Source: Spirochaetales bacterium (GTDB taxonomy: Bacteria; Spirochaetota; Spirochaetia; Sphaerochaetales; Sphaerochaetaceae). From it: a stretch of 35,907 nucleotides of DNA. Below the pieces are notes generated by a model. It was not told the DNA's origin, ran no database searches, and saw nothing but the letters and a program-made list of their open reading frames with translations. Shown one piece after another: positions 1 through 35,907 of this stretch; positions within the stretch are counted from its first letter, which is position 1, and each line of letters starts with the position of its first letter. The stretch is taken from contig JAFVDZ010000043.1 in assembly GCA_017478205.1 (NCBI GenBank), forward strand, positions 1 to 35,907, read 5' to 3'. The position numbers were made by a program, and so were the translations under genes.

Positions 1-95
1 CTGTTGACAGCGAGATGCAGGTTCTTATGGTCAAGGGTGCAATTCCTGGTCCAAACCAGAGCACTGTTGTCGTAAGAAAGGCAATTAAGAAATAA
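1..95 (+). CDS. rplC: 50S ribosomal protein L3, C-terminal end (partial)
   Basis: The frame beginning at base 3 is open into the window edge and stops at 93-95. Its 30 residues end in VLMVKGAIPGPNQSTVVRKA followed by a short basic tail, which is the typical C-terminus of L3, a 23S-binding assembly-initiator protein. The gene is cut by the window edge. It lies directly upstream of rplD, as in the S10 operon of most bacteria, so the S10 promoter and any leader lie outside the window. Confidence 0.93.
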   Translation, partial: VDSEMQVLMVKGAIPGPNQSTVVVRKAIKK

Positions 96-112
96 GGGTA
101 GTGGAGCAAGAT

Positions 113-742
113 ATGGAAGCTAAAGTTTATTCAACAGCAGCTAAGGAGATCCGCACTATCAACCTCAATGACGAGGTATTTGGTAGAGAGGTTTCCGATG
201 GCGCAATCTACAATGCTGTAAACAACGAACTCGCTAACCGTCGTGTTGGCACTGCATGTACTAAGACTCGTGCTGAAGTCAATTACAGCAACACCAAGCC
301 ATACAAGCAGAAGGGTACAGGTAACGCAAGAAGAGGTGACAAGAAGTCTCCTATTTCTGTTGGTGGTGGTACAATCTTTGGACCAAAGCCACGTGATTAC
401 TCCTATACAATTCCTAAGAAGGTCAAGAGACTTGCTTACAAGAGTCTTCTTTCTCTTGGTGTACAGGAAAACAGACTGGTCGTAGTTGAAGATTTCACTA
501 GCGAAAATGGTAAGACCAAGGATCTGGCTCAGATCATGAAGGCTTTCGAGACTGAAGATCAGAGAACAATCATTGTCATGAAGGACGACGATGTTATGCT
601 CAGAAGAGCTGCAAAGAACATTCCTTATGTTCGCGTTCTTGCATATGACAAGCTCTCCGCTAAGGAACTCCTTTACGGAAGAAAGATTCTCGTTCTTGAA
701 ACCGCTGCTGCTAAGCTCGGCGAGTTCTACGGTGAGAGGTAA
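113..742 (+). CDS. rplD: 50S ribosomal protein L4
   Basis: This 209-residue protein has the normal L4 length. L4 binds 23S rRNA and lines the exit tunnel with an extended loop; that loop is visible at about residues 66-80 ([15 protein letters not shown]). A GTG at 101 is in frame, but GGAG at 103-106 sits 6 bases before the ATG at 113, so I choose 113. In some bacteria L4 also represses its own operon through the S10 leader; that leader is not in this window. The stop overlaps the region of the rplW start, implying coupled translation. Confidence 0.96.
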
Positions 743-747
743 TGGAA

Positions 748-1050
748 ATGAGAGCAGATCAGGTAATCATTGCACCTATTGTAAGTGAGAAGTCAACCAT
801 CGCTCGTGAGAGTGATTGCAAGAAGTATACCTTCGTTGTCAACCCACAGGCTAACAAGTTTGAGATCATGGCAGCTGTCAAGGAAGCATTCGGTGTTGAC
901 TGCACAGCATGTAATGTCATGAATTACAAGGGCAAGCCAAAGTATTCCAGAGGCAAGGGCGGCTATATCAAGGGCAGCACTTCTAGCTGGAAGAAGGCAA
1001 TTGTCACCCTCGTTAAGGGTCAGACAATCGACGCTATCGAAGGTGTATAA
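748..1050 (+). CDS. rplW: 50S ribosomal protein L23
   Basis: This is a 100-residue L23, which sits at the tunnel exit and docks trigger factor and SRP. The family core (VSEKS near the N-terminus and YTFVVNPQANKFEI) is present. An ATG at 742 overlaps the rplD stop by one base, but the purine run GAGAGG at 734-739 is only 2 bases from it and 8 bases from the ATG at 748, so 748 is the better start; the longer form would add two residues. It follows rplD without a gap in the S10 operon. Confidence 0.95.
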   Translation: MRADQVIIAPIVSEKSTIARESDCKKYTFVVNPQANKFEIMAAVKEAFGVDCTACNVMNYKGKPKYSRGKGGYIKGSTSSWKKAIVTLVKGQTIDAIEGV

Positions 1051-1064
1051 GGAGATAAGAAGAT

Positions 1065-1889
1065 ATGGCACTTAAATCATATAAGCCAAATACTCCAGGC
1101 CTTCGCCAGAGAGTTGTTCTTGTAAGAACAGATATAACCTGCCAGAAGCCAGAGAAGTCACTCACAAAGGCCCTCAAGGAGAGAGCTGGTAGAGATAGCT
1201 TCGGTAGAGTAAGTGTTAGAAGAAGAGGCGGTGGCAACAAGAAAGCATACCGTGTCATCGATTTCAAGAGAGATAAGTACGGCGTACCAGGCACTGTAAA
1301 GACCATCGAGTACGATCCAAATAGAAGCGTAAACATCGCTCTCGTTTTCTATGCAGATGGCGAGAAGAGATACATCATCGCTCCAAAGGGTCTTACAGTT
1401 GGAACTCAGATTGTTTCTGGACCAAACGCTCCACTCACAGTTGGTAATGCTCTTCCTTTGAAGAACATTCCACTCGGTCTTATCGTTCACAATGTAGAGC
1501 TCACCTATGGTCGCGGTGGACAGCTTGTTCGTTCCGCTGGTGAGGGTGCTACAGTCGTAGCTAAGGAAGGAGACTATGTAACTCTTAGACTCCCTTCTGG
1601 TGAGATGAGAATGGTATTTGGTGAGTGTGCCGCTACAATCGGTACTCTTGGTAATGAAGATCATATGAACGTTTCCCTCGGTAAGGCAGGCGCATCTCGC
1701 CACCTTGGTAGAAGACCAAAGGTAAGAGGTGTTGTCATGAACCCAATCGATCACCCACATGGTGGTGGTGAAGGTAAGACAGCTGCAGGCCGCAACCCAG
1801 CTACCCCTTGGGGTAAGCCAGCTAAGGGTGGCAAGACTCGTTCCAAGAAGAAGCCATCTAGCAGCTTCATCGTTAAGAAGCGCAAGTAG
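1065..1889 (+). CDS. rplB: 50S ribosomal protein L2
   Basis: This 274-residue protein is full-length L2, a primary 23S-binding protein needed for subunit association and peptidyl-transferase integrity. The family signature [16 protein letters not shown] is intact, including the invariant histidine of HPHGGG, and the C-terminus is strongly basic. GGAG at 1051-1054 lies 10 bases before the ATG. It is third of the visible S10 genes, 14 bases after rplW. Confidence 0.97.
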
Positions 1890-1898
1890 GAGTAGGAA

Positions 1899-2168
1899 AT
1901 GTCAAGATCTATTAAGAAAGGTCCTTTTGTGGATGAAAGCCTCCTCAAGAGGGTCAATGCAGCAGTTAAAGCTGGTCAGAAGCCGATGATTAAGACTTAT
2001 TCAAGAGACTCTGTAATCATCCCAGATATGGTCGGTATGACTATTTCTGTTTACAACGGCAAGACCTGGATCCCAGTTTATGTAACTGAGAACCTTGTCG
2101 GACACAAGTTTGGTGAGTTTGCTCCTACCAGAGTGTTCCGTGGCCACGCATCTGATAAGAAAGGTTAA
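1899..2168 (+). CDS. rpsS: 30S ribosomal protein S19
   Basis: This 89-residue S19 belongs to the 30S head and contacts the A-site finger through bridge B1. It shows the family motifs [24 protein letters not shown] and [14 protein letters not shown] Shine-Dalgarno AGGAG overlaps the end of rplB, with a 9-base gap between the genes, so translation is probably coupled. Length and motifs are ordinary. Confidence 0.97.
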
Positions 2169-2182
2169 TAAAGGTACTAAAG

Positions 2183-2545
2183 ATGGATACTAAGAAAGGT
2201 TATTATGCAATTGCCAAGTATCTGATGGTTTCTCCTTCAAAGGTACGCCCAGTTGCCGATTTGGTAAGGGGTAAGTCCTATACTGAAGCTGTAGCCATCC
2301 TCGAGGCAATGCCACAGAAGGGCTCCAATCTCATTCTGAAAGTTCTCAAGTCCGCAGGTGCTAATGCTCTTAACACTAACAAGAAGCTTGATGAGGATTC
2401 TCTCTTCGTAGCAGCTTGTATGGTTGATGACGGTCCACGTCTTAAGAGAGTCTGGGCAAGATCCCACGGAAAGCGTGATATTCTCCTTAGAAGAATGTCT
2501 CACATCACCGTTGTCGTCGACGAGAAAGTTAAGGTAGGTAAGTAA
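2183..2545 (+). CDS. rplV: 50S ribosomal protein L22
   Basis: This 120-residue L22 is a tunnel-lining protein. The N-terminal PSKVRPVADLVRGK and the C-terminal basic hairpin around SHGKRDILLRRMSHITV, which reaches into the exit tunnel, are both present. It starts 14 bases after rpsS with a modest AAAGG site. Its TAA overlaps the ATG of rpsC by one base (TAATG), so the two are likely translationally coupled. Confidence 0.97.
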   Translation: MDTKKGYYAIAKYLMVSPSKVRPVADLVRGKSYTEAVAILEAMPQKGSNLILKVLKSAGANALNTNKKLDEDSLFVAACMVDDGPRLKRVWARSHGKRDILLRRMSHITVVVDEKVKVGK

Positions 2546-3246
2546 TGGGCCAGAAAGTTAATCCAATCGGACTCAGACTGGGTGTTAACAAGACCTGGAA
2601 GTCCAAATGGTATGTTGATCCAAAAGAATATGTAGAGACTCTTCATGAGGACCTCAAGCTTCGCAAGGCACTTCTTGCTTGCCCAGAGGTTCAGAATGCA
2701 GAGATTTCTGATGTTGAGATCATCCGTAAGCCACAGCGCATCACTCTTGTAATCTCCACAGCTCGCCCAGGCATCATCATTGGTGCTAAGGGTGCTAACG
2801 TTGAGAAGGTCGCTGAGAGCATGCAGAAGCTTACAGAGAAGAAGGTTCAGATCAAGATCAAGGAGATCAAGAAGCCTGAAATCGATGCTCAGAACATTGC
2901 TCAGAACGTTGCAAGGCAGCTCGAGAACAGAGGTGCTTTCAGAAGAGCTATGAAGAACTGTGTTTCCCGTGCTATGGCAGGTGGTGCACAAGGCATCAAG
3001 ATCAAGTGTTCAGGTAGACTTGGCGGTGCAGAAATCGCTAGATCTGAATGGATGAAGGAAGGTAGAGTTCCACTTCATACTCTCCGCTCTGATATCGATT
3101 ATGGCTTCAAGACAGCCAACACCAGCTATGGTGCAATCGGTGTTAAGGTATGGGTATTCAATGGTGAGATCTACGACCATGCAGCACCAGAAGAGGATGC
3201 CGGTGGCGTTCTCAAGAAGAAGGCTGCTGATAATGCAAGGAGTTAA
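2545..3246 (+). CDS. rpsC: 30S ribosomal protein S3
   Basis: This 233-residue S3 sits in the 30S head at the mRNA entry channel. The type II KH motif [14 protein letters not shown] is visible, followed by the C-terminal S3 signature [13 protein letters not shown]. The start codon shares one base with the rplV stop, and its AAGGTAGG site lies inside rplV. An acidic-then-basic tail of about 20 residues follows the conserved domain, as is common in S3. Confidence 0.97.
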
Positions 3247-3251
3247 TCGCA

Positions 3252-3668
3252 ATGCTTAGTCCTAAGAGAATTAAATTCAGAAAGAAGCAGCGCGGTACCC
3301 GCGATGCAGTAGCTCACAAGGGTAACACTCTCGCATTTGGTGAATATGGTCTTATGGCTACAGAGCCACTTTGGATCACAAATCGCCAGATCGAAGCTGC
3401 TCGTGTTGCTATGACTAGACACGTCAAGAGAGGTGGTAAGGTCTGGATCCGTATCTTCCCTGATATGCCATACTGTAAGAAGCCAGCTGAAACAAGACAG
3501 GGTAATGGTAAGGGTGCTCCAGAAGGATGGGTAGCAGTTGTTAAGACTGGTGCTATCATGTTCGAGATGGGTGGTATCGATGGCTCAATCGCTAGAGAGG
3601 CTCTCACACTCGCAGCATCTAAGCTCCCAATCAAGACCAAGATCATTGCTCGCGCAAATGAGGAGTAA
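3252..3668 (+). CDS. rplP: 50S ribosomal protein L16
   Basis: This 138-residue L16 helps form the A-site tRNA pocket. The N-terminal [13 protein letters not shown] and the later [15 protein letters not shown] match the family; the arginine-rich loop that can be hydroxylated in some bacteria lies between them. GGAG within the rpsC end precedes the ATG. It stands in the normal S3-L16-L29 order. Confidence 0.97.
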
Positions 3669-3672
3669 GGAA

Positions 3673-3879
3673 ATGAAGAAAGACTATAAGAAGATGTCCG
3701 TAACAGAGCTTACTGCTCAGCGCGAAAAGCTCAGAAAGGAATTGCTGAATCTCAGAATGAATAAGGTAGTTGGTCATCTCGACAATCCTCTCGCATTGAG
3801 AAATGTCAGAAGAGATATCGCTAGACTTAACACTCTGATCCACGCTCAGGAAATTGGCATTGCCAAGGTTTCAAAGTAA
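3673..3879 (+). CDS. rpmC: 50S ribosomal protein L29
   Basis: This is a 68-residue L29, a two-helix protein near the tunnel exit next to L23. The [11 protein letters not shown] helix and the second helix with [11 protein letters not shown] are typical. A longer in-frame reading begins at 3538 inside rplP, but GGAG with AAGG just before the ATG at 3673 and the normal family length fix the start here. The gap to rplP is 4 bases. Confidence 0.95.
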
Positions 3880-3895
3880 GTAGAAGAGGCTAGAA

Positions 3896-4147
3896 ATGGA
3901 AGCTAGAAAGAAAACTTTTAATGGTATTGTAGTGAGCGACAAGATGGATAAGACCATCGTTGTCGAGGTTACCAATAGAACCCTTCATCCTCTCTACAAG
4001 AAGTACGTTACCAGTACCAAGAAGCTCAAGGCTCATGACGAGAAGAACGATGCTCACATCGGCGACACAGTTGTCATTGAGGAGTGCAGACACTACTCCA
4101 AGGACAAGTGCTGGAGACTTATCCAGATCGTTGAGAGAGCCCGCTAA
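3896..4147 (+). CDS. rpsQ: 30S ribosomal protein S17
   Basis: This 83-residue S17 is an OB-fold primary 16S-binding protein. It has the opening [16 protein letters not shown] and the second-half [20 protein letters not shown], equivalent to the usual IxExRPxSKxK motif. A GAGG precedes the ATG and the gap from rpmC is 16 bases. Order and length are normal. Confidence 0.96.
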
Positions 4148-4159
4148 AGGAGAATTGAC

Positions 4160-4525
4160 ATGATACAGATGCAGTCTTATTTGAATGTAGCGGACAACTC
4201 TGGTGCAAAGCGCGTGCAGTGCATCAAGGTTCTCGGCGGCAGCCACAGATATGTTGCTTCAGTTGGTGACATTATCGTTGTTGCAGTTAAAGACGCTCTG
4301 CCTAACGGCTCCATCAAGAAGGGAGACGTACTCAAGGCAGTTATCGTCCGCACTAGTAAGGAATACCGCAGACCTGACGGTACCTATATCAGGTTCGATG
4401 ACAACGCATGCGTTGTTATTGATGCCAACAATAACCCACGTGGTAAGCGTATCTTTGGACCAGTCGCAAGAGAACTTCGCGACCAGTACATGAAGATCGT
4501 TTCACTCGCACCGGAAGTGTTGTAG
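4160..4525 (+). CDS. rplN: 50S ribosomal protein L14
   Basis: This 121-residue L14 forms intersubunit bridge B8. The family opening [20 protein letters not shown] is intact, as is the C-terminal [25 protein letters not shown] precedes the start. It begins the spc part of the superoperon, but no promoter is seen between rpsQ and rplN, so it is probably read from the S10 promoter upstream. Confidence 0.97.
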
Positions 4526-4537
4526 GAGATTAGACAC

Positions 4538-4837
4538 ATGAGACTTAAGATGAACGACACAGTCAAGATCATTGCCGGAAAAGATAAGGGCAAGGTCGGT
4601 AAGATTGTGAAGATTGATCCTGAAACTGAAAGGGTCATCGTCCAGGGTGCCAACATGGTCAGCAAGACCATGAAGAAAAGAAACCCACAGGATAAGGGTG
4701 GTATCATGGTAGTAGAAGCTCCAATTCATGTTTCAAACGTTGCCCTTCTTAGCAAGGACCAGACAACAAGAATTGGATACAAAATGGAGAACGGAAAGAA
4801 GGTACGTTTCGCCAAGAAGACTGGAGAGGTGCTCTGA
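4538..4837 (+). CDS. rplX: 50S ribosomal protein L24
   Basis: This 99-residue L24 is an assembly-initiator protein with an N-terminal KOW motif, seen here as [16 protein letters not shown]. It follows rplN by 12 bases with AGGAG before the ATG, and its TGA is one base from the rplE ATG. Length is normal. Confidence 0.97.
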
Positions 4838-4838
4838 A

Positions 4839-5390
4839 ATGGCAGATTTTGTTCCTAATTTCAAGGTAAAGTACAAGGAAACCGTAGCTCCTGAGCTCAT
4901 GAAGGAGTTCAATTACAAGTCTGTTATGCAGATTCCAGCACTTGAGAAGATCACAGTATCTGTTGGTGTTGGTGAAGCAACAACAAACAAGAAGCTCCTT
5001 GATGCTGCTGTCAAGGAACTCGAGCAGATCACAGGTCAGCATGTTGTAAAGACCAAGGCAAAGAAGTCCATCGCTAACTTCAAGGTTCGTCAGGGCCAGG
5101 AGATTGGTGCTATGGTAACTCTCCGCGGTGACAATATGTGGTACTTCCTCGAGAGACTTATCAGCATTGCTCTTCCTCGTGTTAAGGACTTCAGAGGCGT
5201 TAATCCTAACGCATTCGACGGTCATGGTAATTACTCACTCGGCCTTACCGAGCAGATCATCTTCCCAGAGATCGACTTCGATAAGATTGAAAGAGTTAGT
5301 GGTCTCAATATCGCATTCGTTACATCCGCAAGGACTGACGAAGAAGGCTATGCACTTCTAAAGAAGCTTGGCATGCCATTCGCAAAGTAA
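4839..5390 (+). CDS. rplE: 50S ribosomal protein L5
   Basis: This 183-residue L5 is a 5S rRNA-binding protein of the central protuberance. [18 protein letters not shown] and [16 protein letters not shown] are the family hallmarks. A longer reading in the same frame starts at 4728 inside rplX; the ATG at 4839 is chosen because GGAGAGG at 4823-4829 precedes it and the result has the standard length starting MADFVPNFK. Confidence 0.96.
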
Positions 5391-5403
5391 AGGAGAATAG
5401 AAT

Positions 5404-5589
5404 ATGGCTAAGAAGTCTTTGATTATTAAGGCAAATAGAGATCCAAAGTTCTCCACTCGCAGCTACAACCGCTGCAGACTTTGTGGCAGACCACGTGGAT
5501 ATATGCGTAAGTTTGATATGTGCAGACTTTGCTTCCGTAAATTGGCTAGTGAAGGCCAGATCCCTGGCGTTACCAAGTCCAGCTGGTAG
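5404..5589 (+). CDS. rpsZ: 30S ribosomal protein S14, zinc-binding type Z
   Basis: This 61-residue S14 carries two CxxC pairs (CRLC at residues 24-27 and 40-43), the zinc ribbon of the ancestral type Z form; zinc-free paralogues are about 100 residues and lack them. It binds the 3' domain of 16S rRNA in the head. AAAGGAG precedes the ATG. In many bacteria, zinc limitation exchanges this form for a Cys-minus paralogue; none is present in this window. Confidence 0.96.
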
Positions 5590-5598
5590 GAGAGAGAT

Positions 5599-5997
5599 AT
5601 GGCAGTAAGTGATCCAATTGCTGATATGCTGACTAAGCTGAGAAATGCTAGTCAGGCTAAGCATGAGAAAGTAGATATTTCAACAAGCAAGATGAAGCTC
5701 CAGATCATTAAGATCCTTAAGAACGAGGGCTACATCAAGAATTTCAAGAAGGTAACAAAGGATAACCTCTCCGTTATTCGCGTTTACCTTAAGTATGACG
5801 AGTCTCAGGCACCTGTTATTCATGGTATCGAGAGAGTCTCCACACCTGGTCGCCGTGTTTACTGCGGTTACAAGGATATGCCAAGGGTCTACAATGGCCA
5901 TGGTACTGTGGTCGTTTCTTCCTCCACTGGCGTTATCACTGGCCGCAAGGCTACTGAAGCAAAGGTTGGTGGTGAGCTCATTTGCACAATCTGGTAA
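5599..5997 (+). CDS. rpsH: 30S ribosomal protein S8
   Basis: This 132-residue S8 binds the central domain of 16S rRNA. It begins [13 protein letters not shown] and carries the C-terminal [12 protein letters not shown] rRNA-binding motif. AGGAG precedes the ATG 9 bases after rpsZ. In E. coli S8 represses the spc operon at the L5 region; I did not identify such a site here. Confidence 0.97.
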
Positions 5998-6009
5998 GGA
6001 GAACAAGCG

Positions 6010-6561
6010 ATGTCACGTATTGGTAAGTTGCCTGTTGTCATTCCAGCAGGTGTAAAGGTTACTGTTAAGGACAGCGTCGTTTTCGTAGAGGGTCCAAAGG
6101 GCAAGCTCGAGCAGGCTGTTTCTCCAGCAGTAGCTGTTGAAGTTAAGGATAATGAAGTTCTCGTAACCAGAAAGGACGACGAGAAGGAGAGCAGAAGTGC
6201 TCATGGTCTTTATCGCCAGCTGATCAACAACATGATCGTAGGCGTTAGCCAGGGCTACACAAAGACTCTTCTTATCAACGGTGTTGGTTACAGAGCTGAG
6301 TTCAAGAAGGAAGGCCAGAAGAGTATCATCGTTCTTTCCCTCGGCTATTCCACCATCATCGACTACGTAGTACCAGAAGGTATCGCTGCTTCTGGAGATG
6401 GCACCAAGATCGTCTTGACCGGTATCGACAAGGCACTTGTTGGTCAGACCGCAGCAGAGATCCGCTCCCTGAGAGGTCCAGAACCTTATAAGGGTAAGGG
6501 TATCAAGTATGAGACCGAGAATATCCGCCGCAAGGTTGGTAAGTCTGGTGGTAAGAAATAA
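6010..6561 (+). CDS. rplF: 50S ribosomal protein L6
   Basis: This 183-residue L6 lies near the sarcin-ricin loop. The opening SRIGKLPVVIPAGVKVTV and the C-terminal signature LRGPEPYKGKGIKYE are both present. AAGGAG lies before the ATG, 12 bases after rpsH. Nothing unusual is seen. Confidence 0.97.
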   Translation: MSRIGKLPVVIPAGVKVTVKDSVVFVEGPKGKLEQAVSPAVAVEVKDNEVLVTRKDDEKESRSAHGLYRQLINNMIVGVSQGYTKTLLINGVGYRAEFKKEGQKSIIVLSLGYSTIIDYVVPEGIAASGDGTKIVLTGIDKALVGQTAAEIRSLRGPEPYKGKGIKYETENIRRKVGKSGGKK

Positions 6562-6574
6562 GGGGTAGAGAAAA

Positions 6575-6934
6575 ATGAACAGAATTGTCGATAAGAATCG
6601 CAAGCTGGCCAAGAGAAAGGCACACATCAGAAAGACTGTTTCTGGTACTCCAGAAAAGCCAAGAATGACAGTCTTCCGCTCTAACCTTCACATGTATGTC
6701 CAGGTTATCGATGATGTGAATGGAAAGACTCTCGCTTCTGCTTCTACTACCGAAGCTGAACTCAAGGGACTCAAGAATTGCGTAGCTGACGCTGCAAAGC
6801 TCGGTGAAGCAATTGGCAAGAGACTTCTCGAGAAGAAGATTGACACTGTAGTATTTGACCGCAATGGTTACATCTACCACGGTATCGTCAAGGCCATCGC
6901 TGACGGAGCTCGTTCAGCTGGTGTTAAGTTCTAA
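6575..6934 (+). CDS. rplR: 50S ribosomal protein L18
   Basis: This 119-residue L18 carries 5S rRNA with L5. The C-terminal signature [19 protein letters not shown] and the basic N-terminus typical of L18 are visible. AAGGGG lies before the ATG. Length and order are normal for the spc cluster. Confidence 0.97.
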
Positions 6935-6945
6935 GGGGTTTGGTA

Positions 6946-7452
6946 ATGGAAAAGTCTAGAGATAAGGAAGTCAGAGATGGATACGTAGAGAAGCTCATCA
7001 CTCTCAACCGTGTTTGTAAGGTTGTTAAGGGTGGTAAGAACTTCTCCTATGCAGCTCTCGTAGTTGTAGGTTATGGCGATGGTAGAGTAGGCTATGGTTT
7101 TGGTAAGGCTAATGACGTTACCGATTCCATCAGAAAGGCTACCGACCATGCAAAGGCTCACCTGATCACAGTTCCACTCAAGGGAACTACCATTCCTCAC
7201 GAAATGGTTGGCAAGTTCAAGAGCGCACAGGTTCTTGTTCGCCCAGCTGTTCCAGGTACTGGTGTTATCGCTGGTGGTACAGTCAAGGCTGTTGCTGATG
7301 CTGCTGGTATCAAGGACATGCTCAGCAAGTCTCTTGGTTCCAAGAACGCTATCAACTCAGTAAAGGCTACATTTGATGCATTCGAGAACCTTTTCGATGC
7401 AAAAGTTGTCGCTAAGAACAGAGGTAAGTCTCTCAAGGAAATGTGGGGTTAA
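6946..7452 (+). CDS. rpsE: 30S ribosomal protein S5
   Basis: This 168-residue S5 helps form the mRNA entry channel and affects decoding fidelity. It has the double-stranded-RNA-like N-domain [19 protein letters not shown] and the C-domain with [17 protein letters not shown] at 6940 is in frame, but AAGGGG at 6933-6938 is 7 bases from the ATG at 6946, so 6946 is preferred. The gap after rplR is 11 bases. Confidence 0.96.
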
Positions 7453-7454
7453 TT

Positions 7455-7640
7455 ATGGCAGAGAAGCAGATTAAGATTACTCTTGTACGCTCAGTTGCAG
7501 GTACACTCCCAAATCAGAGAAAGACTGTTAAGGCTCTTGGTCTTGGCAAGCTCAACAGTAGTGTTGTACAGGCTGCAACTCCATCCACACTTGGTATGGT
7601 TCGCACTGTAGCTCACTTAGTAAAGGTCGAGGAGATTTAA
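7455..7640 (+). CDS. rpmD: 50S ribosomal protein L30
   Basis: This 61-residue L30 has the characteristic [10 protein letters not shown] opening and [14 protein letters not shown] longer in-frame reading starts at 7443 within rpsE, but GGGG at 7445-7448 is 6 bases from the ATG at 7455, giving the standard L30 length. L30 is absent from some bacterial lineages; it is retained here. Confidence 0.95.
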
Positions 7641-7641
7641 G

Positions 7642-8073
7642 ATGGGACAGATTCATGCACCATATGGTGCTAATACAAAGAAGACCATTGTAGGTCGCGG
7701 TGCTTCTTCCAAGGGTAGAGCATGTGGCCGTGGCCATGATGGTCAGAATAGCCGCTCTGGTGGTGGAGTTCGCCTTGGTTTCGAAGGTGGACAGATGCCA
7801 CTTTACAGACGTGTAGCACGCCGTGGCTTCTCCAATGCACTCTTCAAGGAAACCTATCAGGTTGTTTCCCTCACAGCTGTAAGTGCTAAGTACGATGACG
7901 GTGAAACCGTAAACGTAGAGACACTCAAGGCTAAGGGTCTTGTAAAGGGCGCAGATGTTCTTGTTAAGATTCTTGCTAATGGCGAGCTTACCAAGAAGGT
8001 CTCTTTCGAAGGAGTCAAGTGCTCCCAGGCTGCTAAAGCTGCTATCGAAGCTGCTGGCGGCTCAGTTAAGTAA
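7642..8073 (+). CDS. rplO: 50S ribosomal protein L15
   Basis: This 143-residue L15 is a late-assembly 50S protein. The glycine/arginine-rich N-terminal extension GRGASSKGRACGRGHDGQNS, then GFEGGQMPLYRRVARRGF, are diagnostic. GAGGAG lies at the end of rpmD and the start follows that stop by one base. It is followed by secY, as in most bacteria. Confidence 0.97.
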   Translation: MGQIHAPYGANTKKTIVGRGASSKGRACGRGHDGQNSRSGGGVRLGFEGGQMPLYRRVARRGFSNALFKETYQVVSLTAVSAKYDDGETVNVETLKAKGLVKGADVLVKILANGELTKKVSFEGVKCSQAAKAAIEAAGGSVK

Positions 8074-8090
8074 CTTCAAAGAAGGTAACA

Positions 8091-9407
8091 ATGTCAAACA
8101 CTCTCACAGACATGATGAGAATGAAGGATATCCGGAAGAAGATCCTGGTATCGATCGGCTTACTTATTGTAAGCCGTATCGGTGCCGTTATCCCAATTCC
8201 TGGCATTGATCCAAACGCTCTCGAAAACTACTTCCTGACTATCAGCCAGTCAAGTACAATCGGCTTTGCTGAATACTTGAACTTCTTCTCAGGTGGTGCA
8301 TTCAGTAACTTTTCGGTATTCATGCTCGGTGTAATGCCTTACATCAGCACACAGATTATCGTTCAGCTCCTGATGCTTGTTGTACCATCACTCAAGAAGT
8401 TGGCACAGGATCCTCAGGGTAGCAAAAAGATGCAGCAGTACACTCGCTACGGTACAATCGTCGTATGTATGATCCAGTCATTCGTAGTAACTGTATATGC
8501 AAGATCTATTCCTGGTGCAATGACAATAGGTGTCCTTCCTTTCACACTGATTTCAATGTTGTCAGTTACTGCAGGAACTATGATGCTTATTTGGCTCGGC
8601 GATAAGATTACACAGAATGGTGTCGGTAACGGTATCTCTCTCTTGATCTTCGCTGGTATTGTAGCCAGAATGCCACAAGCAGTTGCAACCATTATTGCAA
8701 GTATTATTGCTGGCACAATGAACCCAGTTGTACTCCTTATCGTAGTACTCATGTTCATCGCTGTCATCGTAATGGTCGTATATGAAGAACAGGGTCAGAG
8801 AAAGATTCCAGTCAACTATGCAAGACGCGTTGTCGGTAGAAAAGTCTATGGTGCTGGTTCCAGCTTCATTCCTTTCAAGATCAACCCTTCTGGCGTTATT
8901 CCTGTCATCTTCGCTTCTGCACTGCTTACATTCCCGCTCCAGATTGCATCCTCTCTCGGTAACAACGTAAGATGGCTGCAGGCTGTAGCAAACTTCCTGG
9001 ATCCACAGGGTGCACCTTATCTTATCATTTACACACTGTTGATTATTGGTTTTGCTTTCTTCTATACTCAGATAAGTTTGAATCCTGTCGAGATGGCGAA
9101 GAATATCAGAGAGAACGGCGGCTCCATTCCTGGTGTCAAGAATGAGAACATGGAGAAGTATCTTGCTAAGGTACTAAACAGAATCGTTCTTCCTGGTGCT
9201 CTCTTCCTCGCTTTCATCGCTTTGATTCCTACTCTGATTCAGAAGCTGTTCCACTTCCCAGCAAGTGTTGCTATGCTCTTCGGTGGTACATCATTGATCA
9301 TTATGGTCGGTGTATGTCTCGATACCGTAAGACAGCTTGACGGCATGATGAAGATGCATCACCACGATGGTTTTGTTGGCAGTGGTCGCAGAACCAAAAA
9401 AATTTAA
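8091..9407 (+). CDS. secY: Protein translocase channel subunit SecY
   Basis: This 438-residue integral membrane protein is the pore of the SecYEG translocon in the inner membrane. Hydrophobic segments spaced for about ten transmembrane helices are visible. The family motif following TM2 (GVMPYISTQIIVQLLML) is present, as are the basic cytoplasmic loop near residues 230-250 and the C-terminal GSGRRTKKI. It starts 17 bases after rplO with AAGAAGG. In many bacteria adk, map and infA follow; here rpmJ comes next after 12 bases. Confidence 0.97.
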   Translation: MSNTLTDMMRMKDIRKKILVSIGLLIVSRIGAVIPIPGIDPNALENYFLTISQSSTIGFAEYLNFFSGGAFSNFSVFMLGVMPYISTQIIVQLLMLVVPSLKKLAQDPQGSKKMQQYTRYGTIVVCMIQSFVVTVYARSIPGAMTIGVLPFTLISMLSVTAGTMMLIWLGDKITQNGVGNGISLLIFAGIVARMPQAVATIIASIIAGTMNPVVLLIVVLMFIAVIVMVVYEEQGQRKIPVNYARRVVGRKVYGAGSSFIPFKINPSGVIPVIFASALLTFPLQIASSLGNNVRWLQAVANFLDPQGAPYLIIYTLLIIGFAFFYTQISLNPVEMAKNIRENGGSIPGVKNENMEKYLAKVLNRIVLPGALFLAFIALIPTLIQKLFHFPASVAMLFGGTSLIIMVGVCLDTVRQLDGMMKMHHHDGFVGSGRRTKKI

Positions 9408-9419
9408 GGAGCTTGAACT

Positions 9420-9533
9420 ATGAAAGTAAGAGCAAGTGTCAAACCGATTTGTGACAAGTGCAAGGTCATTAGACGTAACGGTGTTGTTCGCATCGTTTGC
9501 GAAAATCCAAAGCACAAGCAGAGACAGAAATAA
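9420..9533 (+). CDS. rpmJ: 50S ribosomal protein L36
   Basis: This 37-codon gene encodes L36 of the zinc-binding type: [19 protein letters not shown], then [16 protein letters not shown]. The C-x2-C, C and H ligands (C11, C14, C27, H32) are all present. TAAGGAG precedes the ATG at 9420. It lies between secY and rpsM, its standard place. Confidence 0.96.
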
Positions 9534-9547
9534 ATTAGGAGGCCTAT

Positions 9548-9913
9548 ATGGCACGTATTGCAGGTGTTGATTTGCCAAACAAGGCAGTCAAGATTGCCCT
9601 GACTTATATTTATGGTATTGGTAAAAAGTCCGCAATGGATATCTGTACCAAGACCAACATCGATCCAGAGATGAGAGCTAACAACCTTTCTCAGGATGAT
9701 GTTGCATTGATCAGAAAGGTTCTTGAAGAAGAATACAAGGTTGAGGGTGCTCTCAGAACTGAAGTTGCTCTCAATATCAAGAGACTTATGGATATCGGTT
9801 GCTATCGTGGTCTTAGACACAGAAAGGGTCTTCCTGTTCATGGACAGAGAACCAAGACTAATGCTAGAACTCGCAAGGGTAAGAAGAAGACCGTTGCCGG
9901 AAAGAAGAAGTAA
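9548..9913 (+). CDS. rpsM: 30S ribosomal protein S13
   Basis: This 121-residue S13 contacts the P-site tRNA and the 50S subunit from the 30S head. [10 protein letters not shown] (helix-two-turn-helix region), [20 protein letters not shown] and the basic tail are diagnostic. A strong TTAGGAGG precedes the ATG. It opens the alpha part of the superoperon. Confidence 0.97.
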
Positions 9914-9928
9914 GGGTAGGTTGAAATT

Positions 9929-10306
9929 ATGGCTACAGTAAAAAGAAAGGTTAAGAAGACCGTTATCGAGGGTAATGTCTATATCCAGGCTACCTTCAAT
10001 AACACAATCATCACTGTTACCGACCTTAGTGGCAATGCTCTTTCTTGGGCATCCGCTGGTGGCCTCGGCTTCAGAGGTGCCAAGAAGTCCACTCCTTATG
10101 CAGCTCAGACTACATGTGAGACTGCTGCTAAGAAGGCTCTTGATTATGGTCTCAAGGAAGTTAACGTTTACGTTAAGGGTCCAGGCGTAGGTCGCGAATC
10201 TGCTATCAGAACTCTCGGAGTTCTCGGTCTCAAGGTCCGCTCAATCCGTGATGTAACCCCAATCCCACACAACGGCTGTCGTCCAAGAAAGTCACGCCGT
10301 GTCTGA
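9929..10306 (+). CDS. rpsK: 30S ribosomal protein S11
   Basis: This 125-residue S11 is a platform protein near the E site. [13 protein letters not shown] and the C-terminal [17 protein letters not shown] match the family; the HNGC asparagine is the residue that becomes isoaspartate in some species. AAGGGTAGG lies before the ATG. It is followed by 77 non-coding bases with two hairpins, where rpsD often lies in other bacteria. Confidence 0.97.
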
Positions 10307-10312
10307 TGATAG

Positions 10313-10330
10313 AGGAGCCTTCGGGCTCCT
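10313..10330 (+). promoter_or_regulatory. Stem-loop with cUUCGg tetraloop between rpsK and rpoA
   Basis: AGGAGCC at 10313-10319 pairs perfectly with GGCTCCT at 10324-10330 around a TTCG loop closed by C-G, the extra-stable cUUCGg form. No T-run follows, so it is not a standard intrinsic terminator. Possible roles are an RNase stop or cleavage guide, mRNA stabilisation, or a site that changes the rpsK:rpoA expression ratio. The structure is seen directly; the role is inferred. Confidence 0.7.
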
Positions 10331-10342
10331 TACCATCCAGCT

Positions 10343-10357
10343 GTGTTCGTTGAACAC
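10343..10357 (+). promoter_or_regulatory. Second stem-loop in the rpsK-rpoA gap
   Basis: GTGTTC at 10343-10348 and GAACAC at 10352-10357 form a perfect 6-bp inverted repeat around GTT, 12 bases after the UUCG hairpin and 26 bases before the rpoA ATG. It could be an RNA hairpin or a DNA palindrome. No good -35/-10 pair was found in the gap, so I treat it as part of a structured intercistronic spacer. Confidence 0.5.
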
Positions 10358-10383
10358 ATAACTAAGACTATTAAGGAGTAATC

Positions 10384-11436
10384 ATGGCACGCAAGAACCT
10401 ACTTAAGGGCTTCAAGAAGCCTACCGGGATAACATACGATCACACAGTATCAACCCCAGACTATGGTAAGTTTATTGCTTATCCTTTCGAGAGGGGTTTT
10501 GGAACAACTGTCGGTAACACACTGAGAAGAGTTCTTCTTTCCTCAATCCAGGGCTATGCAGTAACAGCTGTGCAGTTCACTACCTTCAACAAGGAAGGAA
10601 ATGAGCCACACATCATTACCAGCGAGTTTGAATCAATCCCAGGTGTACGCGAAGATATTGCTGATATCATCGCTGCACTCAAGAAGCTTCAGATTTCAAT
10701 GCCTGAGGATAGCGAAGGTGTCACTCTTACAATTCCTTGTAAGGGTCCTGGCATCGTTACAGCTGAATTTCTTGAGAAGGATCAGGTAACTATCACTAAC
10801 AAGGATCTTGAGCTCTTTACCATGATGGATGACTGCAACCTCGAAATGGTTGTAGAAATCAGTCTCGGTCGAAGCTATGTCCCTTCTGAACTCAATGATA
10901 AGTACTCTGAAGAACCTGGCGTTATCGCTATCGATGCATTCTTTTCTCCAGTAAAGAGAGTCAAGTATTCCATCGAGCCAACCAGAGTTGGTCAGAGAAA
11001 TGACTATGATAAGCTGATCCTCGAAGTCTATACAGACGGTACAATCTCCCCTGAGAATGCACTCGCTGAGGCTGCAAAGATCATCAAGGAGCACTTCTCC
11101 ATCTTCATCAACTTCGATGAGAGCCTCGTAAGCACTACTGAGGTCGTAGATGAAGCAGAGGCAAAGATCAAGAAGATTCTTGATACATCTGTTGAAGAGC
11201 TCGAGCTTACCGTACGTTCCTCCAACTGTTTGAAGAATGCTAACATCAGAACAATTGGAGATCTTACAAAGAAGACTGAGGAAGAGATTGCCAAGACAAG
11301 AAACTTCGGTAAGAAGTCTCTCCAGGAGATCAAGGAGAAGCTCAAGGAGTGGAACCTTACTCTCGGCATGACCGACTACAGCATACTAAAGACTGCAACA
11401 GTTCCGGAAAATAAGGAAGACAACAATGAATCATAG
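10384..11436 (+). CDS. rpoA: RNA polymerase subunit alpha
   Basis: This 350-residue alpha subunit forms the dimer that nucleates RNA polymerase assembly. The N-terminal domain has [20 protein letters not shown] (residues about 36-55). The C-terminal domain has [18 protein letters not shown] and [14 protein letters not shown], keeping the arginine, asparagine, cysteine and lysine positions used for UP-element and activator contact. TAAGGAG precedes the ATG. Its last 11 bases overlap rplQ. Confidence 0.97.
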
Positions 11437-11818
11437 AATTGGTTTCAATGCGCTTTCTCGCACTAATAGCGAGCGCAAGGCTCTAAAGCGCAACATGGTG
11501 ACCTCTCTCTTCAGATATGAGAGAATTGAGACCACCAAGGCAAAGGCTCTTGAAGTTAGAAAGATGGCTGAGAAGATGATCACTCGCGCTAAGGAAGATT
11601 CTGTTCACAACCGCAGAATCATCGCAAGAGACATCTACGACGAAGCAGTCGTAGCCAAGCTCTTCAAGGAAATCGCTCCTATGTTCGCTGAACGTAAGGG
11701 TGGTTACACCAGAATCCTCAAGACTGGCAACAGACTTGGAGATGCAGCTGAAATGGTTCTCCTCGAGCTCGTTGAGAAGACAAGCAAGAAGGAAGCTAAG
11801 GCTGAGAAGAAGGCTTGA
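11426..11818 (+). CDS. rplQ: 50S ribosomal protein L17
   Basis: This 130-residue L17 shows [20 protein letters not shown] (usually M-H-x-GR-LxR) and [20 protein letters not shown]. It overlaps the 3' end of rpoA by 11 bases in another frame, with AAGGA upstream of the ATG. It is the last gene of the superoperon and is followed by an intrinsic terminator. The C-terminal tail is Lys/Glu/Ala-rich. Confidence 0.96.
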
Positions 11819-11852
11819 AAATAGCCTGACAAACAGAGATTTTTCTCTGAGG

Positions 11853-11878
11853 CCGTCACCTAGTGTGACGGTTTTTTT
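11853..11878 (+). terminator. Intrinsic terminator of the ribosomal superoperon
   Basis: CCGTCAC (11853-11859) and GTGACGG (11865-11871) form a perfect 7-bp stem with a 5-base loop, followed by seven T residues (11872-11878). It lies 34 bases after the rplQ stop and just before a promoter-like element for rny. Confidence 0.93.
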
Positions 11879-11883
11879 ATTGG

Positions 11884-11912
11884 TTGACGCGTAGTTTTCC
11901 TATTTGTATCAT
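11884..11912 (+). promoter_or_regulatory. Sigma-70-type promoter of rny
   Basis: TTGACG (11884-11889) and TATCAT (11907-11912) are separated by exactly 17 bases, each one mismatch from the consensus hexamers. The predicted start is near 11919, giving a leader of about 15 bases that contains the GGAGGA site at 11925-11930. It lies immediately downstream of the rplQ terminator. Confidence 0.75.
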
Positions 11913-11934
11913 AAACGTATCATTGGAGGATTGT

Positions 11935-13467
11935 ATGGTAAGTATACTAGTCGCCCTCCTTTGCTGTTTGATTGGCATGGCCCTCGGCTTTATTGGCCGA
12001 TGGATATACGCAAAGTCTCAACTTACTTCTGCTGAGCAGAATGCAGAACGTCTCACTAAAGAGGCCGTAATTAAGGCTGAAACCCAGGGAAGAGAACTTC
12101 TCCTGGAGACTAGAGACAAACTGCTGAAAGAACAGCAGCAGATGGAACGTGAGGCTCGTGAAAGAAGATCTGAACTGCAGAAGTATGAAAGAAGACTTCA
12201 GCAGAAGGAAGAGAATCTCGAGCGTAAGCAGCAGGAGATTGAAAACGATCTAAAACAGCTTTCCGATAGAAACGGAGCGCTGGTACAGAAGGAAAGAAGC
12301 GTTCAGGAGAAGGAAAATTCCCTGATTCAAGAGCTTGAAAAGATTGCAGGAATGAGCCAAGAAGAGGCCAAGAATGCAATTATCGAACAGATGCAGCAGA
12401 AGGCTCATCACGATGGACAGGTCTATATCAACAAGATCGAAGCAGAAGCAAGACTCTCTGCAGACAAGATTGCTAGAGACATCATCGTAGAGTCTATTCA
12501 GCGCCTTGCAACTGAAGTTAGCAGTGAGGTCACTACTGATTCTGTCTCTCTCCCATCTGATGAGATGAAGGGAAGAATTATCGGTAGAGAGGGTAGAAAC
12601 ATCAGAACCCTCGAAACTCTCACTGGTGTAGATATCATCATCGATGATACTCCAGAAGCAGTAGTTATAAGCTGCTTCGACCCAGTTAGAAAGGAAATCG
12701 CACGTGTCGCTCTCGAACGTCTTGTCCAGGATGGCAGAATCCATCCAGCAAGAATCGAGGAGATGGTAAACAAGGTAAGCAAGGAGATTGGAAGAATCAT
12801 CGTCGATGAAGGCGAGAAGGTTGTCTTCGATCTTGGACTTGCAAACATGTCTCCTGAGCTTATCAGAGCTCTCGGTAGACTCCACTTCAGAACTAGCTAT
12901 GGCCAGAATGTTCTTCTCCATTCTAAGGAGGTTGCAATACTTGCTGGTATGATCGCATCTGAAGTTGGTGCAGATCCTGAGCTTGCCAAGCGTGCAGGTC
13001 TTCTTCACGACCTTGGCAAGGGAGCTGAAACTGAAAGTGAAGCTAACCATGCTGAACTCGGTGCCGAGCTCTGTAAGAGACTTGGTGAAGATAGCAAGGT
13101 TGTCAATGCAGTCCATGCTCACCATCAGGATGTTGAACCTGAGACCATCGAGGCGATCATCGTACAGATTGCAGACGCAATCTCTGCAGCCCGCCCAGGT
13201 GCACGTAGAGAGAGCATCGACAACTATATCAAGCGCCTTGAGAGCCTTGAAGGAATTGCAAAGAGCTTTGACGGCGTCGACAGCGCATTCGCAGTCCAGG
13301 CTGGTCGTGAGCTCAGAATTCTCGTAAATAACAGCACTGTTTCCGATGATGGTGCCAAAGATATTGCCAAGAATATTGCAGAGAGAATCGAAGCAGAATT
13401 GAGATATCCTGGCAAGATCAAGGTCACGATCATACGTGAAACAAGAATCGTGGAGTACGCGAGATAG
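11935..13467 (+). CDS. rny: Ribonuclease Y
   Basis: This 510-residue membrane-anchored endoribonuclease initiates mRNA decay. In order it has an N-terminal transmembrane helix (residues 4-25), a long Glu/Arg/Gln-rich coiled coil (about 30-160), a KH RNA-binding motif GRIIGREGRNIRTLE (213-227), and an HD catalytic domain with LLHDLGKG (H358, D359). An upstream TTG at 11884 is in frame, but it is the -35 hexamer; GGAGGA sits 4 bases before the ATG at 11935. It shares one base with ymdB, a partner gene in many bacteria. RNase E is the alternative in other lineages; none is seen here. Confidence 0.97.
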   Translation: MVSILVALLCCLIGMALGFIGRWIYAKSQLTSAEQNAERLTKEAVIKAETQGRELLLETRDKLLKEQQQMEREARERRSELQKYERRLQQKEENLERKQQEIENDLKQLSDRNGALVQKERSVQEKENSLIQELEKIAGMSQEEAKNAIIEQMQQKAHHDGQVYINKIEAEARLSADKIARDIIVESIQRLATEVSSEVTTDSVSLPSDEMKGRIIGREGRNIRTLETLTGVDIIIDDTPEAVVISCFDPVRKEIARVALERLVQDGRIHPARIEEMVNKVSKEIGRIIVDEGEKVVFDLGLANMSPELIRALGRLHFRTSYGQNVLLHSKEVAILAGMIASEVGADPELAKRAGLLHDLGKGAETESEANHAELGAELCKRLGEDSKVVNAVHAHHQDVEPETIEAIIVQIADAISAARPGARRESIDNYIKRLESLEGIAKSFDGVDSAFAVQAGRELRILVNNSTVSDDGAKDIAKNIAERIEAELRYPGKIKVTIIRETRIVEYAR

Positions 13468-14240
13468 TGAAGAGCATAAAAGTATTGATGCTTGGGGATG
13501 TCTCTGGAGATCCCGGAAAGAGAGCCCTGTTTCTAGGGCTCTCTTCACTTGTGAAGATAACTGGTGCCTCTCTTGTCGTTGTCAATGGAGAGAATGCAGC
13601 ACAGGGCTTTGGTATTGAGTGTGAGGATTACTACTCCTTCAAGCAGATGGGTGTTGATGTAATAACATCAGGAAACCATATCTGGCAGAGGAGTGAAATA
13701 TATCCTTTGCTCGATAGCCAGAAGGACCTGTTGAGACCTATCAACTACACTTCATCTGTTCCAGGTCATGGTGTTTGCACACTTGAAAAGGGTGGCATCA
13801 AGTTTGCTGTTGTCAATGTGCAAGGCAGAGTCGATATGCCTATCACAGAAGATCCATTCAAGATCTCTCGACAGGAGATTGAGAAACTCAATAAGCAAGG
13901 GTATATCACACTTGTAGATCTTCATGCGGAATCAAGCACAGAGAAGGAAGCGCTTGCTTTCCATCTCGATGGCCTCTGTTCTGCTGTGGTTGGGACACAT
14001 ACACATGTCCAGACAATGGATGAAAGAATATTGCCACAAGGAACAGCCTACATAACAGATATTGGTATGACTGGTGTTCAGGATATGGTAATTGGATCAG
14101 ATCCAACAGTCTCTATCCATCGTCAGCTTACTCAGGTTCCTGTAAGGAGCGTAGTTGCTGAGGGGAATGGAGTCATAAAGGGCGTCTTGATCGAAATCGA
14201 TACTGAAACTAGAAGAGCGATAAAGATCGAGAGGATTTAA
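13467..14240 (+). CDS. ymdB: YmdB-family metallophosphodiesterase
   Basis: This 257-residue protein belongs to the YmdB/TIGR00282 family of dinuclear-metal phosphodiesterases; Bacillus YmdB hydrolyses cyclic nucleotides in vitro and affects sporulation and biofilm regulation. Metal ligands are recognisable: D11 (GDVSG), E42-N43 (NGENAAQG), N70-H71 (SGNH), H153 (DLHAE), H178 and H180 (GTHTHVQTMD). It starts with GTG, which shares one base with the rny TAG, so translation is coupled. Its TAA shares bases with the stop codon of the convergent gene (TTAA at 14237-14240). Confidence 0.92.
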   Translation: MKSIKVLMLGDVSGDPGKRALFLGLSSLVKITGASLVVVNGENAAQGFGIECEDYYSFKQMGVDVITSGNHIWQRSEIYPLLDSQKDLLRPINYTSSVPGHGVCTLEKGGIKFAVVNVQGRVDMPITEDPFKISRQEIEKLNKQGYITLVDLHAESSTEKEALAFHLDGLCSAVVGTHTHVQTMDERILPQGTAYITDIGMTGVQDMVIGSDPTVSIHRQLTQVPVRSVVAEGNGVIKGVLIEIDTETRRAIKIERI

Positions 14241-14776
14241 CTGATTCTTTTGCCTTCCACCAGGATTACAACCTTCTCGATAGCAGGAAAGGCACAGAGA
14301 GTTCTTTCAACTAGAAGTGAGGCTGTTATGCCATTATGCGTCTTGCTGTCGAGGAATTTTCTTGAGAAATCTACATAGCAAATTCCTCTTTCAGTACTCA
14401 AGCCGATAAGTTTGACTGATGGGTGGATCAGGTCGAGTTTTCCATCAACCTTGTCTGAAAGCAGTGCCTCTATCGTATCATGGTAGATATCGCCACCACG
14501 CCTTCTTGTCTCTATTGTTCTCTCTTCAATGCCATTTTCAGTTGCTATGAATATAGTGACTGATGTGCTTGATGAGTAAGATAAGGATGCACTCTTTTCA
14601 AAAAGAGGCTCAAGGCCACTATCTTTATAGGCACTTTGAAGCCTGGGGTAGAAGAGTACTGTCATCAAGATAGTCCAGAAGATGAAGATTATGATTACAA
14701 GTACAAGCTTCAAAAAAGCGTAAGCTCGTGCTCTTTGCTCCTTTTCTTCTCTGTCTGGTCCTAAGTATTCGATCAT
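14237..14776 (-). CDS. Membrane-anchored GerMN-domain protein
   Basis: This 179-residue protein has a charged N-terminal cytoplasmic stretch, one transmembrane helix (about residues 22-43) and an extracytoplasmic domain. The domain resembles GerMN (sporulation/germination-type domain), with VTIFIATENG, a variable middle, LIGLSTERGICYVDFSRKF, and a final strand VVILVEGKRIS. The domain's ligand is unknown in most bacteria; no spore link is implied. It is convergent with ymdB, with overlapping stops. There is no Shine-Dalgarno site before its ATG, and a -10-like TAAAAT ends 6 bases upstream, so the mRNA may be leaderless. Confidence 0.72.
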   Translation of the reverse strand: MIEYLGPDREEKEQRARAYAFLKLVLVIIIFIFWTILMTVLFYPRLQSAYKDSGLEPLFEKSASLSYSSSTSVTIFIATENGIEERTIETRRRGGDIYHDTIEALLSDKVDGKLDLIHPSVKLIGLSTERGICYVDFSRKFLDSKTHNGITASLLVERTLCAFPAIEKVVILVEGKRIS

Positions 14777-14782
14777 GGTGCT

Positions 14783-14812
14783 ATTTTAATCCATTTTAAT
14801 GGTAGTGGTGAA
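14783..14812 (-). promoter_or_regulatory. Possible promoter of the GerMN-domain gene
   Basis: On the minus strand TTCACC (14807-14812) and TAAAAT (14783-14788) are 18 bases apart. Only six bases separate the -10 box from the ATG, so the predicted start of transcription falls on or next to the start codon. The -35 match is weak. Confidence 0.35.
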
Positions 14813-14824
14813 TAGCTCATCGGC

Positions 14825-14854
14825 TTTACTACTTCTATCTTGATGGAATACAAT
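14825..14854 (+). promoter_or_regulatory. Possible promoter of der
   Basis: TTTACT (14825-14830) and TACAAT (14849-14854) are 18 bases apart; the -10 box is one mismatch from consensus. The predicted start near 14861 would give a leader of about 90 bases that includes the entire pseudoknot-capable segment. Confidence 0.5.
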
Positions 14855-14868
14855 TCGTTATAGCAAAA

Positions 14869-14920
14869 GCAAGTGAGAGGGTAGCCACTTGCAAAAGCTG
14901 AATTAATATGACAAGCTACC
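14869..14920 (+). promoter_or_regulatory. Pseudoknot-capable leader of der
   Basis: GCAAGTG (14869-14875) pairs with CACTTGC (14886-14892), 7 of 7. The last six loop bases, GGTAGC (14880-14885), pair 6 of 6 with GCTACC (14915-14920). This is the layout of an H-type pseudoknot: loop 1 of 4 bases (AGAG), no bases between the two stems, and a 22-base A/T-rich loop 3. The motif GCAAAAGC is repeated on both sides (14863-14870 and 14891-14898). The Shine-Dalgarno GGAG at 14940-14943 follows 19 bases later. I could not match it to a known riboswitch. Confidence 0.55.
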
Positions 14921-14950
14921 GCGAGATTAGCAAATTATTGGAGTCTTTCC

Positions 14951-16498
14951 ATGCAGAAACTAGAAATAATTAACAAAGCAGATATCGATACACAGCTTCC
15001 TCTTATCAGCATAATTGGAAGGCCTAATGTTGGAAAATCTACACTCTTTAATCGTCTCATTGGAAAGAGAAGAGCAATTACAGATCCAACTCCTGGAGTT
15101 ACAAGAGATCCAATTCCAGAGCGTTGGCTCCTTGGCAACCATCCTGTCACATTGGTAGATAGCGGTGGTGTAAAGATCGACCAGGAGGGCCTCGATTCTG
15201 CTGTCACAGAAAAGTCCATGTCGCTGCTCGAGATCAGTGATCTTATTGTCTTTGTAATGGACTGCATGGAGATCAACGCTGAGGACCAGATGCTCCTCAA
15301 AGCATTAAGGCCCTATACTGATAAGCTGGTGCTTGTTGTAAACAAGATCGATGATGTAATACGTGAAGACCTCATCTGGAACTTCTACCAGTTTGGTTAT
15401 CAGCGAGTTGTTGGCATCTCAGCTGCTCACGGACTTGGAATCGAAGAGCTTGAGGATACTCTGCTTGGCATGCTCTCTCTTGAGAGAATCGAGGAAGCTC
15501 CAGACGAACCTGAGACGATCAAGCTTGCCATCATGGGAAAACCAAATACTGGTAAGAGTACACTTACAAATCTTCTCACAGGCAGAGATATCTCGATCGT
15601 AAGCTCTATTGCAGGAACTACTAGAGATGTAATGAGAGGTACCTTCACCTATAAGGGCACAGATTACACAGTTCTCGATACTGCTGGGATCAGAAGAAAG
15701 AGCAAGGTTGAAGATGATGTTGAATACTACTCTGTAAACAGAGCGATAAAGACAATCGATGATGCAGATGTCGTCTTGTTGATGATAGACGTAACTGAAG
15801 GTCTTGCAGAGCAGGATAAGAAGATTGCACAGCTTATCGTCAGAAGAGGTAAGGGTGTAATCCTCGTACTTAACAAGATCGATGCTCTAAAGGGTGTACA
15901 GAACGAGCTTGAAGCTATAAAGGATAGGGTAAGATTCCTCTTCCCTGTTCTCAATTTTGCTCCTCTTGTACCGATCAGCGCACTTGAGGGAGATGAGATT
16001 GGGCCTCTGCTCGATACTGTATGGGCTGTCTGGAGACAGCTAAATAAGAGAGTTGATACTGCAGAACTCAATAGCGCACTAAAGAGCTGGGGGGAAAACT
16101 ATCAGCCAGCAAGAGGTGCAAGTGGACACTATAAGGTACTTTATGGAACCCAGGTATCTGTAACTCCTGTTCGCTTCCTTCTCTTTGTCAACAGAATCAA
16201 GGACTTCCCTGAAACCTACATCAGCTACATAAAGAATTGCCTGAGAAAGGAGATGGGTTTTTCCTACATCCCTATTGAGATTAATCTGCGTGAAAGAGCA
16301 AGAAACAAGAGTCTCAATGAAAATGGCCCAAGGAAAGAAGAGCTTGAGATCAGGAAGGTCATGAGTTCGGAAAAGAAGAATCCTGGAGTCAAGAAGGGTA
16401 TTTCTCGTAAGCCAGGCGGAAAGGCAAGGCTTGGTAAGGAAAGAGAGAGGGCTGAGAAGATTGTCCGAAATTCAAAGCAGAAGAGAGGAAGATCCTGA
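14951..16498 (+). CDS. der: Ribosome-assembly GTPase Der (EngA)
   Basis: This 515-residue double-GTPase acts in late 50S maturation. The first G domain has GRPNVGKS (23-30), DSGG (70-73, where DTxG is usual) and NKID (131-134). The second has GKPNTGKS (196-203), DTAG (243-246) and NKID (308-311). A KH-like domain runs from about 365 to 450, and a strongly basic tail of about 60 residues follows, longer than in E. coli Der. GGAG lies 7 bases before the ATG. The stop overlaps the next gene by one base (TGATG), so der and the HAD gene are probably one unit. Confidence 0.95.
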   Translation: MQKLEIINKADIDTQLPLISIIGRPNVGKSTLFNRLIGKRRAITDPTPGVTRDPIPERWLLGNHPVTLVDSGGVKIDQEGLDSAVTEKSMSLLEISDLIVFVMDCMEINAEDQMLLKALRPYTDKLVLVVNKIDDVIREDLIWNFYQFGYQRVVGISAAHGLGIEELEDTLLGMLSLERIEEAPDEPETIKLAIMGKPNTGKSTLTNLLTGRDISIVSSIAGTTRDVMRGTFTYKGTDYTVLDTAGIRRKSKVEDDVEYYSVNRAIKTIDDADVVLLMIDVTEGLAEQDKKIAQLIVRRGKGVILVLNKIDALKGVQNELEAIKDRVRFLFPVLNFAPLVPISALEGDEIGPLLDTVWAVWRQLNKRVDTAELNSALKSWGENYQPARGASGHYKVLYGTQVSVTPVRFLLFVNRIKDFPETYISYIKNCLRKEMGFSYIPIEINLRERARNKSLNENGPRKEELEIRKVMSSEKKNPGVKKGISRKPGGKARLGKERERAEKIVRNSKQKRGRS

Positions 16499-17190
16499 TG
16501 GGATATCTAAGAGAGCATGGTATCAAGGCAATATGCTTCGATATAGATGGAACTCTATATCCCAAGTGGAGGACAAATCTTTACCTTGTCCTCTCGGCCC
16601 TGAAGCATCCCTTCTTTTCAATGAAATATAACAAGACAAGGCAGATTATCAGAAAAGAGGATGGCCTAGATGGGGAAAAGGGACTCTCGCTAAAGGATTT
16701 CAGACGAAAGGAAGCTCGGGTCCTTGGTTTTGATGATCTTGATAAATATTGTGAAAAATATAATAGGTGCATATACAATCCTTGGCAAAAAGAGGTGAAG
16801 GCGCATGTGAGAGCTTTCAAGGAGGTGAAAGAAACGCTTCTTGAAGCAAAGGAAAAGGGCTATCTACTTGCAGCTCTTTCCGATTTCCCTATCGGAAACA
16901 AGCTATCTTCACTCGGCCTTGAAGGCATCTTCGATTACGTAGCTAGTACGGAGGATTCAGGGTACCTGAAGCCCAACCGTGTTCCATTCGATTCAATGCT
17001 TTCTTCTCTTGGTGTTTCTCCAAATGAGGCATTATACTGTGGAGATAGCTACAGAAAGGATGTGCAGGGTGCAAGAAATGCAGGTCTGCACGCTCTCTTG
17101 ATACCTGTTTCGGAAGGTAAGGTAAAAGACTATCCTGATGCTAATCTAGTATTAACAGGATGGGATAAGTTCAGTAAAATAGTTCTTTAG
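16498..17190 (+). CDS. HAD-superfamily phosphatase
   Basis: This 230-residue HAD hydrolase has all four motifs: D15-x-D17 (CFDIDGTLYP), S128 (AALSDFP), K158 (SGYLKPN) and GDSYRKD with D183 and D188. The segment between motif I and the core (about 25-110) is helical and charged, consistent with a C1 cap. The substrate cannot be told from sequence; phosphoglycolate- or nucleotide-type phosphatases are the nearest kinds. It begins inside the der stop codon, suggesting coupled expression, and the next gene follows by 12 bases. Confidence 0.85.
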   Translation: MGYLREHGIKAICFDIDGTLYPKWRTNLYLVLSALKHPFFSMKYNKTRQIIRKEDGLDGEKGLSLKDFRRKEARVLGFDDLDKYCEKYNRCIYNPWQKEVKAHVRAFKEVKETLLEAKEKGYLLAALSDFPIGNKLSSLGLEGIFDYVASTEDSGYLKPNRVPFDSMLSSLGVSPNEALYCGDSYRKDVQGARNAGLHALLIPVSEGKVKDYPDANLVLTGWDKFSKIVL

Positions 17191-17202
17191 GAGGGATACC
17201 CT

Positions 17203-19392
17203 GTGGATCTCATGGTTTACATTTTTCCAGCTGCACTCTTTGTGCTGACGCTGATAATTATGTTCGTTCTAAGAGGAGAGGACTCAAAGAGTCGTACTCT
17301 GAAGAATATAAATGAAACACTGAACAGTTTTCGCTCTGAATCCAATCAGACAATAAAGAGGATTCAGGAAGCAACTCATGACTGTGTCGATAGCATCGAG
17401 AAGAAGAAGTATGAGACCACACATATCATCGAGGAGATAAACAAGGGACTTCAGACTCTTGCAAATCATCGTGATGACCTAATTAGCCTTGAAGGTCTCT
17501 GCAAGACCTATGAGAATGCGCTTGAAAATCTCCGAGTCCAGACCGAGAGAGCAGATGAGAAGGTCCAGACGGTCAATGATGATGTCAGAAAGGCTGAGCT
17601 CATTACACAGTCCATCAAGGAATTCGAGGTTTCTTCCAATGATATCAAGAGGGATCTTCTCCAGTCAGAGACAAGCTATAGAGAGCTTTGTGAGAAAACA
17701 GAAAAAGATTTCAATTCTATAATCGAATCTCACAGAAGAAGTGAAGAAGAGATGCTCACTCTCTTCTCTGATGAGCTAGAAAGGAAGAAGGGAGAGTTCG
17801 CAACTCACGTTGAAGGTGTATTTGACAAGCTCGAGACCAAGAAGGGTGATATCGATAATTATCTTGAAGAGGTCGATAAGGATATTGAAGAGAGAAAGAG
17901 TCGATTTAACGAAGCTGCAGACCAGTGCATTGACAATATAGATAAGAAAATTTCCTCTGCCGAGGAGTTTGTAGATGCTCAGAACCAGGACCTCAAGACT
18001 TGGAAGAAGGAGTTCGATGCTTACTTCGAAGAGAGAAGAGAGGACGATAAGAAGAGCGAGGAAAGCTACCAGACCAAAGTCGAAGAGCAGATCAATAGAC
18101 TCGAGGAGCTTGATAAGAGGCTTGTTGAAGAGCTGAATCAGACTCATGAAGAGATCAAGAGAGTGCTTGGTGAACTCAAAGCTTCCTATACTGAAGAGAT
18201 TGGAAACGACAAAGAGGACTTTGAAGCTAGGCTCGAGGAGCACAGAAAATCACTCGAAGAGGCCAAGAGCAAAGTGGAAGAGGAGCTAGCTAATCTCCAT
18301 GAGGAGTACAGCAAGGATATAAGCGAATCCCGCGAATCTCTTGAAGAGAGAAATAGTGAAATCCTCAAAGTTGCAGATGACAAGGTCGAAGAGGTCAGAG
18401 CATCTGTCAATGAGCTTGCAAAGGAAGCTGAAGAGAAGACAGAGAATGCAAAGTCTGACATGGACAACCATTTTGAGACCATAAAGAGTGAGCTTCAGGC
18501 ATCCTTTGATAAACTCAGTGAGGAAAATGTTGTTCTCAACGAGAAGATCGATAACAGCCTTACTGATTTCTCTTTAAAGAGAGATGAGATTGGCAAGAAT
18601 ACAGAGGATCTCAAGAACACTGCAGAAGAGAAACTCAAGGCCTTCAAAGATGAAGTTGCCATTTCTGTTGATGATGCAAGGAAGGCATTGAGCGACCACA
18701 CAGATGAGATGACAGAGAAGATATCGCAGAAGGGTGTAGAGACAGCTAGCGATCTTGATAAGAAGAGCGAAGAGGCAAAGGAGAGCATCCAGAAGACTCG
18801 TGACGATGCAAAAGCTCTTCATAGTGAACAGAAGAGCTTGATCGAGCAGGAAGAGAAGGAGTTCGAAGTCGATTGCAGAAAGGCCCTCTCAAATGCACTC
18901 TCTGAAGAGATCAACGATATTAAGAAGGTTCTCGATACACTCTCTGCTGTAGCAATTGCGAATATCGAGAAGCTTGCGAAGAGCCAGACTGAATTCAAGG
19001 AAACTGTTTCCTGGCTCAATCAGGGTGTCAATGAGACAATTGAAAATGCTGTCGATCGTCTCCAGGAACTCCAGGGCAAACTTGTAATCTCTGAAGAGAA
19101 GCTTGAAGAGACTAACGACGATGTCACAAGGACAAAGGAAGAGCTTCTCAACCTCCAGAGGGATCACCGCGAGTGGGAAAGCAAGGTTGATAAGATGATG
19201 GCGGATCTTGAAGAGGCTGACCACCGTTTCAAGGCGATAAAGCAGCAGAGGATCAACGAGGAAGGAAGACTTGTCAAACTCAAGATGGAAGCCAACTCCT
19301 ATGAGATTCAGCGCAGTGCTGATTCTGATTCAAAGAAGGATAAGGTTGCTATCGAGACCTTCCCTGATGATCTTGATGGTGTAATTCTATAA
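17203..19392 (+). CDS. Large membrane-anchored coiled-coil protein
   Basis: This 729-residue protein has one hydrophobic N-terminal helix (about residues 4-23, VYIFPAALFVLTLIIMFVL) followed by some 680 residues of Glu/Lys-rich heptad-like sequence with almost no prolines or cysteines, and a short non-coiled tail. This predicts a long, cytoplasmic or periplasmic rod tethered at the inner membrane. It starts with GTG: AGGAGGGA at 17189-17196 is 6 bases from 17203, whereas the in-frame ATG at 17212 is too far. It resembles coiled-coil proteins annotated in spirochaetes as 'SpiroCoCo', but I cannot confirm membership. Its function is unknown; a role in cell shape or envelope organisation is speculation. 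Confidence 0.75.
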   Translation: MDLMVYIFPAALFVLTLIIMFVLRGEDSKSRTLKNINETLNSFRSESNQTIKRIQEATHDCVDSIEKKKYETTHIIEEINKGLQTLANHRDDLISLEGLCKTYENALENLRVQTERADEKVQTVNDDVRKAELITQSIKEFEVSSNDIKRDLLQSETSYRELCEKTEKDFNSIIESHRRSEEEMLTLFSDELERKKGEFATHVEGVFDKLETKKGDIDNYLEEVDKDIEERKSRFNEAADQCIDNIDKKISSAEEFVDAQNQDLKTWKKEFDAYFEERREDDKKSEESYQTKVEEQINRLEELDKRLVEELNQTHEEIKRVLGELKASYTEEIGNDKEDFEARLEEHRKSLEEAKSKVEEELANLHEEYSKDISESRESLEERNSEILKVADDKVEEVRASVNELAKEAEEKTENAKSDMDNHFETIKSELQASFDKLSEENVVLNEKIDNSLTDFSLKRDEIGKNTEDLKNTAEEKLKAFKDEVAISVDDARKALSDHTDEMTEKISQKGVETASDLDKKSEEAKESIQKTRDDAKALHSEQKSLIEQEEKEFEVDCRKALSNALSEEINDIKKVLDTLSAVAIANIEKLAKSQTEFKETVSWLNQGVNETIENAVDRLQELQGKLVISEEKLEETNDDVTRTKEELLNLQRDHREWESKVDKMMADLEEADHRFKAIKQQRINEEGRLVKLKMEANSYEIQRSADSDSKKDKVAIETFPDDLDGVIL

Positions 19393-19397
19393 TCACC

Positions 19398-19426
19398 TTG
19401 ACCATTAGCTAAAGCTTTATTATTTT
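19398..19426 (+). promoter_or_regulatory. Possible promoter of the grpE-dnaK-dnaJ cluster
   Basis: TTGACC (19398-19403) and TATTTT (19421-19426) are exactly 17 bases apart. The predicted start near 19433 lies within an inverted repeat (19428-19456). No CIRCE element (TTAGCACTC-N9-GAGTGCTAA) was seen here or in the grpE-dnaK gap. A weaker alternative is TTGATG (19475-19480) with CAAAAT (19499-19504). Confidence 0.45.
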
Positions 19427-19427
19427 T

Positions 19428-19463
19428 CACACATCGGCCTATTAGACTGGTGTGTGTTATTTT
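19428..19463 (+). promoter_or_regulatory. Inverted repeat before grpE: operator or weak terminator
   Basis: CACACATC (19428-19435) and GGTGTGTG (19449-19456) form an 8-bp stem as RNA (one G-U pair) with a 13-base loop, followed by TTATTTT. It could terminate the upstream coiled-coil gene, or act as an operator directly after the -10 box of the putative grpE promoter. The half-site GTGTGT is repeated at 19463-19468 (TGTGTG) and 19480-19487 (GGTGTGTC). Confidence 0.45.
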
Positions 19464-19526
19464 GTGTGAGCCCTTTGATGGTGTGTCATATGAAAAAACA
19501 AAATAAACGAAAAGAAGAAAAGAATC

Positions 19527-20102
19527 ATGGATAAGAAGACAGAAGTATTTGAGACTAAGGATGATGAAGAGATCAAGGAAGAGGTTGTCGCAGAAACCCT
19601 CGAAGAAGAGGATGAAGCTGTAGGCGAAGTTGAAACTCTCAAAAAGGAACTCGAGGAAGAGAAGGCAAAGAATGCTGAACTCACAGATCGTCTTTTGAGA
19701 AATCAGGCTGAGAGTGAAAACTATAAGAAGCGTCTTTTGAAGGATAAGGAGGATGCTGTCAGATATGCAAACACCTCTCTTGTAAAGGACCTTCTTGATC
19801 CAATCGATAACTTCTCAAGAGCACTGCAGGCTGCAGATCAGAGCAAGAACTTCGATGGTTTCAGAGATGGCGTCAAGATGATAGAGGAGAATATGCTCTC
19901 CCTCTTGAAGAACAATTGGGGCCTGGAAGTAATCGAGGAAGAGAACGTAGCATTCGACCCAAATGAGCATGAAGCTTGTTTGATGGAAGAAGTTGAAGGG
20001 CTCAAGGAAGATACGGTCACAATGCTCCTCCAGAAGGGCTACAAGCTCAATGGCAGAGTGATTAGACCAGCAAAGGTCAAAGTTGGCAAGCCAAAGAATT
20101 GA
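19527..20102 (+). CDS. grpE: Nucleotide-exchange factor GrpE
   Basis: This 191-residue GrpE releases ADP from DnaK. It has an acidic, disordered N-terminus (about 1-35), a long helical dimerisation region with LTDRLLRNQAESENYKKR, and the C-terminal beta domain ending in LLQKGYKLNGRVIRPAKVKV, the family signature. Only an A/G-rich stretch (AGAAGAAAAG), not a clear Shine-Dalgarno site, precedes the ATG. It is followed by dnaK after 80 bases. Confidence 0.95.
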   Translation: MDKKTEVFETKDDEEIKEEVVAETLEEEDEAVGEVETLKKELEEEKAKNAELTDRLLRNQAESENYKKRLLKDKEDAVRYANTSLVKDLLDPIDNFSRALQAADQSKNFDGFRDGVKMIEENMLSLLKNNWGLEVIEEENVAFDPNEHEACLMEEVEGLKEDTVTMLLQKGYKLNGRVIRPAKVKVGKPKN

Positions 20103-20132
20103 CGTTTGATATTATCGTTATTACATTAAGAA

Positions 20133-20148
20133 TGTCTCGATAGAGACA
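20133..20148 (+). promoter_or_regulatory. Stem-loop between grpE and dnaK
   Basis: TGTCTC (20133-20138) and GAGACA (20143-20148) form a perfect 6-bp stem around GATA in the 80-base gap. No T-run follows. A TTGATA at 20106-20111 upstream lacks a convincing -10 partner (AAGAAT at 16 bases), so a separate dnaK promoter is uncertain. The hairpin may set the dnaK:grpE ratio by RNA processing. Confidence 0.45.
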
Positions 20149-20182
20149 CATTAAATCAGCAAATAATAGTGAGGAAATAAAA

Positions 20183-22105
20183 ATGGGAAAGATTATTGGT
20201 ATTGACCTTGGTACCACAAACAGCTGCGTAGCTGTCATGGAAGGAAATGAACCAAAGGTTATTGTAAACTCTGAAGGTGATAGAACTACACCTTCCGTAG
20301 TTGGTTATAAGTCTGAGAGCGACCGTGTTGTTGGTAAGCCAGCAAAGAACCAGATGGTTACCAACCCTGAGAACACCGTCTTCTCTGTAAAGAGATTCAT
20401 GGGAAAGAAGTTCCATGAGGTTTCTGATGACGTAAAGCTCGCACCATACAAGGTTGAAGCCGGCAATGGTGATGAGATCAAGATAAACATTCGCTCAAAG
20501 CAGCTTTCTCCACAGGAGATCTCAGCTGAAGTCTTGATGAAGATGAAGAAGACTGCTGAGGATTACCTCGGTGAAAGTGTCACAGAGGCTGTTATCACAG
20601 TTCCTGCATACTTTAATGATGCTCAGAGACAGGCAACCAAGGATGCTGGTAGAATTGCAGGCCTCGAAGTTAAGAGAATTGTAAACGAGCCAACAGCTGC
20701 AGCTCTTGCATATGGTTTTGGTAAGGATACAAACGCAAAGGATGAGACTATCGCAGTCTACGACTTCGGTGGTGGTACATTCGACATCTCAATTCTTGAG
20801 CTCGGTGACGGTGTCTTCGAAGTAAAGAGTACAAATGGTGATACTCACCTTGGTGGTGATAACATCGACCAGATGCTCATCCAGTGGATGCTCGATAGCT
20901 TCAAGAGCGATACAGGCATCGACCTTTCAAAGGATAAGATGGCTCTCCAGAGACTCAAGGAAGCTGCAGAGAATGCAAAGATTGCTCTCTCTTCTTCTAC
21001 TTCCACTGATATCAACCTGCCATTCATCGCAGTTGATTCAACTGGTCCAAAGAACCTCATGATGACTCTTTCAAGAGCAAAGTTCGAGCAGATGGTTGCT
21101 CCAATTGTCGAGAGATCAAAGGTTCCTTGCCAGAACGCACTCCGCGATGCTGGTATCAGCGCATCTGATATCGATGAAGTCATCCTCGTTGGTGGTTCTA
21201 CAAGAATCCCATACGTTCAGGAGCTCGTAAAGCAGATCTTCAACAAGGAACCACACAAGGGTGTAAACCCAGATGAGGTTGTAGCTGTTGGTGCTGCAAT
21301 CCAGGGTGGTATTCTCAAGGGTGATGTCAAGGACGTTCTCCTTCTTGATGTAACTCCACTCTCACTTGGTATCGAGACACTCGGTGGTGTAAATACAAAG
21401 CTCATCGAGAGAAATACAACTATCCCTACCAAGAAGAGCCAGATCTTCTCCACTGCAGCTGATGGTCAGACAGCAGTGTCCATCCACGTTCTCCAGGGTG
21501 AAAGAGAGCTTGCAAGCCAGAACAGAACACTTGGTAAGTTCGACCTTGTCGGTATCCCATCTGCACCAAGAGGAGTACCTCAGATCGAGGTAACCTTCGA
21601 TATCGATGCCAATGGTATAGTTCACGTATCTGCAAAGGATCTTGGAACTGGTAAGGAGCAGAAGATCAGAATCGAAACTTCTTCAGGTCTTTCTGAAGCT
21701 GAGATCGACAAGATGGTAAAGGATGCTGAGGCTCATCAGGCTGAAGATAAGAAGCTCAGAGAGGGTATCGAAGCAAGAAACAACGCAGAAAGCCTCGTAT
21801 ACTCCACTGAGAAGGCTATCAAGGAGTATGGGGATAAGATCACCGACGCTGAGAAGAGACAGACAGAGGCAGCTTTGAAGGATCTCAAGGATACTCTTGC
21901 AAACACTTCTGCAACAACAGAAGAGCTCAAGAGCAAGACTGAAGCTTTGCAGCAGGCATCTATGGCACTTGGCCAGAAGGTCTACGAAGCAGCTCAGGCT
22001 AAGCAGCAGCAATCTGGTCCTCAGGGTGGCGCAGATGCAGGTTCTTCTGCTAATACTGGCAGCAACAACGATGCATATGATGCTGATTTCGAAGAGGTTA
22101 AATAA
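20183..22105 (+). CDS. dnaK: Hsp70 chaperone DnaK
   Basis: This 640-residue Hsp70 has the nucleotide-binding domain signatures [16 protein letters not shown] (N-terminus), [19 protein letters not shown], and [17 protein letters not shown]. The substrate-binding domain and a helical lid follow, with a low-complexity Gln/Gly/Ser/Asn tail ending DADFEEVK, the bacterial GrpE/DnaJ-interaction terminus. GAGGA lies 7 bases before the ATG. It works with the flanking GrpE and DnaJ in protein folding. Confidence 0.98.
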
Positions 22106-22131
22106 TCTACCAAATTAGTGTAGAGTAGGGG

Positions 22132-22155
22132 ACATGCCGGTAAAAGCCGGCATGT
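22132..22155 (+). promoter_or_regulatory. Strong stem-loop between dnaK and dnaJ
   Basis: ACATGCCGG (22132-22140) and CCGGCATGT (22147-22155) form a perfect 9-bp, GC-rich stem with a 6-base loop (TAAAAG). The following bases (TCGTCGTTGAG) contain no T-run, so this is probably not a full intrinsic terminator. It may protect the dnaK 3' end or reduce dnaJ expression relative to dnaK. The structure is seen; the role is inferred. Confidence 0.65.
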
Positions 22156-22175
22156 TCGTCGTTGAGAGGAATAAT

Positions 22176-23303
22176 ATGGCAAAACGTGATTATTATGAGG
22201 TTCTGGGGGTAAGTAAGGACGCAAGTGATGATGAGCTCAAGAAAGCTTATCGAAAGCTTGCTATGGCAAACCATCCAGATACACACCCAAATGACAAGGA
22301 AGCAGAAGAGAAGTTCAAGGAAGCAACCGAGGCCTATGATGTTCTCAGAGATAAGACAAAGAGAGCAAACTATGACCGCTTTGGCTTTGCAGGCGTAGAT
22401 CCTTCTCAGGCTGGTTTCAATCGTCAGGGATTCTCGGGCTTCTCAGGTTTTGAAGATATCTTTGGTTCCTCTGGTTTTGGTGACATCTTCTCACAGTTCT
22501 TTGGTGGCGGTATGAGAGGTGGTAGCTCTCAGGCAGGCCCTCAGAGAGGCTCCTCTCTTCAGTACAATGTTCAGATCTCCCTGCATGATGCCATCTTTGG
22601 AACGAAGGTCGATATTTCATATTCACATGACGTTGCCTGCGATACCTGTAAAGGCACTGGCGGTACAGGTTCTAGAACCTGTCCAACTTGTGGAGGCCGT
22701 GGTCAGGTCGCACATGGCGGTGGCTTCTTCCAGACTATAACGACCTGTCCAACCTGTCATGGCTCTGGTCACACAATCGAGAATCCTTGTTCTTCTTGTC
22801 ATGGCACAGGTGTCATGAGAAAGCAAGAGAAACTTGCAGTAACAATTCCTGTCGGTTCTGATGACGGAACACAGCTTGTTGCAAGAGGCAAGGGAAATGC
22901 AGGCAGAAACGGAGGTCCTTCTGGTGATCTTGTTATCGTAGTCAATGTAAAGGATGACAAGTATTTCATCAGAGAGGATAGAGACCTTCACCTTCAGGTT
23001 CCAATTTCCTTCATGCAGGCATCTCTTGGCTGTGATATCGAGGTACCTGTAATCGATGGTGGTAAGGTAAAGGTGACAGTTCCTGCTGGAATCCAGTCCG
23101 GAAAACCACTTCGTCTTCGTGGACGCGGGGTTCCTTCTTTCCGTGGCAGTCTAAATAGCAGAGGGGACATGTATTTGCATATTCTTGTTCAGACACCAAA
23201 GCTTGGAACTCTGGATATGAAGGCAAAGAAACTCATGAAAGAGCTGTCAGAGACGATTGGGGAAAACAATTCTCCAGAACCTATTCCATTTGAGAATGAC
23301 TGA
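22176..23303 (+). CDS. dnaJ: Hsp40 co-chaperone DnaJ
   Basis: This 375-residue type I DnaJ has an N-terminal J domain with HPD at residues 33-35, a Gly/Phe-rich linker (about 75-125), and a zinc domain with four CxxCxGxG repeats (CDTCKGTG, CPTCGGRG, CPTCHGSG, CSSCHGTG). The C-terminal substrate-binding domains follow. An in-frame ATG at 22134 lies inside the intergenic hairpin; GAGAGGA is 5 bases before the ATG at 22176, which gives the standard MAKRDYYEVLGV start. It stimulates DnaK ATPase. Confidence 0.97.
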   Translation: MAKRDYYEVLGVSKDASDDELKKAYRKLAMANHPDTHPNDKEAEEKFKEATEAYDVLRDKTKRANYDRFGFAGVDPSQAGFNRQGFSGFSGFEDIFGSSGFGDIFSQFFGGGMRGGSSQAGPQRGSSLQYNVQISLHDAIFGTKVDISYSHDVACDTCKGTGGTGSRTCPTCGGRGQVAHGGGFFQTITTCPTCHGSGHTIENPCSSCHGTGVMRKQEKLAVTIPVGSDDGTQLVARGKGNAGRNGGPSGDLVIVVNVKDDKYFIREDRDLHLQVPISFMQASLGCDIEVPVIDGGKVKVTVPAGIQSGKPLRLRGRGVPSFRGSLNSRGDMYLHILVQTPKLGTLDMKAKKLMKELSETIGENNSPEPIPFEND

Positions 23304-23310
23304 GATATGG

Positions 23311-23340
23311 GGAGCGCGTTTTAGTGCTCCTCTTTCTTTA
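23311..23340 (+). terminator. Intrinsic terminator after dnaJ
   Basis: GGAGCGC (23311-23317) pairs with GTGCTCC (23324-23330; one G-U pair) around a 6-base loop, followed by TCTTTCTTTA. It begins 7 bases after the dnaJ stop and closes the grpE-dnaK-dnaJ unit. The T-run is interrupted by C, so efficiency may be moderate. Confidence 0.75.
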
Positions 23341-23344
23341 TCAC

Positions 23345-23373
23345 TTGCATAAATTCATTTTTGACTGTACTTT
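23345..23373 (+). promoter_or_regulatory. Possible promoter of rlmB
   Basis: TTGCAT (23345-23350) and TACTTT (23368-23373) are 17 bases apart. Transcription would start within about 0-3 bases of the rlmB ATG at 23383, and no Shine-Dalgarno sequence lies between. Confidence 0.45.
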
Positions 23374-23382
23374 ATCCCCATT

Positions 23383-24126
23383 ATGGGCGAAAAGATTTAC
23401 GGTTTTCATGCTATAGAGGAGGCCTTGAAGAAGGCAGGTGCTGGTTCAACACTTTTTATCGTTCGCGGAGGCGGAGATAGAATTGCAGCACTTGAGAGAG
23501 AGGCTAGGTTTTCTGGTAAGGTTGCAGTCAGAAAGATTGCACGCGTCGAGATGGACAGAATGATGCCAGATGTGGACCATAGAGGGGCTGTACTCGATCT
23601 CGGTGGCCCAAGAAAGGGTTCATCAAGAATCCAGGAGATTTCTGTCAAGGACTTCTGTTCATCCCTTGGTCCAGATCAGGGAGCACTCGTTCTGATGCTC
23701 GATGGAATTACTGATCCACACAATCTGGGTGCTATTTTACGCTCTGCAGACCAGTTCGGTGTCGACCTTGTAATAATCCCAGAGAGAAGAAGCGTACAGG
23801 CAAATGAGACAGTCCAGAAGGTCTCTTCTGGTGCTGCACAGTATGTTCCTCTTTCTGTAGTTACAAATCTCAATAGAGAGATCGATACACTCAAGGACAA
23901 TGGTTTCTGGGTATACGGAGCAGATATGGCTGGTGAGAGCTCTTATGAGACCAAGTTTGCCAAGAGAAGTGTGATTGTAATGGGAAGCGAAGGTGATGGA
24001 ATTAGCCAGCTGGTCAGAAAGAAGTGTGATTACATTACAAGCATACCAATGACCGGACACATCGATTCACTCAATGTATCCGTTGCCTGTGGTATTCTTC
24101 TCTATGAGTTCAGAAGAGCTAAATAG
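23383..24126 (+). CDS. rlmB: 23S rRNA ribose methyltransferase of the RlmB/TrmH (SPOUT) family
   Basis: This 247-residue protein methylates 2'-OH of RNA, most likely 23S rRNA G2251 (E. coli numbering). It has an N-terminal substrate-binding domain starting YGFHAIEEAL, as in RlmB. The SPOUT knot motifs are DGITDPHNLGAILRSADQFG, VMGSEGDGIS and IPMTGHIDSLNVSVA. Other 2'-O-methyltransferases such as TrmH are possible, but the N-terminal domain favours RlmB. No Shine-Dalgarno site precedes the ATG. The 3' end overlaps the minus-strand purD-like gene by 8 bases. Confidence 0.9.
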   Translation: MGEKIYGFHAIEEALKKAGAGSTLFIVRGGGDRIAALEREARFSGKVAVRKIARVEMDRMMPDVDHRGAVLDLGGPRKGSSRIQEISVKDFCSSLGPDQGALVLMLDGITDPHNLGAILRSADQFGVDLVIIPERRSVQANETVQKVSSGAAQYVPLSVVTNLNREIDTLKDNGFWVYGADMAGESSYETKFAKRSVIVMGSEGDGISQLVRKKCDYITSIPMTGHIDSLNVSVACGILLYEFRRAK

Positions 24127-25408
24127 TGAACTCTTCATCAGTTTCGACAAAGAACTTGGTTCCGATGTCGTTTCTGTACCATGAACCCTGGAATTTTATC
24201 TTATCAATATAGCGGTAGACGTTCTCGTTTGCCGCTTTTATATTTACACCTCTACCAACAAGTGTGAAGTTTCTTCCTCCACTTGTCTTGAGTTCATCTG
24301 CTTCATCACCAATTACAGCTCCTGTGAACACCAATGGAAGAGTGTCGAAAGCATTGTGAAGGAGTAGTGGGTTTACTGGTTCTACCTTCTTGTTGGTGAC
24401 AGGATTCATCGGGTAGCCTTCGGATGCAATTACAACAGCAACTGTCGATTCATTTGTGAGCTCGAGAGTCTGCTGTGAAATCTTATCTTCCTTCATGGCC
24501 TTGAGGAGCTTAACTGCATCATTTCTCAAAAGTGGTACTATCGCCTGACTTGCTGGGTCGTTGAAGCGCATATGATAGTCGACAACATATGGAAGCTTTT
24601 CGTCTGTAACGACTATGGAGATAGTGAGAACTCCCTTGTAGGAAAGGCCCTCTACCTTCAGACCATAGATTGTTGGCTCTACGACATAACTCTTTATGTT
24701 CTGCTTGATTTCCTCTCCTGGCTGAATAGGACAGATTGAACCCATTCCGCCGGTTGGGAGACCATCGTGATCGCTTGTGGACATGTAGTCGCTTGTAAGA
24801 GGAAGCATTAGGTATCCATTGTTATCTACAAGGAGTGTGCAGGTTATAGAGAGGCCTTTGATGTGCTCTTCTAGAAGAACTGGTCCCTTTTTCAATAGCT
24901 CATGTGCAAAATTGAGGAGTGCTGAAGAGTCTCTTGAATCCAACATGACTCTAGATGGTGCGACAGTATTTGACTTTAGAACAAAGCGTTCGCCCTCATT
25001 GCGCTTCAAGAAGGCCTCTAGCTGCTCATAACTTTCAAATAGGTTTCTTCTTGGAGTGATGATATTGTGCCTATCTGTGAAGGCACGGGCAAAGGCCCTG
25101 TCACTTTCAAGTTTCAAGGCTCTAGTAGGAGTGCCAAAGGTGTCGATTCCTCTTTCGTTGAGATAATCGACGACACCGGTTAACAATGGGGCCTCTGTTC
25201 CGATGAAGACATGGTCTATCTTGAATGAGACACATGCTCTGTAGACCTGAACTGAATCTGCCGGATTGATATGTGGAAGATTTGTGGCAAACTTGCTTGT
25301 CGCTACATTTCCTGGCGCAATATAAAGGTCTGTGATAAGGTCAGATTTTGATAACCACCATGCTATAGCATGATCTTTTGCTCCAGAACCAAGAATAAGA
25401 ACACGCAT
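24119..25408 (-). CDS. PurD-like ATP-grasp protein (divergent phosphoribosylamine-glycine ligase)
   Basis: This 429-residue protein follows the PurD fold throughout: an N-domain with LILGSGAKDHAIAWWLS and FIGTEAPLL, an ATP-grasp middle with LPTGGMGSICPIQP (216-229), and a C-domain with TSGGRNFTLVGRG and GSWYRNDIG. Key sites differ from canonical PurD. The nucleotide loop, usually KADGLAAGKGV, reads KSNTVAPSRVM (145-155), and the metal-binding segment, usually EYNxRFGDPE, reads DYHMRFNDPA (277-286). It may be inactive or act on something else. A TTG at 25417 is in frame, but it abuts GGAGG; the ATG at 25408 has 9-base spacing. No other purine genes are nearby. Confidence 0.8.
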   Translation of the reverse strand: MRVLILGSGAKDHAIAWWLSKSDLITDLYIAPGNVATSKFATNLPHINPADSVQVYRACVSFKIDHVFIGTEAPLLTGVVDYLNERGIDTFGTPTRALKLESDRAFARAFTDRHNIITPRRNLFESYEQLEAFLKRNEGERFVLKSNTVAPSRVMLDSRDSSALLNFAHELLKKGPVLLEEHIKGLSITCTLLVDNNGYLMLPLTSDYMSTSDHDGLPTGGMGSICPIQPGEEIKQNIKSYVVEPTIYGLKVEGLSYKGVLTISIVVTDEKLPYVVDYHMRFNDPASQAIVPLLRNDAVKLLKAMKEDKISQQTLELTNESTVAVVIASEGYPMNPVTNKKVEPVNPLLLHNAFDTLPLVFTGAVIGDEADELKTSGGRNFTLVGRGVNIKAANENVYRYIDKIKFQGSWYRNDIGTKFFVETDEEFTI

Positions 25409-25418
25409 TTTTTCCAAC

Positions 25419-25430
25419 CTCCGTAAGGAG
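25419..25430 (-). promoter_or_regulatory. Hairpin covering the Shine-Dalgarno of the purD-like gene
   Basis: On the minus strand CTCC-TTAC-GGAG forms a 4-bp stem (5 bp with a U-G pair) that includes the GGAGG ribosome site of the purD-like gene. It would mask the site only on transcripts that read through from dusB, because the predicted internal promoter starts within it. Confidence 0.35.
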
Positions 25431-25431
25431 A

Positions 25432-25461
25432 ATGCTAAACTATCGCTTATTTTGCCGTCAA
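25432..25461 (-). promoter_or_regulatory. Possible promoter of the purD-like gene
   Basis: On the minus strand TTGACG (25456-25461) and TAGCAT (25432-25437) are 18 bases apart in the gap after dusB. The -35 box is one mismatch from consensus. The predicted start is near 25425, giving a leader of about 17 bases with GGAGG. Confidence 0.45.
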
Positions 25462-25474
25462 ATAAAAGTTTAAA

Positions 25475-26434
25475 TTATTTCAATCCTTCGAGGGCAGCAA
25501 CGTATTCTTCTCTCTTTACAGCCTTCACGATTTCAGCCTTTACACGGCTTGCACCCTTGAGGCCCTTTACATATGCGCATACATGCTTTCTCATTTCATG
25601 TCCTGCAGTCTTTTCATCGAGGATTTCACACATGTAGTCATAGTGGGCAAGGATTGTCCTGATTATTTCATCTACTGTTGGTCTTGTATATTCCTTTCCT
25701 TCAAGGAGTGCTTTTGCTTGAGAGAATATGAATGGGTTGCCAATTGCACCGCGAGCAAGCATAACGCCATCACATCCTGTTTCAGACAGCATCCTGACTG
25801 CATCCTCTGCCGAAAAGACATCTCCAGAGCCGAAGATCTTTATATCTGTGTTTTTAAATTCGTCCTTGAGCGCCTTTATCTTTGCCCAGTTTGCAACTCC
25901 TGAGTACCCTTGGCTTCTAGTTCTTGCGTGTAGTGTGAGCAGTTTTGCTCCGTTATCGACACAAACGTGAGCAAACTCAAGATAGTTCTCACTTTCCATA
26001 TCCCAACCCAAACGGAATTTGACTGATACTGGAACACTGGAATTCTTTGTGATGAAGGAGACGATCCTTCCAATTTTGTCAGGCTCCTTCATCATCGCAG
26101 ACCCAGCCCCTGTCTTTACGACCTTTGGAACAGGACAGCCACAATTTATGTCTATCATTGTTGGTTCATATTTCAGGATGCTATCTAAAGAGCGTGTGAA
26201 GGGGTCTACATCTGGACCGAAGAGCTGCATGATCAACTCCTTTTCACCATCAAAACGCTTAAGAAGGTCAGCTGTCTTGTCATTTCCTCTGGCAAGACCC
26301 TCTGCTGAGACCATTTCGGTGACACAGCAGCCAGCTCCATATTCAGTTGCGATCCTTCTGAAGGCTCCATCTGTGTAGCCTGCAAGAGGTGCAAGGAAGA
26401 GATTGTTTCTGAAATGTATCTTGCCTATATCCAT
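25475..26434 (-). CDS. dusB: tRNA-dihydrouridine synthase (DusB type)
   Basis: This 319-residue FMN enzyme reduces uridines in tRNA to dihydrouridine. The TIM-barrel signature has LAPLAGYTDGAFR near the N-terminus, DINCGCPVPKV with the expected catalytic C100, K139 (VKFRLGW), HARTRSQGYSG with H169, and FGSGDVFS and MLARGAIGNPF for FMN phosphate binding. A helical tRNA-recognition domain ends the protein. DusB is the usual form in organisms with one Dus. No Shine-Dalgarno site precedes the ATG. It lies upstream of the purD-like gene on the same strand, 66 bases apart. Confidence 0.93.
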   Translation of the reverse strand: MDIGKIHFRNNLFLAPLAGYTDGAFRRIATEYGAGCCVTEMVSAEGLARGNDKTADLLKRFDGEKELIMQLFGPDVDPFTRSLDSILKYEPTMIDINCGCPVPKVVKTGAGSAMMKEPDKIGRIVSFITKNSSVPVSVKFRLGWDMESENYLEFAHVCVDNGAKLLTLHARTRSQGYSGVANWAKIKALKDEFKNTDIKIFGSGDVFSAEDAVRMLSETGCDGVMLARGAIGNPFIFSQAKALLEGKEYTRPTVDEIIRTILAHYDYMCEILDEKTAGHEMRKHVCAYVKGLKGASRVKAEIVKAVKREEYVAALEGLK

Positions 26435-26489
26435 GTGTGATAGGAAAACCTAAAATGGTTATTTTGTAAAGCAAGATATTTTCACTACC

Positions 26490-26518
26490 TTGCTAAACTT
26501 CATCAGCCATGATAGTTT
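26490..26518 (+). promoter_or_regulatory. Possible promoter of ricT
   Basis: TTGCTA (26490-26495) and TAGTTT (26513-26518) are 17 bases apart in the 90-base region between the divergent dusB and ricT. The seventh base after the -10 box is the A of the ATG at 26525, and no ribosome site is present, so the transcript may be leaderless. The -10 match is poor. Confidence 0.35.
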
Positions 26519-26524
26519 TATTTC

Positions 26525-27520
26525 ATGGCTAAAAAAGTAGTTGAAAGGGACGAACTTGCCTACGTCTATGTGGTCAAGAATACATCCTATAATGATAAAA
26601 TGCTTGCTGCCTGGGATAGTGAGCTATATGCAGGCTGTCAGGTGGTATACGAAACCAAATATGGTCTAGACCTCGGTGTGGTCATAGGACCAGCTCCTGT
26701 AGGCAAGAAAAGGTATGAGCCAGGAAATGCGGAGATTACAGGAGCTTGCATGCGATCTGGATCATGTAACTGTGATTCCTGTGCAGGTGTACAGGCTGAG
26801 GTAAGGAGAGAAAACAAGAGGGTCAAGGTGAGTGGAGATGTCACTTGGCTTGACCATATCGCAACTCCTGCTGAGATTAACAAGGCAAAGGAGAATGCAA
26901 GCAAGGAAGATTATGCACTCGAAATCTGTCGAGAGAAGGTGAAGAAGCACAAGCTTGACATGAAGCTTATAAGCGCACACTTTCTGCTCGGAGAACCAAA
27001 GGTAATCTTCTTCTTCTATTCAGATGGCAGAGTCGACTTCAGAGATCTTGTAAAGGACCTTGTTTCTGTCTTCAAGATGAGGATCGAATTGAGACAGGTG
27101 GGAGACAGAGACGAAGCTAGCATGCTCGGTGGTCTTTCTGTCTGTGGCCGTGATTTCTGCTGCCACTGCTTCAATACCAATGGGCAGCAGATTCAGATCA
27201 AGATGGCAAAGGAGCAGGACCTCTCTTTGAATTCATCAAAGATTTCAGGACCATGTGGAAAACTCCTTTGCTGCCTTGCATATGAATATGACTATTACGT
27301 AGAGGAAAAGGCTGGATGCCCACCAGAAGGGTCGAAGATCAAATTCGACCACGAAATCTGGAGAGTCTCTACAGTCAATATTCTCTCGAGAAAGATTACA
27401 GTGAACGGTAGTGAAGGAAGAAGTGTAAACATCCCATTCGAGTATGTTTACCTCAATTCAGATACTGGACATTGGGAGGTGGATGAGGAGTTTGAAGAGA
27501 AACTCTTCAGTGCTGAATAA
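26525..27520 (+). CDS. ricT: PSP1-domain regulatory protein RicT (YaaT)
   Basis: This 331-residue protein has the PSP1 C-terminal domain. Shared hallmarks with Bacillus YaaT/RicT are DMKLISAHFLLGEPKVIFFF, YSDGRVDFRDLVKDL, RIELRQVGDRDEASMLGG, the Cys motif CGRDFCCHCF (C207, C212, C213, C215), IKMAKEQDLSLN and KISGPCGKLLCCLAYE (C244, C249, C250). Bacillus RicT forms an iron-sulfur RicAFT complex that directs RNase Y; here rny is about 13 kb upstream. RicA and RicF are not in the window. It is longer than the Bacillus protein (about 275) and has an extra C-x5-C-x-C-x2-C cluster at 75-86, described in the findings. Confidence 0.9.
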   Translation: MAKKVVERDELAYVYVVKNTSYNDKMLAAWDSELYAGCQVVYETKYGLDLGVVIGPAPVGKKRYEPGNAEITGACMRSGSCNCDSCAGVQAEVRRENKRVKVSGDVTWLDHIATPAEINKAKENASKEDYALEICREKVKKHKLDMKLISAHFLLGEPKVIFFFYSDGRVDFRDLVKDLVSVFKMRIELRQVGDRDEASMLGGLSVCGRDFCCHCFNTNGQQIQIKMAKEQDLSLNSSKISGPCGKLLCCLAYEYDYYVEEKAGCPPEGSKIKFDHEIWRVSTVNILSRKITVNGSEGRSVNIPFEYVYLNSDTGHWEVDEEFEEKLFSAE

Positions 27521-27550
27521 AGAAAGTTGCCTAATGTTTACATCACAGTA

Positions 27551-27579
27551 TTGACCGAAGTTGGGTTTTTTGCTAGTTT
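27551..27579 (+). promoter_or_regulatory. Upstream promoter candidate of rpsT (P1)
   Basis: TTGACC (27551-27556) and TAGTTT (27574-27579) are 17 bases apart, with a TG one base before the -10 hexamer (TGCTAGTTT, extended -10). It lies 83 bases upstream of the rpsT start codon, which would give a leader of about 75 bases. Confidence 0.5.
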
Positions 27580-27605
27580 TGTTAATCGCGCAGCTTTAGT
27601 TAAAG

Positions 27606-27633
27606 TTGTAATACAAAAGAAATAAACTAAAAT
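27606..27633 (+). promoter_or_regulatory. Proximal promoter candidate of rpsT (P2)
   Basis: TTGTAA (27606-27611) and TAAAAT (27628-27633) are 16 bases apart, with the -10 box one mismatch from consensus. The -10 box lies within the left arm of an 8-bp palindrome. Transcription would start near 27640. Confidence 0.5.
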
Positions 27634-27647
27634 AGAATATATTTTAG
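27627..27647 (+). promoter_or_regulatory. Palindrome over the rpsT P2 -10 box
   Basis: CTAAAATA (27627-27634) and TATTTTAG (27640-27647) are perfect inverted repeats with a 5-base centre. The left arm contains the P2 -10 hexamer and the right arm ends 3 bases before GGAGG (27651-27655). It could be a DNA operator for P2, or a hairpin next to the ribosome site on P1 transcripts. Confidence 0.5.
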
Positions 27648-27661
27648 AACGGAGGAATAAA

Positions 27662-27922
27662 GTGTCTAACAAGTCCGCTGAAAAGAGAGAGCGCCAGAAC
27701 ATTAAGCGCAGAATGCATAATCGTATGATCAAGAGTGCAGTCAGAACAGCTATCAAGAAGTTTGATGCTGCTGTTGTTGCAAACAAGAAAGAAGATGCAC
27801 AGGCTGCTATGGCTCTCAGCTTCAAGCTTTTGGATAGCGCTGCAAGCAAGGGTGTTCTTCACAAGAATACTGCTAGCAGAAAGAAGTCCAGAATGTATCA
27901 GGCTTTTGCTAAGCTTGCTTAA
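27662..27922 (+). CDS. rpsT: 30S ribosomal protein S20
   Basis: This 86-residue S20 binds the 5' domain of 16S rRNA. The basic helical N-terminus with NKSAEKRERQNIKRRMHNRM and the C-terminal HKNTASRKKSRMYQAF motif (usually KNxAARxKSRL) identify it. It starts with GTG, 6 bases after GGAGG. In E. coli S20 represses its own translation and also has a non-AUG start (UUG); whether this applies here is inference. Confidence 0.95.
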   Translation: MSNKSAEKRERQNIKRRMHNRMIKSAVRTAIKKFDAAVVANKKEDAQAAMALSFKLLDSAASKGVLHKNTASRKKSRMYQAFAKLA

Positions 27923-27927
27923 GGTGT

Positions 27928-27972
27928 TTGCCAACTAATACTAATAAAGTACTCGTCCCCATTAATTGGCAA
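27928..27972 (+). promoter_or_regulatory. Long imperfect inverted repeat between rpsT and the HU gene
   Basis: TTGCCAACTAAT (27928-27939) and ATTAATTGGCAA (27961-27972) pair at 11 of 12 positions with a 21-base loop. No T-run follows. It starts 5 bases after the rpsT stop and ends 53 bases before the HU ATG. It may be a processing site or an operator; no confident promoter for the HU gene was found in the gap. Confidence 0.45.
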
Positions 27973-28025
27973 TCTGGATGGAATTTTGGCGAGAAAAAGA
28001 CAATCAAGATTCCTAGGAGTTTATC

Positions 28026-28349
28026 ATGGAAAAAGAGAAGCTTACCAAAGCTGCTATGATAGAAAGTCTTCATAACAAGCTTGGTATTCCAAGAACAGAT
28101 ATACATCAAGTTATTGATGAATTGTTCGAAGAGATCAAGGAAGGTCTTAAGGATGATAGAGTAATTGAGCTTCGCGGATTCGGTACCTTTGAAGTAAGAA
28201 CTAGAAAAGGAAGAGAAAAAGCTCGTAATCCAAAGACTGGAGATCTGGTAGCTGTAGATACTCATGGAGTTGCAATTTTCCGCCCAGGAAAGGAGCTTAA
28301 AGATTCTGTATGGGATCTCCGTGATTCTACAAGTGAAGATTTCGAATAA
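28026..28349 (+). CDS. hup: HU/IHF-family DNA-binding protein
   Basis: This 107-residue histone-like protein is slightly longer than E. coli HU (90). It has the helical dimer body TKAAMIESLHNKLGIPRTDI, then ELRGFGTFEVRTRKGREKAR and NPKTGDLVAV, which form the DNA-clamping arm, and a C-terminal helix with an acidic extension. It probably bends and compacts DNA. AGGAG lies before the ATG. A terminator-type hairpin 44 bases after its stop lies within the next gene. Confidence 0.92.
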   Translation: MEKEKLTKAAMIESLHNKLGIPRTDIHQVIDELFEEIKEGLKDDRVIELRGFGTFEVRTRKGREKARNPKTGDLVAVDTHGVAIFRPGKELKDSVWDLRDSTSEDFE

Positions 28350-28369
28350 AACTATTGGAGAAATCTGTT

Positions 28370-30034
28370 TTGAAGAACTTTTATAACAGAAGAAACCTCA
28401 GAACCTACTGTTCTGAGGTTTTTGTATTAATAATTTCTGCATTTATCTATTCCATGGCCTTCCCAGGCTTTGTAACAAGCAAGGGTTTTGGCCTCATTGC
28501 CTTTTTTGCACTCATACCAGTGCTTGCCATAATAAGGAACACTTCAGCTTTTGCAACCGGCATCTACGGTTTTCTCTTCGGTGTCTCCTTTTATATCTTC
28601 TTCAATTATTGGCTTCCTGGCTTTCATAAGCTTGCCATCTTGATCGTAACTATAATCAAGGGCTCAGAAATGGTCTTGCTGTTTCTTGCTCTCAAAGCCG
28701 CAGACAGCTTCTTCAAAAAGAGAGGCTACATCCTCCAAGCTCTCATCTGGGTTAGCTATGCATACCTTGCTGAAAGCTGGTTTGCAGGCTATCCATATGG
28801 CAATATTGGATACTCCCTATACTTATTCCTTCCTTTGATGCAGATAGCTGAGATAACAGGTGTCTGGGGCATCATATTCATGTTGCTTCTCCCTCAGACT
28901 TTCCTTGCTCGCTATGTTGCAGATACCTTTTCGGGCAAGAGCGAATCTATCGTAAGCTACCTAAAGAGGAACAGAATCTTTACCTGCGTCTATATCGTTC
29001 TTTTCATCCTCTGGCTCCTCTTTGGCTTTGTAAGACTTGGAAAGTGGAGAAATGAAGAACCGGATAGGACATGGCGTGTTGCAACAGTCCAGCACAACCA
29101 CGACTCATGGAAGGGTGGTCTTTCAACCTATAGGACCAACTTCAGTAACCTCAGACGACTTTCCCTTGAAGCGATCAGGAGAATCCCTGAGATCGTTGTG
29201 TGGTCAGAAACTGCCTTCATCCCATCTGTCGATTGGCATATGAACTATTCCTATGAAGAGACTGATAAGATTTCAAGTAACGAAAAGACTGCAGCTTTGG
29301 TCAAGGAATTTGTCGACTTTGGTGAAGAGCTTGGACTTCCTCTCTTAACTGGTAACCCTCGCGGGGTATTGAAAGATCCTACAAAGGGACCAGTGCTTGA
29401 AGATGGCGACCTCAACCGAAGTGACTATAACACAGTAATTCTCTTCGATGATGGAAAGATAAAGCAAAGCTATGCAAAGCAGCACCTTGTTCCTTTCACA
29501 GAGCACTTCCCATATGAAAAGCAGCTTCCTTGGCTATACAACATGCTGCTTGCCAATGACTATAATTGGTGGCTTGCTGGAACTGAGCCAGTTGTCTTCG
29601 AGGCGGCAGGAGTAAAGTTCTCAACCCCGATCTGTTATGAAGATACTTTCGGCTTCCATAGCGCAGAGTTCGTAAAGAATGGTTCTGAAGTAATTGTCAA
29701 TTTGACAAATGACCGCTGGTCTGGCTGTGCAGAAGCTGCCATCCAGCATGCTCAAATTGCAACGCTACGCTCTGTCGAGACAAGAAAGAGCATGGTCAGA
29801 AGTACCAATTCAGGATATACATGTCTTATCCTTCCTACAGGTGAGATAAAGGATCCTGTAGAGCAGTTCAAGATGACATGGCACATCTACGATGTACCTG
29901 TATATAATTCAGAACGCCCTAATACATTCTATGTTGAGCATCCTGATCTCTTTGCTTTCATATCAATCTATATCAGCGGAGCATTGCTGATTTGTGGCGC
30001 TCTCATGAAGATCGTCAGAAGGAAGAATAAATGA
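28370..30034 (+). CDS. lnt: Apolipoprotein N-acyltransferase
   Basis: This roughly 554-residue inner-membrane enzyme adds the third acyl chain to lipoproteins. About six N-terminal membrane helices precede a periplasmic nitrilase-fold domain with the catalytic triad E280 (VVWSETAF), K370 (AKQHLVPF) and C422 (PICYEDTF), and a last membrane helix (ISIYISGALLICGALMKIV). The start is not an ATG: TTG at 28370 is 9 bases after GGAG (28357-28360); TTG at 28355 overlaps that site. An ATG at 28454 would cut off the first membrane helix. The first codons contain a terminator-like hairpin (28393-28421). The end overlaps cinA by 4 bases (ATGA). Confidence 0.9.
   Translation: MKNFYNRRNLRTYCSEVFVLIISAFIYSMAFPGFVTSKGFGLIAFFALIPVLAIIRNTSAFATGIYGFLFGVSFYIFFNYWLPGFHKLAILIVTIIKGSEMVLLFLALKAADSFFKKRGYILQALIWVSYAYLAESWFAGYPYGNIGYSLYLFLPLMQIAEITGVWGIIFMLLLPQTFLARYVADTFSGKSESIVSYLKRNRIFTCVYIVLFILWLLFGFVRLGKWRNEEPDRTWRVATVQHNHDSWKGGLSTYRTNFSNLRRLSLEAIRRIPEIVVWSETAFIPSVDWHMNYSYEETDKISSNEKTAALVKEFVDFGEELGLPLLTGNPRGVLKDPTKGPVLEDGDLNRSDYNTVILFDDGKIKQSYAKQHLVPFTEHFPYEKQLPWLYNMLLANDYNWWLAGTEPVVFEAAGVKFSTPICYEDTFGFHSAEFVKNGSEVIVNLTNDRWSGCAEAAIQHAQIATLRSVETRKSMVRSTNSGYTCLILPTGEIKDPVEQFKMTWHIYDVPVYNSERPNTFYVEHPDLFAFISIYISGALLICGALMKIVRRKNK
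28393..28425 (+). terminator. Terminator-type hairpin inside the 5' coding end of lnt
   Basis: AAACCTCAGAAC (28393-28404) and GTTCTGAGGTTT (28410-28421) form a perfect 12-bp stem with a 5-base loop (CTACT). T-rich sequence TT-G-TATTAATAATTT follows. It lies 44 bases after the HU gene stop, at codons 8-18 of lnt. It looks like the HU terminator, yet lnt has no credible start downstream of it. Confidence 0.75.
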
Positions 30035-31167
30035 CCAAGAGTGTTGAGCTTATCGTAATTGGAACAGAGCTGGTTCGGGGTGTCATTCAGGACCAGCATT
30101 GCCAGCTTGTCTCCAGAGAGCTTACACATATTGGCTACAGGATGAAGGAATTTATAGCAATTCCAGATGATGGCTCTATAGAGCATGTGCTCTTGAAAGC
30201 AAGTGAAGAAAGTGATGTCATCATCGTGACAGGTGGCCTTGGCCCTACAAGTGATGATATGACAAGGTATGCCATTGCAAAAGCATCCGGTGTCAGCCTT
30301 GAGAAAAATAGTGGTTGTTTTGACAGGCTCTATGAGAGGATTGGAGAAAGGATCTACGGCGCAAATGAAAAGCAGGCTATGATCCCTAAAGGCTTTACCT
30401 GTCTCTTGAATCCAAACGGAACTGCAGAGGGCTTCTATGGAAGGAAAAATGGTTGTCTCATAATTGCACTCCCAGGTCCTCCAAGAGAGATGAGGCCGAT
30501 GTTCTATGATTATGTTCTTCCCCTCCTTGAGAGGGAGATAGGGCATGATGGCATCAAGAGGGATGAATATACTACCTACCTTATCGCTGAAGCGAAGCTT
30601 GAGGAGCTCACAGAAAGAGTCGATAGCTCTCTTGAGTGGGGAACTCGCTTCCAGGACTACAGGATAAGCTTGTATGTTCAGGGAAAAGATAAAGAAAGAA
30701 GAGATAAGGCAATTGCTGCCCTTCGCGATCTTGTTGGTAAGGAACTTGTCCAGGATGGGGATGTAACTGCACTCTCGACTTTAGCTTCCTACCTTAAGCA
30801 GCACAAGCTCTCACTTTCTATCTCGGAAGGCTTCACTGGTGGCCTTATCTCCTCTTTGATAACTTCAGATCCTGAATATGACCAATATTTCAAGGGTGGG
30901 ATTATAGATTTCAATTCAAAGGCTAATGCTGATAACACCCGAATTCTATTTTCTTCAGATACCGCACTCTCTGTTTCAGGAAATACAGAGTGTGTCACTT
31001 TCAGTTTCGCTAAGAAAACTCGAAGCGAAAGCGTAGACCTTCATTTCAGTGCAATTTCAACAGAATATGTGAAAAAGCGCAGTGTAGCCGCAGCTCTTAT
31101 CTTGATGCATGAATTTCTTGTAGGAGCGTCACTTGTTGACACTGTAAAGCATTGGGAATATATTTAA
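30031..31167 (+). CDS. cinA: CinA-family protein with a degenerate PncC domain
   Basis: This 378-residue protein has the N-terminal CinA/MoaB-like pyrophosphatase domain (residues about 5-165) with IVIGTELVRG, TGGLGPTSDDMT (67-78), NPNGTAEGF and LPGPPREM, a middle KH-like segment, and a C-terminal domain (from about 244) matching PncC/nicotinamide-nucleotide amidase. In that domain the usual AESCTGG reads SEGFTGG (265-271), the following GG-x3-Y-x3-K type segment reads GGIIDFNSKAN, and the GIAGPGG-type motif is not recognisable. Amidase activity is doubtful; the N-domain may still act on ADP-ribose-like compounds. It overlaps lnt by 4 bases. Confidence 0.87.
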   Translation: MTKSVELIVIGTELVRGVIQDQHCQLVSRELTHIGYRMKEFIAIPDDGSIEHVLLKASEESDVIIVTGGLGPTSDDMTRYAIAKASGVSLEKNSGCFDRLYERIGERIYGANEKQAMIPKGFTCLLNPNGTAEGFYGRKNGCLIIALPGPPREMRPMFYDYVLPLLEREIGHDGIKRDEYTTYLIAEAKLEELTERVDSSLEWGTRFQDYRISLYVQGKDKERRDKAIAALRDLVGKELVQDGDVTALSTLASYLKQHKLSLSISEGFTGGLISSLITSDPEYDQYFKGGIIDFNSKANADNTRILFSSDTALSVSGNTECVTFSFAKKTRSESVDLHFSAISTEYVKKRSVAAALILMHEFLVGASLVDTVKHWEYI

Positions 31168-31182
31168 GGTGTATTAAGCAAG

Positions 31183-31207
31183 AAGGATCTGAAAGATTCT
31201 TTCTTTA
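31183..31207 (+). terminator. Weak terminator after cinA
   Basis: AAGGATCT (31183-31190) pairs with AGATTCTT (31194-31201; one G-U pair) around GAA, followed by TCTTTAT. It begins 16 bases after the cinA stop. The remaining gap up to rho (to 31302) is AT-rich; GATAAT at 31278-31283 could be a -10 box but has no good -35 partner. Confidence 0.5.
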
Positions 31208-31302
31208 TCGAAGATATAAAACAAATCATAAATCCTACTATCATCTATATTTCATGTTCCCTTTCGTTGTATGTGATGATAATCAAAAATGGAGAATAAT
31301 AG

Positions 31303-33204
31303 ATGGAATCAGAAGAATTCTCTGAATCTGTAGCTACTGAAAGCGTACAGGAGAATGAATCCAAACCAGCAAAGATCGTTATCAAGAGAACCCCTCGTGT
31401 AAAGAAGGTGGCTCCTGTTGCTGTAGAAGAGAGTGCAGAAACACCTGAGCCTTCTCAGGATGAAAGTGTTGCTGAAGAGGTAAAGACAAAAAAGCGTGCC
31501 CCAAAGAAGGTAAAGACCCAGAGTGGTGAAAAGAAGAGGGGGCGCAAGAAGAGAACTGAGGAAGAAAAGCCACAGGAAGAACTCCCTCTTGAGTTCGACG
31601 AAAGCAATCCTGAAGCAGAATCTGTTGAGATGCCAAAGCAGAATGTGGAAGAAGTAACAGTCGTTGAGACTCCTTCTGAAGAAGAAAGTTCTGCTACCAA
31701 TGCTGAGGAGAATTCAGATTCAGAGTCAAGTGTCGACGAAAATGCTCCTCGCTATGAAAGGCAGAATAGATATAACAAGTATGATAAGAGAGGCCGTTTT
31801 GACAAGAAGAATGGCAGAATGAAGGAGAGAAGACAGGAGGAGACAATCCCAGAGGTCAACCTTGAGGAGAATCCTGATGCTCCAAAGCTTTTCATCTCCG
31901 ACCTTGCTGTACTTCCAATCGAGCGTCTCAGAGGGATGGCAAAAGAAAAAGGAATAAGCGAGGAAGTCATCTTGGACTGCAGGAAGCAGGACCTTATCAA
32001 GGAGCTCATGAAGATTCATGCTCTCTCTGGAGGGGCTCTCATGGTAGAGGGTACCATCGAGGTTCTTTCCGATGGATATGGCTTTATCCGCTATTCGATA
32101 AACAGCTATCTCACAGGAACTGAGGATGTATATGTTTCTCAAGGGATGGTAAAGGGCTGTGGACTCAGAACTGGCGATACTGTCTATGGACAGCTCAAGA
32201 GCCCAAGAGATAGTGATCGCTTCCATGCAATGCTTCGCGTCCTCATGGTCAACGGACAGACCCCTCAGCAGGCAAAGCTCAGAGTACCATTCGATACTCT
32301 CACACCACTTTTCCCTAATGAGAAGCTACATCTTGAATATGCAAGCTCTTCTGAAACACCAGAGAAAATGGATCTTTCTACAAGAGTTGTCGATCTTTTC
32401 TGTCCAATAGGAAAGGGTCAGAGATCTCTTATCGTAGCTCCACCAAGAACTGGTAAGACTGTTCTGATGCAGAAGATTGCGAATGCTATCACAACAAACC
32501 ATCCTGAAGTACATCTGATCGTCCTTCTGGTCGATGAACGCCCTGAAGAGGTCACTGACATGAGACGAAGCGTAAAGGCTGAGGTTGTTGCTTCAACATT
32601 CGATGAACAGGCTACAAGACATGTCCAGGTTGCAGAAATGGTAATCGAGAAGGCCAAGAGATTGGTTGAGCAGAAGAAGGATGTTGTAATCCTTCTTGAT
32701 TCTATCACTCGTCTTGCAAGAGCCTACAACCAGACAGTTCCTGCATCAGGAAAGATCCTCTCTGGTGGTGTTGATTCCAACGCTCTTCACAAGCCAAAGA
32801 GATTCTTCGGTGCTGCAAGAAATATCGAGGAGGGTGGTTCACTTACCATCATCTCGACTGCTTTGATCGAGACTGGGTCCAGAATGGATGAAGTCATCTT
32901 TGAAGAGTTCAAGGGTACTGGTAACAATGAAATTGTACTCGACAGAAGGATGGCTGATAGCAGGAAGTTCCCTGCGATCAACATCAAGAAGTCTGGAACT
33001 AGAAGAGATGATCTTCTTCTTACCAAGGAAGAACAGACAAGACTCTTTCTTCTCAGGTCGGCTGTCAGCAATATGGACGACATTGAGATGTCAAGCTTCC
33101 TAATTGACAAGATGAAGAAAAATAACAATAATAAGGAATTCCTAGGGTCCATGTCTGCCGCAGCTAATAATACAGCTACTCAGATCATGAGCTCTGTTAA
33201 ATGA
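31303..33204 (+). CDS. rho: Transcription termination factor Rho
   Basis: This 633-residue hexameric RNA helicase terminates transcription. Residues 1-195 are a low-complexity extension with alternating acidic and basic blocks. The conserved Rho N-terminal helix domain begins at [18 protein letters not shown] (201-218), and the RNA-binding CSD follows with [11 protein letters not shown]. The ATPase core has PPRTGKT (380-386), [16 protein letters not shown] (461-476) and [21 protein letters not shown] short Asn-rich stretch sits near the C-terminus. GGAG is 8 bases before the ATG. rpmE follows, a common bacterial pairing. Confidence 0.97.
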
Positions 33205-33262
33205 AATCTGGTTCACTGTGAAAGCAGTGGATGTAGGATATATAACTCGGAGGAGAAATAAA

Positions 33263-33469
33263 ATGAAGGCTGATATCCATCCAAATTACGAGCTTAGAGA
33301 AATTAAGTGCTCTTGTGGTAACGTCATCAAGACAAAGACCACTTCCAAGAACCTGACAGTTGAAATCTGTTCTGCTTGTCATCCGTTCTTTACTGGAACT
33401 CAGAAACTTGTTGATACAACCGGTCGTGTCGATCGCTTCAACAAGAGATATGCTAGTTTCAATAAGTAA
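33263..33469 (+). CDS. rpmE: 50S ribosomal protein L31, zinc-binding type
   Basis: This 68-residue L31 has [20 protein letters not shown] and the second pair [12 protein letters not shown]; the C-x-C and C-x2-C cysteines indicate the zinc form (type A). L31 bridges the subunits at the central protuberance. A longer in-frame reading begins at 33218, but GGAGGAG at 33249-33255 points to the ATG at 33263. The 58-base gap after rho has a small hairpin (CACTG-N6-CAGTG, 33214-33229). Confidence 0.95.
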
Positions 33470-33484
33470 GTTTCGAATGGTCAT

Positions 33485-33520
33485 AAAAGCGGAAAGCAAA
33501 AGAGCCTTCCGCTTTTTTTT
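33485..33520 (+). terminator. Intrinsic terminator after rpmE
   Basis: AAAAGCGGAA (33485-33494) and TTCCGCTTTT (33507-33516) form a perfect 10-bp stem with a 12-base loop, and the T-run continues to 33520. It closes the rho-rpmE unit 15 bases after the stop. Confidence 0.93.
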
Positions 33521-33546
33521 GATATTCATTTTACAATTGGTCTAAT
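33519..33546 (+). promoter_or_regulatory. Possible promoter of the galactokinase-like gene
   Basis: TTGATA (33519-33524) and TCTAAT (33541-33546) are 16 bases apart. The -35 box overlaps the end of the terminator T-run. A GAGGGG ribosome site follows, 11-12 bases before the ATG at 33567. Confidence 0.45.
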
Positions 33547-33566
33547 TTCGAGGGGATTCTTGCACA

Positions 33567-34742
33567 ATGGATAAAATCATAGTTTGCCATGAGGAGTACT
33601 ATGAAACATCTCCGGAACTTATAACTGAGGTTCCTGGCGTTTGTACGCTCATGGGTGCCTTTTCCGATTTCTGCAAGGGCTATTGCCTTACAGGAACTGG
33701 TTCGCTTGCGCTCAGAGTTGCAATTTCACGAAGAGATGATTCTACTATTTCCCTTTATGATGCAACTAGAAATGAAAAGAAGCAGTTTTCACTTGGGTCT
33801 TTGAAGTTCAAGAAGGATGACAAGTGGGTAAGTTATATCAAGGGAGCCCTGTCGCAGCTTATCAGTGACGGATATACAGTTCCCTGTGGTTTGAATATTA
33901 CACTCAAGGGTGCGCTGCTCTATTGCGATAATCTCACTCTTTCCTCAGCCATTTCTGTCGGGCTCCTGAAGGCCTTGAATGAGCTGTTTTCCTTCAATAT
34001 CGACAACAATACTATAATCAGGATTTCCTATCAGGCCCTGAATCTCTATTCAAAGATCCATCCTCGTGTCAGAGATTTGATCACCATGCTCTACGCTGAG
34101 GAGGGAAAGGTCATCTACTTCGACCTGACAAGCATGAATTATACTCTCCTCGATTATCCATTCTTCGATTCAGATAATGGTGGTGCATATGGAATAATCG
34201 TAGACCCACAGATTCCTCCTCAGATTCTGAGAAATGATATTGAGGAAACTCGTCAGGATGCCCACGATTGCTGTATAAACCTCGCAAAGTGCATTACAGA
34301 TGGAACTCCACTTAGAGAGCTTTCTATCCGTGAACTTAAAAGCCGCGTAATTACTGGAATCACAGAGCACGAAAGAAGGACATGTGAGCATGTAATTGTA
34401 GAGACAGCGAAGGTTCAGAAGGGAGTTAGCTTTCTTGAAAAGGGTTTTGCTCCAGGCTTTGGGCGTGCTCTTTCCGATATCTACATCAGCCTAAGGGATA
34501 CATTCAATATCATCTGCCCTGAGGTCGATTGGCTCATGAAGAGAGCGAGTGAAGTTCGTGATGTCTACGGTGGCTCTCTCATCAGCTATGGCGCACTTGG
34601 TTCTCTCTATTTGGTACTTACCAAAGAGGCCTTTGAGGAGTATAGCCAGAAGTTTGCAGAATATGAGGTAATCTTCGGCTTCAAGCCTGAAACAAGAATC
34701 TTCTACCCTCATGGACCTGCAAAGGTAGTGAAGATCGATTAG
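33567..34742 (+). CDS. Galactokinase-like GHMP-fold protein, probable pseudokinase
   Basis: This 391-residue protein follows galactokinase from end to end, most clearly in its C-terminal half: HERRTCEHVIVETAKV, FGRALSDIYISLRD, ICPEVDWLMKRASE and the final PHGPAKVV. The active-site motifs differ. The N-terminal PGRVNLIGEHTDY-type signature reads PGVCTLMGAFSDF (23-35), the ATP loop expected as P-x-G-x-GLSSSA reads LYCDNLTLSSAIS (118-130), and the late G-x-GFGG-type motif reads YGALGS (341-346). D170, at the catalytic Asp region (RVRDLI), may persist. Kinase activity is doubtful; a binding or regulatory role is possible. surE begins at the base after its stop. Confidence 0.75.
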   Translation: MDKIIVCHEEYYETSPELITEVPGVCTLMGAFSDFCKGYCLTGTGSLALRVAISRRDDSTISLYDATRNEKKQFSLGSLKFKKDDKWVSYIKGALSQLISDGYTVPCGLNITLKGALLYCDNLTLSSAISVGLLKALNELFSFNIDNNTIIRISYQALNLYSKIHPRVRDLITMLYAEEGKVIYFDLTSMNYTLLDYPFFDSDNGGAYGIIVDPQIPPQILRNDIEETRQDAHDCCINLAKCITDGTPLRELSIRELKSRVITGITEHERRTCEHVIVETAKVQKGVSFLEKGFAPGFGRALSDIYISLRDTFNIICPEVDWLMKRASEVRDVYGGSLISYGALGSLYLVLTKEAFEEYSQKFAEYEVIFGFKPETRIFYPHGPAKVVKID

Positions 34743-35501
34743 GTGAAGATATTACTAGTCAATGATGATGGCTACAATAGAGGAGGACTTCCTTCTCTTC
34801 TTAAGGTTCTAAAAGAGAGAGGACACGAGATCTGGGTCAGTGCCCCAGAGAGAAATAGAAGTGCCTTTTCTCATTCGATGAACCTCTCAAAGCCAATTGT
34901 TTTCACTTCTTTTGGCAAGAATAAGTATTATTGCACTGGAACTCCTGCAGATTGTGTTCTCTATGCGATAAACGGGAATATCTTTCCCTCCATGCCCGAT
35001 CTTGTCATCTCTGGCATAAACAATGGTCCAAACTGCTCAACAGATATCTCCTATTCTGGAACCTGTGCTGCTGCAAGGGAAGCTATCTACAAGAAGATTC
35101 CTGCAATTGCTCTCTCTCAGGACTTTCCAAGAGATAGAGAGCGTGGCTTTGATTATGAAAGCTGTGCAAAATGGACAGCTGACAATCTTGATAAACTCTT
35201 TAAGCTGACAAGCCTCGATTCCTTTGTGAATGTAAACTTCCCGAACCCTTTCTCTGATATAGTTGAAGTGGGTGAAATTGGTTTTGTCGAATATCCAGAT
35301 TACCCTAGAAGAACAAGGATAGATGATAAATCCTTTGTCATGGAGCTACCTGAAGGAGGAGCATCTGGTATCGACATGAGAGGAAAGGGTAAAGGGGACC
35401 TTGAGATCATGAGAGAGGGAAAGATTTCGATAAATATAATCGATTGTCTCCCTGTTGTTGATGAAGAGATGATCAAAAAGGCCAGAGAAATGTTCAGATG
35501 A
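34743..35501 (+). CDS. surE: 5'/3'-nucleotidase SurE
   Basis: This 252-residue metal-dependent phosphatase acts on nucleoside monophosphates. The N-terminal NDDG (N7-D8-D9-G10), S40 (APERNRSAFS) and N93 (ISGINNGPN) are the SurE metal and phosphate residues, and TGTPADCV is also typical. It starts with GTG directly after the TAG of the galactokinase-like gene, with only AGG nearby, so translation is likely coupled. In many bacteria surE sits with pcm, nlpD and rpoS; that context is absent. Its end overlaps the next gene by 4 bases. Confidence 0.95.
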   Translation: MKILLVNDDGYNRGGLPSLLKVLKERGHEIWVSAPERNRSAFSHSMNLSKPIVFTSFGKNKYYCTGTPADCVLYAINGNIFPSMPDLVISGINNGPNCSTDISYSGTCAAAREAIYKKIPAIALSQDFPRDRERGFDYESCAKWTADNLDKLFKLTSLDSFVNVNFPNPFSDIVEVGEIGFVEYPDYPRRTRIDDKSFVMELPEGGASGIDMRGKGKGDLEIMREGKISINIIDCLPVVDEEMIKKAREMFR

Positions 35502-35776
35502 AAAAGGAAGAGTGGGAGAAACTTTGCACAAATTGTGGTCTTTGCTGCCATGAAAAGGTATTGTCCGAAGACTTGCTTTTGATAGACTTGAATGTAGCTT
35601 GTAGCTTCTACGATGAAGAGAACAAGCGTTGCAGTGTCTATAATGAACGCTTCAAAAAGTGTCCCAGATGTGAGAAGGTAAATCTCTTCAGAGCGATGTT
35701 TGCTTCATACCTTCCACCATCCTGCGGCTATGTGCTATGGGCTCATAAACATCACATAAGATTATGCAAAAATTAG
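35498..35776 (+). CDS. YcgN-like (UPF0260) cysteine-rich protein
   Basis: This 92-residue protein has ten cysteines, including LCTNCGLCCHE (C10, C13, C16, C17), NVACSFYDEENKRCSVYNER (C35, C45), KKCPRC (C55, C58) and LPPSCGYVLW (C76). The arrangement resembles YcgN/UPF0260, related to the YkgJ-type putative metal-cluster family; it probably binds iron-sulfur or zinc. It lacks the longer N- and C-terminal parts of E. coli YcgN. It starts within the surE stop (ATGA), so the two are coupled. Function is not known. Confidence 0.75.
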   Translation: MKKEEWEKLCTNCGLCCHEKVLSEDLLLIDLNVACSFYDEENKRCSVYNERFKKCPRCEKVNLFRAMFASYLPPSCGYVLWAHKHHIRLCKN

Positions 35777-35777
35777 G

Positions 35778-35907
35778 ATGTCCTCAGCTAGAGAAGACGA
35801 TGATATTCTTGCATTGACGGATGCAGGAGCCGGTGATCGTGTAATCCCTTTTAGTGAGGACATCAGGTACCTTCAACAAAAAAATACAATAGCCGGTCAT
35901 CGAATAC
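35778..35907 (+). CDS. Start of an unidentified gene (partial)
   Basis: From the ATG at 35778, one base after the preceding stop, a frame stays open for 43 codons to the window end. It begins MSSAREDDDILALTDAGAGD and continues with RVIPFSEDIRYLQQKN. Only AGG lies near the ATG, so a true start could differ. Spacing suggests it belongs to the surE unit. I do not recognise the family from this fragment. Confidence 0.5.
   Translation, partial: MSSAREDDDILALTDAGAGDRVIPFSEDIRYLQQKNTIAGHRI

Follow-up and report, generated by a model that had tools for sequence, protein, structure and literature searches.

The locus and its purD-derived gene

The window analysed here is a 35,907-nucleotide stretch of contig JAFVDZ010000043.1 from a Spirochaetales bacterium of the family Sphaerochaetaceae. 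It carries a purD-derived gene (purD′) in a neighbourhood of conserved order:

22134..23303, plus strand: dnaJ, the next conserved flank gene
23383..24126, plus strand: rlmB (SpoU methylase), convergent neighbour of purD′ and, in other Spirochaetia, a flank gene of native purD as well
24119..25408, minus strand: purD′, 429 amino acids, with its ATG at 25408 and its stop at 24119
24272..24286, minus strand: TSGGR of the C domain, retained in purD′ (residues 375–379)
25418..25422, minus strand: ribosome-binding site GGAGG of purD′, 9 nt upstream of the ATG
25475..26434, minus strand: dusB, upstream of purD′ (323 bits with the DusB model TIGR00737)

The purD′ frame comprises 429 codons and a stop and is uninterrupted on the minus strand; stops abound on the plus strand. 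Its protein matches GARS_N, GARS_A and GARS_C (PF02844, PF01071 and PF02843), all over cut-off, and narrowly passes the curated purD model TIGR00877 with 306 bits against a cut-off of 288, compared with 440 bits for a native spirochaete PurD. On the basis of this model and the three domains it belongs to the PurD family by descent. The original prediction had described an intact PurD architecture including the TSGGR and YRNDIG segments (the latter at residues 411–416), which is what we find.

The AlphaFold2 model of the window protein has a mean pLDDT of 90.5 and the fold of a GAR synthetase (Z 50.2 and rmsd 2.1 over 412 residues against 2yw2), although such a fold match carries no information on the reaction catalysed. 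The three-domain architecture, length, fold and C-terminal motifs are those of PurD (TIGR00877; 2yw2, 3lp8, 2xcl, 2qk4, 1gso). The ATP-grasp proteins PurT, PurK and biotin carboxylase have this fold in common with the variant (Z of about 27–30) but are clearly more remote than PurD, with 11–16% identity.

Exchanged residues in the ATP, metal and glycine sites

We aligned 70 variants with 85 ordinary PurDs, using the numbering of the Aquifex structure 2yw2, and called a column switched if at least 95% of the ordinary PurDs share one residue and at least 90% of the variants another. Eleven columns were switched: R11K, E12D, S103D, K104R, G152S, K153R, G264S, E277D, N279H, G283N and E286A. All except G264S lie in ATP-, metal- or glycine-binding segments or in the SGGREH loop of the N domain. 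The altered positions of the window protein, all on the minus strand, are:

25373..25378, minus strand: KD instead of RE in the N-domain SGGREH loop (residues 11–12)
25097..25102, minus strand: DR instead of SK (Aquifex S102, K103; residues 103–104)
24947..24961, minus strand: phosphate loop, APSRV instead of A(A/G)GKG (residues 150–154)
24848..24850, minus strand: S instead of Aquifex E192, an ATP contact (residue 187)
24782..24790, minus strand: DYM instead of D(H/Y/F)K, with the D212 equivalent kept and the K214 equivalent lost (residues 207–209)
24617..24619, minus strand: S instead of an invariant G (residue 264)
24551..24580, minus strand: metal and glycine site, DYHMRFNDPA instead of E(Y/F)NxR(F/M/L)GDPE (residues 277–286)

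These exchanges are close to fixed. In the N-domain loop, R has become K in 70/70 and E has become D in 69/70 variants, against RE in 85/85 ordinary PurDs; in the phosphate loop, S152 is present in 70/70 and R153 in 67/70 variants, where all 85 ordinary PurDs have G and K. The metal segment shows D277, H279, R281, D284 and P285 in every variant, N283 in 69/70 and Ala or Ser at 286 in 70/70. E283 and N285 we take, from general knowledge of ATP-grasp enzymes, to be the metal ligands of PurD. E277D and N279H are each seen in every one of the 70 variants and in none of the 85 ordinary PurDs, a change that is beyond chance. The position of Aquifex E192 is E in 85/85 ordinary PurDs and mostly P, H, S or A in the variants. 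Both APSRV and DYHMRFNDPA align in register, with no shifts, with the motifs of solved PurD structures; the catalytic residues are therefore not displaced, which rules out that they are shifted but present elsewhere. The orthologue alignment proposed with the original prediction thereby confirmed its reading of the two segments, in which an AAGKG-type loop has become APSRV and EYN-x-RFGDPE has become DYH-x-RFNDPA.

In PurD, ATP is contacted by Lys103, Lys143, Glu185, Glu192 and Lys214, the last being an ATP/Mg contact, and glycine by Asp212, Arg287 and Glu292 (PMC8880213). Nearly all variants retain the equivalents of Glu100, Lys143, Glu185, Asp212 (as Asp or Glu) and Arg287. The Lys103 equivalent is Arg in 63/70, the Glu192 and Lys214 equivalents are replaced, and the Glu292 equivalent is Ala or Ser in 70/70. 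Thus, among the hallmarks of a GAR synthetase, the A(A/G)GKG loop is missing (the positions of G150 and K151 are switched in nearly all variants), the ExN of the metal site is D and H throughout, and the glycine and ATP contacts are each incomplete. As a family signature, AAGKG, ExNxRxGDPE, SK and SGGRE of ordinary PurD correspond to APSR(V/I), DxHxRxNDPA, DR and SGAKD in the variant. The cleft of the window protein keeps K145, E180, E101, D207, R281, D284 and TGGMG, and its new residues K11, D12, D103, R104, R153, D277-x-H279 and N283 are polar or charged and near-invariant.

Distribution of the variant

A search of 150 relatives detected the variant in all 15 other members of the host genus, at 62–90% identity, and nearly throughout the host family Sphaerochaetaceae (family f1; 82 of 91 genomes). 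The altered motifs are near-invariant in the 70 homologues, which come from Sphaerochaetaceae and three related Spirochaetia families; other Spirochaetia in the alignment carry ordinary PurD motifs. Judged by this distribution, the motif change is a signature of a whole clade and not a peculiarity of the window protein. We also scanned 84,980 genomes for the motifs. Among the matches listed, carriers included Sphaerochaeta, Bullifex porci, Candidatus Ornithospirochaeta and a Pleomorphochaeta MAG, the nearest named record was a Sphaerochaetaceae MAG with 90% identity to the window protein, and none from outside Spirochaetota had variant motifs, the motifs there being ordinary wherever readable. 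Many genomes are MAGs, and single absences may be assembly gaps (e.g. G016, G034, G044); in G034 the variant was not seen, but dusB lies at a contig end (L205). Our search of the open-access literature found no paper on a variant PurD in Sphaerochaeta or on dusB–purD linkage.

A more diverged form occurs in a genus (g13) with genomes of about 1.2 Mb (L043 and L044 in G027 and G043). Its branch in the tree measures 2.5 changes per column, LLNMKTRFSDPSA replaces its metal segment, and in G027 it lies away from dusB.

Ancestry of the locus

Canonical Spirochaetia carry the operon tatD-dusB-purF-purM-purN-purD-(purE) facing rlmB-dnaJ, with gene identities checked (G095, G112, G132, G117, G099 and G105; similar in G124, G139, G136 and G107), and variant genomes carry (tatD)-dusB-purD′ facing rlmB-dnaJ. 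Since the flanks are the same with and without purFMN, purD′ is the positional orthologue of purD, and the adjacency to dusB is the scar of the missing genes. In a PurD tree (quick search, midpoint rooting), the variants form one clade with 100% support, adjoined first by intermediates and then by native spirochaete PurDs, and the extra PurDs of variant-bearing genomes fall among other phyla. Tree and position indicate that the variant descends directly from spirochaete PurD, and these sequence comparisons show the gene itself to be the native, vertically inherited spirochaete purD. The original prediction had noted that the gene sits with dusB and not with purine genes. The adjacency is real; as a new association or a clue to function it does not stand, the native operon being itself headed by tatD-dusB. 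Since the native tatD-dusB-purFMND operon explains the placement, we dropped it as primary evidence.

The intermediates, which we take to be Sediminispirochaeta-like (the family identities of the numbered genomes are likewise our own assignments), occur in G114 and G134 within tatD-dusB-purD′ facing rlmB-dnaJ, as in the variant. Their PurD-like protein already has the loop KKNGLSRWKA, ExH and SGAKE. Unlike the full variant, it retains RFGDPE, the Lys214 equivalent and Glu283 and shows only some of the switches. In G114 purFMN is already missing from this locus, the protein has ExH and an altered loop but keeps GDPE and the Lys214 equivalent, and an ordinary PurD lies in a separate pur cluster. 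This state suggests an order of events. The comparison shows that the operon lost purF, purM and purN (and purE where present) in the ancestor that Sphaerochaetaceae share with three or more related families. The stranded purD switched at eleven positions that are fixed elsewhere, all but one belonging to known catalytic motifs, with the Sediminispirochaeta-like genomes as an intermediate between native purD and full variant. Ordinary purine genes with a foreign-type PurD are present in some descendants only.

Purine genes in the host and its family

In the host genome, which is 97.5% complete, profile searches returned no match for purM, purL or purE, no purF match near cut-off and no recognisable purN, only a weak formyltransferase-type match; the absence of the pathway rests on these model searches. 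A single GARS_A match rules out an ordinary second PurD elsewhere in the genome. The search for a canonical PurD and other pur genes, suggested with the original prediction, thus recovered none of purF, purN, purL, purM, purE or a second PurD.

Across the family, purM is present in 33 of 91 genomes, and 32 of these 33 encode an ordinary, foreign-type PurD as a separate gene. The other 58 genomes lack purM, and 51 of them keep the variant. Counting related genomes as independent, ordinary PurD tracks purM (Fisher p of about 9e-24) and the variant shows no association with it (p 0.48). Co-occurrence with PurF and PurN/L/M, as expected of a GAR synthetase, is lacking in the host genome, and 51 genomes of the family keep the gene without purM. 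The variant is independent of the de novo purine pathway, and ordinary PurD follows the pathway.

Several further observations concern purine genes. The host encodes a stand-alone AICAR transformylase-type protein (G000:C59:2881-3666; PF01808, model 75–311) in the absence of purF/N/L/M/E, a set-up that would be consistent with recycling of the AICAR made in histidine synthesis. Many Spirochaetia show PF01808 matches as two adjacent frames (model 1–62 and about 70–311; e.g. G097:C1:1085140 and 1084775, G122:C1:1149848 and 1149486), a pattern that suggests a split PurH. Moreover, a second type of purine cluster, common to several families, contains a divergent, motif-intact PurD (GGKG, EYNARFGDPE; L173-L179 and L183 in G036, G046, G029, G119, G138, G020, G093 and G129). 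It is distinct from the type in G061, G017, G007 and others, and the two types imply at least two separate replacements.

Selection on the variant

Pairwise dN/dS of the variant is 0.02–0.06 at dS of at least 0.4, with dS near saturation in several pairs. The number of columns conserved at 95% or more is 94 in the variants and 90 in native spirochaete PurDs, two sets that are comparably diverse (mean identity 0.55 and 0.52). As many conserved columns at similar diversity point to constraint that was exchanged and not relaxed. The original prediction held that the complete, stop-free frame reflects a maintained protein and proposed looking for purifying selection among orthologues; both the frame and the strong purifying selection bear this out. 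A pseudogene or sequencing error is ruled out by dN/dS and by the motifs common to relatives.

A probably repurposed cleft and its possible functions

The proposal that the protein lost its ligase activity or changed its substrate or role is strongly supported by the replacement of ATP, metal and glycine residues, and is also backed by the lack of a pathway or second PurD in the host, the ordinary PurD of pathway-bearing genomes and purifying selection. From this we infer that the purD′ protein is almost certainly no longer a GAR synthetase, and ligand binding in the former PurD cleft appears highly likely. We consider it probable that the protein is a repurposed native PurD that still binds a ligand in its remodelled cleft, likely as an enzyme with a new substrate and less likely as a pseudoenzyme. 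The cleft would have been re-tuned, not destroyed: several catalytic residues are kept and the new ones are polar or charged and near-invariant, while the Glu that binds glycine, one Glu in contact with ATP and the ATP/Mg Lys are gone. In the preferred reading its ligand is phosphorylated or resembles a nucleotide, and D277/H279 probably bind a metal. That it binds such a ligand and carries out a different reaction, independent of de novo purine synthesis, has about an even chance. A similarly balanced case can be made for a new enzyme family, in which native spirochaete PurD, after its operon was dismantled, was repurposed with a D-x-H / PSR-loop ATP-grasp site for a new reaction near-universal in Sphaerochaetaceae. 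That the charged residues of the former catalytic centre are invariant argues for catalysis; with several ATP contacts lost, an ATP-grasp mechanism in its original form is less likely. Because K145, E180 and E101 are kept and most switches are conservative (R/K, E/D, K/R), the protein could conceivably retain some ATP-dependent ligase function, including a measure of GAR synthetase activity. Neither a partner gene nor a substrate emerged from the analysis, the link to dusB being inherited.

As a second choice, the protein could possibly be a PurD descendant that binds a ligand, regulates or serves as a scaffold and catalyses nothing. Precedents exist for retired ATP-using enzymes with new roles, and the replacement of the ATP loop, the Mg/ATP lysine, one ATP-contacting Glu and the glycine Glu would suit such a pseudoenzyme. 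However, the charged constellation is invariant across sequences down to 35% identity, which fits catalysis at least equally well, and no link to a regulator or partner was found. A role as a DusB partner in tRNA modification is improbable: dusB lies directly upstream on the same strand in most loci examined, but it also precedes the native purine genes of other Spirochaetia, so that the neighbourhood is inherited. In L114, L115 and L116, tatD-dusB is on the strand opposite to the variant gene, so co-transcription is not conserved everywhere, and the two genes are unlinked in G027 and L091. Furthermore, dus is found in 150 of 150 genomes, including those without the variant, which leaves a co-loss comparison without contrast.

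Continued GAR synthetase activity, in which substitutions in the ATP, metal and glycine sites would compensate for one another, is very improbable. The TIGR00877 score, the PurD fold and the K143, E185, E100, D212 and R287 equivalents kept in nearly all variants are in its favour, yet the equivalents of Glu292, Glu192 and Lys214 are lost, the host has no PurF to supply PRA and no PurN/L/M/E to use GAR, the host and 50 relatives keep the variant without purM, and pathway-bearing genomes carry another, ordinary PurD. Decay of a frame left open by chance after the surrounding pathway genes disappeared is already refuted by the dN/dS values and can be dismissed in view of the presence of the variant in most of the family, its lineage-specific fixed residues and its good ribosome-binding site.

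Implications for Sphaerochaetaceae

Sphaerochaetaceae are non-spiral spirochaetes common in animal guts and anaerobic digesters. Databases label the variant "PurD", yet its job in these spirochaetes is very probably a different one. Automatic annotation is apt to call the gene purD, and since the curated model names its product a GAR synthetase, metabolic reconstructions of the family likely contain a false purine step. Ordinary PurD, the intermediate, the full variant and the further diverged form make up a clean natural series, with the residues concerned well defined, that shows how a housekeeping ligase is retooled when its pathway disappears or gives way to one from outside.
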